Below, piece by piece: positions 1 to 64,000 of a stretch of DNA of 64,000 nucleotides. The notes beneath the pieces are model-generated. The model did no database searches. It was not told the origin of the DNA and saw nothing but the letters and a program-made list of their open reading frames with translations. This DNA is from Pseudoxanthomonas yeongjuensis (GTDB lineage: Bacteria > Pseudomonadota > Gammaproteobacteria > Xanthomonadales > Xanthomonadaceae). Where the stretch lies: NCBI RefSeq assembly GCF_010093345.1, contig NZ_PDWT01000001.1, forward strand, positions 620,001 to 684,000, written 5' to 3'. The position numbers were made by a program, and so were the translations under genes. Position 1 is the stretch's first letter. Every line of letters starts with the position of its first letter.

Positions 1-1707
1 AGCCTGGGTATCGGCCTGCTGGTCGGGCTGGTAGCCGTGCCCATGTACCTGTCGGGACTGCTGCGGCAGTTGACCCGGGCCACGCAGGAAGCGCATCGCG
101 CCAACGAGGCGAAGACCCGCTTCCTGGCCAACATGAGCCATGAATTCCGCACCCCGTTGAATGGCCTGTCGGGCATGTCGGAGCTGCTGGCGACCACCAA
201 GCTCGATAGCGAGCAGCGCGAGTGCCTGTCCACCATCCAGGCCTCGACCCGCAGCATGCTGGCGCTGGTCGAGGATGTGCTGGACATTTCCGCGATCGAG
301 GCGGGCAAGCTCAAGCTCGATATCGTCGAGTTCTCGCCGCGCGAACTGATCGACAACGTCGGCATGATCCTGCTGCCCCAGGCGCGCGCCAAGAAGCTGA
401 GTTACGAAGTCAAGATCGGCGCGGACGTGCCGGGCAAGTTGCGCGGCGATACCCGCCACCTTCGCCAGGTCCTGCTGAACCTGGCAGGCAACGCGGTCAA
501 GTTCACCGACCTGGGCAGCGTGCGCCTGGAGGTGACGACGTTCGCTACCGCAGGCGACAAGGTCGGCCTGCGTTTCACCGTCACCGATACCGGCATCGGC
601 ATCCCGGTCAGCATGCAGGCGAGGTTGTTCGAGGCATTCGAGCAGGCGGACGTCAGCCTGTCGCGACGCTACGGCGGCACCGGCCTGGGCACCACCATCG
701 CCAAGGCGCTTGCCGAAGCCATGGGCGGCAGCATCGGTTTCGAGAGCGCCGAGCAACGCGGCAGCCGCTTCTGGGTCGACATTCCCTTCGACATCGCCAC
801 CACGCCCGCCACTGTGGTGCCGGCCTGGATCGAAGACCAGAACCCGCACGGCGCGGAAAACATCATCGCCTTCTCGGATCCGTTCCTGCGCCATCGCGCC
901 CGCGTGCGCAGCCTGCAGATACTGGTCGCCGACGACCATGAAGCCAACCGCATGGTGGTGCAGCGCCTGCTGCAGAAGGCGGGGCATCGCGTGGTCTGCG
1001 TCAATGGCGGCGAAGAAGTGCTGGATGCGCTGGAAATCGCCGACTACGACACCGTCATCGTCGACCTGCACATGCCGGGCATCAGTGGGCTCGACCTGCT
1101 GAAGCAGTTGCGGGTCATGGAAGCTGGCGGTGGACGGCGCACACCCGTACTGGTGCTGAGCGCCGACGTCACTCCCGACGCGATCTCGCGCTGCGAGCAG
1201 GCCGGTGCACGAGCCTTCCTGGCCAAGCCGATCGTGGCCGCGAGGTTGCTAGACGTACTGGCCGAGATCGCCAACAACGGCCGCGTCACCACGCCCGTGC
1301 CGGTGGAAAGGCCGGAGATCGCGGTCTCTGACGATGTGCTGGACCCGGGCGTACTCAACGAACTCAGCGCCCTGGGCATGGGCGAAAGTTTCGAACGCGA
1401 GTTCATCATCCAGTGCCTCAACGATGCCGATGGCTGCATCGGTGCGATGGCGCATGCGATGGAGCAGGGCAATGGCGGGCACATGCGCGAACATGCGCAT
1501 GCACTCAAAGGCGTGGCCAGCAATCTTGGACTGGTGAAGCTCGCGGCCGCGAGCGGCGAAATGATGCGGCTGGCGGACTCCGAGATATCGAAGGAGTGGC
1601 GCCAGCGGCTGGCCATGCTCAACTCGCACCTCAGCCATGGACGCGCCGCGCTTGAAGCGCGTGCGCGCAATAACCATGGCTCGCTCGACAAGGGCGAGCG
1701 CAACTGA
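1..1707 (+). CDS. rpfC: RpfC hybrid sensor kinase, C-terminal part (5' end outside window)
   Basis: Membrane hybrid histidine kinase that senses DSF and also binds RpfF in xanthomonads. The frame is open from base 1, where it reads the end of a hydrophobic membrane segment, so the sensor domain lies off the left edge. Visible in order: the H-box with phospho-acceptor His at 139-141, a HATPase domain with N and G boxes, a receiver domain with phospho-acceptor Asp at 1063-1065, and an HPt domain with His at 1498-1500 in an H-A-L-K-G motif. This HK-REC-HPt order is that of RpfC. It converges on rpfF 52 bp away, as in Xanthomonas. The usual partner rpfG would be expected just beyond the left edge; this is inference. 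Confidence 0.93.
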   Translation, partial: SLGIGLLVGLVAVPMYLSGLLRQLTRATQEAHRANEAKTRFLANMSHEFRTPLNGLSGMSELLATTKLDSEQRECLSTIQASTRSMLALVEDVLDISAIEAGKLKLDIVEFSPRELIDNVGMILLPQARAKKLSYEVKIGADVPGKLRGDTRHLRQVLLNLAGNAVKFTDLGSVRLEVTTFATAGDKVGLRFTVTDTGIGIPVSMQARLFEAFEQADVSLSRRYGGTGLGTTIAKALAEAMGGSIGFESAEQRGSRFWVDIPFDIATTPATVVPAWIEDQNPHGAENIIAFSDPFLRHRARVRSLQILVADDHEANRMVVQRLLQKAGHRVVCVNGGEEVLDALEIADYDTVIVDLHMPGISGLDLLKQLRVMEAGGGRRTPVLVLSADVTPDAISRCEQAGARAFLAKPIVAARLLDVLAEIANNGRVTTPVPVERPEIAVSDDVLDPGVLNELSALGMGESFEREFIIQCLNDADGCIGAMAHAMEQGNGGHMREHAHALKGVASNLGLVKLAAASGEMMRLADSEISKEWRQRLAMLNSHLSHGRAALEARARNNHGSLDKGERN

Positions 1708-1759
1708 CTACGGACTGGCTGGTTTCCCCGTTCCCCGTTTTGTTAGAAGCACGCGCCGA

Positions 1760-2632
1760 TCAGGCCACGTTCGATGCCCCAAGGCGCCTTTCCTGGGCGC
1801 GCACGATGCGCTCCATCATGCGCAACGACTTGTCGCCCAATGCCAGCGCCGTATCCACCCATACTTCGGTGATGCCCATCAGTTCGTCGTAACCCACGCG
1901 CTGGGCGATGTTGCGGACCGAGTTCATGGCCAGGTGCGCGTGCGGTGCGCGTTGCTGCTGACGGATCAGTTCCTGGACGGCGATTTCGCCTTGGCCCTTG
2001 GGAACCAGCACATCGACCACGCCCATCCGGTACATCTCGTCGCTGGTATAGATGTTTCCGTCCAGGATGATCTTCTCGGCCAGTTGCGGCGATACGCGCT
2101 TGCACAGGAACGAGTAGGCGCCCATGCCCGGGAACAGCCCGAACAGCACTTCCGGCAGGCCCATGCCAACGCCTTCCTCGGCCACGATGGTGTGGCAAGC
2201 GAGGGCCATTTCCAGGCCGCCGCCCAGCGCATCGCCCTGGACCAGTGCGATCGTGCGTACGTCGCCACCCAGTCCGGTATGCAATCCATAGACGCCATCG
2301 ATGCAACGGCGTGCATAGGCAAGCAGGTGTTCGCGGTCGTTGGCGCGAATCAGCTGCGAGAACAATTCCAGGTCTCCGCCCAGGTTGAATGCCGAAGCCG
2401 CCGAGGCCAGCACGAAGTGGCGCAGTTGGCCGGGCCGGCGCTCGCTGTCGCGCTTGATGATCGAAGAAGTGAAACTCCACATGTCGTCCAGCAGATCGTT
2501 GCGGAAGCACGGACGCATGCCGCTGCCGATGTTGTCGTGCATGTACAGCCAGTGGCTGTCGCCAGCTGGTGAGGATTCGGCACGGATGGTGGGGTAGGTG
2601 CGGCTGCGCTGCAGTTTCTCGACATTGCTCAT
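1760..2632 (-). CDS. rpfF: RpfF, DSF synthase (crotonase fold)
   Basis: Cytoplasmic enzyme of the enoyl-CoA hydratase fold that makes the cis-2-unsaturated fatty acid signal DSF from acyl-ACP through dehydratase and thioesterase steps. The 290-residue length fits the family. The two catalytic glutamates fall at E141 (G-G-G-L-E-M) and E161 (L-P-E-V), the same numbering as Xanthomonas RpfF. A GAGG ribosome site lies about 8 bases before the ATG. The gene lies downstream of rpfB on the same strand, but a strong terminator separates the two, and its own 5' region carries a Clp/CRP-like site, so independent transcription is likely. The neighbouring rpfC makes the assignment secure against generic enoyl-CoA hydratases. 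Confidence 0.95.
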   Translation of the reverse strand: MSNVEKLQRSRTYPTIRAESSPAGDSHWLYMHDNIGSGMRPCFRNDLLDDMWSFTSSIIKRDSERRPGQLRHFVLASAASAFNLGGDLELFSQLIRANDREHLLAYARRCIDGVYGLHTGLGGDVRTIALVQGDALGGGLEMALACHTIVAEEGVGMGLPEVLFGLFPGMGAYSFLCKRVSPQLAEKIILDGNIYTSDEMYRMGVVDVLVPKGQGEIAVQELIRQQQRAPHAHLAMNSVRNIAQRVGYDELMGITEVWVDTALALGDKSLRMMERIVRAQERRLGASNVA

Positions 2633-2797
2633 TTTCGGATCCTCGACGGGTGGTTTGCGTTGTATGGGGTGGAGAAGGGCCGGTAATCCGGGGGGCTTGG
2701 TTCCCGGGATCGTACACCTGAACGAAGCATTAAAAAGCCTTGTGGGCGTTCTGATGCCCGCTCAAAACGGCTTCCAATCAGGCACTTGCCGGAAAAG

Positions 2798-2813
2798 TGT
2801 GACCTATGTCATA
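2798..2813 (-). promoter_or_regulatory. Candidate Clp/CRP-type operator upstream of rpfF
   Basis: TGTGA-N6-TCATA matches 9 of the 10 conserved positions of the CRP-family palindrome TGTGA-N6-TCACA. It lies about 166 bp upstream of the rpfF start and just after the rpfB terminator. Xanthomonads use Clp, a CRP homologue controlled by cyclic di-GMP, as a global regulator downstream of DSF. A site here would allow feedback on signal synthesis. The match is seen in the sequence; regulator and function are inferred. Confidence 0.5.
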
Positions 2814-2849
2814 AAATGTGGCCAGTAAGCCCGGTTCCGGGCACCAGGC

Positions 2850-2877
2850 AAAAAAAAGACCGGCGTTAGCCGGTCTT
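2850..2877 (-). terminator. Rho-independent terminator after rpfB
   Basis: On the minus strand, a 9-bp perfect stem (2856-2864 with 2869-2877), a 4-base loop and a run of Ts (2850-2857 as A on the plus strand). It begins 13 bases after the rpfB stop codon, so rpfB transcripts should end before rpfF. Confidence 0.9.
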
Positions 2878-2890
2878 GGGGAAAACCCGA

Positions 2891-4576
2891 TTACTGGGCG
2901 GCAGGGGGTGGGTCGCGCAGCTCCTTCCGCAGGATCTTGCCGACATTGGTCTTCGGGAGTTCGGTGCGGAATTCGACCAGCTTCGGCTGCTTGTAACCGG
3001 TCATGTTTTCGCGGCAGAAAGCCTTCACTTGTTCGGCGGTGAGCGAGGGATCCTTCTTGACGATGAACACCTTGACCGCCTCGCCGGATTTTTCGTCGGG
3101 CACGCCGATCGCGGCGACCTCGAGCACGCCCTCCATACCCGCGATCACGTCCTCGACCTCGTTCGGATACACGTTGAAACCCGAAACCAGGATCATGTCC
3201 TTCTTGCGATCGACGATGTAGAAGAAGCCTTCCTCATCCATCTTGGCCATGTCGCCGGTGTGCAACCAGCCATCGGCATCGATCACGTTGGCGGTTTCCT
3301 CCGGGCGCTGCCAATAGCCTTTCATGACCTGCGGCCCCTTGACGCACAGCTCGCCGACTTCGCCCAGTACGGCGAGGATATTGCCGTCGTCGTCCTTCAG
3401 GCAGACGTCTGTGGACGGGATCGGCAACCCGATCGCTCCGTTGTAATCCTTCAGGTCGGGGGGGTTGATGCATGCCGCGGGCGAGGTCTCGGTCAGGCCA
3501 TAGGCCTCGACCAGGGTCACGCCAGTGGCTTTCTTCCATTTCTCCGCCACGGCGCGCTGCACGGCCATGCCGCCGCCCAGGGTCATCTTGAGGTGACTGA
3601 AATCTATCTGGTCGAAGCCTGGCGTGTTCAACAATCCATTGAACAGGGTATTGACGCCGGTGATGGCGGTGAACGGAATCTTGCCGAGTTCCTTGACGAA
3701 ACCGGGCATGTCGCGAGGATTGGTGATGAGATAGTTTTCGGCTCCGAATTTCATGAAAACCAGGCAATTCGCGGTCAATGCGAAGATGTGGTACAGCGGC
3801 AGGGCAGTGACGATGAGTTCCTGTCCGGCCACCGCACTGCCGCCGATCCATACCGATGCCTGCTGCATGTTCGCGACCAGGTTGCGGTGGGTCAGCATCG
3901 CGCCCTTGGCCACGCCGGTGGTGCCGCCGGTGTACTGCAGGAAGGCGATGTCCTCGCCATCGATGTCGATTTCGGGAAGCTTGTGCATGCGTCCCAGGGT
4001 CAGCGCGTCCTTGAAGCGCACCGCCCCGGGGATGTCGTAATCGGGGATGAGCTTTTTCACGTACTTCAGCATGAAGTTGACGATCGCGCCCTTCGGAAAG
4101 CCGACCAGGTCGCCCAGTCCGGTAGTGATGACCTGTTTCAGCGGCGTGTCCGCCACCACTTGCTGCACGGTATGGCCGAAGTTGTCCACCACCACCAGCA
4201 CGCTGGCGCCGGAATCGGTCAGCTGGTGCTTGAGTTCGCGCGCGGTGTACATCGGGTTGACGTTCACCACGGTCAGCCCGGCGCGCAGGATGCCGAAGAT
4301 GGCGATGGGATACTGCAGGCAGTTCGGCGCCATGATGGCGACGCGATCGCCCTTTTTCAGCTTCAATTCGCCCAGCAGGTAAGCCGCGAAATGACGGCTG
4401 AGCACTTCGATTTCACGATAGGTCAGGGTCTTGCCAAAGTTGGAGAACGCAGGGCGGTCGTTGAAATTGCCGACTGCGGTCTCGAACACCGAGACGATGG
4501 ACCGGTACTCGTCCATATCTATTTCACGCGGCACGCCTTGCGGGTAATTCTTAAACCATGGACGATCCTGACTCAT
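2891..4576 (-). CDS. rpfB: RpfB, long-chain fatty acyl-CoA ligase
   Basis: FadD-type acyl-CoA synthetase that activates free fatty acids; in xanthomonads it also turns over the DSF signal. The 561-residue protein has the AMP-binding P-loop ([11 protein letters not shown]), the Y-G-L-T-E motif and the fatty acyl-CoA synthetase signature ending in G-W-L-H-T-G-D. The frame stays open 130 codons upstream, but the start at 4576 has a strong GGGAGGG site about 8 bases before it and the preceding residues look non-coding. The divergent lipoprotein gene is 121 bp away, so both promoters share that gap. Position beside rpfF separates it from ordinary fadD paralogues. Confidence 0.93.
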
Positions 4577-4697
4577 CTCTTGCTCCCTCCCCAGGGCCTT
4601 TGGTTTGGATGGTGCGCCACACGCAGAAGCGCATGGCGGCTGTGGGGTTCCACCATGCGAGCATACCGCCCCGGATGGAAAACACGAAGCCATTCCC

Positions 4698-5147
4698 ATG
4701 AACCAGCGAACAGGATGGAAAGGGCTCCTCTTCGGCCTGACCTCGTGCGCCCTGATGGCGATCTCCGCCTGCCATCGAGACTCTCCCGAGGCGGCCTTGC
4801 GCACGCAATTGCAGGAAATGCAGTCGGCCGCCGGCGAGGGCAGGATCGATGATTTCATGGCAAGCGTAACCGGCGATTTCGCCGGCAACGAGGGCATCGA
4901 TCGTGCTGCGCTGCACAATATGCTGCAGATGCTAGTGCTCGGCAAGTCCAATCCGAGCACTATCACCGGTCCGCTGCGGATCGAGATGCGAGGCGATCAG
5001 CCGATTGTGCGATTCGACGCGCTCCTGGCTGGCGGCAGCGGACGTTTCCTGCCCGACAGTGCGCAGAGTTATTCCATCACCAGCGGCTGGCGTATCGAAG
5101 GGAGCGAGTGGCGCGTGTATTACGCGCAGTGGGAACCGATGCTCTGA
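4698..5147 (+). CDS. Small predicted lipoprotein
   Basis: Protein of 149 residues with a short basic N-terminus, a hydrophobic stretch and a plausible lipobox (A-I-S-A-C at about residues 20-24), so probably anchored to a membrane after Sec export. The rest is a soluble domain of about 120 residues that I do not recognise; an NTF2/SnoaL-like fold is possible. The ATG at 4698 was chosen over an upstream in-frame ATG because it places the signal peptide at the N-terminus. It diverges from rpfB. It may be a conserved neighbour of the rpf locus, but no role in DSF signalling can be read from the sequence. Confidence 0.75.
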
Positions 5148-5198
5148 TTCGCACGCCCTGATCCGCATGTTCCGATCCACCAGATCATGCGCAGCCGC

Positions 5199-5657
5199 TC
5201 ATTTGCATCTGGAATAGGGCGACCCCGCCACCAGGGCGCTGTTGCGCGGGGTCAGCGCAGGACCACCTTTCCAGCCCTCGTCATGACCGGCAATGGTCAG
5301 GATGCCTTTGTTCTCCTCGGCATTGAACATCATGATGATCGGGTAGCCATCCTGGCCGTTGCGGAACGGGAAGAACACCCGGCTGATACCTTCGTAGTTG
5401 TCGCTGGCGCCGCCGAAATAACTGGCCGCGAACTCCGGATTGGTTACCCGCGCCTTGGCCCCGGCAACCTCGAAAGTCATGCCGCCCGCGTCGACGACGA
5501 TCTGCGGCTGGCGCTTGCAATTGCCCGCGGGGGCATAACGGCCATGAAGATCGCTGAAATCCTTCATGCCGTTGATTTCCACCGCCTGCACCTGCAGACA
5601 CGCGCCTGCCAGCAGGCCCAGGGAAGCGATGCGCAATATGGAAGTCAGTCGTTGCAT
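5199..5657 (-). CDS. Small secreted protein of unknown function
   Basis: Protein of 152 residues with a clear Sec signal peptide. Cleavage is probably after V-Q-A near residue 25, although L-A-G-A-C near residue 20 could also be read as a weak lipobox. The mature part of about 127 residues contains two cysteines, the second three residues before the end in S-R-C-K. They could form a disulphide in the periplasm. I recognise no enzymatic motif. It converges with the lipoprotein gene and lies downstream of acnA on the same strand, 215 bp away with a long palindrome between, so it probably has its own promoter. Confidence 0.72.
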   Translation of the reverse strand: MQRLTSILRIASLGLLAGACLQVQAVEINGMKDFSDLHGRYAPAGNCKRQPQIVVDAGGMTFEVAGAKARVTNPEFAASYFGGASDNYEGISRVFFPFRNGQDGYPIIMMFNAEENKGILTIAGHDEGWKGGPALTPRNSALVAGSPYSRCK

Positions 5658-5768
5658 GTACGGGTCTCCGGACAGGCGAGGCGACAAAGCGATGGCATAT
5701 CCCTGCACCGATGGGTTGAACCGTCCCGTTCGATGACGACAACGCCAGGCGGTGTTGCCGGCGGCCAT

Positions 5769-5790
5769 GCATTTCGGCATGCCGAAATGC
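5769..5790. other. Perfect 22-bp palindrome
   Basis: Each 11-base half (GCATTTCGGCA and its exact complement) mirrors the other with no spacer. It lies 83 bp after the acnA stop and 112 bp before the start of the small secreted protein gene. There is no T-run, so it is not a standard terminator; a dimeric-regulator site or transcript-end stabiliser are both possible. Confidence 0.5.
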
Positions 5791-5872
5791 GCGACAGCGA
5801 CCTCTGTCACGCCAGATCCGATGCCCCCCAGGGCAGGCGGGGGACATCGGACCGGTCCGCTACCGCAGCGGG

Positions 5873-8638
<2,766 letters not shown>

Positions 8639-8777
8639 GGGAGGCTCCATAGCTGGGGGAAATCGTGGCCGGTCTGATAGGGGTGCCGGATACGGTCACC
8701 ACGCCGGGCGTTCTGTTCATTATCCCCAAATCCGGGGACAGGCCGTGTGACAACAAGGAGTTGTCCTTGGTTTCGAA
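8639..8777. other. acnA upstream region
   Basis: Non-coding gap that must hold the acnA promoter on the minus strand. A GATAAT-like element sits near 8717-8722, and a short inverted repeat (TCCCC-N6-GGGGA, 8723-8738) lies immediately upstream of it. I find no convincing -35 at standard spacing. An operator for aconitase control is possible but unproven. Confidence 0.3.
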
Positions 8778-8842
8778 CAGTATGCTCGCTTGAGTATGGA
8801 TAATAAAGTACGTATCATCAACGCATACTCAGGAGCATGCTG
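8778..8842 (+). promoter_or_regulatory. Promoter-operator of the antitoxin/toxin pair
   Basis: Two inverted arms, 8778-8798 and 8824-8842, share CAG-n-ATGCTC and TGAGTATG. A promoter fits inside: -35 TTGAGT (8790-8795) within the left arm, a 17-base spacer, and -10 TATCAT (8813-8818) between the arms. The right arm overlaps the AGGAG ribosome site (8831-8835) and ends at the base before the start codon. A dimeric antitoxin on both arms would block transcription. This is the usual autoregulation of AbrB/MazE-type antitoxins. Confidence 0.7.
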
Positions 8843-9088
8843 ATGGAAGCGACCGTCGCCGAACGTGGTCAGATCACCCTGCCCAAAGCCGTGCGCGATG
8901 CGCTGGGCCTGACCAAGGGCAGCATCCTGAAAGTCGAACTGGAGAATGGGCGGATCGTCCTGCGCAAGAGCGTCGACGATGCCATTTCCCGCGCCCGCGG
9001 TCGCTTCAAGCTGGATGGTTTCGAATCCACCGATGAAGCCATGCGCGCCATCCGTGGCCGTGCGCCTGGCGATCCGCTGGATCCCTGA
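8843..9088 (+). CDS. AbrB/MazE-like antitoxin
   Basis: DNA-binding antitoxin of 81 residues. The N-terminal 45 residues form a swapped-hairpin AbrB domain (V-A-E-R-G-Q-I-T-L-P-K, then a glycine-containing turn and the second strand pair). The C-terminal tail is the expected toxin-binding region. The start at 8843 is preferred over an ATG six bases upstream because AGGAG lies seven bases before it. The toxin gene follows after 14 bp in the same transcript. It should repress its own promoter through the inverted repeat that ends at its start codon. VapB is an equally fair name. Confidence 0.88.
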   Translation: MEATVAERGQITLPKAVRDALGLTKGSILKVELENGRIVLRKSVDDAISRARGRFKLDGFESTDEAMRAIRGRAPGDPLDP

Positions 9089-9102
9089 GCGGCCTCCCGA
9101 AC

Positions 9103-9504
9103 ATGATCGCCATCGATTCTTCCGTGCTCGTTGACCTGCTGGCCGACGGCCCACAGGCCGATGCCGCCGAGGCCTGCCTGCGCCAGTGCCTGAGCAATGG
9201 CCCGGTGGTGGTTTGCGACGTCGCCCTGGCCGAGGTCTGCAGCGCGTTGCGCGATGGCTCGGAGGCATTGAGCGTGCTGGAAGAGATGAGCATCCGCTTC
9301 AATGCGCTGGAAGCCAAGTCGGCCTTGCGCGCAGGCGAGATGCAGCGGCGCTACCGCCAACGCGGCGGCACGCGCAGCCGCGCGGTTCCCGATTTCCTGA
9401 TCGGTGCCCATGCGCTATTGCAATGCGATGGCCTGATCACCCGCGACGACAGTTTCTATCGCGATTATTTCAAGGGTCTCAAGTTGATCGTTCCAGCGGC
9501 CTGA
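9103..9504 (+). CDS. PIN-domain toxin (VapC-like ribonuclease)
   Basis: Protein of 133 residues with the complete acidic set of a PIN nuclease: D5, E44, D97 and D115/D116. These bind the metal used for RNA cleavage. The R-R-G-G-T-R-S-R stretch before D97 resembles the VapC clade with the motif F-L-I-G-A-H-A. No residue is missing, so the toxin looks intact. It is translated directly after its antitoxin. The pair is inserted between acnA and acnB; acnB begins 40 bp downstream on the same strand and could receive read-through transcription. Confidence 0.9.
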
Positions 9505-9544
9505 GCCTTTTCCACCTTCACCCGATTTCCCCGGAGACGTATCC

Positions 9545-12130
9545 ATGCTGCAAGCCTACCGCCAACACGTTGCCGAGCGCGCCGCGCTCGGAATCCCGCC
9601 GCTGCCGCTGTCGGCGCAGCAGACCGCCGAAGTGATCGAATTGCTGAAGGCCCCGCCCGCGGGCGAGGAAACCTTCCTGGTCGACCTGATCACCCATCGC
9701 GTGCCCGCCGGCGTCGACGATGCGGCGAAAGTGAAGGCGTCGTACCTGGCCGCGGTGGCTTTCGGCAGCGAGCAGTGCGCGCTGATCACCCGCGAACGCG
9801 CTACCGAACTGCTGGGCACCATGCTCGGCGGCTACAACATCCATCCTCTGGTCGAATTGCTGGACGATGCGCAACTGGCTCCGATCGCCGCCGAAGCGCT
9901 GAAGAAGACCCTGCTGATGTTCGACGCCTTCCATGACGTCAAGGACAAGGCCGACGTCGGAAATGCGCACGCGCAAGGCGTGCTGAAGAGTTGGGCCGAG
10001 GCCGAGTGGTTCACCAGCCGCCCGGAAGTGCCGCAAAGCCTGACCGTGACCGTGCTCAAGGTCACCGGTGAGACCAATACCGACGACCTGTCGCCAGCAC
10101 CGGATGCGACAACGCGCCCGGACATCCCGCTGCACGCGCTGGCCATGCTGAAGAACAAGCGCGATGGCATCAGCCCCGAGGAAGACGGCAAGCGCGGCCC
10201 GGTCGCGTTCATCGAATCGCTGAAGGAAAAAGGCCATCTCGTCGCTTATGTCGGCGACGTGGTCGGCACCGGTTCCAGCCGCAAGTCGGCGACCAATTCG
10301 GTGCTGTGGTTCACCGGTGAGGACATCCCGTTCATTCCGAACAAGCGTTTCGGCGGCGTCTGCCTGGGCAGCAAGATCGCCCCCATTTTCTACAACACCA
10401 TGGAGGACGCCGGTGCCTTGCCGATCGAGCTCGACGTGACCCAGATGAACATGGGCGACGTGGTCGAATTGCGTCCGTACGAAGGCAAGGCGCTGAAGAA
10501 CGGTGAAGTGATCGCCGAATTCCAGGTCAAGTCCGAGGTCCTGTTCGACGAAGTGCGCGCCGGTGGCCGCATCCCACTGATCATCGGCCGCGGCCTGACC
10601 GCCAAGGCCCGCGAGGCACTGGGTTTGCCGGTTTCGACCCTGTTCCGCCTGCCGCAGGTGCCCGCCGATACCGGCAAGGGCTACACCCTGGCGCAGAAGA
10701 TGGTCGGCCGCGCCTGCGGTCTGCCGGAAGGGAAGGGCATGCGTCCGGGCACATATTGCGAGCCGAAGATGACTTCGGTGGGTTCGCAGGACACCACCGG
10801 CCCGATGACCCGCGACGAGCTGAAGGACCTGGCTTGCCTCGGCTTCAGCGCGGACCTGGTGATGCAGTCGTTCTGCCACACCGCCGCCTATCCGAAATCC
10901 GTGGACGTGAAGACCCATCACGAACTTCCCGCCTTCATCAGCACGCGCGGCGGCATTCCGTTGCGCCCGGGCGACGGCATCATCCACAGCTGGCTCAACC
11001 GCATGCTGTTGCCCGATACCGTCGGTACAGGCGGCGATTCGCACACGCGTTTCCCGATCGGCATTTCCTTCCCGGCCGGCTCCGGCCTGGTTGCGTTCGC
11101 CGCCGCCACCGGGGTGATGCCGCTGGACATGCCGGAATCGGTGCTGGTGCGCTTCAAGGGCGAATTGCAGCCCGGCGTAACTCTGCGCGACCTGGTCAAC
11201 GCGATCCCGCTGTACGCGATCAAGGCTGGCCTGCTGACCGTGGCCAAACAGGGCAAGAAGAACATTTTCTCCGGCCGCATCCTCGAGATCGAAGGCCTGC
11301 CGGATCTGAAGGTGGAGCAGGCGTTCGAGTTGTCCGACGCCTCGGCCGAACGTTCCGCCGCCGGCTGCACCGTGCACCTGGACAAGGCGCCGATCATCGA
11401 ATACATCAACAGCAATATCGTGATGCTGAAGTGGATGATCGCCGAGGGCTACCAGGACGTGCGTTCCATCACCCGCCGGATCAAGGCGATGGAAGCCTGG
11501 CTGGCCAACCCGCAGTTGCTGGAACGCGATGCCGACGCCGAATACGCGGCAGTGATCGAGATCGACCTGGCCGACGTGCATGAGCCGATCGTGGCCTGCC
11601 CGAACGATCCGGACGACGTGAAGACGCTGTCGGAAGTCGCCGGCGCAGCGATCGAGGAAGTATTCATCGGTTCGTGCATGACCAACATCGGGCATTTCCG
11701 CGCCGCATCGAAACTGCTGGAAGGCAAGCGCGACATCCCGACCAAGCTGTGGGTCGCGCCACCGACCAAGATGGACGCCGCCGAACTGACCAAGGAAGGC
11801 CATTACGGCACCTTCGGCAGCGCCGGCGCGCGCATGGAAATGCCGGGTTGCTCGCTGTGCATGGGCAACCAGGCGCAGGTGCGCGAAGGCGCCACGGTGT
11901 TCTCGACCAGCACGCGCAACTTCCCGAATCGACTGGGCAAGAACTCGAACGTGTACCTGGGTTCAGCGGAACTCGCCGCGATCTGCTCGCGCCTGGGCCG
12001 CATCCCGACCAAGACGGAATACATGGCCGACATGGGTGTACTCAGCGCCAATGGAGCGGAGATCTACCGCTACATGAATTTCGACCAGATCGAGGATTAC
12101 AAGGACGTGGCGGATACGGTTTCCGCCTGA
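9545..12130 (+). CDS. acnB: Aconitate hydratase B
   Basis: The second aconitase, 861 residues, with the AcnB domain order: N-terminal HEAT-like region, swivel domain, then the three cluster-binding domains. Cluster cysteines are visible in G-S-C-M-T-N-I-G and G-C-S-L-C-M-G-N. AcnB is normally the main TCA-cycle enzyme, while AcnA is more resistant to oxidation. GGAG lies before the ATG. It is followed by a strong terminator. The 40-bp gap from the toxin gene leaves open whether it has its own promoter or is partly driven from the antitoxin promoter. Confidence 0.96.
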
Positions 12131-12136
12131 CCATAA

Positions 12137-12167
12137 AAAAAAGCCCGGCACTGCCGGGCTTTTCTTT
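12137..12167 (+). terminator. Rho-independent terminator after acnB
   Basis: A GC-rich stem, AAAAGCCCGG paired with CCGGGCTTTT around a 5-base loop, starts about 10 bases after the acnB stop and is followed by a T-rich tail. The A-run on its other side means it could also work for transcripts from the minus strand. Confidence 0.92.
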
Positions 12168-12171
12168 ACCT

Positions 12172-12246
12172 GTAGGAGCGGGCCTTGCCCGCGATGCTTT
12201 TTGCGGAATTCCACGGAAGGGCATCGCGGGCAAGGCCCGCTCCTAC
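12172..12246. repeat. REP-like inverted pair, GTAGGAGCGGGC family
   Basis: A perfect 26-bp inverted repeat (12172-12197 and 12221-12246) around a 23-bp loop. Each arm begins with GTAGGAGCGGGC at its outer end. The GTAG head and intergenic position between acnB and hflD are typical of REP elements mobilised by RAYT transposases. Confidence 0.8.
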
Positions 12247-12300
12247 GCACCGAAGGAAGCCCCCTTGGGGGACAAAAGCATCAACGCAAACACGGATGCT

Positions 12301-12915
12301 TCAGCGCAACCATTCGCTGGCTGCGTCGGCCATAGCGCGACGCGAGAACAGCAAGTCCCAGAAGCTGCCGCCCAGTTGCCGCCACAACACCGCCGAGCGC
12401 ACCGCGGCCAGCAGGATCGCCCGGATCTCGGCGACCACCCCGGGCTGGCCCAGGTAATGCGGATTGCCTTGCACCATCACCCGCGGACGCAGATGGCTGA
12501 TGGTGTCGGCATACAGGCTGCCCAGCGCGGACAGCACTTCCGGATGCGTGCTGCCGGAAGCTTCGGCCTGCGGTGCGATCTCGGCGATGCCGCCGGCGAC
12601 GGCCGCGACCGTGTTGGGTTCGCCGACGAAACGGCGCTCCAGTTGCAAGACCGACAAGGCCAGGCGTGGCAGTCCCTCGTCGACATTCGCCTGCTTGTTG
12701 AAGTAGTCGCGCAACAAGCGCAAGCCGGGCGCAAGGTCCGCCACCCGGCCGTAGACCGCCTCGGGTGTATCGGCATCGATACGGAAAATACTTTCCAGCG
12801 CGGTCTGCACTACCGAAGCTTCGGATTGCCCGGTGTCGGCGATGCGCCGGACCTGGGCCAGGGCCTGGACCAGGCCGGCGAGGGCCAGCACGCGTTCGGG
12901 AAGGGGTCTGCTCAA
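12301..12915 (-). CDS. hflD: HflD-like lysogenization regulator homologue
   Basis: Mostly helical protein of 204 residues of the HflD (YcfC) family, named for CII binding during phage lambda lysogeny in E. coli; its general role is unclear. No ATG fits. A TTG at 12915-12913 overlaps the mnmA stop (TTGA), giving a protein of normal family length beginning S-R-P-L-P-E-R-V and implying translational coupling. The conserved F-N-K-Q-A and downstream N-P-x-Y-L regions are present. The order nudJ-mnmA-hflD is conserved with E. coli and supports the name. Confidence 0.85.
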
Positions 12916-14030
12916 GCTGCCTGCTCCGCAAGTTGTTGTTCCAGCGGTGCATCGGTGCGCGCGATGACCGCGCCACCCAGGCATTCATCGCCACGATATA
13001 GGACCACGGACTGTCCGGGCGTCACTGCGCGCTCGGGATCCTGGAAATGCACCTTCAATGAGCCGTCGTCCACCACGTCGACGCTGCAAGGCACGTCGGC
13101 CTGGCGATAACGCGTCTGCGCGGTGCACTCGAAATGGCCGGCCGGCGGACCGCCTTGCACCCAGTGCGCACGTTCCGACCACAGGGTCGTGGAGTGCAGA
13201 TAGGGGCTTGCGGTGTCCTGGTCCACGTAGAGCACGTTGTTGGCCACGTCCTTGCCGACGACATACCACGGCGCCGCCGCCCGTCCACGCACGCCACCGA
13301 TCTGCAGCCCTTCGCGCTGGCCCAGGGTGAAATAGAAAACCCCGGGATGCTCGCCGATCTTGTGCCCGGCAGGGTCGCGCATCTCGCCGGTTTTCGCCGG
13401 CAGGTAGCGGCCCAGGAATTCGCGGAAATCGCGTTCGCCGATGAAACAGATCCCGGTGGAGTCCTTCTTCGCATGGGTCGGCAACCCGGCTTCCCTGGCG
13501 ATCGTGCGTAGGTCGGATTTCTGCAGTTCGCCCACCGGGAACAGGGTGGCCGACAATTGCTCCTGGCCCAGTTGATGCAGGAAATAGCTCTGATCCTTGT
13601 TGCGGTCGACCGCACGCAGCAATTTCGCAGCGCCACGATCATGGGCGATCCGCGCGTAATGGCCGGTGGCGATCTTCTCGGCGCCGAGATCGCGCGCAGC
13701 ATCCAGGAAATGCTTGAACTTCACCTCACGGTTGCACAGCACGTCCGGGTTGGGGGTACGACCGGCGGCGTATTCGGCCAGAAAATGCGCGAATACTCCT
13801 TCCCAGTATTCGGCGGAAAAATCGCGGAAGTGGAAAGGAATCCCCAGCTTCCCGCAGACCGCGACCGCATCGCGGCGGTCGTCCTCGGCACGGCAATCGC
13901 CACTGCCATCGTCGGCCCAGTTCTGCATGAACAATCCGGCGACCGCTTCCCTCTCCTGGACCAGGCGCAACGCGGCCACTGACGAATCCACGCCGCCCGA
14001 AACCCCCACGATGACGCGCGGCGCGCTCAT
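12912..14030 (-). CDS. mnmA: tRNA-specific 2-thiouridylase MnmA
   Basis: Cytoplasmic enzyme of 372 residues that thiolates U34 of tRNAs for Lys, Glu and Gln, using ATP and sulphur relayed from IscS. The PP-loop S-G-G-V-D-S-S is at residues 11-17. The two catalytic cysteines are C99 (V-L-C-N) and C195 (T-G-I-C-F-I-G). The start overlaps the nudJ stop by ATGA, and the stop overlaps the hflD start, so the three genes form a coupled operon. Confidence 0.96.
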
Positions 14031-14503
14031 GCAACCTGCTGCAGCATGGAAAGCGGCGAACGGCGTCCGCCAAGGTAGTCCTGCACCACTTGCCAGACCA
14101 GTGGGCTGCGATGGCGCGCCTGCTGGTCGTGCAATTCGGCCGGGGTCATCCACAACGCCTGGACGATGCCATCGTCCAGTGCGCGCGTCGCATCGTGCGC
14201 CAGCGGCTCGGCGGCGAAGGCGAAACGCAGATAATGGCGACTGCCGATCCCATCGGAATCGACGGTCTTCCATTGGTAAGCGCCGATGAAAGCGGTCAGT
14301 TCCACGTCCCAGCCGGTTTCCTCTCGGGTCTCGCGCAGGGCCGCTTCGGACAGGCTTTCATCGGGCTCCAGGTGGCCGGCGGGCTGGTTGAACACCAGTT
14401 TGCCGTGGGCCCGCTCTTCCACCATCAACAGGCGCCCGTCGCGGACCACCACGGTGGCCACGGTCACGTCGGGTTGCCAGAAGCGGCCTTCGCGGTAACT
14501 CAC
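14027..14503 (-). CDS. nudJ: NudJ-like Nudix phosphatase
   Basis: Nudix hydrolase of 158 residues. The Nudix box runs from G43 to W65 with the R-E-x-x-E-E-T-G core intact. The N-terminal P-D-V-T-V-A-T-V-V and the N-Q-P-A-G-H-L-E segment resemble NudJ, which hydrolyses HMP-PP and nucleoside di- and triphosphates. There is no ATG in a sensible place; a GTG at 14503, one base after the stop of the upstream gene, gives the usual family start. It overlaps mnmA by four bases. Confidence 0.88.
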
Positions 14504-14504
14504 T

Positions 14505-15008
14505 TCAGAGATCGTCCTTGCCGGGCGACAGTTCGGCTTCCATTTCGTCGGCCAGGCCCGAAGCGGCGCTGATCGCGTCATCCAGGGCTTCCTTGCTGGC
14601 ATCGGCAGCTATTTTGACCACGAACACCGCATTCCTGCCTTGCTTGACCCAGCCCCCCAGCTTGGCCGAGTTGGAGGCCTCCAGCAGGCGGTTGGCGATG
14701 GGCGCGGCGAAATCGTCGGTTGCGGACTCGTAGGCCGGCGACCAGATTTCGCGCACCTTGTGCTCGCCATAGCTTTCCACCGCGGAAAGGATGTAGACGA
14801 TCTGGCTTCGGCCCTCCTCGCCGACCTCGAAGACCAGCTTGAAGTCATTGTCTTCGTCGACTTCGTATTGGTAATCCAGTTCGGCCAGCTGGGCCTTGAT
14901 GCCGGCGTCCGCAACGGACCTTTCCGGATCCTGGGCATGCGCGGGCAGGCACAGCGTCAGACCGAGGCCCGAGGCGAGTAGTGAGGCGAGGGACAATTTC
15001 CAGTGCAA
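14505..15008 (-). CDS. Exported YbjN-like domain protein
   Basis: Protein of 167 residues starting at a TTG with GGAG eight bases upstream. The first 24 residues form a Sec signal peptide ending in P-A-H-A. The mature part looks like a YbjN-type alpha/beta domain ([12 protein letters not shown], then a strand-rich core and a C-terminal helix), a fold related to type III secretion chaperones and often linked to stress responses. The stop is one base before the nudJ start, so it is probably the first gene of the nudJ-mnmA-hflD operon. The start is 70 bp from clpS, on the opposite strand. Confidence 0.65.
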
Positions 15009-15066
15009 GGCGGGTCTCCGGTCGGGGCATGAATTGTGCGGGCCGCGATGCGGCCCGTCCAATCCG

Positions 15067-15079
15067 TATAATTCTCCCA
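15067..15079 (+). promoter_or_regulatory. clpS promoter -10 element placed for a leaderless transcript
   Basis: A perfect TATAAT (15067-15072) is followed by exactly six bases and then the A of the clpS ATG. Transcription should therefore start at or next to the start codon. No Shine-Dalgarno sequence is present in those bases. No good -35 is seen at 17-bp spacing. Confidence 0.6.
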
Positions 15080-15399
15080 TGCCCCGCAAGAACGAAAACG
15101 AACGCGACCATGGCGTGATGGTCGAAACCAGCAAGCCTGAGGTGGCGCGCCCGCCGCTATACCAGGTCCTGCTGCTCAACGACGATTACACGCCCATGGA
15201 TTTCGTGGTCCTGGTGCTGCAGCAGTTCTTCGCCATGGACATCGAGAAGGCCACCCAGGTCATGCTCCACGTGCACACCCGCGGCCGTGGCGTATGCGGG
15301 GTCTATACCCGGGAAGTGGCCGAATCCAAGGTCTCCCAGGTCAACGAATACGCCCGGATGAGCCAGCATCCGCTGCTGTGCACGATGGAAAAGGCGTAG
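15079..15399 (+). CDS. clpS: ClpS, N-degron adaptor for ClpAP
   Basis: Adaptor of 106 residues that captures proteins bearing N-terminal Leu, Phe, Trp or Tyr and hands them to ClpA. The substrate pocket residues are visible in [10 protein letters not shown] and the H-x-x-G-R-G-V-C-G turn. The ATG at 15079 gives the normal N-terminal tail and length. There is no ribosome site, and a consensus -10 sits six bases upstream, so the mRNA is probably leaderless. clpA follows after 224 bp containing an inverted repeat; aat, which creates such degrons, lies nearby. Confidence 0.96.
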
Positions 15400-15406
15400 G
15401 GGCGGG

Positions 15407-15516
15407 GAAGGGGGCAGGGTAAATGGCGAAGAAGAAAGCCGGAATATCGGGCTTCGGCAAGCGTATAACGACACCGGACTGCCGCTTTCCCCTTTGCCAT
15501 TTACCCTTTCCCCTTC
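15407..15516. repeat. Inverted repeat between clpS and clpA
   Basis: Arms 15407-15427 and 15496-15516, both 21 bp, are complementary apart from three positions in the middle; both end in GGGTAAATGGC. They enclose 68 bp. There is no T-run beside either arm. It could be a small non-autonomous repeat or an mRNA structure tuning clpA expression relative to clpS. Confidence 0.55.
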
Positions 15517-15623
15517 ACTGCTTTCCAAGCTGCTTTCCATATCCTGAACAATGAAACCCGCCAGGGTTGTGGAAATCCGCTATACAGGCCTCATATTGTG
15601 GGGAACGGCAGTCGGAGTAACCC

Positions 15624-17906
15624 ATGTTCAGCAAAGATCTCGAGCAAACCATAGGCCAATGCTACAAGCGCGCCCGTGAGGCACGGCATGAATTCATGAC
15701 CGTGGAGCACCTGCTGCTGGCCCTGCTGGACAACACCTCGGCCCAGGCCGTGCTCAAGGCCTGCGGTGGCGATGCCCCGCGCCTGCGCAACGACCTGGAG
15801 CAGGCGATCGAGGCCTCGGTTTCGCGCCTGGCCGAAGACGACGGCCGCGACACCCAGCCCACCCTGGGCTTCCAGCGCGTGCTGCAGCGCGCCGTCTACC
15901 ACGTGCAGTCTTCCGGCAAAAAGGAAGTCACCGGCGCCAACGTGCTGGTGGCGATCTTCGGCGAAAAAGACTCGCATGCGGTCTATTTCCTGACCCAGCA
16001 GGACGTGACCCGCCTGGACGTAGTCAATTACCTGTCGCACGGCATCGCCAAACAGGGCGAAGAGAACGAAGCCGGCGGCCAGCCCGAAGGCGAGGGCAAG
16101 ACTGGAGAAGGCACGGAAGGCGAGGGCAAGGCCGACGCCTTGGCCGAGTTCGCCAGCAACCTCAATGAAATGGCGCGCAACGGCAAGATCGACCCGCTGG
16201 TCGGCCGTGCCGACGAAGTGGAGCGCACCATCCAGATCCTGTGCCGCCGGCGCAAGAACAACCCGCTGTACGTGGGCGAAGCCGGGGTCGGCAAGACCGC
16301 CCTGGCCGAAGGCCTGGCCAAGCGCATCGTCGAGGGCCAGGTGCCCGACGTGCTGCTGGACGCCACCATCTACGCGCTGGACCTGGGCGCGCTGGTCGCG
16401 GGCACCAAGTACCGCGGCGATTTCGAGAAGCGCCTGAAAGGCGTACTGACGGCGATCAAGAAACTGCCGGGCGCGATCCTGTTCATCGACGAGATCCACA
16501 CCATCATCGGCGCCGGTTCCGCCAGCGGCGGCACCATGGACGCCAGCAACCTGATCAAGCCGGCCCTTGCTTCCGGCGAGCTGCGCTGCATCGGTTCCAC
16601 CACCTTCCAGGAATACCGCGGCATCTTCGAAAAGGATCGCGCGCTGGCCCGGCGCTTCCAGAAGATCGACATCGTCGAGCCCACCGTGGGCGAAACCTTC
16701 GAGATCCTGCAGGGCCTGAAGCCCAAGTACGAGACCCACCATGGCGTCACCTACGCCGACGATGCCCTGCAGGCCGCCGTGGACCTGTCGGTGAAGCACA
16801 TCGGCGACCGCCTGCTGCCGGACAAGGCCATCGACGTGATCGACGAAGCCGGCGCCCGCCAGCGGCTGTTGCCGGTCGGGGTGCGCAAGGAACTGATCGA
16901 CGTCGAGGAAATCGAGACCATCGTGGCCAAGATGGCGCGCATTCCCGCCAAGCAGGTGTCCTCGTCGGACAAGGACGTGCTGCAGCACCTGGAGCGCAAC
17001 CTGAAGATGGTGATCTTCGGCCAGGATCCGGCCATCGAGACCCTGGCGTCGGCGATCAAGCTGGCCCGTTCGGGCCTGGCCAATCCGGACAAGCCGATCG
17101 GCAACTTCCTGTTCGCCGGCCCCACCGGCGTGGGCAAGACCGAGGTGACCAAACAGCTCGCCCTGCAACTGGGCATCGAGCTGGTCCGCTTCGACATGAG
17201 CGAATACATGGAATCGCATTCGGTCAGCCGCCTGATCGGCGCGCCTCCGGGCTATGTCGGTTTCGACCAGGGCGGCCTGCTGACCGAAAAGATCGTCAAG
17301 ACCCCGCACTGCGTGTTGTTGCTGGACGAGGTGGAGAAGGCGCATCCGGACATCTTCAACATCCTGTTGCAGGTCATGGACCGCGGCATCCTCACCGACA
17401 CCAATGGCCGCGAAGCCAACTTCAAGAACGTGATCCTGGTGATGACCACCAACGCCGGTGCCGCCCAGGCCGCGCGACGCACGATCGGCTTCACCCAGCA
17501 GGACCATTCCACCGACGCGATGGAAGTGATACGCAAGAGCTTCACTCCGGAATTCCGCAACCGCCTGGATGCGGTGGTGCAGTTCCAGGGACTGGGCTTC
17601 GATCACATCCTGCGGGTGGTGGACAAGTTCCTGATCGAACTGGAGATGCTGCTGCAGGAGAAGCACGTCAGCCTATCCAGCACGCCGGCCGCGCGCGACT
17701 GGCTGGCCAGGCACGGCTTCGACCCGTTGATGGGCGCACGGCCGATGACCCGCCTGATCCAGGACAGGATCAAGCGCCCGCTGGCCGACGAACTGCTGTT
17801 CGGCAAGCTGGTCGGCGGTGGTCGCGTCAGCATCGACGTCAGGGACGACGAGCTGGTGGTGGATGCGCAGTCCGAACCGGAGCGGTTGCTGCCGGCGACG
17901 GTCTGA
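15624..17906 (+). CDS. clpA: ClpA, ATPase subunit of the ClpAP protease
   Basis: AAA+ unfoldase of 760 residues that feeds substrates to ClpP. It has a double Clp N-domain (about 1-142), an acidic Gly/Glu linker (about 143-168) in which GEGKTGEG-type units repeat, a first AAA domain with Walker A G-E-A-G-V-G-K-T near residue 220, and a second with G-P-T-G-V-G-K-T near residue 498. An I-G-F segment near 624 matches the ClpP-docking loop position. The start has GGAG upstream. Length and the lack of a ClpB middle domain separate it from ClpB and ClpC. Confidence 0.96.
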   Translation: MFSKDLEQTIGQCYKRAREARHEFMTVEHLLLALLDNTSAQAVLKACGGDAPRLRNDLEQAIEASVSRLAEDDGRDTQPTLGFQRVLQRAVYHVQSSGKKEVTGANVLVAIFGEKDSHAVYFLTQQDVTRLDVVNYLSHGIAKQGEENEAGGQPEGEGKTGEGTEGEGKADALAEFASNLNEMARNGKIDPLVGRADEVERTIQILCRRRKNNPLYVGEAGVGKTALAEGLAKRIVEGQVPDVLLDATIYALDLGALVAGTKYRGDFEKRLKGVLTAIKKLPGAILFIDEIHTIIGAGSASGGTMDASNLIKPALASGELRCIGSTTFQEYRGIFEKDRALARRFQKIDIVEPTVGETFEILQGLKPKYETHHGVTYADDALQAAVDLSVKHIGDRLLPDKAIDVIDEAGARQRLLPVGVRKELIDVEEIETIVAKMARIPAKQVSSSDKDVLQHLERNLKMVIFGQDPAIETLASAIKLARSGLANPDKPIGNFLFAGPTGVGKTEVTKQLALQLGIELVRFDMSEYMESHSVSRLIGAPPGYVGFDQGGLLTEKIVKTPHCVLLLDEVEKAHPDIFNILLQVMDRGILTDTNGREANFKNVILVMTTNAGAAQAARRTIGFTQQDHSTDAMEVIRKSFTPEFRNRLDAVVQFQGLGFDHILRVVDKFLIELEMLLQEKHVSLSSTPAARDWLARHGFDPLMGARPMTRLIQDRIKRPLADELLFGKLVGGGRVSIDVRDDELVVDAQSEPERLLPATV

Positions 17907-17947
17907 CCGACGCCGGCGCCGGCAAGTCCCTTTCTTCGCTGGCGGGG

Positions 17948-18316
17948 TCAACGCTGCCGGCGGCTGTACTTCTCGTACTCGATCTCATCGACGCGCAACA
18001 CCTCTCGTGCGTCGCAACTGTCGCGCTTGGTCTTGACCTTGCTGGCCGCCGGGCACAACTGGTTGTCTTTCCCGTCGGTGGCTATCTTGACGCTGGAGGA
18101 AAGGGTGATGGCGCTGCAACCGCTGCCACCGAAAGCGATGCGGTAATACGCATCACCGTCCTTGACCATCAGGTATTGGGACCCAAAACGCGCTACCTGG
18201 TAATCGGGGGAAAGTTCGACGCAATCGGCAAGCGGCTCGCTGCGGTCTTTCGCATGGGCCGCGGTCGCGCATGCCGCCAACAGGACGAAGGCGATCGGGA
18301 ATCTGGGTTTGAACAT
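17948..18316 (-). CDS. Small secreted protein of unknown function
   Basis: Protein of 122 residues with a Sec signal peptide (cleavage likely after A-H-A at residue 22). The mature part of about 100 residues contains four cysteines, at about positions 32, 67, 88 and 100, enough for two disulphides in the periplasm. It has a basic C-terminal tail. I recognise no family with confidence; it resembles short conserved periplasmic proteins of Xanthomonadaceae. It converges with clpA (41 bp apart) and lies downstream of infA on the same strand. Confidence 0.68.
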   Translation of the reverse strand: MFKPRFPIAFVLLAACATAAHAKDRSEPLADCVELSPDYQVARFGSQYLMVKDGDAYYRIAFGGSGCSAITLSSSVKIATDGKDNQLCPAASKVKTKRDSCDAREVLRVDEIEYEKYSRRQR

Positions 18317-18451
18317 GGACAGGCCTGGCTGATGTGGCGACCCGGAAGCGGGCCGAACTCAGGTTAGGTTCCTGTGCGGGAAAGCGAATCTGTATGAAGT
18401 GCCGGTGACCAATTGCATGGCGCCAGGCCAAACCATGCAAAGTGCCGGTGC

Positions 18452-18670
18452 TTACTTCATGCGATAGGTGATCCGACCCTTGGTCAGGTCGTAAGGGGTC
18501 ATTTCGACCTTGACCTTGTCGCCGGTGAGGATGCGGATGTAGTTCTTGCGCATGCGTCCGGAGATGTGGGCGATGATTTCATGCCCGTTCTCCAGCTTGA
18601 CCCGGAACATGGTATTGGGCAGCGTCTCGGTGACGGTGCCTTCGAATTCAATTGAGTCGTCTTTCGACAT
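18452..18670 (-). CDS. infA: Translation initiation factor IF-1
   Basis: Essential 72-residue S1/OB-fold protein that binds the ribosomal A site during initiation. Almost every position fits the family, from [10 protein letters not shown] to the R-I-T-Y-R-M-K end. Placement between clpA and aat is conserved across many gammaproteobacteria. No serine tRNA gene, found in this interval in E. coli, is visible here. Confidence 0.98.
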
Positions 18671-18753
18671 GTAGACCTGCAGGTGTCGCGGGCGGCGCGG
18701 GGCCGTAAGAGCGGGGATTCTACGCGCCGCCCGCCCTGCATGCAAAAAAAGCG

Positions 18754-19497
18754 TTAACCAGCGCTGGTTTCAGCCAGTGCGGAAGCCTCAACCACGCCGA
18801 ACCCGGCAGTCCAACTGCCTATTGTTCCAGCTTCCCCGGCCAGCTCCGCGACGCGGGCGAGGAATTCGGGCCGCGGCCAGCTTTCCGCGCCCAGGCTCAG
18901 CAGATGCGGGTTCTCGACCTGGGCATCGATCAGCGGCCAGCCCCATGCACGCAGGCGATGGGCCAGGGCCGCAAGGGCGACCTTGGAGCCGCCCGATTCG
19001 CCGCTGTACATGCTCTCGCCAAAGAACATCCGGCCGATCGCCACGCCATAGAGGCCTCCCACCAATCGGTCCTGGTAGAAGACTTCGACCGAATGCGCGT
19101 GGCCCAGGCGGTGCAATTGCAGGTAGGCGGACCGCATCGCGTCGGTGATCCAGGTGCCGTCCTGGCCCGGGCGGGGCGTGCCGGCGCAGGCAGCCATGAC
19201 CTGGGCGAAGACGGTGTCGGCGCGCACCTGCCAGGTGCTGTGGCGTAGCCCGCGGCGGAAGCGGGAGGACAGGCGCACGCCATCGGTGCGGAACACCATG
19301 CGCGGATCCGGCGCCCACCACAGGATCGGCTGGCCTTCGGAGTACCAGGGGAAGATGCCGTGGCGATAGGCGTTGAGCAGGCGTTGCGCGGACAGATCGC
19401 CGCCGATGGCCAGCAGGCCGTCGGGCTGCCGCAGGGCGGTTTCCGCGGAAGGGAAGGGCGCCTCGGGGTCGGGCGACAGGAAAGCAGGGCGGCGCAT
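18754..19497 (-). CDS. aat: Leucyl/phenylalanyl-tRNA-protein transferase
   Basis: Enzyme of 247 residues that adds Leu or Phe from aminoacyl-tRNA to proteins with N-terminal Lys or Arg, creating degrons read by ClpS. Family motifs are present: G-I-F-P-W-Y near residue 48, W-W-x-P-D-P-R and G-G-x-Y-G, then M-F-F-G-E-S-M-Y-S. It shares the neighbourhood with clpS, clpA and infA, so production and reading of the degron are encoded within 5 kb. A GTAG-type inverted repeat lies directly upstream of its start. Confidence 0.96.
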
Positions 19498-19521
19498 CGA
19501 GGCAGATTAACCCGTGCATGT

Positions 19522-19616
19522 CGTAGGAGCGACGCGAGTCGCGACTGAAGAATAAAGCCGAACTATCGAATCGTTCCATGACCGGACTTTCAGTCGCGAC
19601 TCACGTCGCTCCTACG
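19522..19616. repeat. REP-like inverted pair, GTAGGAGCGACG family
   Basis: Two 28-bp arms (19522-19549 and 19589-19616) are complementary except for one base. Each outer end reads CGTAGGAGCGACG. The sequence differs from the pair at 12172 but shares the GTAGGAGCG head. The right arm runs into the end of the next gene and supplies its TAG stop codon. Confidence 0.8.
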
Positions 19617-20754
19617 CCGCGGTCTTGAACGGTGAGTGCGCCGCCAGCGTCGCCGCATAGCGCTCGATCGAGCGGGTTTCCTCCGCGCACCAGCGACGCA
19701 GGGCATCGGCGAACTCCGCATCGGCGATCCAGTGCCGGCTGCGCACGAAGGCCGGCAGGAAGCCCCGCGCCAGTTTGTGTTCGCCCTGCGCGCCCGGCTC
19801 GAACACCTTGAGCCCTTCGCGCAGGCAATATTCGATGCCCTGGTAGTAGCAGGTCTCGAAATGCAGGCCGGGCAGGCGGCTGTCATCCTGCATGCCGCTT
19901 GCGCCCCAGTAGCGGCCGTAGAGGGTTTCGCCGCCGCGCAGGCATAATGCTCCGGCGATCGGTCGCCCCTCGCGTTCAGCCAGGAAAATGACCAGATTGC
20001 GCGGCATGGTGCTGGCCAGATGGCGCAGGAATTCCAGGGTCAATGCCGGCGAATTGCCATAGTCGCGGAAGGTCAGCAGATAGAAGGCGAACATCGTCGC
20101 CAGGTCTCGCTCGCTGGCCTCGTCGCCATGCACCACGCGATAGCTGACGCCGGCGCGCTGCACCTTGGCGCGCTCCTGGCGGATATTCTTGCGATGTTTG
20201 TGGTCGAAGGTAGCGAGGAAACCGTCGAAGTCGCTCCAGCCAGCTTCATTGCGCCAGTGGTATTGCACGTCGATGCGCGGAAGCCAGCTCGGGTCGAACT
20301 CGCTGTCTTCCGCCGCCGTGTGGAAGTTGATGTGCGCCGAGGACAGTCCGCTGTTGCGCGATTGTTCGATCACTGCCTCCAGCAAGGCCTTCCTGTGGGC
20401 TTCCGTCCGCGCCAGCAGGCGCGGGCCGGTGACGGGCGAGTAGGGCACCGCACCCAGCCATTTCGGGAAATAATCGCGGCCATGCTGCGCATAGGCGTGC
20501 GCCCAGGCGTGGTCGAAGACGAACTCGCCATGGGAATTGGTCTTCAGGTAACCCGGTGCGGCGGCGACCATGCGCTCGCCTTCCCACAAGGTGAGGTGAT
20601 GCGGCGTCCAACCCCAGTCCTCGCGCAGGCAGCCGTGCTGTTCCAGGCCGGAGAGGAAGGCGTGGGTGACGAAGGGGTTGCTTCCATCGTGCAAGGCATC
20701 CCATCTGGATTCGGCAACCTGCGGCAGGTCGTCAACGATGCGCAGCCTGGTCAT
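19612..20754 (-). CDS. FemAB-like/GNAT-fold protein (DUF482 type)
   Basis: Cytoplasmic protein of 380 residues matching the FemAB-like DUF482 family. Visible features: H-A-F-L near residue 31, an N-terminal half with P-Y-S-P-V-T-G-P near 103, the conserved D-H-K-H-R-K-N-I-R-Q-E-R block near 184, and a C-terminal half with G-A-L-C-L-R-G and F-E-P-G-A-Q-G-E-H-K-L-A-R-G. These are often annotated as N-acetyltransferases, but no substrate is known. Its ATG overlaps the GNAT stop (ATGA), which itself overlaps trxB, so the three are probably cotranscribed. The stop codon lies within the REP-like arm. Confidence 0.85.
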   Translation of the reverse strand: MTRLRIVDDLPQVAESRWDALHDGSNPFVTHAFLSGLEQHGCLREDWGWTPHHLTLWEGERMVAAAPGYLKTNSHGEFVFDHAWAHAYAQHGRDYFPKWLGAVPYSPVTGPRLLARTEAHRKALLEAVIEQSRNSGLSSAHINFHTAAEDSEFDPSWLPRIDVQYHWRNEAGWSDFDGFLATFDHKHRKNIRQERAKVQRAGVSYRVVHGDEASERDLATMFAFYLLTFRDYGNSPALTLEFLRHLASTMPRNLVIFLAEREGRPIAGALCLRGGETLYGRYWGASGMQDDSRLPGLHFETCYYQGIEYCLREGLKVFEPGAQGEHKLARGFLPAFVRSRHWIADAEFADALRRWCAEETRSIERYAATLAAHSPFKTAA

Positions 20755-21187
20755 GCAGGCTTGCTGGCCGCTCGCCGATAGACGTCGGGATCGTGCTTCT
20801 GCATGTGCAGCTCCGGCTGGTCCAGCGCGGTGAAGCCGAGTCGGCCATACAAGCCCTGCATATCGCGCGTCACCAGGTGCCAGCGGCGCAGGCCCTGCAG
20901 GCGGGAATCCTGCATCAGGGCGCGCACGATATCGCGCCCGTAACCCTTGCCGCGATGGTCGGGAACCACGAAGACATCGGCGAGGTAGGCGAATGTGGCC
21001 TGGTCCGTCACCGCGCGGGCGAAAGCCACCTGCGCGCCATCGACGTACCCGCCATAGCAGACCGAGTTGGCCAGGGCGCGCTCAAGCGTGGGCAACGGAA
21101 TGTCCGCGGCCCAGTAGGAGCTGCGCGACAGGAAACCATGGATCAGCCCGACCTCGAGTTCGGCCGGATCGGCGCTGATCCGCAGCA

Positions 21188-21188
<1 letters not shown>
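20751..21188 (-). CDS. GNAT family N-acetyltransferase
   Basis: Protein of 145 residues. The acetyl-CoA-binding motif is V-V-P-D-H-R-G-K-G-Y-G-R (about 75-86), followed by W-H-L-V-T-R-D and a C-terminal Y-G-R-L-G-F. The start is the ATG at 21188, overlapping the trxB stop as TGATG; a GTG three bases upstream is less likely. The closest described types act on small amines or amino acids, but the substrate cannot be read from the sequence. Translational coupling to trxB on one side and the FemAB-like gene on the other is clear. Confidence 0.88.
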
Positions 21189-22511
<1,323 letters not shown>

Positions 22512-24881
22512 GTGGCAAAGCAGCTTCCGGAAACTTCCAAAGCCAAGGGCGCCAATTCGGCCGCCCGCAAGCAGGCGTCGGTGGCCAATCCACGCCGCCA
22601 GCGCCTGTGGCGCGACCTTGCGCTGATCGCGATCGCGCCCTTGCTGCTTTATCTGCTGGCGAGTCTTTTCACTTATTCGCCCGACGATCCCAGTTGGTCG
22701 CAGTCCACCAGCCTGACCGCACCGATCCACAACCTGGGCGGGCGGGTAGGGGCGTGGACCGCGGACATGCTGCTTTACCTGTGCGGCTACGTGGCCTTCC
22801 TGTTGCCGATCATGCTTGGCGTGGTCGCCTGGATCGCACTGTTCGGCATGGACACCGATGGCGATGGCGAAGCCGACCTGGGGCCGGCGCTGCGCCTGAT
22901 CGGCATGGTCGGTTTCCTTATCTCGTCGACCGGTCTGTTGTTCATGCGCGACTTGCCGGCCGCCGATTTCTCGGCCGGACCCGGTGGCATCCTCGGCCGC
23001 CTGGTCGGCGGATCGCTCAACAGCCTGTTCGGCAGCCTGGGCGGCAACCTGTTCCTGCTGGCCTTGTTCCTGGTCTCGGTGACCCTGGCCACCGGCCTGT
23101 CGTGGTTCGCAGTGATGGAGCGCATCGGCAAGGGCGTGCTGGCCTTGCCGGACCTGTTCCGCCGCGGCACCCATCAGGCCGCCGAATGGCAACAGACGCG
23201 TGTAATGCGCGAGGAACGCGAGGAAGTGCGCAAGATCGAGGCGGTCAAGCGCGCACGGCGCGAGCCCGTGCATATCGAACCACCACCGGCGCCGGTCATC
23301 GAGAAGAGCGACCGGGCCAAGCGCGAGCAACAGATCCCGCTGTTCCATGGCACCGGTGGCGACGACTCGGGCATTCCGCCGCTGTCGCTGCTGGACGACC
23401 CCAAGCCGCAGACCCGGGGCTATTCCGAGGAAACCCTTGAAACCCTGTCGCGCCAGATCGAATTCAAGCTCAAGGATTTCCGTATCGACGTGAACGTGGT
23501 CGGCGCCTATCCGGGCCCGGTCATCACCCGTTTCGAGATGGAACCCGCGCCCGGCGTGAAGGTCAGCCAGGTCAATTCGCTTGACAAGGACATCGCCCGC
23601 GGCCTCAGCGTGAAGTCGGTGCGCGTGGTCGACGTGATTCCCGGCAAGTCGGTGATCGGTCTGGAGATCCCCAACACCAGTCGCGAGATGATCTATCTGA
23701 GCGAGTTGCTGCGCTCCAAGGAATACGACAAGTCGCCGAGTCCGTTGACGATCGCACTCGGCAAGGACATCGCCGGCCGGCCGACCGTCGCCGACCTGCA
23801 GCGCATGCCGCACCTGCTGGTCGCGGGTACGACTGGTTCGGGCAAATCCGTGGCCGTGAACGCCATGGTCCTGAGCCTGCTGTACAAGGCCAGCGCCAAG
23901 GACGTGCGCATCCTGATGATCGACCCGAAGATGCTGGAACTGTCGGTCTACCAGGGCATCCCGCACCTGCTGGCGCCGGTGGTCACCGACATGAAGGAGG
24001 CCGCCAACGGCCTGCGTTGGTGCGTGGCGGAAATGGAGCGCCGCTACAAGCTGATGAGCGCGGTCGGGGTGCGCAACCTGGGCGGCTTCAACAAGAAGGT
24101 CAAGGACGCGCAGGATGCCGGCCAGCCGTTGATGGATCCGCTGTTCAAACCGAATCCCGACCTGGCGGAAGCGCCAATGCCGCTGGAGACGCTGCCGTTC
24201 ATCGTCATCTTCATCGACGAATTCGCCGACATGATGATGATCGTCGGCAAGAAAGTCGAAGAACTGATCGCGCGCCTGGCGCAGAAATCCCGCGCTGCCG
24301 GCATGCATCTGATCCTGGCTACCCAACGTCCGTCGGTGGACGTGATCACCGGCCTGATCAAGGCCAATATCCCGACCCGGATCGCATTCCAGGTCTCCAG
24401 CAAGATCGACTCGCGCACCATCCTGGACCAGTCCGGCGCGGAAACGCTGCTCGGCATGGGCGACATGCTGTACCTGCCGCCGGGAACCGCGATGCCGGAG
24501 CGCATCCACGGCGCCTTCGTCAGCGACGAGGAAGTGCATCGCGTGGTCGAGCACCTGAAAGCCACCGGCAAGGCCGATTACGTCGAAGGCGTGCTCGAGG
24601 AAATCCAGACCATGAGCGACGGCACCGTGGTCGGCGCCACCGGCCTGCCCGAAGCCGCCGCCGGCTCGGGCGATGCGGAGAGCGACCCGCTCTACGACGA
24701 GGCGGTGCGCATCGTCACCGAAACCCGCCGCGCTTCCATTTCCGGCGTGCAACGGCGCCTGAAGATCGGCTACAACCGTGCCGCGCGGCTGGTGGAAGCC
24801 ATGGAAGCTGCCGGCGTGGTGACGCCGCCCGAGCACAACGGCGACCGTAGCGTGCTGGCGCCGCCTCCGCCGCGCAATTGA
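22512..24881 (+). CDS. ftsK: DNA translocase FtsK
   Basis: Septal DNA pump of 789 residues that resolves chromosome dimers and clears the terminus during division. The N-terminus has about four membrane segments (about 35-200), then a short linker, an alpha/beta translocase module with Walker A G-T-T-G-S-G-K-S near residue 440 and Walker [11 protein letters not shown], and a C-terminal winged-helix gamma domain ending in a V-V-T-P region. The start is a GTG at 22512. The linker is short compared with E. coli FtsK, as in many SpoIIIE-sized relatives. Order ftsK-lolA-rarA is conserved. Confidence 0.95.
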
Positions 24882-24906
24882 CCGCTGTACCCTGCACGAA
24901 CCCGCA

Positions 24907-24978
24907 TTTGTAGATCCGAGCTTGCTCGGATGCTCTTGGTCCTGCGTAGCAGCATTTGAGGAAGCTCGGATCTACAAA
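24907..24978. repeat. Inverted repeat, TTTGTAGATCCGAGC family
   Basis: Perfect 17-bp arms (24907-24923 and 24962-24978) with outer ends TTTGTAGATCCGAGC enclose 38 bp. It lies 25 bp after ftsK. It contains a GTAG head like the other pairs in this window but has an otherwise unrelated body, so it is a separate REP-like family. Confidence 0.75.
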
Positions 24979-24988
24979 GAATTCGGAT

Positions 24989-25092
24989 AGCCCCGGTAGA
25001 GCGTAGCGGCTTTCAACAGCGAAGCTGGTCAACCGGGGGCTTTCCGTTCCGTTAGGCAAGAGCCCCGGGTTTCGCTACGCTCTACCCGGGCT
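24989..25092. repeat. Inverted repeat, AGCCCGGGTAGAGCG family
   Basis: Near-complementary 20-bp arms (24989-25008 and 25073-25092), with a 64-bp interior that has its own GC-rich pairing. It lies head to tail with the preceding repeat, so the whole ftsK downstream gap of 242 bp is essentially repeat DNA. It ends 31 bp before the next start codon. Confidence 0.7.
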
Positions 25093-25123
25093 ACTGTTGC
25101 TTCCTATGTTGAGTTGGAAACCA

Positions 25124-27058
25124 ATGCACCGTATCGCTGCACTTCTGCTGGCCGTTCTTTTCTCCACTGCATTGCATGCGCAAGAACCCACCCAAGTCCA
25201 GAAACAGCCAGAGCAGGCCCAGGAACCCGCCAACAGCTTCAGTTTCGTCCGCTATCGCGTCGACTACGAAGTGAAGGCCGACGCCGCCAGCGTCGAGACC
25301 AGCGAATACGAGATCCTGATCAAGACCAAGGCGGGCGTGGACAACTTCAGCCAGGTGCGCCTGAGCTACAGCGAGAAGATGGAAACGCTGGAAGTGCTGG
25401 CCGCATACACGCTGACGCCGGACGGCACCCGCCATGACGTGCCCGCCGACAAGATCTACACCCAGGAAAGCTATTCCAGCGCCTCGGCGGCGATGTACGC
25501 CGACCGCAAGGTCAAGGTCATCGTGTTCCCCAACCTGTCGCCGGGCACGCGTCTGGTCTATCGCACCCGCCAGAGCCAGAACATTCCTTTTTTCCCGGGG
25601 TACTTCAACCTGTGGGAGAACCTGAGTCCGTTCACCCAGTACGACGACGCGAAGATCACCCTGTCTGCGCCGAAACAGCTTCCGATGCATGTGTACACGC
25701 GCGACATGCAGGGCAGCGACCGGCCGGTGATCGAAGGCGACAGCGCACGATGGTCGTGGTCCTACAGCCGCAAGGCGCCTATGCAGAACCAGAACTGGAC
25801 CGCCGCCAGCTGGGAATACGGCCCGACCATCATGGCCAGCACCTATCCGGATTTCTCGGCTATGGGCCGCGCCTACCAGTTGAAAGGCGCGGAGGCAGCG
25901 AGGGTCACGCCGATAATCCAGTCGCGCGCCGACGAGATCACCCAAGGCATCAGCGGGCGCCGCGAACAGGCGAAAGCGATCTACGAATGGGTCGCGAAGA
26001 ACATCCGCTACGTGGCGGTCTACCTCGGCAACGGCGGCCTGGAACCGAACGCGGCCGACAGCATCCTCGGCAACCGCTATGGCGACTGCAAGGACCACAC
26101 CGTGATCCTGGAAGCCTTGCTCGCCGCCAAGGGCATCGCCAGCACACCGGTGCTGATCGGTGCCGGTGGTGGCCCTGCATTGCCACGGATCGCTGTGCTG
26201 GGACGTTTCAACCATGCGATCAATTACCTGCCGGAATTCGACCTGTACCTGGATTCCACCAGTCCCTATGCGCGTTTCGGCCAGTTGCCCGCCAGCGACC
26301 TGGGTGCGCCCGTGGTGCATACCGTGGACGGCGCGATCGCACGCACGCCAGCCAACGATCCAAGCGTCAGCGCCTACAAGGCGGAGAGCTTCTACACCTT
26401 CAGCGCCAATGGCGATGTCACTGGGCACACGCTGCAGGACAGTGGCGCCTCCGGAGAGATCGGCCTGCGCGGCGCATTCTCGCGGCTCACCTCGCAGAAC
26501 CGGGCCCGCATCGAGGAATCGATCATGTCGGCCTCCGGTTTCAATGGCGTGGGCAGATTGAAGCTGCAGGGCGATGTCGACGACCTGGACCGTCACTTCG
26601 GTTATTCGTTCGATTTCAAGGCCACCGATTACGTCGATTTCAGCGTGGTCGGCGGCATGATCCTGCCGGATCCGCCGGGCGCCGAATCGATGCGCGGGAT
26701 CTACGCCACGGCTTCCAGCGAAACCAACGCCACCCCGTTCTATTGCAACGACAGCTTGCACGAAGAGACCTATACGCTGGAATTCCCCGCGACCGTACCG
26801 ATCATCGCCATCCCGCGCAGCAGCCGCTTCGACAATGCCGCCGGCGGATACGAGGCCACGTGGAAGAGGGAAGGGCAGCAAGTCATCGCCACCCACCGGC
26901 TCAGGCTGAAGGCGATCCATGGCCCCGACCGGTTATGCCAGCCTGCCGACTACCCGGCATTCCGCGATCTCTACCAGTACGTGAGGCGCGGCTTCCGCGC
27001 GCAGATCGTGTACGGCGACCTGGGCAACGCGCAGGTATCCCCGGACGCCGGACATTGA
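25124..27058 (+). CDS. Exported DUF3857 / transglutaminase-like protein
   Basis: Periplasmic protein of 644 residues. A Sec signal peptide (cleavage near A-L-H-A, residue 19-20) precedes a DUF3857 beta-domain (about 35-220) and a transglutaminase-like domain whose catalytic Cys is C322 in Y-G-D-C-K-D-H, with His in F-N-H-A-I and Asp in Y-L-D-S-T. The start at 25124 was preferred over one 18 bases upstream because it has GGAA before it and begins the signal peptide cleanly. The family may process or cross-link periplasmic proteins or peptidoglycan; the substrate is unknown. Between ftsK and lolA. Confidence 0.85.
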   Translation: MHRIAALLLAVLFSTALHAQEPTQVQKQPEQAQEPANSFSFVRYRVDYEVKADAASVETSEYEILIKTKAGVDNFSQVRLSYSEKMETLEVLAAYTLTPDGTRHDVPADKIYTQESYSSASAAMYADRKVKVIVFPNLSPGTRLVYRTRQSQNIPFFPGYFNLWENLSPFTQYDDAKITLSAPKQLPMHVYTRDMQGSDRPVIEGDSARWSWSYSRKAPMQNQNWTAASWEYGPTIMASTYPDFSAMGRAYQLKGAEAARVTPIIQSRADEITQGISGRREQAKAIYEWVAKNIRYVAVYLGNGGLEPNAADSILGNRYGDCKDHTVILEALLAAKGIASTPVLIGAGGGPALPRIAVLGRFNHAINYLPEFDLYLDSTSPYARFGQLPASDLGAPVVHTVDGAIARTPANDPSVSAYKAESFYTFSANGDVTGHTLQDSGASGEIGLRGAFSRLTSQNRARIEESIMSASGFNGVGRLKLQGDVDDLDRHFGYSFDFKATDYVDFSVVGGMILPDPPGAESMRGIYATASSETNATPFYCNDSLHEETYTLEFPATVPIIAIPRSSRFDNAAGGYEATWKREGQQVIATHRLRLKAIHGPDRLCQPADYPAFRDLYQYVRRGFRAQIVYGDLGNAQVSPDAGH

Positions 27059-27142
27059 GGTTCAGCCTGTGCCGAAGGTGATCGGTACGTGTTCAGCTTC
27101 GGCCCGCAACACTGTCGGCCTGCCTTATTCCAAGGGAATCCA

Positions 27143-27766
27143 ATGAAACAGCCCCTCCGCCTCATCGCCCTGGGCGCCGCGCTGCTCGCCGGTACCGCCA
27201 TCGCTGGTGCCCGCGACAACCTCAAGTCCTTCACCTCGGGGTTGAAAGGCCTGGATGGCCAGTTCACCCAGCAGGTCTACGATACCAAGGGCAAGCTCAA
27301 GGAAACCTCCAGCGGCCGCGTGGCCTTGTCCGCACCGCGCCTGTTCCGCTGGGAATACGCCAAACCCTATCCGCAACTGATCGTGGCCGATGGCAAGAAG
27401 GTGTGGGTCTACGACCCCGACCTGCAGCAGGTCACCGTGCGCGGGCAGGGCAGCGAGGAACAGAACAGCCCGCTTTCCGCATTGATCGACCCTGCCAAGC
27501 TGGACCAGCAGTTCAACGTCACCGAATCCGGCAGCGCCGAGGGCCTGCAGTGGCTGACGCTGACGCCGAAGAGCGAAGGCGACGCCAGTTTCCAGTCCGC
27601 GCGCCTCGGATTCGGCGACGGTGGGCTGACCCGAATGGAAGTGCTGGATGCCGTGGGTCAGAGCACCAGAATCAGCTTCACCGGTTGGAAGCGCAATCCC
27701 GCCTTCGCCGCCGGCACATTCAAATACGTGCCCGTCAAGGGTGTGGATGTAGTCGGCGATCTCTGA
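27143..27766 (+). CDS. lolA: Outer-membrane lipoprotein carrier LolA
   Basis: Periplasmic chaperone of 207 residues that carries lipoproteins from LolCDE to LolB. A Sec signal peptide of about 21 residues is followed by the LolA fold: L-D-G-Q-F-T-Q, R-P/R-L-F-R-W-E-Y, and V-A-D-G-K-K-V-W-V-Y-D-P-D-L-Q-Q-V. AAGGGA lies seven bases before the chosen ATG. The order ftsK-lolA-rarA matches E. coli and many gammaproteobacteria, with the DUF3857 gene inserted here. Confidence 0.96.
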   Translation: MKQPLRLIALGAALLAGTAIAGARDNLKSFTSGLKGLDGQFTQQVYDTKGKLKETSSGRVALSAPRLFRWEYAKPYPQLIVADGKKVWVYDPDLQQVTVRGQGSEEQNSPLSALIDPAKLDQQFNVTESGSAEGLQWLTLTPKSEGDASFQSARLGFGDGGLTRMEVLDAVGQSTRISFTGWKRNPAFAAGTFKYVPVKGVDVVGDL

Positions 27767-27778
27767 GCGGCGGCTTTC

Positions 27779-27832
27779 CCCTCTCCCTTTACGGGAGAGA
27801 GTGGCCGAAGGCCGGGAGAGGGTTCGGCTTTT
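27779..27832 (+). terminator. Hairpin region after lolA, probable terminator
   Basis: CCCTCTCCC (27779-27787) pairs with GGGAGAGGG (27814-27822), and a competing stem GCCGAA (27804-27809) with TTCGGC (27823-27828) is followed by TTTTA. It begins 13 bp after the lolA stop. The CCCTCTCCC/GGGAGAGGG pair also looks like a dispersed genomic repeat. Confidence 0.55.
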
Positions 27833-27990
27833 ATCCTTTCCAACAGGTCCAATAGCTGGACATGCGCGAATCCGGATCGCAAGACCCAATATCGACATTT
27901 CCGCTCCGCCTTGCCCTCTGCCGACGTGGCAGGCGCGTCAGAAGGGAAGTCTTTCGCGCCCCTTGCGACTTGGGCCGTTAGAATGCCCAC

Positions 27991-29355
27991 GTGGCCAAGC
28001 CCAGGACAAAACCGACCGACGAACCCGATCTGCTCAGCGTGGATCGCAAGGCCATGCGGCCGCTGGCCGAGCGCATCCGTCCGCGCACCCTGGATGAAAT
28101 GGTCGGCCAGCGCAGGTTGCTGGCGCCGGGAAGCGCGCTACGCCGCGCGGTCGAATCAGGCCATGTGCACTCGATGATCCTGTGGGGGCCGCCAGGCTGC
28201 GGCAAGACCACGCTGGCGTTGTTGCTGGCCAAGTATGCGGATGCGGAATTCAAGGCGATCTCGGCCGTGCTTTCCGGTCTTCCCGAAGTGCGCCAGGTAC
28301 TGGCCGAGGCCGCGCACCGTTTCGCCGAGGGCCGGCACACGGTCCTGTTCGTGGACGAGGTGCATCGCTTCAACAAGGCCCAGCAGGACGCGTTCCTGCC
28401 GCATATCGAGCGCGGCACCATCATCTTCGTCGGCGCCACCACCGAGAACCCTTCCTTCGAACTGAATTCGGCGCTGTTGTCGCGTTGCCGCGTGCATGTG
28501 ATGGAATCCGTGTCCCGCGAAGACATCATGCAAGCGCTGAAGCATGCGCTGGCCGATGAAGAGCACGGCCTGGGCGGGCAGGGCATCCTGATTCCCGAAA
28601 ACCTGCTAGGAGAGATCGCAGGAGCCGCCGATGGCGATGTGCGGCGTGCGCTGACATTGCTTGAGATCGCCGCGGAGCTTGCACAGGGCGAAGGCGGCGA
28701 GATCACCGAACAGACCCTGCTGCAGGTGCTGGCCGACCGCACCCGGCGCTTCGACAAGGGCGGCGAACAGTTCTACGACCAGATCTCGGCGCTGCATAAA
28801 TCGGTGCGCAGCTCCAATCCCGATGGCGCGCTGTACTGGCTCACACGCATGCTCGACGGTGGCTGCGATCCCGGCTACCTGGCCCGGCGCATGACCCGCA
28901 TGGCGGTGGAGGATGTCGGCCTGGCCGATCCACGCGCATTGCAGATGGCGATCGAAGCTTGGGAGACCTACGACCGGCTCGGCAGCCCGGAGGGCGAACT
29001 GGCGCTGGCCCAACTGGTCATCTACCTGGCCAGCACGGCCAAGTCGAACGCGGGCTATCTCGCCTATGGCGCGGCCAAGCGCGATGTGCGCGAATACGGT
29101 ACCCAGGACGTTCCGCTGCACCTGCGCAACGCGCCGACCAAGCTGATGAAGGAACTCGGTTATTCCAAGGGTTACCAGTACGACCACGATGCCGAAGGCG
29201 GCATCGCCCTGGACCAGACCGCGTTTCCCGACGCGATGGGCGAACGCGTGTACTACGAACCGGTGGAGCGGGGCATGGAGATCAAGCTGAAGGAAAAGAT
29301 CGACCGCCTGCGCGCCGCCCGCGCCGAAGCCGTGCGCAAGGCAAGGAAATCCTGA
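27991..29355 (+). CDS. rarA: RarA/MgsA replication-associated AAA ATPase
   Basis: Clamp-loader-like ATPase of 454 residues that acts at stalled replication forks. Walker A is G-P-P-G-C-G-K-T-T (about 66-74), Walker B V-L-F-V-D-E-V-H, and the C-terminal tetramerisation region carries G-A-K-R-D-V-R-E-Y-G. The start is a GTG. A TAGAAT -10-like element (27979-27984) lies six bases before it, so the transcript may be leaderless, though no good -35 is seen. crcB follows after 3 bp. Confidence 0.94.
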   Translation: MAKPRTKPTDEPDLLSVDRKAMRPLAERIRPRTLDEMVGQRRLLAPGSALRRAVESGHVHSMILWGPPGCGKTTLALLLAKYADAEFKAISAVLSGLPEVRQVLAEAAHRFAEGRHTVLFVDEVHRFNKAQQDAFLPHIERGTIIFVGATTENPSFELNSALLSRCRVHVMESVSREDIMQALKHALADEEHGLGGQGILIPENLLGEIAGAADGDVRRALTLLEIAAELAQGEGGEITEQTLLQVLADRTRRFDKGGEQFYDQISALHKSVRSSNPDGALYWLTRMLDGGCDPGYLARRMTRMAVEDVGLADPRALQMAIEAWETYDRLGSPEGELALAQLVIYLASTAKSNAGYLAYGAAKRDVREYGTQDVPLHLRNAPTKLMKELGYSKGYQYDHDAEGGIALDQTAFPDAMGERVYYEPVERGMEIKLKEKIDRLRAARAEAVRKARKS

Positions 29356-29358
29356 GCC

Positions 29359-29763
29359 ATGGCGCCGATGATCTGGTGGCAACAGCTTGCCTTGGTGATG
29401 GCGGGCGGCGCGCTTGGCGCCGCGGGTAGATTCTGGCTGGGCGGTGCGCTACTGCGACAGCTCGGCCACGGATTTCCGTGGGGCACGTTGGCGGTCAACG
29501 TGGCCGGCTCCTTTCTCGCCGGTTTCCTCATCATCTGGCTGCAGGACCGCGGTCCCTCGGCGATCTATTGGCGCGCCTTCCTGCTGATCGGGATGATGGG
29601 TGGATTGACCACTTTTTCAGCACTGATGGTTGAATGCCTGGTGTTCTCTAAATCCGATCGCAACGACCTGATGCTGCTCTATCTCGGCGTCAGCCTGGCT
29701 GCCGGAATGCTGGCGATCTGGCTGGGCAGCCGATTGGGCCAGGCATGCGCGCCGGCAATCTGA
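29359..29763 (+). CDS. crcB: Fluoride exporter CrcB/Fluc
   Basis: Small inner-membrane protein of 134 residues with four transmembrane helices. Family signatures: G-G-A-L-G-A-A-G-R near the N-terminus, G-T-L-A-V-N-V-A-G-S-F, and G-G-L-T-T-F-S-A in helix 3, whose phenylalanines line the fluoride path. It begins 3 bp after rarA and should be cotranscribed. No fluoride riboswitch is possible in that gap. A strong terminator lies 91 bp downstream. Confidence 0.95.
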   Translation: MAPMIWWQQLALVMAGGALGAAGRFWLGGALLRQLGHGFPWGTLAVNVAGSFLAGFLIIWLQDRGPSAIYWRAFLLIGMMGGLTTFSALMVECLVFSKSDRNDLMLLYLGVSLAAGMLAIWLGSRLGQACAPAI

Positions 29764-29853
29764 CCGGAGCTGCCAACCCGCAGCATGGTGCAGCGACGAT
29801 AGTCGCCCGACCGGTGGTTGCGGCTTCCCATACTTATTTTTTTCGTTAAATTG

Positions 29854-29878
29854 CCGCCGACCGTTCGGCGGTTTTTTT
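29854..29878 (+). terminator. Rho-independent terminator after crcB
   Basis: Stem CCGCCGA (29854-29860) with TCGGCGG (29865-29871), loop CCGT, then seven Ts. It closes the rarA-crcB unit. Confidence 0.93.
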
Positions 29879-29961
29879 GTCCGCTTTGTCCTGCTTTCAT
29901 TTTTCGCCGCGTTCTTGCCGCAAAACCAGGGTAATCGCCGATACACATTTTGGGGAGCCGG

Positions 29962-29985
29962 AGGCCTGTTTCCAGGCCTTTTTTC
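29962..29985 (+). terminator. Second rho-independent terminator
   Basis: Stem AGGCCTG (29962-29968) with CAGGCCT (29973-29979), loop TTTC, then a T-run. It is 83 bp after the first terminator, with no open frame between. It is either a backup stop for crcB or the end of a short RNA starting inside the gap. It also insulates the amyloid operon from upstream transcription. Confidence 0.85.
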
Positions 29986-30091
29986 ATTAACTTACCGTGG
30001 ACAGGCCAATAACAAATCCTCTTGTAAATGACGCAGGCGTCGTCTTTATCAGGCCTCCCCTGGGCTTGTGGCGGCGTGCAGGAGACGAATA
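29986..30091 (+). promoter_or_regulatory. Upstream region of the Fap-like operon
   Basis: Presumed promoter of the five-gene operon. A weak pair TTGTAA (30022-30027), 17 bases, TTTATC (30045-30050) is possible, and a GACGC-AG-GCGTC palindrome (30030-30041) lies in its spacer, where a repressor could sit. GGAG precedes the first start codon. The promoter call is low confidence. Confidence 0.3.
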
Positions 30092-31375
30092 ATGTTTACG
30101 AGAAAAACCCTGATCGCGTCGGCGATAGCGTTGGGCCTCGGACTTCTGGGACCAGCTTCCGCGGCGGAAAACACCGAGAACGGAGATGGCGACGATCTGC
30201 TGGTCGCAGTGGATGTAGTCGCCACGGACAACAGCAACAACAGTGATAACAGCGACAACAGCGATAACAGCGCGAATGGCGTTGCCGGTGCCGAGGGTTA
30301 TGGCAACGCTGCCGCCAACAACGGTGGTACCGCAACAGCCAATTTCTCCAGTTCCTTCAATCACAGCAAGGCCATTGCCACGACCAAGCTCGAAGGCTAT
30401 GTGAGCGACGTCTACGTGCATGACATCGGCAATGTCGCCAAGAATTCCGGCGACGCCAATGGCGGAAAAGGCGGCAAGGGCGGAGCCGGCTATGGCGGTG
30501 ATGGCTATGGCGGCGAAGGCTACGGCGGCAACGGTGGCGACGGCGGTAACGGTGGCAACGGCGGCAACGGCGGCGATGCCGACAACGGCAGCGCATCGGC
30601 AGGCGATTCCAGCAATGGCAGTGCCACCATCGGTGATGCCTATGCTGGAAACGGCGGTCGTGGCGGACGCTCCGACAACAACGGCAGCGGCAGTGGCGGC
30701 GATGGCGATGGCTATGGCGGCCATGCCGGCGGCTGGAGTGGGGCAGGCGGTGGCGACGCTGCTGGTGGTGGCGGTGATGGTGGCGGCCTGGCCGCGGCGG
30801 GTGGCGGTGACGGCAGCGGCACCAGCGGCGACAGCACCACCGGCGATACCACCGGCACGGGCGGTGCTGGTACTTCCGGCGATGGCACTGGCACCGGCGG
30901 TGCCGGCACTGGCACCGGCGGGGCTGGCACGGCCGGGCCGGCGACCGCAACCGGCGGGGCCGGCAGTGGCACCGGCGGCAACAGCGGCGACGTGGCGAGC
31001 ACCGCGGGCAACGGCGGCGATGGCGGGTCGGCCACTAATGGCGATGCCACCAATGGCGGCGCCTCGTCCAGCGCCACCAATGGCGACGCCCTGGCAGGCG
31101 ACGGCGCGACTGGCGCGGTCGGCGCGGAAGGCGGCGTCGGCGGCGATGGCAATGGCGGCGTCGGTAATGGCGGCGTCGGCAATGGCGCCACCGGCGGGGC
31201 CGGCGGAAATGGCGGATCGCTTGCCAACGATGCCGGTACTTTCGACATGTCCAACAACATGACCAGTGTCGGGCAGTCGGCGGCGGGCATCATGGTGGCA
31301 GCGCAGAACAGCGGCATGGCGTCGCTGATCCAGCAGGGCATCACGGTGCAGGCCAACCTGACCGTAGGTCCGTAA
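30092..31375 (+). CDS. Glycine-rich exported protein, predicted substrate of the Fap-like system
   Basis: Protein of 427 residues with a Sec signal peptide (cleavage after A-S-A, about residue 24). Then come an Asp/Asn/Ser stretch with repeated D-N-S (about 46-60), a more ordered segment (about 83-120) containing K-L-E-G-Y-V-S-D-V-Y-V-H-D-I-G-N, a very Gly/Asn/Ala/Asp-rich region of about 265 residues built of G-G-x and T-G-G-A-G units, and a distinct 38-residue C-terminus rich in Gln, Asn and Met ending V-G-P. It sits where Pseudomonas fap operons encode fibril subunits, but the body is Gly-rich rather than a FapC repeat. A surface fibre or biofilm role is inferred. Confidence 0.75.
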   Translation: MFTRKTLIASAIALGLGLLGPASAAENTENGDGDDLLVAVDVVATDNSNNSDNSDNSDNSANGVAGAEGYGNAAANNGGTATANFSSSFNHSKAIATTKLEGYVSDVYVHDIGNVAKNSGDANGGKGGKGGAGYGGDGYGGEGYGGNGGDGGNGGNGGNGGDADNGSASAGDSSNGSATIGDAYAGNGGRGGRSDNNGSGSGGDGDGYGGHAGGWSGAGGGDAAGGGGDGGGLAAAGGGDGSGTSGDSTTGDTTGTGGAGTSGDGTGTGGAGTGTGGAGTAGPATATGGAGSGTGGNSGDVASTAGNGGDGGSATNGDATNGGASSSATNGDALAGDGATGAVGAEGGVGGDGNGGVGNGGVGNGATGGAGGNGGSLANDAGTFDMSNNMTSVGQSAAGIMVAAQNSGMASLIQQGITVQANLTVGP

Positions 31376-31387
31376 ACGCAGGACGGC

Positions 31388-31419
31388 ATGCACCGGGCTG
31401 CCCTCGCAGCCCGGTGCAT
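31388..31419 (+). other. Intergenic hairpin within the Fap-like operon
   Basis: A perfect 14-bp stem (31388-31401 with 31406-31419) with a CCTC loop and no T-run, 12 bases after the first gene. It could stabilise the upstream message or partly stop transcription, giving more of the first protein than of the export machinery. Confidence 0.7.
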
Positions 31420-31472
31420 CTCCCGCGCCGAGCCGCAGGGGCGGCAACGTGCGGGACGTATGGGAGAAAGCC

Positions 31473-31904
31473 ATGAATATTACTCGTACGATTTTCCTGC
31501 TTGCGTGCATTGCCGGAGCCAATACCTGCCTTGCCGAGGAAAACGCGTTTCCTGTACAGGGACAGGGCGCTGATCTCCTGCAAGCCCCGGTCGAGGTTCC
31601 GGACTTGTCGCCCCTAGCCGTCGCCGGACCGGTCGCGCTGGAGGAACCCAGCGCCATCGGCATTCCGGTCGACCCCGGAGTACTGCAGGAACTGCGTGGA
31701 GGCGAAAGCAGTGTCGACAATAAAGTCCTCACCGACGGATGGGTGGATGGCAACGTGGCCGAGGACGTGGTCACCGGTTCCAACGCCATCAATGGCGATG
31801 CCTTCGCCAACACATCCGGGATCAGCACCGTCATCCAGAACACCGGTAACAATGTCCTGATCCAGAACGGCATGGTGGTCAACGTGCAGTTCGTCGGTCC
31901 GTGA
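31473..31904 (+). CDS. Exported protein with double-glycine motif (Fap-like minor component)
   Basis: Protein of 143 residues with a Sec signal peptide (cleavage near C-L-A, residue 21). After a Pro/Val-rich stretch it carries I-P-V-D-P-G-V-L-Q-E-L-R-G-G (64-77), which has the spacing of a C39 processing site (Leu at -7, Leu at -4, Gly-Gly). The remaining 66 residues are Asn/Val-rich and end in I-Q-N-T-G-N-N-V-L-I-Q-N-G and V-G-P, like the C-terminus of the first gene. GGGAGAAAG precedes the ATG. The C39 peptidase gene starts one base after its stop. It is related to the fourth gene through the V-D-P...R-G-G motif. Confidence 0.72.
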   Translation: MNITRTIFLLACIAGANTCLAEENAFPVQGQGADLLQAPVEVPDLSPLAVAGPVALEEPSAIGIPVDPGVLQELRGGESSVDNKVLTDGWVDGNVAEDVVTGSNAINGDAFANTSGISTVIQNTGNNVLIQNGMVVNVQFVGP

Positions 31905-31905
31905 C

Positions 31906-32598
31906 ATGGACGTGGGCAAGCTCTGCCTAGGCCTGGGCCTGGTGGCGTCGTCGTTGATGCTGCCAGCGCAGGCCAAGGAGATGACGTTGCGCGTGCCGCA
32001 AGGCGCAAGCTATGCGGTGCGCGTTACCAGTCTGAAGGAGGCGCGTTACCAGACCACCATCGCGCAGCAATACGATTTCAGCTGCGGCTCGGCGGCCACC
32101 GCCACCCTGCTTACCTACCAGTACGGCCATCCGGTGGATGAGCGCCAGGTTTTCCTGGAAATGTATGAGCATGGCGACCAGGCCAAGATCCGGAAGCAAG
32201 GATTTTCGCTTCTGGACATGCGCAGGTACCTCGAGTCGGAGGGCTTCCAGGCCGATGGTTTCGAACTGCCGCTGGAAAAACTTTCGGAAGAGGGCCTGCC
32301 CGCCATCGTCCTGCTCAACGACCGCGGCTACCGGCATTTCGTCGTGGTCAAGGGTCTGCGCAATGGACGCGTGTTGCTGGGTGATCCGGCCCGCGGCACG
32401 CGCGCCATGCCGCGTTCCCGTTTCGAAGCGCTGTGGGACAACCACTTGCTATTCGTCGTGCACAACCGCCGCGACCGCGCGCGCTTCAACCAGGCCGTGG
32501 ACTGGCGTACCGCGCCACCGGCACCGCTGGAACTTGGGGTCCAGCGCGATGGCCTGCGCAACATTGCCCTGCCGAGGCGCGGTGTGGGAGATATCTGA
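31906..32598 (+). CDS. fapD: FapD-like periplasmic C39 peptidase
   Basis: Cysteine protease of 230 residues with a Sec signal peptide (about 1-23) and a single peptidase C39 domain. The catalytic set is complete: oxyanion Gln 54/55, C60 in D-F-S-C-G, H144 in Y-R-H-F and D160 in G-D-P-A-R-G. Unlike bacteriocin exporters it has no membrane or ATPase domain, as in FapD of Pseudomonas amyloid operons. C39 enzymes cut after Gly-Gly; both neighbours, one base upstream and three bases downstream, carry such a motif after a signal peptide. The gene order C39 peptidase, small exported protein, barrel matches fapD-fapE-fapF. Confidence 0.85.
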   Translation: MDVGKLCLGLGLVASSLMLPAQAKEMTLRVPQGASYAVRVTSLKEARYQTTIAQQYDFSCGSAATATLLTYQYGHPVDERQVFLEMYEHGDQAKIRKQGFSLLDMRRYLESEGFQADGFELPLEKLSEEGLPAIVLLNDRGYRHFVVVKGLRNGRVLLGDPARGTRAMPRSRFEALWDNHLLFVVHNRRDRARFNQAVDWRTAPPAPLELGVQRDGLRNIALPRRGVGDI

Positions 32599-32601
32599 GC
32601 C

Positions 32602-33114
32602 ATGAACAGAATCCTTTTCCTCGGTGTGTTGTGCGCGATCTTTGCCAGCCCGCCCGCGATTTCCGCCGATGCAGCGTCGCCGGACTCCGCTCCCGACGCC
32701 CTTGGCAACGAATGGGTGCCGGTCGATCCGGCCATCCTTGCCAAAATGCGCGGCGGCATGCTGCTGCCTTCCGGACTGTCGCTTTCATTCGGCATAGACA
32801 GGCTGGTGTACGTCAACGGCGACCTGGTCGCCAGCACGCGCCTGCATATCGCCGACATCGCCCAGATGACCCGGGAAGACGCGGCGGCCCTGGTGGCGCT
32901 AAACCAGGGCACGGTCATCCAGATCGGCAGTGGCAACGTCATCGCTCCGGGTCCGGCCACCAATGGGCTGGTGATCCAGAACACGCTGGACAACCAGGAC
33001 ATCCGCGCCCTGACCAGTCTGCAGGTTGGCGTGGACACCTTGGGCATGTTGCAGGCAATCAATAGCTACGACGCGCTGTATAACGCCTTGATCGCGTCGC
33101 CCGGTGGCCCATGA
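32602..33114 (+). CDS. FapE-like exported protein with double-glycine motif
   Basis: Protein of 170 residues with a Sec signal peptide (cleavage after I-S-A, about residue 21). V-P-V-D-P-A-I-L-A-K-M-R-G-G (39-52) has Leu at -7 and Met at -4 from a Gly-Gly, like the second gene. The following domain contains G-L-V-I-Q-N-T-L-D-N-Q (122-132) and a Leu-rich C-terminus, features I associate with FapE. It starts 3 bp after the C39 gene and its stop overlaps the start of the barrel gene by ATGA. Role as a minor fibre or nucleator component is inferred. Confidence 0.72.
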   Translation: MNRILFLGVLCAIFASPPAISADAASPDSAPDALGNEWVPVDPAILAKMRGGMLLPSGLSLSFGIDRLVYVNGDLVASTRLHIADIAQMTREDAAALVALNQGTVIQIGSGNVIAPGPATNGLVIQNTLDNQDIRALTSLQVGVDTLGMLQAINSYDALYNALIASPGGP

Positions 33115-34463
33115 ACACGGAGAAGGCTGTGCAACGGAAGACATCGAAGCATCATGCGAGCCTGATCCCGCTGGTATGCGCCACGCTTTCGTTCTGCTAC
33201 GGCGCCAATGCCCAACAGGCCACCGGCACATGGGATGCGAGTCGGCTGGCTGTCCTGCAGCAGCAGATCAACGAGCAATCACAGAAGCTTGAAGACATGC
33301 GCCAGGCGATAGGGGTGCAGGAAGAAAGCCTGTCCCGCCTGCAGCGTGCACTGGATGACGAGGTCCTGGCCAGCGCGCGCGCGCGCGGCATCCAGCCGGC
33401 ACCGCCGCACCCGATGCTGCAGTCCGCCCCCGCCTATGCACAGGCACAGAGCCGCCCGGTGGAAGAAACACGGCAGCCCGTCGGGCAGGCGCCGGAAACC
33501 GATGACCGGCCCCCGGAAGTGGCGCAGATCTTCGACCAGCCCGGGGTGCTTACGCCACCCGGGAAGTTCGTACTGGAACCTTCGCTGCAGTACGGTTATT
33601 CCTCCAACGATCGCGTTGCACTGGTCGGATACACCATCATCCCGGCGCTGCTGATCGGATTGATCGATGTGCGCCAGGTGAAGACCACCTCGGCGACGGC
33701 CACCCTCACCGGACGTTACGGCCTGAACAACCGCTTCGAGCTGGAGGCAAAGATCCCCTATGTCTACGTCAACGGCGACACGGTCAGCCGAGAGATCTTC
33801 ACCGGCACGGCGGTGGACAATGTATTCAACTCCCACGGCGACGGCTTGGGCGACGTGGAGGTCACCGCGCGCTACCAGATCAACCGGGGCGGCCCGGACA
33901 AGCCTTTCTATGTGGCCTGGCTGCGCTACAAGAGCAGGACAGGCAAGGACCTCTTTGAGGTGGTGACCGACTGCATCACCCGTTGCGTCGGCAACACCAC
34001 CGGCACCGGGCTGCCCCTGGACCTGCCGACCGGCAGTGGCTTCGAGGCGATCCAGCCCGGCGTCACCTGGCTGTTTCCCTCCGACCCGGTGGTGTTTTTC
34101 GGAAGCCTGAGCTACCTGCACAATTTCAAGCGCAATAACGTGTCGCGCACGCTCGTCGACGGCCAGCGCGAGCTGCTCGGCGACGTGGAAGCCGGAGACA
34201 TCATCGGCTTCAACCTGGGCATGGGCCTGGCCTTGAACGAGAAGGCCGCCATCAGCATCGGCTACGACCAGAACCTGGTGGCCAAGACCAAGCAGAATGG
34301 CGAGGCGGTCGCCGGTTCGGTGAATGTCACCCTGGCTACCCTGCTGCTGGGAGGCACGTACCGGTTCAACGAAAAAGCGTCACTGAACGTGGCGCTGGGC
34401 GCGGGCCTGACCCGTGATACCCCGGACGTGAGCGTGACGGTGCGCGTGCCCGTCACTTTCTGA
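33111..34463 (+). CDS. fapF: FapF-like outer-membrane amyloid secretion channel
   Basis: Protein of 450 residues: Sec signal peptide (cleavage about residue 35), a coiled coil (about 43-92, Q-Q-Q-I-N-E-Q-S-Q-K-L-E), a Pro-rich linker (about 94-133), then a beta-barrel that ends in V-T-F with a C-terminal Phe. The barrel starts with I-F-D-Q-P-G-V-L-T-P-P-G-K and continues E-P-S-L-Q-Y, G-Y-T-I-I-P-A and L-I-D-V-R, all typical of FapF, the trimeric channel gated by an N-terminal coiled coil. It is the last gene of the operon. It should carry the processed subunits across the outer membrane. Confidence 0.87.
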   Translation: MNTEKAVQRKTSKHHASLIPLVCATLSFCYGANAQQATGTWDASRLAVLQQQINEQSQKLEDMRQAIGVQEESLSRLQRALDDEVLASARARGIQPAPPHPMLQSAPAYAQAQSRPVEETRQPVGQAPETDDRPPEVAQIFDQPGVLTPPGKFVLEPSLQYGYSSNDRVALVGYTIIPALLIGLIDVRQVKTTSATATLTGRYGLNNRFELEAKIPYVYVNGDTVSREIFTGTAVDNVFNSHGDGLGDVEVTARYQINRGGPDKPFYVAWLRYKSRTGKDLFEVVTDCITRCVGNTTGTGLPLDLPTGSGFEAIQPGVTWLFPSDPVVFFGSLSYLHNFKRNNVSRTLVDGQRELLGDVEAGDIIGFNLGMGLALNEKAAISIGYDQNLVAKTKQNGEAVAGSVNVTLATLLLGGTYRFNEKASLNVALGAGLTRDTPDVSVTVRVPVTF

Positions 34464-34523
34464 CAGGTCATCGGCGCAAGGGAAGGACGGGTACGCATCC
34501 GCCCCTGGGTTGCCTGCAAGCTG

Positions 34524-35597
34524 TCAACGCTTGAAGCGGTAGTGCGCGACCATCCACTCGTTGCCGTTGTCGAAACCGAACAGCTCCGCGCAAGCCATCC
34601 AGAACATGCGCCAGCGCTGGTACCAGACGGCCGCATCGGCCATCCCGTAGACCCCTTGCAGCACGCGCATGACCTGGTCGCGGTTGTTGTCCTGGTTCTG
34701 CAGCCAGGCATTGGCGGTCTTTTCGTAATGCGTGCCCGACAGCAGCCAGCGCTGCTCGATCGATATCACGTCCTGGAAGTGCAGCAAGGTGTCCGCCGAA
34801 GGCATCAGCCCGCCGGTGAAGAAATGCCGGCCCATCCAGTTGCCCTCGCTGGTGGCCTCGAACAGGTACAGAAGTTCGCGATGGCAGAACAGATGCACGA
34901 ACAACTTGCCGCCTGGCACCAGCCAGTTGCCGATGCGCTTCAGCAGTTCCTGGTAGCTGCGCATGTGCTCGAACATCTCGATCGAAACCACACGGTCGTA
35001 GCTGGCTTCCTCCAGGCGCAGGCTGTTGACGTCCGCAGTGATCACCTCGACGTTGAAGATGGCGCGCTCCAGGCAACGCGCCTCGATGAATTCTCGTTGC
35101 GCCTTGGAATTGGAAACCGCGGTGATGCGCGCGTTGGGAAATTGCTTGGCCATCCACAGGGTCAACGAGCCCCAACCACAACCCAGCTCGAGGATGCGCT
35201 GGCCATCGCCCAGCTCAGCCCGTTCCACATACAACCGCATCATGTGTTCCTCCGCCATATTGAGACTGGTGGTGGACTCATCCCAGAAACAGCTGCTGTA
35301 TTTCAGGTGCTTGCCCAGGCAGAGTTGGAAGAACTCGGCGGGCAGTTCGTGGTGCTGGCGGTTGACTGTCCGGGTTTCCAGCGCGATGTCGCTGCTACGC
35401 AATCCCTCCAGCCAGGCCTGCTGGCGCTCGAACACGGCATCGGTGCCACCCTTGCGTTCGTCCTTCAGGCGCTGCGCGCACTGGCGGCGGATGCCCATCC
35501 TGAGGATGTTGTCGGGAATACGGCCGGATTCCGCCCAGCGAGTGGCAAGACTCTCTTTTTCGGATTCGGCGGCGTACGAAGTGGTCGGTGTGGACAT
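34524..35597 (-). CDS. SAM-dependent methyltransferase of the cyclopropane fatty acid synthase family
   Basis: Protein of 357 residues with the Cfa/mycolic-acid cyclopropane synthase core: Y-S-S-C-F-W near residue 99, the SAM-binding L-E-L-G-C-G-W-G-S (about 136-144), and S-I-E-M-F-E-H, then a C-terminal W-x-x-x-M-A-C segment. It lacks the N-terminal extra domain of E. coli Cfa. It could cyclopropanate or methylate membrane lipids, but related enzymes methylate other acyl chains, so substrate is open. It converges on the Fap-like operon (60 bp apart) and is probably independent of it. Confidence 0.82.
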   Translation of the reverse strand: MSTPTTSYAAESEKESLATRWAESGRIPDNILRMGIRRQCAQRLKDERKGGTDAVFERQQAWLEGLRSSDIALETRTVNRQHHELPAEFFQLCLGKHLKYSSCFWDESTTSLNMAEEHMMRLYVERAELGDGQRILELGCGWGSLTLWMAKQFPNARITAVSNSKAQREFIEARCLERAIFNVEVITADVNSLRLEEASYDRVVSIEMFEHMRSYQELLKRIGNWLVPGGKLFVHLFCHRELLYLFEATSEGNWMGRHFFTGGLMPSADTLLHFQDVISIEQRWLLSGTHYEKTANAWLQNQDNNRDQVMRVLQGVYGMADAAVWYQRWRMFWMACAELFGFDNGNEWMVAHYRFKR

Positions 35598-36106
35598 GCA
35601 GTCTCCAGGGGCTGGACATCGATGCTTCGGGGGAAGCAGCAGGAATGAACGGCGGATGCGGCGCTGCCCGGCCGCGGGTGCGAACCTGCGGCGGGGTGGG
35701 GGAGTGCCTGCAAACGCAGTCGGTCATGCGCGGGCAATCATCATCGTCCTTGATTTTGGCCATGCGCTGATAACTCGGGTTTGGACGATCTGCCGGGGAT
35801 GCGAAGCATCCGTTGCATGACGACATAGCTGAACAGGCCTGCCGCCGCTCCCCAGGGCGTTCCCGACATTACCAGCACTTCGACTGGTGGTTCTGTGAAA
35901 CCCGCCGCAGCCCGGCCATACGAGTACCGTGGAAACGACCCGTAATCGCGTCGGCTTCACGAACTCGGATCAACTCGGGGTTCTCCTACCCGGTCGGGAT
36001 CGGATTTCCTACGAATTTCCACCGGCTAGTCGCCTTGTGCCGGATCCGACCACGGATACGATTGGCTCACGCCAAGGACAGGCGTGATCAGTCGAGGGAG
36101 CAGGGA
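35598..36106. other. Intergenic region, nothing coding recognised
   Basis: About 510 bp between two divergent genes. It must hold the promoters for the methyltransferase (minus) and the DUF4124 gene (plus). No conserved protein reads through it. Its composition is less biased than the flanking genes, consistent with non-coding or decayed DNA next to the IS remnant downstream. Confidence 0.4.
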
Positions 36107-36529
36107 ATGCGTGCAGTAATGGTGCCTTTTATTTTATTCATCGCTTCCAATGCCAGCGCACAGCAGGTCTACAAATGCGTCCGTGGCAACGAAGTCAGTT
36201 ACCAGTCCACAGCTTGCGACGGCACCCAGAAGGTTGTCAGGCAGTGGGATGCGACCCCGGAGCCGGAACCAACGAGCGATGAGCTTCGCCAGCGTCAGCT
36301 GAAGAGCCAACGCGGTAGCGCCCAATCCGCACAGCTCAGCCGCGCTGCAGGTAGCGGACGGAAACGCTACGCGAGCAACCACCGGGAATCCTGGAGCAGG
36401 AAACCCGGCGTGTCGCGTTGCGATGCCGCCAAGGCGCGCCGCGAAGCGAAGCTGAAGTCGGTCGGACTGAAACGGACGTTCGATCTGTTGCGCAAGCTGG
36501 ATGACATCGTCAACGAAGCCTGCAAATAG
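36107..36529 (+). CDS. DUF4124 domain exported protein
   Basis: Protein of 140 residues with a short signal peptide (cleavage near A-S-A, residue 17). A DUF4124 domain follows, with the typical Q-V-Y-K-C and a second Cys in S-T-A-C-D-G, which probably form a disulphide. The C-terminal half is basic with another pair of cysteines. The start at 36107 has GGGAGCAGGGA upstream; the longer open frame before it is not coding. Nine bases after its stop begins an IS3-type transposase remnant, so its present 3' end may have been shaped by that insertion. Function unknown. Confidence 0.78.
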   Translation: MRAVMVPFILFIASNASAQQVYKCVRGNEVSYQSTACDGTQKVVRQWDATPEPEPTSDELRQRQLKSQRGSAQSAQLSRAAGSGRKRYASNHRESWSRKPGVSRCDAAKARREAKLKSVGLKRTFDLLRKLDDIVNEACK

Positions 36530-36537
36530 GTTCCAGG

Positions 36538-37134
36538 CTGGCGCTGCGTCGGCGCAAGAAGGTCAAGTTACCCGTCGCCTTGCGCTAGAAGCTGGCGCCA
36601 GCGGCCGCGCCCAACGACGTGTTGAGCATGGACTTCGTGTTCGACCAACTGGCCAACGGTCGCCGGATCAAGCGCCTGACCATTGCCGACGACTTTACGC
36701 ATGAGTGCACAAGCATCGTCGTTGACCATGGCATCAGCAGTGCCTGCGTGGTGCGCATGCTGGACCAGGCCGCATGCTTCCGCGGCTATCCGCGTGCGGT
36801 GTGCACCGACAACGGTCCGGAGTTCACCAGTCGCGCCTCCATCGTCTAGACGCAGCAGCACGGCATCGAACACATCCTGATCGAACCCGGAAAACCCATG
36901 CAGAACGGCTATATCGAGAGCTTCAATGGAAAATTCCGCGACGGGTGCTTGAACGAGCACTGGTTCATTTCGCTGATCCAAGCCCGCGAAGTCATCGCTG
37001 ATTGGCGATGCGACTACAACGAGGTTCGATCGCACAGCAGTTGCGGCCGCATCCCGCCGTCACAGTTCGCCGCCAATTATCGCGCACAACAAGACGACAA
37101 CGCTGTACCCTCCAGCCCCGGGCTTTATCAGTAA
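36538..37134 (+). pseudogene. IS3-family transposase OrfB remnant
   Basis: One reading frame gives the C-terminal two thirds of an IS3-family DDE transposase (rve domain): M-D-F-V-F-D with the first Asp, C-T-D-N-G-P-E-F with the second, and N-G-Y-I-E-S-F-N-G-K-F-R with the Glu. It is interrupted by two in-frame TAG codons, at 36586-36588 and 36847-36849, with no frameshift. OrfA and the 5' part of OrfB are missing, as are recognisable terminal repeats. It is therefore an old, inactive fragment. Confidence 0.9.
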
Positions 37135-37344
37135 TCACTGGTACGGCTGGTGGGGGCTGATCAGATCAAAACCAAACAGCCTCGGGCATTCCCGGGGCGG
37201 TTCACCAGCTTGGGCCGAGCCCAGTATCAAGCGTATTTTCGCTCTGCGGGAGCGAGGATCTTCGTTGTATGATTGAAGAAGCGGCAATAGGTCGGGGAGG
37301 GCTTCGCTTACTCTCTTGGTAGAAGTACGTAAGCGGCGGGCCTT

Positions 37345-39768
37345 ATGCGTCTGAAGTATCTGTTCGGCGAATTCGAACTTAATCCGGCATCGCGAGAGCT
37401 TTTGCGCAACGGAAAGTTGGTCGCGCTTCGTCCGCGATCGCTGGAATGCCTGATTTATCTGATCGAGCATCGCGATCGGGCCGTAGGGCGCGATGAGCTG
37501 ATTTCGGCGGTCTGGGGACGAATCGATGCCAGCGGCACGGTTGTGGCGCAGACATTGCTGCGCGCACGCAAGGCGCTGGACGACACCGGCGATCAACAGG
37601 CGATGATCCGCACGCTGCCCCGGTTCGGCTATCGGTGGGTGATGCCGGTCCAGGAAGTGGCGCTCTCATCCGAAACGGACGGAGCGGATGGCGAGTCTGT
37701 TGCCGAGGCCGCACCTCCCGAGAGGGAGCCAATCGTCCCGGCCGATGCCTGGGAGGAAGTCGAGGTCGAGGCTCCGGCACCGGAACCTGAAGGAGGGAGG
37801 GCCGGAGACGGCATGGCAGTGGAACCGGGTATCGGAACAGCCATGGCGGCGCCATCGGCGACCGTATGGGCTCGACGCTTCCCGCAACTGGGATGGTCGA
37901 TGCTGGTCATGTTGCTGGTGGCGGCCGGGCTTGGCTTCTACTACCTGCGGTATTGGGACAAGGGGCCATCGGTCACGGCGGATGACGCGGTGCTGGTCAT
38001 GCCGGTCGCCGTCGTTCCCATGGATTCGGAGAATGCATGGGTCCGGTTGGGCGCCATGGACTACATGGCCGCACGGCTTCGTGGCAGCGGCATTAACGTG
38101 CTGCCCAGCGAACAGGTTTTGCGCCTGAGCGCGGCTGTCGAAGGCGATGCGCCTGTCCTGGCCCGAAAAAAGCTGCTTGCGCTCAGTGGCGCCCGCTGGA
38201 TCATCCTGCCGGAAATGCGACGGGAGCAAGAAGGCTGGCGGGTCCGCCTACGCTTGTTCGATGCCGGGGAGGAGCAAAGGATCGAAGCGCGAGGAGGCAC
38301 AGTGCTGGTGGCCGCCGCCGAGGCGGCCGATGCGTGGCTGCGGCGGCAGGGTGGGAGCGGGGCCGGGCCGCCGCCAGGCCCGCTGACCGAGCGCCTGCAT
38401 CGGATCGATGCGGAGATTCTGGCGGGTCGGTTGACGGAAGCACGCCGGCTGGTCAGGTCGGCATCGCCCGATGAGCGCGGCGATCCCCGATTCCTCCTTC
38501 GTGAGGCGAGGTTGGAGTTCCGTGCCGCCAATTTCGACGTCTCGGGCAGGCTCTTCCAGAGCGCCTTGGACCAGGCGCCCAAAGCAGATCTGGAGACAAG
38601 GATCGACGCGCTGATCGGATTGGGGACCGTCGAACGCTCGCGAAACAACCTGGACGCCGCCGAGCAGCGGTTCACCCAGTCGCTGGTGCTGCTGGAATCG
38701 CTGCCTCCCGATCGCGTCAATTCGAGGATGGTCGGGGTGACCTATCAGGGGCGCGGAATCATCCGTGCCCAACGCGGCGATGTCGACGCCGGCGTCAAGG
38801 ACATGGGGCAGGCACGAGTCTGGCTTCAGCGCTCCGGGGATCTCATCAGGTTGGGGGTGGTGGGGCACAACATCGGCAAGGCCGAGGCCATCCGCGGGGA
38901 CTATCTGCAGGCCTTGCATGAGTTTGACCGCTCGATCGAAACCTTCGAACGCTTCCGGGTCAACGACTATCTTGCGATCACCCTGCAGGAGAAGGCGGAG
39001 GTGCAGATCGTCCTGGCCAGGCCGGCTGAGGCCTGGAGCACCATCCGCCGCGCAGAAGTGCAATTGCCGAAGTTGGAAAACGGTGATGTCGCCATGGGCA
39101 TCCTGGCGACGAAAGCCAAGATCCAGATAACCCTGGGGCGATTGCGCGACGCCCACGACACGCTAACCGGCCTACGCTCGCGCGGCATGCCGGACACTGA
39201 TCCGCGCCTCCTGGAATTGTGGCTACGCCTGTATCTGGCACGGGGCGAATTCGCCGAGGCCCGACGGCTTGCCGAGAACGGACCGCCTGCGGCCGGCGCG
39301 AGTGGCGGGCTGATGCTGGCCGCCATTCAGGCCGCGCTGCGCGGCCGCGAAGTCCGGCTGGCCAGAACTTGGCTGGTGGAAGTTGCGCCGCGCGACGAAC
39401 AGGCGGGCGACCACGCCATCGCCTTGGGACTAGCGCGTTCGCTCATCGCCCGGGCTACAGGAGAGCGTGGCGCCGCTCTTCAGCAGGCGGATAAGGTCGC
39501 GGTCTTGGTGGGGGGGCGCGCCGCCCCGGAGATGGAAATCCGGACTGGCGTCATGCAGGCGATGCTGCTGCTCGATACGCATCAGTACGCTGCCGCGTCG
39601 GCCATCATGGGCGAACTGGAGAAGTACGCGGAGACGGACTACCGCGTGGCCTGGGTCATGTCGGCGTTGTACCAGGCCTTGGGCGATCCGCGTGCCGCGG
39701 CATCCGCAGGCGAGCGCATCAGGACGCTTGGCGGGGAGCGTGATACGGCGATCGAGCCTATCCTGTGA
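37345..39768 (+). CDS. ToxR/CadC-like membrane transcription regulator with TPR-like domain
   Basis: Protein of 807 residues. Residues 1-100 form an OmpR/ToxR winged helix (F-E-L-N-P-A-S-R-E-L, then W-G-R-I-D-A-S-G-T and R-T-L-P-R-F-G-Y-R-W). A Pro/Glu/Ala-rich linker leads to one membrane segment (about 183-203), and about 600 periplasmic residues of helical TPR-like repeats follow. Such one-component regulators are abundant in Lysobacter-type genomes, where they often sit next to secreted enzymes. The M4 protease gene lies 430 bp downstream on the same strand and is a plausible target. No receiver domain is present. Confidence 0.85.
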   Translation: MRLKYLFGEFELNPASRELLRNGKLVALRPRSLECLIYLIEHRDRAVGRDELISAVWGRIDASGTVVAQTLLRARKALDDTGDQQAMIRTLPRFGYRWVMPVQEVALSSETDGADGESVAEAAPPEREPIVPADAWEEVEVEAPAPEPEGGRAGDGMAVEPGIGTAMAAPSATVWARRFPQLGWSMLVMLLVAAGLGFYYLRYWDKGPSVTADDAVLVMPVAVVPMDSENAWVRLGAMDYMAARLRGSGINVLPSEQVLRLSAAVEGDAPVLARKKLLALSGARWIILPEMRREQEGWRVRLRLFDAGEEQRIEARGGTVLVAAAEAADAWLRRQGGSGAGPPPGPLTERLHRIDAEILAGRLTEARRLVRSASPDERGDPRFLLREARLEFRAANFDVSGRLFQSALDQAPKADLETRIDALIGLGTVERSRNNLDAAEQRFTQSLVLLESLPPDRVNSRMVGVTYQGRGIIRAQRGDVDAGVKDMGQARVWLQRSGDLIRLGVVGHNIGKAEAIRGDYLQALHEFDRSIETFERFRVNDYLAITLQEKAEVQIVLARPAEAWSTIRRAEVQLPKLENGDVAMGILATKAKIQITLGRLRDAHDTLTGLRSRGMPDTDPRLLELWLRLYLARGEFAEARRLAENGPPAAGASGGLMLAAIQAALRGREVRLARTWLVEVAPRDEQAGDHAIALGLARSLIARATGERGAALQQADKVAVLVGGRAAPEMEIRTGVMQAMLLLDTHQYAAASAIMGELEKYAETDYRVAWVMSALYQALGDPRAAASAGERIRTLGGERDTAIEPIL

Positions 39769-40198
39769 CCTCGCAGGGTCGATCCCCCGGAGATCGACTT
39801 GGCCGGACGCGGGGAGGCGCTATTTCACACCTCCCCCGATCTCTTGCTTGCCCGCGGAAAATATCCGGTCGGGCGTGATCGCTGCGGCAATGGAGATTCG
39901 GCGCCTCGTGTCCGGCATTTTCCCGGCGTGGACTCCATGCAAGGCGATCGGAATCGCAAAGGCATCATGTTGGCGATACCGGCCCATGACCATGCTCGCC
40001 AACGGGCGTCCTCAGGCGCGCCATGAGGCTGCGGGCCATGACCGATGCGTTTGCGTTCGATTTCCTTTCCATTACCTCGCCGTTTCCGCCACTTGTGGTA
40101 CGCCCGGCATACGGGGGAAAGTTGATTCCAGTAGCCATGCTGCGGCGGGCTGCTCGCGCGTTGCGATTACGTCGGAATCGATGCCATAGGGGTAGTTC
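39769..40198. other. Intergenic region upstream of the M4 protease
   Basis: No recognisable gene. A hairpin GTCGATC-N7-GATCGAC (39778-39798) ten bases after the regulator stop may end its transcript, though there is no T-run. A possible start region for protease transcription lies near 40160-40190 (TTGCGA then a weak -10). The rest shows nothing I can name. Confidence 0.4.
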
Positions 40199-41749
40199 AT
40201 GTATCTGAATAGGAAGTTGTTGGTGCTGGCGATGGCCACGCTGATTGGCGGTGACGCGATGGCCGAAGGCAGGGCGGATAGCCCGATCGTCGGTCGCGCC
40301 CTAGGCCTTGTCCGCAACCATCCGGGTGTCGCCCGGATGTCGGCGGCTGACGGATTCCTGGTCCGGGACGCGATCGTGGACGCCGACGGAACCGAACACG
40401 TCCGCTTCGATCGCACTTACAACGGGCTGCCGGTGATCGGCGGCGATCTGGTCGTCCATTCAAAGAACGGCCAGTTCAAGTCCGCTTCCATTACCCAGCA
40501 AACCGGCCTGAACCTTTCTACCCGACCTGCGATCAAGGCGGATGAGGCAGTCATCTCCGCCGGTGCGGAGTTCGGCTCCGACTTCGCCGGTTCGCCGGAT
40601 GCGTCGCTGGCGGTCTATGCGCGGGGACGTGGTGCCGCCCGGCTTGCGTGGCGGGTGCGCCTGTACAACCAGAGCGCGGACATGACCTACATCGTGGATG
40701 CCCTGAACGGGAAGATTCTCGAACGTTGGAGCAACCTGCATACCGCCGCGGCCGCCGGCACCGCACGGACTCTGTATTCGGGAAGCGTGCCACTGGTAAC
40801 CAACTCGGTAACCGGCGGCTACGAACTGCGTGACCCCTCGCGCGGCGGGCTCTTCACCATCGATGGCTCCAATAGCCGGACCGCGGGTCAGGTCTACAAG
40901 GACAGCGACAACACCTGGGGCAGCTACGCGACCTCCGATGCCGCAACCGCGGCGGTGGATGCGCAGTACGGTGCATCCGTCACCTGGGACTACTACAAGA
41001 CCATCCACGGCCGCAACGGCATCGCCAACAATGACAAGGGGAGCTACAGCCGCGTGCACTACGGCCGCCGCTACGGTAACGCCTATTGGTCCGATGCCTG
41101 CTTCTGCATGACCTATGGCGATGGCGACGGCGTCGCCATCGGTCCGCTGGTCTCGCTCGACATCACCGGACACGAGATGAGCCATGGCGTCAACTCGCAT
41201 ACCGCGAATCTCATCTACTCCGGGGAGTCGGGCGGTCTGAACGAGGCGAACTCGGACATTCTCGGCACCATGGTCGAGTTCCATGCCAACAATCCGCAGG
41301 ACACGCCGGACTACATGGTCGGCGAGGAGACCATCCTCGCGAACGTCGCCGGCAGCCCGAACCAGCAGGCCCTGCGCTTCATGTTCAATCCGTCGGCCGA
41401 CGGCCGCTCGCCGAACTGTTATGCCGGCAACCTCGGCAGCCTCGATGTCCACTACTCGTCGGGAATAGGCAACTTCTTTTTCTACCTCCTTGCGGAAGGC
41501 ACGAGCGCTAAGACGTTCAGCGGCGTCAACCATGCGCCGAGAACGTGCAACGGAACGACGTTCGGGGGGATCGGGCGGAACAAGGCGGCGAAGATCTGGT
41601 ACCGGGCCCTGAGCGTTTACTTCACTTCCAGCACCGGTTATGCCGGCGCACGCGCCGCCACCATCCAGGCCGCGAAGGATATCTACGGCGCCACTTCGGC
41701 GGAGGTCACCGCCGTCGCGCGGGCGTGGTCCGCAGTCAAGGTCAATTGA
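40199..41749 (+). CDS. Secreted M4 (thermolysin-family) metalloprotease
   Basis: Precursor of 516 residues. A signal peptide (cleavage near A-M-A, residue 22) and an FTP/PepSY propeptide (about 30-185) precede the catalytic domain. Zinc ligands are H325 and H329 in H-E-M-S-H, with catalytic E326, and E349 in G-G-L-N-E-A-N-S-D; the C-terminal active-site His is H418. The propeptide should act as folding chaperone and be removed by self-cleavage. There is no C-terminal PPC extension. Secretion is probably by the type II pathway, as for lytic proteases of this bacterial group. Confidence 0.95.
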   Translation: MYLNRKLLVLAMATLIGGDAMAEGRADSPIVGRALGLVRNHPGVARMSAADGFLVRDAIVDADGTEHVRFDRTYNGLPVIGGDLVVHSKNGQFKSASITQQTGLNLSTRPAIKADEAVISAGAEFGSDFAGSPDASLAVYARGRGAARLAWRVRLYNQSADMTYIVDALNGKILERWSNLHTAAAAGTARTLYSGSVPLVTNSVTGGYELRDPSRGGLFTIDGSNSRTAGQVYKDSDNTWGSYATSDAATAAVDAQYGASVTWDYYKTIHGRNGIANNDKGSYSRVHYGRRYGNAYWSDACFCMTYGDGDGVAIGPLVSLDITGHEMSHGVNSHTANLIYSGESGGLNEANSDILGTMVEFHANNPQDTPDYMVGEETILANVAGSPNQQALRFMFNPSADGRSPNCYAGNLGSLDVHYSSGIGNFFFYLLAEGTSAKTFSGVNHAPRTCNGTTFGGIGRNKAAKIWYRALSVYFTSSTGYAGARAATIQAAKDIYGATSAEVTAVARAWSAVKVN

Positions 41750-41828
41750 GCCGGATTGAACGAACAGAATCCGGCTGCCGCTCTCGCCGGCAGCCGGGCT
41801 TCCAACAACGGATTCCCCAGGGGTAGAG

Positions 41829-44800
41829 ATGACCGGTTTTGCGCAGCACAACGGCGCGCCCACGCGGCGTGCCAACACAATCCCCGCGGTAGCTCCAATC
41901 GCTCGAGCGGTTCGTGCCGCGCTGGCCGTTTCGGCAACGATGCTGGCATTTTCGGCGCCCGTGATGGCGCATGCCGATGGCGCATGCGGTCCGACCGCAA
42001 GCCAACAGGCGTATGCATGCGATGACGCCACCATCCACATCGAAGTCGGTGCGACCGCCCCATACGATCTGACCCGGTTAGCGGACGGGGAGCGGCCGGT
42101 CAGCGTGAATTCCCCTGTCGGGGGAAAAGATGGCCTTGTCGCATTGGCCGATGACCCTAGCGGCGATGAGTCGGTTCGGTCGATGACGACAAGCGCACCA
42201 GCCGTCGACTGGCTCGTGGACGACATTACCGCAGTCGGTGGCGACAACCCGGAACCGCATGCATTCACCTCGCCCGCGCAGGCAGGTACTTTCGCGTCCG
42301 TCGACAGCACCGTCCATGCCTATGGTTCGGATGTCGCGATCAACTACGGCATCACCGAATCCACCGAGTCCTTCACGTATCTGACCAATTACGATTCCGT
42401 CAGCGCGTCCGCGGATGCCGAGGACGGCGATGCTTTCGTCATCGGCGCGCTTGCCCAAGGCTGGGATGCGGCGACGCTGCACAACTACGCCGATATCGCC
42501 GCGCGCGCCAGCAGCGACACCGCCGACGCCCAGGCGTACGCGGCGGTGGCAGATGGTGCCCACAACAACGGCATCGGGATCCTGATCAACGGCGGCGACC
42601 TGGTCGCCGAAGCGACGGCCGCGGGTGCTGATGGGCTGGCATACGCCACGGGCGCTTATGCCATCGGCAATGTCGCAAGCGTCTTCAACGACCTCAACAG
42701 TACCGCCACCGCCATCGCCGGCGAGGGCGGCGGCGCAACGGCACGCGGTGCGCGCGCTTACGGGTCGTACACGGCGGTCTATAGCTACGGCGATCTCACC
42801 GCCATCGCCAGCGCCGATGGTGGCACGGCCGACGCGCGCGGCGCGGATTCGGCCGGCTATTACGGCTCCACTGTCTACAACGCCGGCAATATCCATTCCA
42901 GCGCCACCGGTGCCGACCTGTCCACGTCGATCGGCGCTTATTCGGTCGGCGCCGGCTTCAGCGCCTACACGACCAACACCGGCAGCATCCTCGCCGAAGC
43001 GCAAGGCGAGGGCGCCAAAGCGTATGGCGTGGTCAATGCTTCCCTTTACCTGGGCGATGCCATCACCATCAACCAGGGCGACATTTCAGCCGTTGCCGTG
43101 GGCGGACAGGCCGCTTACGGGGAGGCGGAAGCCTACGCGTTCGGCGTCTACAACCTGGCGACGATCTATGCATCGTCGATCGACAACAGCGGGACGATCG
43201 CGGCCACGGCACTGGCGCAGGCCGACATGAGTGGTACCGACGGGTTCCTCCAAGCCAAGAGCATTGGCGCGATTGCGGTTAACTCCCTGGGCTATTGGGA
43301 TGCCGACATCGTCAATTCCGGGGAAATCGGCGCCATCTCCAAGACCAGCCAGGGTTATGCATCGGCCTGGGGTGCGGTCGTGCAGTCGAGCGGTGCGTAT
43401 GGTGGGGCGGTTTCGCTCGACAACACTGGTTCGATCTGGGGTTACGCGCAAGCCGACCTCGGCGTCGCGAATGCCATAGCCGCCTATGCCGTCAACCAGA
43501 TGGGCGCCGTGGACGTGGCGAATTACGGCGATATCGAGGCTGTCGCACATACCGTTCGCGGAGACATGGATCGGTATGTCACCTCGTATGCCTACGCGAC
43601 CGGTGTCAAGGCGGCGGGACTGTACGGTTTCGACGGCACCCACGTCGACAACCACGGCAGCATCGTGGCCCATGCCTCCGCCGAAGCCGGCATTGCCGGG
43701 TCGATAGGCATCGGGGCCTCGGGCGTATACACCTCGATCGCCAATGCGGCGGATGCCAGCGTGGTCTCCATCGGCGAAGCCGAACTTTACGGGGGCGGGT
43801 TCGCAACCGGCATCGAGGCGACCGGCATATATGGCATCGATGTCGTCAACGACGGCCAGATCACCGCTTATGGCCATGCCCACGGTTATGCGTACGGCAC
43901 CCATACGTTCTACAGCAACACCAAGGCCTCGGGCATCTATGCAGGGGCCGGTTTCCAGGGCGACGCCTCGATCGTCAACAATGGCGACATCGCGGCCATC
44001 GCCGTCTCCGAGGATGCGGTGAACCACTTCTCCGGCGGCGCGGGCGCGACGGGCGTCCAGGTCTACGCGAAGTACGATGGCTTGGTGGTCAATTCGGGCG
44101 ACATTACCGCCTCGGCGACCGCCAACCTGGGGATTACCGGCGCTTACGGCGCCATGGTGACGGGTAAATACTCCGGCAACCTGATCAACGAGGCTGGCGC
44201 GACCATCACCGCACAAGCCACGGTAGGCAGCCTGTACAGCGATGCATATGCCGGTCGCGCAGTGACCTTCGGCGTGCACACGTTCAGGACCGATCATGGC
44301 GGTATCTACAATGCCGGCACGGTTATTTCGCACGCCACAGTCACTGCCGACGGAGGCGCGAACGCGAGTCGCAGCCTGGCGACCGCATTCGGTGCCTCGA
44401 TCGGCTACAACTCCGTCAGCCTGACTGGCGAGATGGTCAACCTGGGCGACGTCGAAGCCGTTGCCAGCGCCGATTTCGGTTATGCGTCGGCCTATGGAAC
44501 TTTCGTCCAGGCCCAGTACGACTCAAGCACCGACAACACCGGTGCCATCCGTGCCGGCGCCATGGCCGCCAACGGCGATGCCTGGGCGGTCGGCAGCTAC
44601 GGGTTCTCGATGCACCAGACGGTGACCTACAACTGCGATGCCTATGGCTGCGACTGGGCGAACCCGGTGAAGGTTACGGATGGCGGCAAAACTGCGATCG
44701 ACAACAGCGGCAGCATCGTCGCCACGGCGAGCGCCGACGGTGGCGTCGGCCGCAGCTACGGCGCGGTGGCGCTTGGCGCACTCACGGCCGGCATCACCAA

Positions 44801-46751
44801 TGCCGGACACATCACCGCTGTCGCAGAGGCCGATGACGCAATCGCGGTTGGCGCCCTCGCCAACAGCTTCTACGGCAACGCGAGGGTGGTGAACGGCGGC
44901 GACATCGCCGCCGCCGCGACCGGCACCACTGCCAACGCAACCGGTGCGAACGTCCTTGGCGAAGAAGGCGTGCAGGTCGACAACGCCGGCCGGATCCTTG
45001 CCGCCGCTTACGGCAGCGATGCCACGGCCATCGCCGTCTCGATGGATTCCCAAGGCAACAATGTGCTGACCAACACCGGCACCATCGGCGCGTTCGGCGA
45101 CGGGACGCGGATCGCCATCTCGTCGGGCGCGGACGCGACGGCCAGCATCGACAACCGCGGTGATCTGACCGGTGCGGTCGTCACTGGCGGATTCGGCGAC
45201 AGCCTGACCAATGCCACGGGTGCGACCTGGCTCACGATGGGCTACTCCGAGTTCGGGGGAGGCGACGACCATATCGTGAACAACGGCCTGGTGATCATGG
45301 AAAACGCCGTGATCGAACTGGGTGCGGCCGACAGCGGCAACTCGTTCTTCAACGTCGGCACGCTGCGAATATCGGGTGGCGGCAACGCGATCGGGTCGGC
45401 GACGCTGGTCAACGACGGCATCATCAGTTTCTTGGATGGCGATACCGACGACGCTCTGGTCCTGACCGGCGCTCTCGAAGGCCAAGGCACGATCAATCTG
45501 GACGTGAACGCGGCCGACCTGAGCAGCGATATCTTCCGCACCGGTCAGGCGGGCACCGGACAGGCGCAAACGCAGGCAGTCACCGCCTTTGCGTCCATGC
45601 CGCTCGCCGCGGCTTCGGTGCAGCAAATGCAGACGCTCAATGTCGGCCTGATCGGCTTGCCTGGCACGGCCAGCAGCGACATCACGCTGGCACATGTCCC
45701 CACTGCCCAGGCCGATGGCTTCTCGCTGGGTCAGGTCCAGTACGCGCGGACCGGCTTCGTTTCTCTCGACTTCGGACTCAAGGCTTCCGCGGATCCATCG
45801 AACGCGGCCGAGACCATCCTTGCCCTGAGCATGGACGTGACCGGTCTGAACGACGCGGGCTCGGCGGCCGCCGCCATCGCGCCTGGCGTGCAAAGCATGA
45901 TCAACGCGCAGGTCGGCGCTTATCGCCCGCGCGTCGTAGCGTCCCCGGACGACGCTGGTCCTTCGCCCTGGCTGCGCATGTTCAGCAGCAGCGGCGACGT
46001 CGAACTGCAGCACGACGCCAATTACGGGGATGGCGGCAGCTTCGGTTTCCACCAGTCGAACCGTGGCTGGGAACTGGGCCTGGACGTCAGGCCATCCGAC
46101 ACAGTTTCCCTGGGCGTGCTGATAGGAAAATCCGAAGCCGATCAAAGCCTGGGCGGCGCCGGCAGGGATGATCTGGATGGACGCACGTTCGGTCTGTACG
46201 GCACGTGGCTTGACCATGGCGGCACGTATGCCGATGTCTCCCATCGCTGGATCGGGATCGATGCGCACCTGCGCTCGTCCTCGGCCGAATACCGGACGGA
46301 AACCTCGGCACAGGCCACCAACGTCGAGGTTGGGCATATCTTCGCCACGGCAGGCGGGCTTCGCATCGTGCCGCAGCTGCAGTACACACGCACCCGCATC
46401 GACGATATGACCGCGCTTCGCGGAGGCGGCACGGCCTTCGCGAGCGAGGGCGGCACGTCATCGCGGGGCCGTCTGGGCGTAACCTTCGAGAAAACGTTCC
46501 AGGCGCGCGGATTCGCGTGGAGTCCCTATGGCACAGCCAGCGCCGTGCGCGAGTTCGACGGGGAGTTCAGCCATGCGATCGGCGACGGCCTGCAGGGCGC
46601 CGTAGGCACCAAGGGCAACAGCGCGATGGTCGAGTTGGGCCTGACGGCACAGCGGAACGGCTTGTCGATCAGCGGTGGTCTCGACTGGACCGATGGCGGT
46701 TCGCTGCAGAGCGTCCACGGTGGCCAACTGACCGTTCGCTACGGTTGGTAA
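41829..46751 (+). CDS. Autotransporter (type Va), 1640 residues
   Basis: Outer-membrane autotransporter. The N-terminal signal region (about 1-50, ending V-M-A-H-A-D) is long and includes an Arg-containing pre-sequence. A passenger of about 1300 residues follows, with repeated units of the type [IV]-x-N-x-G-x-I-x-A-x-A, as expected for a beta-helix. The C-terminal beta-barrel starts near residue 1377 (S-P-W-L-R-M-F) and ends in R-Y-G-W, with the aromatic end needed for BAM assembly. No protease or lipase motif is seen, so adhesion is the best guess. Two cysteines occur close together at about 938 and 943. Three coupled genes follow 67 bp downstream. Confidence 0.9.
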   Translation: MTGFAQHNGAPTRRANTIPAVAPIARAVRAALAVSATMLAFSAPVMAHADGACGPTASQQAYACDDATIHIEVGATAPYDLTRLADGERPVSVNSPVGGKDGLVALADDPSGDESVRSMTTSAPAVDWLVDDITAVGGDNPEPHAFTSPAQAGTFASVDSTVHAYGSDVAINYGITESTESFTYLTNYDSVSASADAEDGDAFVIGALAQGWDAATLHNYADIAARASSDTADAQAYAAVADGAHNNGIGILINGGDLVAEATAAGADGLAYATGAYAIGNVASVFNDLNSTATAIAGEGGGATARGARAYGSYTAVYSYGDLTAIASADGGTADARGADSAGYYGSTVYNAGNIHSSATGADLSTSIGAYSVGAGFSAYTTNTGSILAEAQGEGAKAYGVVNASLYLGDAITINQGDISAVAVGGQAAYGEAEAYAFGVYNLATIYASSIDNSGTIAATALAQADMSGTDGFLQAKSIGAIAVNSLGYWDADIVNSGEIGAISKTSQGYASAWGAVVQSSGAYGGAVSLDNTGSIWGYAQADLGVANAIAAYAVNQMGAVDVANYGDIEAVAHTVRGDMDRYVTSYAYATGVKAAGLYGFDGTHVDNHGSIVAHASAEAGIAGSIGIGASGVYTSIANAADASVVSIGEAELYGGGFATGIEATGIYGIDVVNDGQITAYGHAHGYAYGTHTFYSNTKASGIYAGAGFQGDASIVNNGDIAAIAVSEDAVNHFSGGAGATGVQVYAKYDGLVVNSGDITASATANLGITGAYGAMVTGKYSGNLINEAGATITAQATVGSLYSDAYAGRAVTFGVHTFRTDHGGIYNAGTVISHATVTADGGANASRSLATAFGASIGYNSVSLTGEMVNLGDVEAVASADFGYASAYGTFVQAQYDSSTDNTGAIRAGAMAANGDAWAVGSYGFSMHQTVTYNCDAYGCDWANPVKVTDGGKTAIDNSGSIVATASADGGVGRSYGAVALGALTAGITNAGHITAVAEADDAIAVGALANSFYGNARVVNGGDIAAAATGTTANATGANVLGEEGVQVDNAGRILAAAYGSDATAIAVSMDSQGNNVLTNTGTIGAFGDGTRIAISSGADATASIDNRGDLTGAVVTGGFGDSLTNATGATWLTMGYSEFGGGDDHIVNNGLVIMENAVIELGAADSGNSFFNVGTLRISGGGNAIGSATLVNDGIISFLDGDTDDALVLTGALEGQGTINLDVNAADLSSDIFRTGQAGTGQAQTQAVTAFASMPLAAASVQQMQTLNVGLIGLPGTASSDITLAHVPTAQADGFSLGQVQYARTGFVSLDFGLKASADPSNAAETILALSMDVTGLNDAGSAAAAIAPGVQSMINAQVGAYRPRVVASPDDAGPSPWLRMFSSSGDVELQHDANYGDGGSFGFHQSNRGWELGLDVRPSDTVSLGVLIGKSEADQSLGGAGRDDLDGRTFGLYGTWLDHGGTYADVSHRWIGIDAHLRSSSAEYRTETSAQATNVEVGHIFATAGGLRIVPQLQYTRTRIDDMTALRGGGTAFASEGGTSSRGRLGVTFEKTFQARGFAWSPYGTASAVREFDGEFSHAIGDGLQGAVGTKGNSAMVELGLTAQRNGLSISGGLDWTDGGSLQSVHGGQLTVRYGW

Positions 46752-46779
46752 GGACGCCGCGATAGGGTAGTGATATCGT

Positions 46780-46798
46780 CCCGCCGGTCGCCGGCGGG
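46780..46798 (+). other. Intergenic hairpin after the autotransporter
   Basis: Perfect 8-bp GC stem (46780-46787 with 46791-46798) around a TCG loop, 21 bases before the next start codon and without a T-run. It may damp transcription or translation into the following three-gene unit rather than end it. Confidence 0.55.
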
Positions 46799-46818
46799 AG
46801 TCGAGGAGCAAGCAGCAA

Positions 46819-48018
46819 GTGGCAAGAAAGAAGAACCCGGAAGGGGACGGCGGACAGGCCGGCGAACAGGATAAGGCTGGTCCGCCGCCCGCCGCCGATG
46901 AGGCTCGGCCGATGCCCGCGGTCCAGAGCGTTACCGCCGCGCCGCCGCAGGACCTGATGAAGTTGAAGGTGGAGAAAAGCTGCTCGCGCGGGTTGGCGGG
47001 CTGGCTGGCGGCGAACAGGCTCTCGCTGGCCGTTTCCTCTTACCAGACCGGCCGGCTGTATCTGGTGGGCAGCGACCGGCAGGGTAGGGTGTCGTTCTTC
47101 GAACGCATTTTCGAGCGCGCCATGGGCGTGGTGGGCAATGCCCAGCGCATCTACCTTGGCGGGCTGTACCAGTTGTGGCGCTTCGAAAACGTCCTGCGTG
47201 CGAACGAAGTGATCCACCAGCAGTTCGACAAGTGTTACGTACCGCGCAATGCACAGACCATCGGGGACCTCGACATCCACGAGCTGGGCATCCGCAAGAA
47301 CGGCAAGGTGGTGTTCGTCAACACCAAGTATTCGTGCCTGGCGGAACTGGACCAGACTCACAGTTTCAAGGCAGTCTGGAAACCCGATTTCATCAGCAGG
47401 CTGGCGCCGGAAGACCGCTGCCATCTCAACGGCCTGGCGATGGTCGACGGCGAGCCGCGCTACGTGACGGCGGTGTGTCGCAGCGACAGCGTGGACGGCT
47501 GGCGCGACCGGCGCCACGACGGCGGCATCGTGATCGACGTCGCCAGCAACGAGATCGTCTGCGAAGGCCTGTCGATGCCGCACTCGCCCCGGTGGGCGAA
47601 CGGGAAGTTGTGGGTGCTCAACGCGGGCACGGGCCACTTGGGGTGGGTGGATTTCGAAAACAGGAAATTCGTGCCGTTCGTCTTCTGCCCCGGGTTCCTG
47701 CGCGGCCTGTCAATCATCGGCAACGTCGCTGCGATCGGTCTGTCGAAACCGCGCAACCAGCGCTTCGAAGGGCTGCAGTTGGACGAGGAGTTGCGCAAGC
47801 GGGACGCCGACCCCTGGTGCGGCGTGCAGATCGTATCGCTGACCAACGGGGACGTGATGAACTGGATACGGTTCGAAGGCGACATCACGGAGGTCTTCGA
47901 TCTTTGCTTCCTTCCGAATGTGAAGAATCCCATGGTGGTCGGGCTGCGCACGCCCGAGATCCGCGAACTCATCACTTTCGAAGCGGAAGCGGGGAACAGC
48001 GAGGTTCAATTCAGATGA
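46819..48018 (+). CDS. TIGR03032 family protein
   Basis: Protein of 399 residues with a disordered charged N-terminus (about 1-45), then a domain I assign to TIGR03032: repeated beta-blade-like units with Y-L-G-G-L-Y-Q-L-W-R-F, L-D-I-H-E-L-G and F-V-N-T-K-Y-S-C-L, and the conserved P-H-S-P-R-W near 255 and C-P-G-F-L-R-G near 292. No signal peptide. The start is a GTG with GAGGAG upstream. The family has no known activity but often sits near surface or glycan genes. Here it follows an autotransporter and overlaps the EF-hand gene (ATGA). Confidence 0.82.
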   Translation: MARKKNPEGDGGQAGEQDKAGPPPAADEARPMPAVQSVTAAPPQDLMKLKVEKSCSRGLAGWLAANRLSLAVSSYQTGRLYLVGSDRQGRVSFFERIFERAMGVVGNAQRIYLGGLYQLWRFENVLRANEVIHQQFDKCYVPRNAQTIGDLDIHELGIRKNGKVVFVNTKYSCLAELDQTHSFKAVWKPDFISRLAPEDRCHLNGLAMVDGEPRYVTAVCRSDSVDGWRDRRHDGGIVIDVASNEIVCEGLSMPHSPRWANGKLWVLNAGTGHLGWVDFENRKFVPFVFCPGFLRGLSIIGNVAAIGLSKPRNQRFEGLQLDEELRKRDADPWCGVQIVSLTNGDVMNWIRFEGDITEVFDLCFLPNVKNPMVVGLRTPEIRELITFEAEAGNSEVQFR

Positions 48019-48485
48019 ATGTGCGTGCTGTTGCTTTAGCGGCGATTCCATCCATTCCCATGCTCTGCATCGCGTGGACTGCAATGGCGGGACAGGTGGG
48101 CCACTCGGCGCCGGCGATGGACGGAAGCTCGAAGGTCTTCGCTGCCTTGGATGTGGATCATGATGGGGACCTGTCGCCGGAAGAGTTCCGGAAAGGGTAC
48201 TCCGGCTTGCGGCAGGCCATTGCGCTGGAGGTACGTCTGCGCGAACAGTTCCAGGCGATCGACGCGGATCGTAGTGGTGCTCTGGATGCGGCGGAATACG
48301 CCAGCCTGGCCTTGGTGAAGCGGGCGGGGCAGACTGCTCCGGGCCTGCCCGCATTCGACGCCAACAAGGATCAGAAGCTCGAATTCGAAGAATACCTGGC
48401 CGCCGTGCGCGCATTGTTCGTCCAAGGCCGGAAGGTGCGGGAAAACGCGCTCCAACCGGAAAATGAAAGTCGGGAACGTCGCTGA
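48015..48485 (+). CDS. Exported EF-hand calcium-binding protein
   Basis: Protein of 156 residues with a signal peptide or membrane anchor (cleavage near A-M-A, residue 25) and three EF-hand loops: D46-V-D-H-D-G-D, D83-A-D-R-S-G-A and D115-A-N-K-D-Q-K, each ending in Glu at position 12. The third has Gln where Gly is usual at position 6. It should bind calcium in the periplasm or outside. Its start overlaps the stop of the TIGR03032 gene and its stop overlaps the next start (TGATG), so all three are translationally coupled. Confidence 0.86.
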   Translation: MNVRAVALAAIPSIPMLCIAWTAMAGQVGHSAPAMDGSSKVFAALDVDHDGDLSPEEFRKGYSGLRQAIALEVRLREQFQAIDADRSGALDAAEYASLALVKRAGQTAPGLPAFDANKDQKLEFEEYLAAVRALFVQGRKVRENALQPENESRERR

Positions 48486-48997
48486 TGTCCGATTCGCCGT
48501 ACGAATTCGTTCCCGTCTGGAAGGGCGTGACCGAGGCTCTTGCCGCCGAGCTGACGGATTTCTGGGCGCGCAACCGCGCGATCCCGGATGCTGACAGGGC
48601 GGCCGCGCGCGCGCGCCAGGCCGTTTGCATTGCGCGCGGCGCCGATGGCGCGCTGGTCGGCGTCGGGACGGCAGTAATGCGGATACTGCCCAGGCTGCGC
48701 CAGCCGATGTACTACTACAGGCAATTCTTTTCTCCGGACTTTCGAGGACAAAAGCGGACCGGCCCGTTCTTCAATTTCGCGTGCGAAATTCTGCAATCGT
48801 ATAACGCTGCGCTGAAGGAGCCGGAAAGCCTGGGAGTACTGGTGGAACTCGAGAGCGCGATACTCGTATCGCGATACATCCTGGCGCACGAGCCGACTGT
48901 CAATTCGACCTTCATCGGCTACTCGCAGAAGGGGCTGCAATTGCGCGTCACTTATTTCGAAGGGGCGAAACTTCACCCACTCCGAGCCCTGTCCTGA
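48485..48997 (+). CDS. Hypothetical protein, possible GNAT fold
   Basis: Cytoplasmic protein of 170 residues. The order of secondary structure and the segments Y-Y-Y-R-Q-F-F-S-P-D-F-R-G, V-L-V-E-L-E-S and T-F-I-G-Y-S resemble a GNAT acetyltransferase core, although the usual Q-x-x-G-x-G/A acetyl-CoA loop is not obvious (R-G-Q-K-R-T-G-P lies at the right place). Last gene of the coupled unit behind the autotransporter. Modification of the surface protein or of an exported partner is only a guess. Confidence 0.6.
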   Translation: MSDSPYEFVPVWKGVTEALAAELTDFWARNRAIPDADRAAARARQAVCIARGADGALVGVGTAVMRILPRLRQPMYYYRQFFSPDFRGQKRTGPFFNFACEILQSYNAALKEPESLGVLVELESAILVSRYILAHEPTVNSTFIGYSQKGLQLRVTYFEGAKLHPLRALS

Positions 48998-49074
48998 TCT
49001 GTTCTCCGACTGCTGCGGCCTGCGGCAACCGGTCGGTTAAACAGCATCGCATCGAGCTATTAAGAAAGGCACTT

Positions 49075-49434
49075 ATGGCCTCCATGGCCCTGCGCATACG
49101 GCGATGCCGTACGCTTATGAGAATATCCCAAAGTGAATTGGCCCATAGGGTTGGTGTCCATCGCAGTGCGGTGACGCAATGGGAGCGCGATGGCGGCACG
49201 CATCCCTGCATCGACCACCTGGCCGCCATTTCCATTGCGGCCAATGTCCCGTTCGACTGGCTTGCTACGGGGCGCGGCGATCCAACTCGGTGCCCCGAAA
49301 TCGAAGTTCCCGCCATCGCGTTCGACTACGCCGTGAATGAGGCGGAGGCGAAATTGTTGGAAGTGATCCGTCGATTGCCTAAGAGAACGCGAAAAGCAGT
49401 GTGTGACCTGGTGGAGCTGATCGCAGTCGGATAG
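49075..49434 (+). CDS. XRE-family transcription regulator
   Basis: Protein of 119 residues with an N-terminal helix-turn-helix of the Cro/CI type (about 5-60): I-S-Q-S-E-L-A-H-R-V-G-V-H-R-S-A-V-T-Q-W with the following W-E-R-D. The C-terminal half is helical, perhaps for dimerisation. AAAGG lies five bases before the ATG at 49075. It lies between the two autotransporter gene sets, 333 bp from the end of the convergent giant gene. Its target cannot be read from the sequence. Confidence 0.85.
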   Translation: MASMALRIRRCRTLMRISQSELAHRVGVHRSAVTQWERDGGTHPCIDHLAAISIAANVPFDWLATGRGDPTRCPEIEVPAIAFDYAVNEAEAKLLEVIRRLPKRTRKAVCDLVELIAVG

Positions 49435-49767
49435 CCGGAACAGCGCGGCTTTAATCGAACAGCCTTGCCCCAATTGGACTCACTGACTGCTCGAATTGCC
49501 GACTTGGAGGCACATCAGCGGCGCTCAAGCCCAGTAACACACGGCCCAGACGTCACGTCTTTAACACGCCCCGAGCTAGTAAACCTGTGACATCGTCGAG
49601 CTAGGGGGTATTAGCCATAGCTTTACCGAGCCCGGTTGGGGTTCAGGACGTTTCTGACCCTCATACTGCATCTTCTTAATTTCGCATAATGTATATTATG
49701 TAAAATATACTCGGTGGAGGCGACTGGGCTGGACCTGGACTTCGACGCCGCCTTCCCAGCGCCGGTT
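49435..49767. other. Intergenic region with AT-rich nested palindromes
   Basis: No gene. An unusually AT-rich stretch (49676-49710) contains CATAAT-N4-ATTATG (49685-49700) and, overlapping it, GTATAT-N8-ATATAC (49691-49710). It lies 58 bp past the stop of the giant autotransporter. On the minus strand it could end transcription; as duplex it could be a regulator site. No standard GC-stem terminator is visible. Confidence 0.5.
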
Positions 49768-52700
49768 TCACCAGCGCACCCGCACACCGAGGTTGGCTTC
49801 GCGCTGCTCGTAATCGGTGCCATCGAGTTGCTTGCCGACCGACAGCACACCGAACAGGCTGATACGCCGGCTCAACATCGCTTCCACGCCGACCTCCAAC
49901 GTTGCGGACGCGCCCAGTTGATGGTTCGGCAGCGCTTGCGTATCGCCTGTCGCTCCAGCTGCCATCAGAGTCACGCTGGTATCGTTCTGCCCCATGATTT
50001 TCTGCACACCGAGCGTGGCCCAGGGCCGGATCATCGCTCCATCGTCGCGGGCGATCTCCTTCTCGATGCGTAGCGCGGCGCGTGCCGTGGTCACCAGGTC
50101 GTCGTCGAATCCAACCTCCTTTCCGGCCTGGTCGATCTTGCTGCCCCAACCCGCCGCGCTGATCGTCAGCTGCGCCTGTGGCTCGAGCGTCCAGTCGCTC
50201 TGGATGCGATAACGATGCCCCACGCGTGAGCTCAGGGTCAGGCTGTTGCCGGTGATGTGTTCGCTGAACCCGTCCGGGGTGCGGATGTCCGCGCGCGGCA
50301 GCTGCCCGGTGAGTACGAAGTTGAGGTAGCCACCGGTGTCCCAGGTGTGGCTCATGTACATGCCGGCGACCAGAGTGTCGATCTGTACGTGGGCGGCCCC
50401 CGAGCCGGGTAGATCGGTGGAATTGACGCCGGTGGTCCAGTAGTTGCCGTGCCGGTAGCCGAGGTAGATGCCGCCGCGCAGCGTCCGTCCCGGGCGATCG
50501 AAGGCGCTATCGACGCCCACGTACAGACCCACGTCGTCGCCGGAAACTTCGAAGCCCGGATTCGCGCCCAGTTCGGTTTCGCTTCCCGTGGCCGCCACCC
50601 AGACGCCGCGGCAATCGTCGATCACTTCGGCGCCGGCCTGCTGTACTGGCCATTCGGGGGTGATGCCGCACTGGGGCGACTCGCGGCCGCGGACGCCAGC
50701 CAGACGTTGATGGATGAGGTTATCGCTGTTCTGAGCGGCCAGCAGCCCCAGGCTCGGCAGCACGCCATAGCCGGGAACCTCAGGCAACACGCCAGCTTCG
50801 GCATTCAGGTACCAGTTGTTGTCCGCTTGTTGCCCGAAACTCCACGGATAGATGCTGCCTTCCAGGCGGATGACGTCCTGGGCCGGCACGAAACCGCCGG
50901 CGGTGGCGAGGTCGTCGTTCGGGCTGGAAATGACCAGGATCGATGCCGTACCGCCTTGCGTGAAATCGCTGCCGTCGCCTGCAAACGCCACGCGGGTAGT
51001 GCCGGCCACGTCGCCAGCGATATCCAGTCCGCCTGCACTCAACGAGCCTGGCGACACCGTCAGCTGCAGCGAGCCATCATTGCCGGTGTAGTTGCCGCTG
51101 ATCGCCAGCCGGTTCGTCCCGACATCGATCAAGCCGGCGTTCTCCACGCTGCCGCCGATCGCGGCAGCGATTCCAGCCATCAGCCGCGAGGTGCCATCGA
51201 TCGCCAGCACACCGCCGCCCAGGTCCAGTTCATCGGCCAGGTTCAGCGAACTGTTGTTCAACAGCTCCACCCGTTCCCAGCTCGTCAGTGCCGGCAAGGT
51301 CCCGCTTTCCAGTTCGAGGCCGCTGAAGCTGAGCAGATCGCTACCCAGGCCGCCATCCAACGAGGTGACGCCGCTCGGGTCGCCTCCGATGAAAGCCACC
51401 GTATCGTCGCCACCGCCGAAGGCGAATGCGCCGCGCACGGTACCCTGCGAGGTGAAGCTGTCGTCACCGTCGGTACCGGCATAGCTGCCTTGCACGTCGA
51501 GGACGGCACCGGCGGCGACCGTGGTGGTCTGGGCCATGATGCTGCCGTCGGCAGTCACGTTCAAAGTACCGCCCAGCACGTTGACGGTGTTGAAGTCCGA
51601 ACTGGCCGGGCCGTTGACGTTCAGTACGCCGCCGCCGGTCTTGCTCAGCGTTTCGAAGTCTTGCACCGCGCCCAGGTCGGCGACGGTCGTGATGTCGGCG
51701 TTGAACGTGTCGTTGCCTGCGCCCGCCACCACCGTGCCGGCGATGAGGGTGTCGTCGTGGATGGTCAGCATGTCGTCGCCATCGCCGAGGACGAACGTTC
51801 CGTCGACGGTATCCAGCGTGCCGGCCACATCGAGCACATCGTTGCTAGCGCCGAGGTCGCCCGTCGCCAGCAGGGTACCGCCCTCGCCCACCGTCACGGT
51901 GTTGACGCCGGTACTGCCGGCAATCGCCACGGCTGTACCGCCGGCTGCGTCCAGCGTGCCGTCGACGTTGAGCACGGTGTCGTCGGCCATTGCCACGCTC
52001 GGCGTCTCCAACTGGCCGGCCACGGTCAACGTTCCTCCGCTGACGGTGGTGCCGCCGGTGAAGCTCTGAACTCCGACCAGGGTCGCTTCGCCCGCGTTGT
52101 CTTTTTGCAGGTATTCGAAGTTGATCGTGTTGGCAGCGTCGAAGGTAAAGGCCGAGGCCGTATCGAGTACGACCGTGTCGCCGCTGCCGTGGCTCCCGCC
52201 GCTGATGACATTGGCCAGCACCGCGCCGTCCTGCAACGTCAGCACGTCCTCGCCACCGCACATGTCGATGGTGCCGGTGCCCGACACGGTGCCGGCCACG
52301 GTCATGGTGTCGTCGCTGTCGCCGCAGCCGAAGCTGCCGTCGACGTTCAAGGTCGCGCCACTGGCCACTACCGTGTCCAGTACGCTGCCGCTTGCGGCGA
52401 CGATGCTGCCGCCTGCGGTCACGTCGAGCGTGCCGCCGTTGACGGTGACCAGGCTGAAATCGGACACGCCCGGCCCCGTAATGTTCAACGTGCCGATGCC
52501 GGTCTTGTCCAGCGCTTCGAATCCGCTCACCGCACCCAGATCCGCCGTCGTCGCGATATCGGTGTTGAAGGTGTCCATGCCGCTGCCGCCGATCACCGAA
52601 CCCAGCACCACGGTGCCGTCGTGGAGGGTGAACGTGTCGTTGCCATCGCCCAGCAGCAAGCCGCCTGCTCCGGTGTTCAGCGTGCCGGCGATATCGAGTA

Positions 52701-55700
52701 CGTCATCGCCCGCGGTACCGCTGTAGCTGCCCTGCACGTCGAGGGTGGCGCCGGCGGCGACCGTGGTGGTCTGTGCCGATACGCTGCCGCCCGCCGTCAC
52801 GTTCAAGGTGCCACCCAACACGTTGACCGTGGTGAAGTCGGAACTCATCGGGCCGTTGATGTTCAGCGCACCGATGTTGGTCTTGCTCAGGGTCTCGAAA
52901 TCCTGCACGGCACCCAGGTCGGCGATGGTTGCGATATCGGCATTGAAGGTGTCGTTGCCTGCTCCTGCCGTCACCGTGCCGATGATGTTGGTGTTGTCGT
53001 GGATGGTCAGGGTGTCGTCGCCATCGCCAAGCGCGAACGTACCGCCCAGCGTGTCGAGGGTGCCGGCCACATCGAGCGTGTCATTGCCGGCGCCGAGATC
53101 GCCGGTGGCCAGCAACGTGCCGCCCGCGCCTACCGAGACGGTATTCGCACCGATGCTGCCCGTGATCGTCGCTGCCGTACCACCGGCAGCCCGCAGGGAA
53201 CCGTCGATGTTGAGCACGGTGTCGTCGGCCATCGCTACCGTCGGAGTTTCCAGCGTGCCGGCCACGGTCAGGGCGCCCTCGTTCAGTGCAGTGCCGCCGC
53301 TGAAGCTCTGCGTCCCGGTCAGGGTTGCTACGCCGCTGTTGTCCTTCTGCAGGTACTCGAAGTTGATCGTGTTGCCCGCATCGAAGCTCAGCGCATTGGC
53401 GTTGTTCAGCACCACCGTGTCGCCGGTGCCGTGACCGCCGCCACTGATGACGTTGTCCAGCATTGCGCCATCGTTGAGGGTCAGCGTATCGTCGCCATCG
53501 CACAGGTCAATCGTGCCGCTGCCCGACACCGTGCCCGACACCGTCATGGTGTCGTTGCCGGCGCCGCAGCCGTAGCTGCCATCCACATTCAGGGTCGCCC
53601 CACTGGCGACCACGGTGTCCAGCGTGCTGCCGGCGGTGGCGACCACGCTGCCGGACGGCCCGATGTTCAGCATGCCGCCAAGCACATCGACTTCCTGCAG
53701 GTCGGTCGCGCCCGGTCCATTGATGTTGAGGATGCCGGTGCCGGTCTTGGCCACGCCCTCGAAGTTCACCAGTGCGCCCAGATCGGCGCTCGCATTGATG
53801 TCGTAAGTGCGGGTATCCAGACCAGCCCCGCCGTCGACGGTGCCGAGCACTACGGTGCCATCGTGCACGATGAAATTGTCGTCGCCGTCGCCCAGCGTGA
53901 AGGCGCCGCCGCCTGTGTCGAGCGTGCCCGCCACATCCAGCAGATCGTCACCCGCCGTGCCGGAGTAACTGCCGTTGACCAGCAGCGTGGCGCCCGCGGC
54001 GACCGTGGTGCTCTGCGCGCTCACGATGCCGCCGGCGGCCACGTCCAGCGTGCCTTCCCGCACTTCGACGTCGATGAAGTCCGCCACGCCGTTGACCTGC
54101 AACGTGCCCAGGCCCGTTTTTCCCAGGGACTCGAAGTTGAACAGGTCGGTCAGCGCCGCGGTGCCGGCGCTGATGTCGGCTTCCAGATTATCGATGCCGT
54201 CTCCGGCATCGATGCCGCCGAGGATCGAGGTGTTGTCGTGCACGATGAGGGTGTCGGCGCCCGCGCCCAGCCCGAAGGCGCCGCCAATCACGTCCATGTT
54301 GCCTGCCACATCGAGCACATCGTCGCCGTCGCCCAGGCTGCTGCCGCTGGCCGCGACCAGCAGCGAGTTCTCGGCCACGACCACCGTGTTGACCCCGGCG
54401 CTGCCGGTGATTGCGATTGAGTCGATAAACAGCGGACCGCCGCTGGCGAACCCTTCCACGTTGAACACGGTGTCGTCGGCCATGTTCAAGGTCGTAGCGT
54501 AGAGCACACCGCTCAGGTCCACTGTCAGCATTCCCTCGTTGAGGTCGACCGTGTTCCAGCTCTGCGTACCCATCAGCGTCGCTTCGCCCACGTTGTCTTT
54601 CTGCAGGATCTCGAAGTCGGTCGTGTTGCTGGCGTCGAATGCCATCGCGCCGGCGTTGTCGAGCACCACGGTGTCGCCGGTACCCGTGCCGCCGCTGATC
54701 GCGGTGGCCAGCACGGCACCATCGTTGAGGGTCAGTGTGTCGTCGCCACCGCACAGGTCGATGGTGCCGCTACCCGACACCGTGCCCGATACCGTCATCG
54801 TGTCGTTGCCTGCGCCACAACCGAAGCTGCCGTCGACGTTCAAGGTGGCGCCACTGGCCACCGTGGTGTCCAGGGTGCTGCCGGCGGTGGCGACCACGCT
54901 ACCGGCCGGCCCGATGCTCAGCGTGCCGGCGAGCACGTCGACTTCCTGCAGGTCGGTCGCGCCCGGTCCATTGATGTTGAGCACGCCGGTGCCGGCCTTG
55001 GTCACGCCCTCGAAGTTCACCAGCGCGCCCAGATCGGCAGCGGTATCGATGTCGTAGGTGCGGGTGTCCTGGCCGGCGCCGCCGTCCACGGTGCCGATCA
55101 CCACGCTGCCGTCGTGCACCACGAAATTGTCGTCGCCATCGCCAAGGGCGAAGACGCCGCCACCGGTGTCCAGCGTGCCGGTTACGTCCAGCGTATCGAC
55201 ACCAGTGCCCAGGTCGCCGGTGGCCAGCAACGTGCCGCCCGCCCCCACCGTAACGGTGTTCGCACCCGTGCTGCCGCTAATCGATGCCGCCGTGCCACCC
55301 GCTGCCTGGACCGAGCCATCGACATTCAGTTCGGTGCCATCGCCCAAGGCGATGGTTGGCGTTTCCAGCATGCCGTCCACGTCCAGGACACCGCCATTGA
55401 TCGTGGTGCCGCCAACGAAGCTCTGCGCTCCAGTGAGGGTGGCGGTGCCGCTATTGTCCTTCCGCAGCAATTCGAAATCGGCCGTGTTGCCCGCGTCGAA
55501 ACTCAACGCACCAATGTTGTCGAGCACCACGGTGTCGCCGGTACCCGTGCCGCCGCTGATCGCGGTGGCCAGCACGGCGCCATCGTTGAGGGTCAGCGTG
55601 TCGTCGCCATCGCACAGGTCGATGGTGCCGCTGCCCGACACCGTGCCCGATACCGCCATCGTGTCGTTGCCTGCGCCACAACCGAAGCTGCCGTCGACGT

Positions 55701-58700
55701 TCAAGGTGGCGCCACTGGCCACCGCGGTATCCAGGGTGTTGCCGGTGGTGGCGACCACGCTACCGGCCGGCCCGATGTTCAGGGTGCCGGCGAGCACGTC
55801 GACTTCCTGCAGGTCGGTCGCGCCCGGTCCGTTGATGTTGAGGGTGCCGGTGCCGGTCTTGGTCACGCCTTCGAAGTTCGCCAGCGCGCCGAGGTCGACG
55901 GTGAGGTTGATGTCGTAGACGCGCGTGTCCTGGCCGGCACCGCCATCCACGGTGCCGATCACCACGCTGCCGTCATGCACCACGAAATTGTCGTCGCCAT
56001 CGCCCAGCGCGAATACACCGGCGCCAATATTGAGCGTGCCCGCCACATCCAGCACGTCGTTGCCGGTGCCCAGGTCGCCGGTGGCCAGCAGCGTCCCGCC
56101 CGCCCCCACCGTAACCGTGTTCGCACCCGTGCTGCCGGTGATCGCCGCCGCAGTGCCGGCGCCGCCCTCCACCGTGCCGTCCACGATCAATGCGGTGTTG
56201 TCGGCCAGATCGATAGTCGGCGTCTCCAGCGTGCCGTCGATGTCCAGCGTGCCCTCGGCAAGGGTAGTGCCGCCGCTGAAGCTCTGGCTGCCGGTCATGG
56301 TGGCGGTGCCGGTGTTCTGCTTGAGCAACGTCTCGAAGCCGGCGGTCTGGCCGCCGTCGAAAGACATTGCCAACGCGTTGTCCAGGACCAGTTGATCATT
56401 GGTACCAGTGCCGGCGTCCACGCCACCGCCGGCGATCGAGGTGCCGTCGCTCAGGGTCAGCCTATCGTCGCCACCCCCCAGCCCGAGGGTGCCGGCGCCG
56501 GTATCGAGGCTCCCGGCCAAGGTGACCGTATCGGCCCCGTCGCCCAGGTCGCCGTCGGCGACCAGGCTGCCGCCGCTGTTGACGTTTATGGTGTTGGTGC
56601 CGGCACTGCCGATCATGGTGGCTGGGGCGCCGCCGGCGCCCTCGACGGTGCCGCCCACATTCAACGTGGTGTCGTCGGCCATGGCGACGGTCGGCGTCAC
56701 CAGGTTGCCGTCCACGTCCAGGGTACCGTCGTCGATATTGGTGCCGACGCTGAAGTCGTGGTCGCCGATCAGGGCCAACTCGCCGGAGTTCTGCTTGGTC
56801 AGGATATCGAAGGTGTCGATGTTGCCGCCGTCCAGGGTGTAGCCCAGCGCGGTGTTGACCACCAAGGTATCGGTGCCGTTGCCGCCGGAGGTATCCACGC
56901 CGTTGCCCAGGATCTGCGCGCCGTCGTTGAGCACCAACGTGTCGTCGCCATCGCCCAATTGCAGGGCTCCGGTGCCGGAATCCAGGGTGCCGGTGAGGTC
57001 CACGATATCGTTGCCGCCACCCAGGTCGCCGCTGGCCAGCAGGGTGCCGCCGGTGCCTACGATGACGGTCTGTTCGCCAGCGTCGCCGGTGAGCACGGTC
57101 TGGGTGCCGCCTGGCGCCTGCACCATGCCATTCACGCTCAGTGCCGAGGTGCCGGTCATGGCGACGGTAGGCGTTTGCAGCGCGCCGTCCACCTGCAGCG
57201 TGCCGGCGCTGAGGGTGGTGGCGCCGATGCTGTTGCTTGCCGAAGTCAGCACGCTGGTGCCGGTGCCGATCTGCGCCAGAGTGCCGGGGCCGCTCAGAGT
57301 ACCGTCGAAGGTGAAGGTGTCCCTGCGATTCAACGACAGGGTCGAGGTCGGCGAATCCACGATCACGTTGCCGGCGCCGGCGTTGCCGGTGTCGCCGCCG
57401 TTGCCGATCATCAGGTTGCCGTCGTTGATGACCGTGTTGCCGGTGAAGGTGTTGTTGCCGGTGAGTATCCAGGTACCGCTGTCGTTCTTGGCCAGGGTGG
57501 TGGCGCCGGCGCCATTGTCGCCGATGGCGCCGCCCAGGGTGTTGTTGCCGGTATTGGTGCCGCCCAGGGCGATGGTGCGCGCGATATCGGTGCCGGTGAG
57601 GCTGACGACTCCCGTGTTGGTGAACTGCAGGGCGCCGGTGCCGGAGGACTCGATGAAGGTGACGCCGGTATCCAGGGTGAACTGGCGGTCGGTGGTGTCG
57701 CCGGCGCCGGTGTAACGCAACGTGGAGCCGTTGCCGATCACCAGGTTGGCGGCCGCATTGGACGAAGCGCCAATGCTGCTGGCCAGGCCGCCGTCGGCCA
57801 TCTGGTCGACGCTGAGCACGCCGCCGTTGATCCGGGTGACGCCGGTATAAGTGCTGTTGGCGTTGGTCAGGCGCCAGGTGCCGGCGCCGGTCTTGGTCAG
57901 CGACGTGGCGCCGGTGCCGTTGTCGTCCAGTTGCGCGGAGAAGACGTTGTCGCCCGTGTTGGTGCCGGTCAGCGTCAAGGTGCGGGCGGTGTTGGCGCCG
58001 GCCAGGGTCACCGGGCCGCCGTAGGCGAAGTCGATGGTGCCGGTGCCGGAGGATTCGATGGTGCCACCGTTCGCACCCAGCGTGAACTGGCGGTTGGTGC
58101 TGTCGCCACTGCCGACATAGCGCAGCGCGCCATTGATCACCAGGTTGGCGGGCGCGGAACCGGAGGCGCCGATGGAGCTGCTGACACCGCCATCGGTCAG
58201 GCAACTAACGGTGAGGCTGCCACCGTTGATGACCGTGGGGCCGGTATAGCTGCTGTTGCAGCCGGTGAGCGCCTGGTTGCCACCGCCATTTTTGATCAGG
58301 CTGCCGGTGCCGCTGATGGCCCCCGCGTAAGTGGTGCCGCCACTGCTGAGCGTCAGCACGGCATCGCCCAGGCTGATGTTGCCGCCGTTGGCGCCGCCGC
58401 CGTTGAGGGAGGTCACTACCGTGTCGAACCCGTCCAGGTCCAGCAGCACACCCGCGGTGTTGTTCAGGGTCATGATCCCCTGGGGGCCAAAGGCATTGGT
58501 TCTCGCTGCGCGCAGCACACCTCCCGAGACCTGCGTATTGCCGGTGGACGTGTTTGTCCCGGACAGGACCAGAGTGCCCGCGCCCCCTTTGTTCAAGCTG
58601 CCGCCGCCGATCACCTGGCCGGTGAACTCCAGCGTGGTCGACGCATCGGTCACGCCAATCGTGCTGGTGCCGCCGGCAAGCTGAAAGCCGCGATCGATCG

Positions 58701-61700
58701 TGATGGTGTCGCCGGTGTAGTTCAAACCACCGCTGTTGAGAACCAGGTTGGTGGAAGCACTGCCGGATGCGCCGATGCCGCTGGCGATCCCGCCATCGGC
58801 CAGGCAGTCCACGCTCACGGTGGCGCCCTGCAGGCTGGTAGGGCCGGTGTAGGTATTGTTGCAGCCATTGAAGGTCTGGGTGCCGCCACCGGCGCGCGTG
58901 ATGCCGCCCGTGCCGCTGATGACACCCGAGTAGTTGCCGCCGTTGCCGTTGATCGTCAGGGTGGCGGCGTCCAGGATCACGTTGCCGCCGTTGGCGCCAC
59001 CGCCGCTCAGCGGACCGATGGCGTTGTCGAACCCGTCCAGGTCCAGCAACACGCCCGCCGCGTTGGCCAAGTTCATGGGTCCACCGGCCGCGCCGAAGGC
59101 CTGGGTCGAGCCGGCGCGCAGAATGCCGCCGTTGACCGTGTTGCCGCCGCTGTAGGTGTTGGTGCCGGACAGCACCAGCGTGCCGTCGCCGTTCTTGGTC
59201 AGCCGGCCGGCGCCCACCACCGCGCCGCTGACGGTCAGCGCAGTCGCGCCACCGCTCACGTCGACGGTGCCGTTGCCGGCGCCCACGGTGAACCCCCGGT
59301 CGATGCTGGTGGTGGCACCGGTGTACTGCAAACCACCGCCGGCAAGCACCAGATTGGCCGAAGCGCTGCTGGCCGCGCCAATGCCACTGACCAGGCCGCC
59401 ATTGGCAAGTGTATCGACCGACAGCAAACCGCCGGTGACCGTGGTGATGCCCGTGAAGTCGTTGGCGTCGTTGGTCAGGGTCAGGGTGCCGGCGCCACTC
59501 TTGGTGAAGTTGGCGCCGTCGATGCTGGTGACCAGACCGCCGAAGATCAGGTTGGCGCCGGCGTTGCTGACTTCGATTCCGCTGCTGATGATGGCGCCGG
59601 ACTTGGCGAAGGTGAAACCGCGATCGCTGGCGTCGCCGGTGCCGGTGTAGCGCAAGGTGGCGCCTTCCAGCAGCAGGTTGGCCGAATCGGCGGACGAGGC
59701 GCCGATGCCGCTGGCCGTGCCGCCATTGCCGATATCGGTGACGGACAACGTGCCCTGCACCACCTGGGTAGCGCCGGTATAGCTGTTGTTGGCATTGGTC
59801 AGAGTGACCAGACCGGTGCCGGCCTTGGTGAAGCCGATGCTGCCGCCGTTGTCGACGATCTGCGAGGCGATGGTGAAATTGCCGGTGCTGTTCTGCTGCA
59901 CACCCAATGTGCCGCCGATGGCGCCGGTCAGCATGCCGCCGGTGATCATCTGGTTCGTGTTCGCCACCGAGGGCGCGACGATGATGGTGCCGTCCACGCC
60001 CAGGGTCTCGCCGGCCTGCACGGCCACGGTGGTGGACGTCGGCACGGTGTAACGCAGGCCGCCCAGCTGCACGCTGCCGTTCACCGCGCCGAAGAAGCCG
60101 TCGACATCGGTGATGAACTCGTTGTCCAGCCAGTTGGCCGCGTTGTCCTTGTCGGTGTAATCGGCCTCGGTGAAGGCCAGGATGTTGCCGCCGACCACCT
60201 TGGCGTAGTCGGTGCCGTTGACCGTGGCCCAACCACCCAGCGCCGTATTGGTCGTGGTGATGTTGCCGCTGCCCGGCAGGTTGAAGTTCATCAGCCCACC
60301 GGTGCGGGTGATGGCGCCGAGATTGACCGTCAGGCTGCCGCCGGTGCCGGACGTGGCATTGATCGTGTTGTTGCCGGCGCTGATGAACACACCGTCGAAG
60401 GTTTGGGTATTGTTCTCGCCCGCTGCGCCGGTCACGTTGATCCGGCCGCCGCTCATGTTCAGCGTGGAGGCGCTGGAAATGATGCCGCTGGCCGGCCCGC
60501 CGGCGCCGCTGAAGTCGAGGTTCAGTACGCCGCCGCCGATGGTGGTGTCTCCGGTGTAGGTGCTGGCGCCGGTCAAGGTCTGGGTGCTGGCGCCCAGCTT
60601 GGTCAGGCCGCCGCTGCCGGCAATGTTGCCGGCATAACTGGCGGTGACTCCTGTCGCCCCCTGCAGCGTCAGCGTGGCGTTGCCCAGGTCGAGCGTGCCG
60701 CCACTCCCCGACAGGGTGGTGAGCGTCTTGTCGAAGCTGTTCATGTCGAGCGTGCCGCCGTTGACGACGAAGGCGGTGGACGCGCCGAAGGCGCCGGCCG
60801 ACCCCGCACGCAATACGCCACTGTTGACGATCGTGTTGCCGGTATAGGTATTCGTCCCGGTGAGCACCCAAGTGCTTGCCCCTCCGCTGCGCAGGTTGCC
60901 GGCGCCCGAGATCACCCCCGAAACCACGTTGTCCGCGCCGGTGAAGCTGCCACCCAGGGTAGCGGTGCCGCTGAGGCCCATGCCACCGCTCAGCGTCAGA
61001 GCGCCCGTCCCGTCATTGCTGAGCGTGCCGCTGAGGCCCCAGGCGCGATTGGTGCTGGCGCCCGCCCCGACATAGCTCAGGGTGCCGCTTATGCCTGTCC
61101 CGCCCCCCGTGCCCAGCGAACTGGCGACGCCGACATTCGCCAGAGTCGCCGCTTCCACCTTGCCCGCACCGCCGATGCTGCCGCTCGCGAAGGTGTTGGC
61201 ATCGCCAAGCCTCAGGACGCGACCAGCATTCGCGTTGAAGGCGACCTCATTGCCGCTGATGACGCCAAGCAGCTCAAGGTCCGCGGTCTGCGCCGTGAAA
61301 GAAGGCGTCTGGGCGAGAGAGGTCCTGTTCACCGAAATGGCGCCTGTCAGCGTCAGGGTGCCGGTGCCGCTGTTGGTAAGGCCCGCGCCGCGATAGCCGT
61401 TGGAGGTCAGGACCCAATTGCGGTTCGACACATCGCCATCGCCGACATAGGAAACGGTGCGCGTGCCGGTGGTTCCGCTCGGATTCGAGATGCCGATGGT
61501 GCCGTCCGCAACGGTGGTGGGCGCCCCCAGCGAACTGGCTTCCCCCAGATTGCCGATCGAAGTGAATGTGGAACCGCCAGCGCCGTTGAAGGCGGTCGAA
61601 CCGGTGTAGTTGTTCGTATCGTCGGTCAGGTTCACCCCGGGACTGACGGTAAGGCCACCAGTGCCGGTGAAATGGGCCCCGCCGATACCCGCGCCGGCGA

Positions 61701-62595
61701 CGCCGACTCTCCCCACCCCGCTGAGTGTGACGGTGCGTCCAGCCAGACTGCCGCCTGTCGTGCCGATGCTCAGCGAGCCGGCCGATATCGTGATGTTGTT
61801 GCCGACGTCGCCCAGCGCCGCGGCGCCGCTGGCAGACAGCGTGCCATTGACGTTGATGTCACCGACGAAGCTGTTGGTGCCCGTCAGGTTGAGGCTGCCG
61901 CCGTTGTTTACCCGGGGCGCACTGCCGAAACTGTTGTTGCCCGAGAGGACCAGCGCGCCGGCACTGACGACCACGCCGCCGGCGAAGCTGTTGTTGTTTG
62001 ACAGGGTCAGCGTACCCCCGCCGGCCTTGGTCAGCCCGCTGGTGCCATTGATCAGCGAGGAAATGGTGGCAGCGCCGGTCGTAACCGAAATGGTGGGATC
62101 CACGCCATCCAGGGTCAGGGTGCCGCCGGTGATCGAGTAACCGCTGGTCTGGAACGTGATGTTGTGGACGGTGATGGGCCCGCCCAGGGTTACGGCGCCG
62201 GCAGTGCCAGCGAAGAAGGCATCGTCCAGGGCCGCATTGTTCCACGGGCTGAAGGGACCGCTCACGCCATCGCTGTTGGTGCTCCAGAAAGCATTGCCCG
62301 TATTCCAGGTGTCGACCCCGCCCAGGCCGATGGCGGTGCCGTTGGGATCCCACCACCGGTCCGCCGCCTGCGCAGGCGCGCACAGTGCCAGCAGCGCCAT
62401 GAGGATGCCCAGGCGCAGCGGCCAAGCCTGGGCCGGCGGTGAATCTTCGAATGCGTCTTGAACCTGCGCCACGTCGGCCGCAGCGACCCGGCGGTCGATT
62501 GTCCGGCCGTTCTTGCCACCCGGGGTGGCCAACTCCGAAGCGACCACCCAGGTGCGCAAGGCCTTGGACCAGAGAATGCGGAAAATGCGGTTCAT
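49768..62595 (-). CDS. Giant autotransporter (type Va), 4275 residues
   Basis: The N-terminus M-N-R-I-F-R-I-L-W-S-K is an extended signal peptide region (ESPR), followed after about 60 residues by the hydrophobic signal ending A-P-A-Q-A. AGGAG lies before the ATG. The first half of the passenger (about 80-1800) is built of autotransporter-associated beta-strand repeats such as T-L-T-G-x-N-T-Y-T-G and G-G-x-L. The second half (about 1800-3800) has long repeats with L-G-D-G-D-D and G-A-G-N-D motifs and spaced cysteine pairs. The C-terminal barrel (about 3985-4275) ends in R-V-R-W. A surface adhesin or aggregation factor is likely. Very long open frames on the other strand are shadows. Confidence 0.92.
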   Translation of the reverse strand: MNRIFRILWSKALRTWVVASELATPGGKNGRTIDRRVAAADVAQVQDAFEDSPPAQAWPLRLGILMALLALCAPAQAADRWWDPNGTAIGLGGVDTWNTGNAFWSTNSDGVSGPFSPWNNAALDDAFFAGTAGAVTLGGPITVHNITFQTSGYSITGGTLTLDGVDPTISVTTGAATISSLINGTSGLTKAGGGTLTLSNNNSFAGGVVVSAGALVLSGNNSFGSAPRVNNGGSLNLTGTNSFVGDINVNGTLSASGAAALGDVGNNITISAGSLSIGTTGGSLAGRTVTLSGVGRVGVAGAGIGGAHFTGTGGLTVSPGVNLTDDTNNYTGSTAFNGAGGSTFTSIGNLGEASSLGAPTTVADGTIGISNPSGTTGTRTVSYVGDGDVSNRNWVLTSNGYRGAGLTNSGTGTLTLTGAISVNRTSLAQTPSFTAQTADLELLGVISGNEVAFNANAGRVLRLGDANTFASGSIGGAGKVEAATLANVGVASSLGTGGGTGISGTLSYVGAGASTNRAWGLSGTLSNDGTGALTLSGGMGLSGTATLGGSFTGADNVVSGVISGAGNLRSGGASTWVLTGTNTYTGNTIVNSGVLRAGSAGAFGASTAFVVNGGTLDMNSFDKTLTTLSGSGGTLDLGNATLTLQGATGVTASYAGNIAGSGGLTKLGASTQTLTGASTYTGDTTIGGGVLNLDFSGAGGPASGIISSASTLNMSGGRINVTGAAGENNTQTFDGVFISAGNNTINATSGTGGSLTVNLGAITRTGGLMNFNLPGSGNITTTNTALGGWATVNGTDYAKVVGGNILAFTEADYTDKDNAANWLDNEFITDVDGFFGAVNGSVQLGGLRYTVPTSTTVAVQAGETLGVDGTIIVAPSVANTNQMITGGMLTGAIGGTLGVQQNSTGNFTIASQIVDNGGSIGFTKAGTGLVTLTNANNSYTGATQVVQGTLSVTDIGNGGTASGIGASSADSANLLLEGATLRYTGTGDASDRGFTFAKSGAIISSGIEVSNAGANLIFGGLVTSIDGANFTKSGAGTLTLTNDANDFTGITTVTGGLLSVDTLANGGLVSGIGAASSASANLVLAGGGLQYTGATTSIDRGFTVGAGNGTVDVSGGATALTVSGAVVGAGRLTKNGDGTLVLSGTNTYSGGNTVNGGILRAGSTQAFGAAGGPMNLANAAGVLLDLDGFDNAIGPLSGGGANGGNVILDAATLTINGNGGNYSGVISGTGGITRAGGGTQTFNGCNNTYTGPTSLQGATVSVDCLADGGIASGIGASGSASTNLVLNSGGLNYTGDTITIDRGFQLAGGTSTIGVTDASTTLEFTGQVIGGGSLNKGGAGTLVLSGTNTSTGNTQVSGGVLRAARTNAFGPQGIMTLNNTAGVLLDLDGFDTVVTSLNGGGANGGNISLGDAVLTLSSGGTTYAGAISGTGSLIKNGGGNQALTGCNSSYTGPTVINGGSLTVSCLTDGGVSSSIGASGSAPANLVINGALRYVGSGDSTNRQFTLGANGGTIESSGTGTIDFAYGGPVTLAGANTARTLTLTGTNTGDNVFSAQLDDNGTGATSLTKTGAGTWRLTNANSTYTGVTRINGGVLSVDQMADGGLASSIGASSNAAANLVIGNGSTLRYTGAGDTTDRQFTLDTGVTFIESSGTGALQFTNTGVVSLTGTDIARTIALGGTNTGNNTLGGAIGDNGAGATTLAKNDSGTWILTGNNTFTGNTVINDGNLMIGNGGDTGNAGAGNVIVDSPTSTLSLNRRDTFTFDGTLSGPGTLAQIGTGTSVLTSASNSIGATTLSAGTLQVDGALQTPTVAMTGTSALSVNGMVQAPGGTQTVLTGDAGEQTVIVGTGGTLLASGDLGGGNDIVDLTGTLDSGTGALQLGDGDDTLVLNDGAQILGNGVDTSGGNGTDTLVVNTALGYTLDGGNIDTFDILTKQNSGELALIGDHDFSVGTNIDDGTLDVDGNLVTPTVAMADDTTLNVGGTVEGAGGAPATMIGSAGTNTINVNSGGSLVADGDLGDGADTVTLAGSLDTGAGTLGLGGGDDRLTLSDGTSIAGGGVDAGTGTNDQLVLDNALAMSFDGGQTAGFETLLKQNTGTATMTGSQSFSGGTTLAEGTLDIDGTLETPTIDLADNTALIVDGTVEGGAGTAAAITGSTGANTVTVGAGGTLLATGDLGTGNDVLDVAGTLNIGAGVFALGDGDDNFVVHDGSVVIGTVDGGAGQDTRVYDINLTVDLGALANFEGVTKTGTGTLNINGPGATDLQEVDVLAGTLNIGPAGSVVATTGNTLDTAVASGATLNVDGSFGCGAGNDTMAVSGTVSGSGTIDLCDGDDTLTLNDGAVLATAISGGTGTGDTVVLDNIGALSFDAGNTADFELLRKDNSGTATLTGAQSFVGGTTINGGVLDVDGMLETPTIALGDGTELNVDGSVQAAGGTAASISGSTGANTVTVGAGGTLLATGDLGTGVDTLDVTGTLDTGGGVFALGDGDDNFVVHDGSVVIGTVDGGAGQDTRTYDIDTAADLGALVNFEGVTKAGTGVLNINGPGATDLQEVDVLAGTLSIGPAGSVVATAGSTLDTTVASGATLNVDGSFGCGAGNDTMTVSGTVSGSGTIDLCGGDDTLTLNDGAVLATAISGGTGTGDTVVLDNAGAMAFDASNTTDFEILQKDNVGEATLMGTQSWNTVDLNEGMLTVDLSGVLYATTLNMADDTVFNVEGFASGGPLFIDSIAITGSAGVNTVVVAENSLLVAASGSSLGDGDDVLDVAGNMDVIGGAFGLGAGADTLIVHDNTSILGGIDAGDGIDNLEADISAGTAALTDLFNFESLGKTGLGTLQVNGVADFIDVEVREGTLDVAAGGIVSAQSTTVAAGATLLVNGSYSGTAGDDLLDVAGTLDTGGGAFTLGDGDDNFIVHDGTVVLGTVDGGAGLDTRTYDINASADLGALVNFEGVAKTGTGILNINGPGATDLQEVDVLGGMLNIGPSGSVVATAGSTLDTVVASGATLNVDGSYGCGAGNDTMTVSGTVSGSGTIDLCDGDDTLTLNDGAMLDNVISGGGHGTGDTVVLNNANALSFDAGNTINFEYLQKDNSGVATLTGTQSFSGGTALNEGALTVAGTLETPTVAMADDTVLNIDGSLRAAGGTAATITGSIGANTVSVGAGGTLLATGDLGAGNDTLDVAGTLDTLGGTFALGDGDDTLTIHDNTNIIGTVTAGAGNDTFNADIATIADLGAVQDFETLSKTNIGALNINGPMSSDFTTVNVLGGTLNVTAGGSVSAQTTTVAAGATLDVQGSYSGTAGDDVLDIAGTLNTGAGGLLLGDGNDTFTLHDGTVVLGSVIGGSGMDTFNTDIATTADLGAVSGFEALDKTGIGTLNITGPGVSDFSLVTVNGGTLDVTAGGSIVAASGSVLDTVVASGATLNVDGSFGCGDSDDTMTVAGTVSGTGTIDMCGGEDVLTLQDGAVLANVISGGSHGSGDTVVLDTASAFTFDAANTINFEYLQKDNAGEATLVGVQSFTGGTTVSGGTLTVAGQLETPSVAMADDTVLNVDGTLDAAGGTAVAIAGSTGVNTVTVGEGGTLLATGDLGASNDVLDVAGTLDTVDGTFVLGDGDDMLTIHDDTLIAGTVVAGAGNDTFNADITTVADLGAVQDFETLSKTGGGVLNVNGPASSDFNTVNVLGGTLNVTADGSIMAQTTTVAAGAVLDVQGSYAGTDGDDSFTSQGTVRGAFAFGGGDDTVAFIGGDPSGVTSLDGGLGSDLLSFSGLELESGTLPALTSWERVELLNNSSLNLADELDLGGGVLAIDGTSRLMAGIAAAIGGSVENAGLIDVGTNRLAISGNYTGNDGSLQLTVSPGSLSAGGLDIAGDVAGTTRVAFAGDGSDFTQGGTASILVISSPNDDLATAGGFVPAQDVIRLEGSIYPWSFGQQADNNWYLNAEAGVLPEVPGYGVLPSLGLLAAQNSDNLIHQRLAGVRGRESPQCGITPEWPVQQAGAEVIDDCRGVWVAATGSETELGANPGFEVSGDDVGLYVGVDSAFDRPGRTLRGGIYLGYRHGNYWTTGVNSTDLPGSGAAHVQIDTLVAGMYMSHTWDTGGYLNFVLTGQLPRADIRTPDGFSEHITGNSLTLSSRVGHRYRIQSDWTLEPQAQLTISAAGWGSKIDQAGKEVGFDDDLVTTARAALRIEKEIARDDGAMIRPWATLGVQKIMGQNDTSVTLMAAGATGDTQALPNHQLGASATLEVGVEAMLSRRISLFGVLSVGKQLDGTDYEQREANLGVRVRW
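51540..54015 (-). repeat. Long direct repeats inside the giant autotransporter, 1242-bp spacing
   Basis: Matching landmarks, for example the cysteine-pair module at 52321 and at 53563, are 1242 bp (414 codons) apart and flanked by similar sequence on both sides. The next related copy starts 1251 bp further, at 54814. Whole multi-motif blocks were therefore duplicated in frame. Boundaries are approximate. Confidence 0.7.
54540..56262 (-). repeat. Tandem 861-bp duplication inside the giant autotransporter
   Basis: Three separate landmarks recur exactly 861 bp (287 codons) later: 54661/55522, 54811/55672 and 55051/55912. Long stretches between them are nearly identical, so this duplication is recent compared with the 1242-bp blocks. 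Outer limits are estimated. Confidence 0.75.
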
Positions 62596-63078
62596 GACCT
62601 TGCTCCTAATGACATCCGTGTGGCGGACGCGACAATCGATGGGCGGCACAACGCCGACGTAAGCTTGCAGAACGATCAACGGCACGTAGCGCGGTCCAGG
62701 ACCGCGCAACGCTTCAATTCAGAAAGAACGGTATCGGGTGCGGTCTTGCGCGCCAGGACGGAGCCGGGCTGTGGGCCAGGCCCTGCGAAAGAGGGCAAAC
62801 AAAGTCTTTCGGGCATCGCCCCCACAGGGACGGAAGCGTAACCACAAGACGACGGACAAGACCCGCGTCGGGCAGCGGAAATCCCCCTGCAGCTTTCATC
62901 ACCATGCCCCCAAGAACGGTCGATGCAGTGTGCAACCTTCTACACCGATACGATTGAACATTCAAACCCGACACGCCCTCACGATCGAATGCTAAAAAGA
63001 ACAAGCCACCGCCGATATTGGGAAAAGTCTGAGGACCTGGACCCTTGTGGCTCGATACGAACATAGCCCCCCGCTTGC
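62596..63078. other. Upstream region of the giant autotransporter
   Basis: About 480 bp without a convincing gene. It should contain the autotransporter promoter on the minus strand; the last bases before the start hold AGGAG. One copy of a 17-bp direct repeat (63013-63029) lies here, about 420 bp upstream of the start codon. A weak open frame coupled to the HPt gene (62714-63082) has non-coding composition. Confidence 0.4.
63013..63029 (-). promoter_or_regulatory. 17-bp direct repeat, copy 1 (upstream of the giant autotransporter)
   Basis: CGATATTGGGAAAAGTC on the plus strand, identical to 63630-63646. This copy lies after the HPt gene and before the autotransporter on their strand. A shared regulator-binding site is a reasonable reading, but not proven. 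Confidence 0.4.
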
Positions 63079-63480
63079 TCACGCCACAGAATCGAGTTCA
63101 TCGACATCGGCATATGCCGCGGCGCGATCAAGGGCCCCCACGAGACGGTCGCGTGCGCAGCCAAACTGACGCGTGAAATCGCTTGAACCTGTCGCAGCAC
63201 AGGTGCGGGCACGCTCGATAGCGGACACCGCCTCGGAGATGAGCTCGTCGGCCATACTCTCTTCGCCGATTTGTCGGCACCCGATCGATATGCGATGCAC
63301 CAGCCGCAGAACCAGGAACCACTGCCCGCAGGCGGCGGCTTGTTCCATCGCCTGGAGATCCTTGCTGACCGACAGGTGGAAGACCCGCAGGATCGTCCTG
63401 ATCTTGCGGCCATCGCCTTTCAGTAGCGTTGCAAGAACGGGATACGGCGAAGTTTGTTCGTGTCCCATTTTCATATTCAT
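63079..63480 (-). CDS. Small HPt-like protein
   Basis: Protein of about 133 residues, all helical, whose middle resembles a histidine phosphotransfer domain: L-R-L-V-H-R-I-S-I-G with H62 as the possible phospho-acceptor. The residue normally two after the His-x-Leu (Lys) is Ser here, so activity is uncertain. The start could be 63480, 63474 or 63468; none has an ideal ribosome site. It lies between the giant autotransporter and a LuxR-type response regulator on the same strand. This suggests a local phosphorelay controlling the surface protein, which is inference. Confidence 0.6.
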   Translation of the reverse strand: MNMKMGHEQTSPYPVLATLLKGDGRKIRTILRVFHLSVSKDLQAMEQAAACGQWFLVLRLVHRISIGCRQIGEESMADELISEAVSAIERARTCAATGSSDFTRQFGCARDRLVGALDRAAAYADVDELDSVA

Positions 63481-63796
63481 GCCTTGGACCATCATCGCTT
63501 GGGAGTGCAGGCGCAACCTGCGCGCAAGGAATTTTTGCCCTGCTATTGGGCGCTCCCCCGCATCGGGGCATTGTGGCCACGCCCTGGTTTTCTCGCTTGA
63601 AAGCCATCGTAGGGCCAAGCATCAGGAAACGATATTGGGAAAAGTCCTAGCGCGTAGCAGGCGCTTTCCTTCGAGACGCGTCGCTTCGCGCCCCCGGCAC
63701 GCGATATGGTGCGCAACCAGTGCCCTGTCATCGCTTCGGGGGGGGAAGGGGGGGAATCACACCCCGACCCTGCGCGGCACGACAGCGCCTTCAGAC
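63481..63796. other. Intergenic region between the regulator and HPt genes
   Basis: Non-coding as far as I can see. It holds the second copy of the 17-bp repeat at 63630-63646, about 150 bp upstream of the HPt start, and G-runs near 63739-63754. It presumably holds the HPt promoter. Confidence 0.4.
63630..63646 (-). promoter_or_regulatory. 17-bp direct repeat, copy 2 (upstream of the HPt gene)
   Basis: Identical to 63013-63029 in sequence and orientation. On the minus strand it lies about 150 bp before the HPt start, in promoter range. Both copies precede genes of the same putative surface-protein locus. Confidence 0.4.
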
Positions 63797-64000
63797 TCAG
63801 TCTGCCAACAGGTAATCCAGACCGTGGTTCGCCAAATAAGGGCCAATCTCTGTGTTGGCGCGCAACCCCAGCTTACGCAGTGCGTTGTACTTGTGGGTCG
63901 TGACGGTCTTGTAGCTGCGCTCGCTATCGATCGCCAATGCCTGCAGGTTGTTTCCCTTGGCGAGCGCTATGAGAATGCCTTGTTCGGCTGCCGTCAGACG
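63797..64000 (-). CDS. LuxR/RcsB-type response regulator, C-terminal part (5' end outside window)
   Basis: The last 67 residues and stop of a gene that continues past the right edge. They form a LuxR-family helix-turn-helix: L-T-A-A-E-Q-G-I-L near the start, then R-S-Y-K-T-V-T-T-H-K-Y-N-A-L-R-K-L-G. The Lys-rich recognition region and the tail I-G-P-Y-L resemble RcsB and its relatives. A receiver domain is expected off-window but cannot be seen. Position beside an HPt-like gene supports a phosphorelay. Confidence 0.88.
   Translation of the reverse strand, partial: RLTAAEQGILIALAKGNNLQALAIDSERSYKTVTTHKYNALRKLGLRANTEIGPYLANHGLDYLLAD

Follow-up and report, generated by a model that had tools for sequence, protein, structure and literature searches.

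Here we report that two exported proteins of Pseudoxanthomonas yeongjuensis, encoded on either side of a stand-alone C39 peptidase gene, share a leader block of the pattern h(-12)xxxxL(-7)xx[LM](-4)RGG (h, hydrophobic residue; positions counted back from the second glycine). The genes lie in a window of 64,000 nucleotides, the whole stretch of DNA that was analysed, and genes 1-5 are best explained as a Fap/Fil-like fibre secretion operon. It is probable that its proteins are exported by Sec, that the peptidase (gene 3) then cuts the products of genes 2 and 4 after Gly-Gly, that this licenses fibre export, and that FapE is likewise a substrate of FapD. The substrate of FapD was left open in 2017, when the enzyme proved to be needed for amyloid secretion (PMC5557850). 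The block offers a concrete target for FapD and yields residue-level predictions, one in FapE and two in the window operon; if true, the proposal locates the processing of double-glycine-type leaders in the periplasm and illustrates how proteolysis may license an outer-membrane fibre exporter. A sequence-only reading of the same DNA had already proposed Sec export followed by processing by a periplasmic C39 peptidase. This two-step maturation is the best reading, upheld by the anatomy of the C39 recognition block, its conservation and its tie to the peptidase, and in need of correction as to the generality of Gly-Gly.

All five genes are encoded on the forward strand, and their signal peptides were assigned by eye. 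Gene 1 (30092..31375) encodes a Gly/Asn-rich exported protein with a repeat-like VAAQNSGMASLIQQG stretch at its C-terminal end (translation), which we infer to be, probably, the main fibre subunit; it matched no curated Fap model at E <= 1 and lacks the leader motif, as do its orthologues (42/42, with many frames truncated where the retrieved sequence stops). Gene 2 (31473..31904) encodes a small exported fibre-type protein with an RGG leader and matched the FapB model NF058557 weakly (E 0.041, 13.5 bits; cut-off 190). It is followed by the FapD-like C39 peptidase with a signal peptide (gene 3, 31906..32598) and by an exported protein with an RGG leader (gene 4, 32602..33114). The latter had no NCBIfam match at E <= 1, the FapE model NF058559 included, and may be called FapE-like from its position and its aligned block. 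Gene 5 (33111..34463) encodes a FapF-like outer-membrane channel (NF058560, E 1.3e-47, 162.5 bits, under the cut-off of 700). The order C39, FapE-like, FapF-like in genes 3, 4 and 5 matches that of Fap in Pseudomonas, where the gene for a stand-alone C39 peptidase with a signal peptide likewise precedes those for a FapE-type protein and a FapF-type channel. Curated models identify no FapA, FapB or FapC among the five genes, and the Fap models that matched window proteins (FapB, FapD and FapF) all scored below their cut-offs.

The gene 3 product has 230 residues, with Peptidase_C39 as the sole domain match (Pfam PF03412, E 6e-22, 78.4 bits; cut-off 22). Alignment to LahT placed the catalytic residues at Cys60 (codon 32083..32085), His144 (32335-32337) and Asp160 (32383-32385) and the oxyanion residue at Gln54 (32065-32067), all on the forward strand, so that the earlier description of a stand-alone C39 peptidase with intact Cys, His and Asp between the two motif-bearing genes was accurate. 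These four residues are invariant in 128/128 counted peptidase relatives, namely those of 130 aligned relatives that had a readable downstream partner, the other two being uncounted. By eye, the N-terminus looks like a typical Sec signal peptide (MDVGKLCLGLGLVASSLMLPAQA). The protein scored 142.8 bits (E 9.3e-42) against NF058616 C39_FapD, where the equivalog cut-off of 330 was not reached, and 122.1 bits against FilB NF050078, under the cut-off of 475; it is a FapD homologue and is not filed as FapD. The best solved fold matches of its predicted structure include double-glycine peptidases (7n87, 6mpz and 3k8u).

The leader motif of gene 2, VDPGVLQELRGG, spans positions -12 to -1 at residues 66-77 (nt 31668-31703, forward strand), and that of gene 4, VDPAILAKMRGG, the same positions at residues 41-52 (nt 32722-32757, forward strand); both were located by translation and profile. 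The R-G-G and the hydrophobic residues at -4, -7 and -12 that had been claimed for both proteins are indeed present in each. Cuts after nt 31703 and nt 32757 would leave predicted mature proteins of 66 and 118 residues, respectively. When the residues of the mature proteins were shuffled, h-L-h-RGG arose in 87/200,000 trials for gene 2 and 251/200,000 for gene 4. An 18-residue motif-only profile, searched against the 3.9-Mb genome, recovered gene 4 at E 5e-7 and gene 2 at E 2e-5, scores that are favoured because the profile was built from 20 rows that include the two window motifs; it found no further carrier in this genome below E 0.2. A chance or GC-rich artefact is ruled out by the shuffles, the genome-wide search and conservation in 42/42 operons. 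The predicted structure of the gene 4 product has a mean pLDDT of 71.7 and a pTM of 0.49, and its best match in a fold search was no better than E 0.33; therefore local features only were used. A weak match of one gene 4 relative to a lantibiotic model (E 0.11) was set aside.

Both gene 2 and gene 4 carry RGG in 42/42 orthologous operons. In a set of 50 named loci that overlaps these 42, RGG was present in gene 2 in 50/50 and in gene 4 in 49/49 detected, the gene 4 block of the remaining locus being read by eye in another frame. Across the 84 proteins of the 42 operons, position -12 is Val, Ile, Leu or Met and Leu(-7), Gly(-2) and Gly(-1) are present without exception (84/84, the motif occurrence in gene 2 having been picked by L/M/Y at -7). 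Position -4 is Leu, Met or Ile, except that gene 2 has Gln in three cases and Tyr in three, and gene 4 has Ser in one. The two families overlap in residue usage by 0.33-1.0 at positions -13 to -1, with L-7, R-3, G-2 and G-1 invariant in both, and past Gly-Gly by 0.0 at +1 and 0.0-0.40 up to +24. The distance from Gly-Gly to the stop is nearly constant in gene 2 (64-77, median 68).

The block is tied to the peptidase across the bacterial family. At E <= 0.01 the motif-only profile had matches in 41/42 family genomes with this peptidase and in 4/156 without it. The one genome with the peptidase and no profile match (G099) does have the block, and another with the peptidase (G122) gave an additional match away from it (E 0.008). 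The two best matches in genomes without the peptidase (E 2e-4 and 5e-4) are internal to what by eye is an apparent mannose-1-phosphate guanylyltransferase; the remaining two had E 0.0026 and 0.0066.

The same block is found in Fap. In eight genomes with a FapD above the curated cut-off, the next gene carries [LV](-12)xxxE(-8)[LM](-7)xx[LM](-4)RG[RK], and in an alignment of 31 chosen representatives, three of the eight genomes among them, the FapE block and the gene 4 RGG share one column in 31/31, a result that is not independent because the pieces were cut around the block. The FapE block ends about 20 residues after the likely end of the signal peptide and reads R-G-R or R-G-K, so the residue before the cut (P1) would be Arg or Lys, unlike the Gly of the window. 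Because it has the same block, FapE is a predicted substrate of FapD, cut before Tyr/Phe. According to the 2017 paper, the exchange C38A in FapD abolishes FapC secretion, FapE is the sole Fap protein reported with complete N-terminal processing, and FapE yields no N-terminal peptides in mass spectrometry (PMC5557850). The unseen N-terminus of FapE is about 70 residues long according to Rouse et al., longer than the 39-40 or so predicted here from two loci (L113 and L118) that are not their strain, a difference that counts against the proposal. The main text consulted of published Fap work (supplementary figures aside) does not mention the -12/-8/-7/-4 block. No RGG-bearing gene 2 was found beside Fap in the stretches examined, and a plasmid search with FapE gave no matches. 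Among the literature matches listed, none was seen to describe cleavage at this position, nor was the motif named in their titles or abstract openings, in a search with supplementary files, bioRxiv and most subscription papers outside its scope.

In the Fil system of Acinetobacter and relatives, a stand-alone C39 peptidase (FilB) also lies beside an exported partner, FilA, which has [ML]DDxxLxxxTGQ in the register of the window motif and was assigned to Pfam DUF6160 in the one tested. Unlike in the window, the block of the FilA-type partners terminates in G-Q, with Gln at P1, and the partners have no recognisable kinship to genes 2 and 4. The leaders cut by PCAT/AMS enzymes (LahT, ComA, PCAT1) resemble the window motifs in having hydrophobic residues at -12, -7 and -4 and Gly-Gly, and the peptidase fold is the same. 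In these systems, however, the enzyme is a cytoplasmic domain of an ABC exporter, whereas gene 3 is not fused to an ABC transporter, no transporter is among the five genes, and signal peptides are present, by eye, on the enzyme as well as on its proposed substrates. In the LahT-leader crystal the residues at -12, -7 and -4 insert into the groove, and a charged residue at -4 or -7, as well as most changes at -12, blocks processing (PMC6363468). Arg, Lys or Gln at P1 does not suit the LahT pocket, which narrows at the cut site, and this counts against cleavage.

We infer the following course of events. The products of genes 1-5, with Sec signal peptides assigned by eye, would be exported by Sec. 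The gene 3 peptidase would then dock on a short amphipathic helix in the products of genes 2 and 4 (hydrophobic -12, Leu -7, Leu/Met -4) and cut after Gly-Gly. Measured from the probable ends of the signal peptides, the propeptide removed would be about 55 residues long in gene 2 and about 30 in gene 4. Once matured, these proteins may leave through the gene 5 channel or gate it, and either step would allow secretion of the gene 1 fibre protein.

Three other explanations were weighed against this maturation by cleavage. The block could be a docking or sorting element, with the C39 protein or the FapF-type channel holding the helix of FapE or gene 4 as a chaperone and the end residues free to vary. 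Such a role would agree with a P1 that varies (Gly, Arg/Lys or Gln) next to a constant -12 and -7 and a -2 that is Gly (Gly/Ala in gene 2 homologues), with distant gene 2 homologues that mostly lose Gly-Gly and still keep the register (19/20 under a loose rule), and with published descriptions of C39 subsets of pure chaperone role. It is nevertheless unlikely, given the intact triad in all 128 counted peptidases, the loss of secretion in FapD C38A and the missing FapE N-terminal peptides (both PMC5557850), and Gly at both P1 and P2 in 84/84 window-family proteins, which docking does not need.

A further possibility is that the block belongs to the structure of a domain that genes 2 and 4 inherited from a common ancestor, and is unrelated to the peptidase. 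Pairwise identity in gene 4 stays at 0.57 from +1 to +13, past Gly-Gly, as a structural element would show, and this counts against cleavage. The two families were aligned by hhalign with a probability of 96.6% when the block was included; with the post-Gly-Gly parts only, the probability was 5.9% (E 0.0064, 20 columns around VIQN), and these parts have no convincing alignment. Since the short VIQN stretch occurs in both profiles, shared ancestry could account for some of the likeness in the block. As the whole explanation it is very unlikely, because the flanks of the block in gene 2 are little conserved (ungapped pairwise identity 0.15 before, 0.50 within and 0.17 after it), the gene 4 model, with a predicted helix at 43-49, drops to low confidence at Gly-Gly (pLDDT below 50 at 51-54), and FilA, of another family (Pfam DUF6160), has the same register beside its C39 gene. 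Least credible of all is that the channel (FapF or gene 5) is the true substrate, a role once suggested for it in the case of FapD, with an RGG block that is incidental. Rouse et al. do record GG and GA motifs ahead of the point where their FapF barrel construct begins, and missing linker peptides (PMC5557850), but the full motif is present in 0/41 gene 5 orthologue frames, many of them cut short by the end of the fetched stretch, against 42/42 for gene 4.

The last residue of the block was compared across loci. The 137 loci considered were reduced to 130 by leaving out five repeats of other loci as well as L090 and L124, whose omission was unnecessary. In the gene downstream of the peptidase (FapE in Fap) the block was found in 128/130 loci, and under the same scoring rule 23/2560 shuffled downstream partners reached that level; the glycine at -2 in 128/128 is partly by construction, since the scan accepted nothing but G at -2 and, at -1, G, R, K, S, A or T. 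The gene 4 equivalent ends in G-R or G-K in 67/128 loci, which comprise Fap and other stand-alone C39 operons of the bacterial family. The latter (49 rows, 40 of them retrieved) have Arg/Lys at P1 and fall into two kinds, of which one is Fap-like and has RGR. With Arg/Lys at P1 in these and in Fap, and Gln in FilA, it is ruled out that every C39-linked partner has Gly-Gly. One clade of peptidases goes with Gly at P1 and the Fap clade with Arg/Lys, so that the double glycine is one dialect and not the general code. On a tree of 74 peptidases, a subset of the 128 (each third locus of L001-L042 and of L043-L082 and all others), the class of P1 changes once, with a support of 100/100, and 0/500 shuffles gave as low a number; a single switch is also what co-inheritance of the operon would give. 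Peptidase columns 72, 157 and 207 separate the Gly from the Arg/Lys class perfectly, and many others nearly do; because one switch on the tree is indistinguishable from descent, no S1-pocket residue is claimed.

The motif proposed earlier for FapD-type enzymes thus stands in part: h(-12), L/M(-7) and G(-2), with a usually hydrophobic -4, are its general features (G at -2 being required by the scan), and Gly-Gly does not belong among them. Likewise, R-G-G is conserved throughout the 42 orthologous operons, but in gene 2 homologues of more distant operons Gly-Gly is kept in 5/20, so for gene 2 the claim is fully borne out only close to this lineage. Several of these homologues have R-A-x and a polar -4, and the loose rule under which 19/20 keep the register was also passed by 491/4000 shuffles (52/4000 with the stop distance also fixed). 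It is a tentative proposal, which we hold with somewhat less than even confidence, that stand-alone C39 peptidases of the periplasm recognise a common leader code, h(-12)xxxx[LM](-7)xxh(-4)xG(-2), on Sec-exported partners, with a lineage-specific P1 (Gly in the window branch, Arg/Lys in Fap, Gln in Fil). On this view FapE, FilA/DUF6160 and the products of genes 2 and 4 would each be made as a pro-protein, and a single re-tuning of the S1 pocket would separate the Gly from the Arg/Lys branch.

Ten further named loci, which had no part in the discovery of the pattern, were hand-picked from 15 listed of 46 records, four near-copies and one other being omitted. Strict RG[GRK] was present downstream in 8/10, against 1.9% in shuffles, and upstream in 5/10, against 3.1%. 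A wider rule, which shuffles pass in 14% of cases upstream and 9% downstream, also gave chance matches, one each in Polymorphobacter, Indioceanicola and Acinetobacter. Indioceanicola has a degenerate form of the block only, and the upstream partner in Vibrio ends 29 residues past its Gly-Gly.

The C39-type leader motif, in which hydrophobic residues at -12, -7 and -4 precede R(-3)G(-2)G(-1), is present in both gene 2 (VDPGVLQELRGG, 31668-31703) and gene 4 (VDPAILAKMRGG, 32722-32757) of the fibre-type operon, as the sequence-only reading had proposed. The five genes of this operon all lie on the + strand (30092-34463). Gene 1 (30092-31375) encodes a long Gly/Asn/Asp-rich low-complexity protein with a C-terminal Gly-Pro, an ending also found in 27 of the 42 orthologues; genes 2 and 4 encode proteins of 143 and 170 residues, gene 3 a C39 peptidase of 230 residues and gene 5 a FapF-like channel. 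Genes 2-5 are tightly packed, with gaps of 1 base (2/3) and 3 bases (3/4) and an overlap of 4 bases (4/5). Gene 3 has a Peptidase_C39 domain match and also matches the models of FapD (E 9e-42), from the Fap amyloid system of Pseudomonas, and of FilB (E 2.6e-35), from the Fil system of Acinetobacter and relatives; the FapF model is matched by gene 5 (E 1.3e-47). These three Fap and Fil model scores all fall below their cut-offs. The whole genome holds a single match to gene 3 and a single match to the FapF model, and the closest named relative by gene 3 is Pseudoxanthomonas gei (89%), which points to Pseudoxanthomonas as the genus. Downstream of the operon, pieces resembling an IS3-type transposase by eye lie in different frames at 36501-37134 (e.g. 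36619-36849 and 36898-37134) and seem to belong to a disrupted insertion element.

In the crystal structure of LahT with a leader (PMC6363468), a hydrophobic groove accommodates residues -4, -7 and -12, and a short helix spans -4 to -11; the same paper gives the ComA consensus ahead of the Gly-Gly as L(-12)xxxE(-8)L(-7). Both motifs of the window have this spacing, but V or I instead of E at -8. The top solved matches of the gene 3 model include the PCAT1, LahT (6mpz) and ComA peptidases and two papain-like toxin structures. The AlphaFold2 model of gene 4, only moderate overall, has a helix at 43-49, pLDDT <50 at 51-54, from the Gly-Gly on, and its first strand from 61.

The family set consisted of 198 Xanthomonadaceae genomes, 86 of which had a C39 match: 42 rows were gene 3 orthologues (blastp identity 62-100%), 49 were other stand-alone C39 genes (36-46% identity, 40/49 fetched), and the remaining rows were weaker. 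RGG occurs in both flanking genes in 42/42 orthologous operons; aligned on the Gly-Gly, gene 2 and gene 4 alike show no variation at L(-7), R(-3), G(-2) and G(-1), and -12 is V, I, L or M in all 84 proteins. Residue frequencies of the gene 2 and gene 4 families overlap by 0.33-1.0 across -13 to -1 (minimum at -8). The overlap is 0.0 at +1, a position occupied by D/E/T/A in gene 2 and by F/Y/M in gene 4, and stays at 0.0-0.40 from +1 to +24; the N-terminal edge is less sharp (0.57 at -14, 0.26 at -15). When the two family profiles were compared, the probability was 96.6% with the block included, against 5.9% for the sequences following the Gly-Gly. Pairwise identity in gene 2 is 0.15 before, 0.50 in and 0.17 after the block, the outer values being depressed by insertions because the comparison is ungapped, and the length from Gly-Gly to stop is almost constant (64-77, median 68); this is what a leader cut at the Gly-Gly would look like. 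Conservation in gene 4 runs beyond the Gly-Gly (pairwise identity 0.57), so that there the pattern alone cannot tell a leader from a domain edge.

In the genome that contains the operon, a profile of the 18-residue block found only gene 4 (E 5e-7) and gene 2 (E 2e-5), with the next match at E 0.25. Among the 198 family genomes, it matched in 41/42 with the orthologous peptidase versus 4/156 without (Fisher p 1e-36, which overstates the evidence because family members went into the profile and related genomes do not count as independent). The most likely mechanism, which we consider quite probable, is that gene 3 would remove the leaders of genes 2 and 4 in the periplasm.

Further stand-alone C39 loci were obtained by FapD-model searches of 369 and 398 genomes, and 128 of 130 kept loci have the block in the downstream partner under a scan rule that itself called for G at -2 and one of GRKSAT at -1. 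The two exceptions are L112, whose stretch ends shortly after the peptidase gene, and L105, where an RGG block (MRDNELGQIRGG) lies ~830 bases past the peptidase gene, not immediately behind it, which suggests that the partner is longer or different. G(-2) is followed by Gly in 61 downstream partners and by Arg or Lys in 67; in an alignment of 31 chosen partners, the block falls in one column. A tree of 74 peptidases has a single change of P1 (residue -1) class (support 100/100; 0/500 shuffles as low), and therefore peptidase lineage and substrate P1 go together, as expected under co-evolution and also under inheritance of whole operons. Other stand-alone C39 fibre operons of the family (L043-L082) are of two kinds, in which the gene 4 equivalent reads RGR-Y or mostly [ST]GK-F/Y. 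Upstream of these are subunits with VAAGVGNxQxN repeats, and L067 has several near-identical subunit genes in tandem.

Ten named loci from a plasmid collection, independent of pattern discovery, served as a test set. RGG was found on both sides of the peptidase in Cupriavidus metallidurans, C. campinensis, a Vibrio and two Photobacterium (in the latter, the upstream RGG lies ~1.1 kb ahead of the peptidase match), and downstream in Polymorphobacter and Croceicoccus; Aeromonas has RGR-Y downstream, the Acinetobacter locus has the TGQ of FilA, and Indioceanicola has a degenerate form only (ASVDELDRSVGR, by eye). A strict RG[GRK] was present downstream in 8/10 loci versus 1.9% in shuffles, and upstream in 5/10 versus 3.1%. 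From Gly-Gly to stop, the upstream partners measure 64, 64, 69 and 69 residues, and 29 in the Vibrio record, a locus that may be damaged because its peptidase match is in two pieces.

FapD exceeded the curated cut-off in 8 of the 398 genomes, labelled 'Pseudomonas-type' from the curated models, and the next gene reads [LV](-12)xxxE(-8)[LM](-7)xx[LM](-4)RG[RK][YF] in 8/8. One such gene, cut to 150 residues, matched the FapE model with E 1e-69 and 234 bits (cut-off 250, whole protein). In Pseudomonas-type FapE, the positions by which a C39 leader is recognised are therefore present. The block lies ~20 residues past the likely signal-peptide end, with RGR ending at residue 39 in the locus L113. 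According to Rouse et al. (PMC5557850), FapC secretion is abolished by FapD C38A. With the block, FapE has a specific candidate site that would be compatible with their findings on Fap, although the stretch of FapE unseen in that study exceeds the predicted propeptide in length; a trypsin digest would be unable to tell a cut after R/K from trypsin's own. The block would make the question of the FapD substrate directly testable.

The claim that Gly-Gly is the motif of FapD-type enzymes is wrong as stated, P1 being Arg or Lys in 67 partners and Gln in FilA. Conservation of RGG across homologues with the peptidase, proposed as a check, held throughout the orthologous operons and only in part for gene 2 in more distant ones: in 20 such Gly-branch operons, the gene 2-like protein encoded upstream of the peptidase keeps the register in 19/20 (chance level 12%, falling to 1.3% if the distance to stop is fixed as well) and Gly-Gly in 5/20, the others reading RGT, RGM, RGR, RGQ, RAK, RAM or SGR. 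FilA-type proteins adjoining FilB (L189-L192, L195, L220) have [ML]DDxxLxxxTGQ in C39-leader register, and [ML]DDxxLxx[VI]TGQ occurs in 5/8 FilB loci; Acinetobacter FilA reads MDDAALSAATGQ, and the one FilA-type partner tested is DUF6160. Two readings fit these sequences: tolerance of several P1 residues by the enzymes, or use of the block also where no cut is made. The general motif should instead read h(-12)xxxx[LM](-7)xxh(-4)xG(-2)-P1, with a lineage-specific P1.

In Pseudoxanthomonas sp. NC8 (L187), a gene 4 homologue has the RGG block, but its similarity shifts frame short of where the gene should end, so that the gene may be disrupted or the sequence misread. Two genomes, G636:C78 (L121) and G684:C11 (L130), each contain two stand-alone C39 genes, ~5 kb and ~3 kb apart, respectively, possibly representing duplicated operons.
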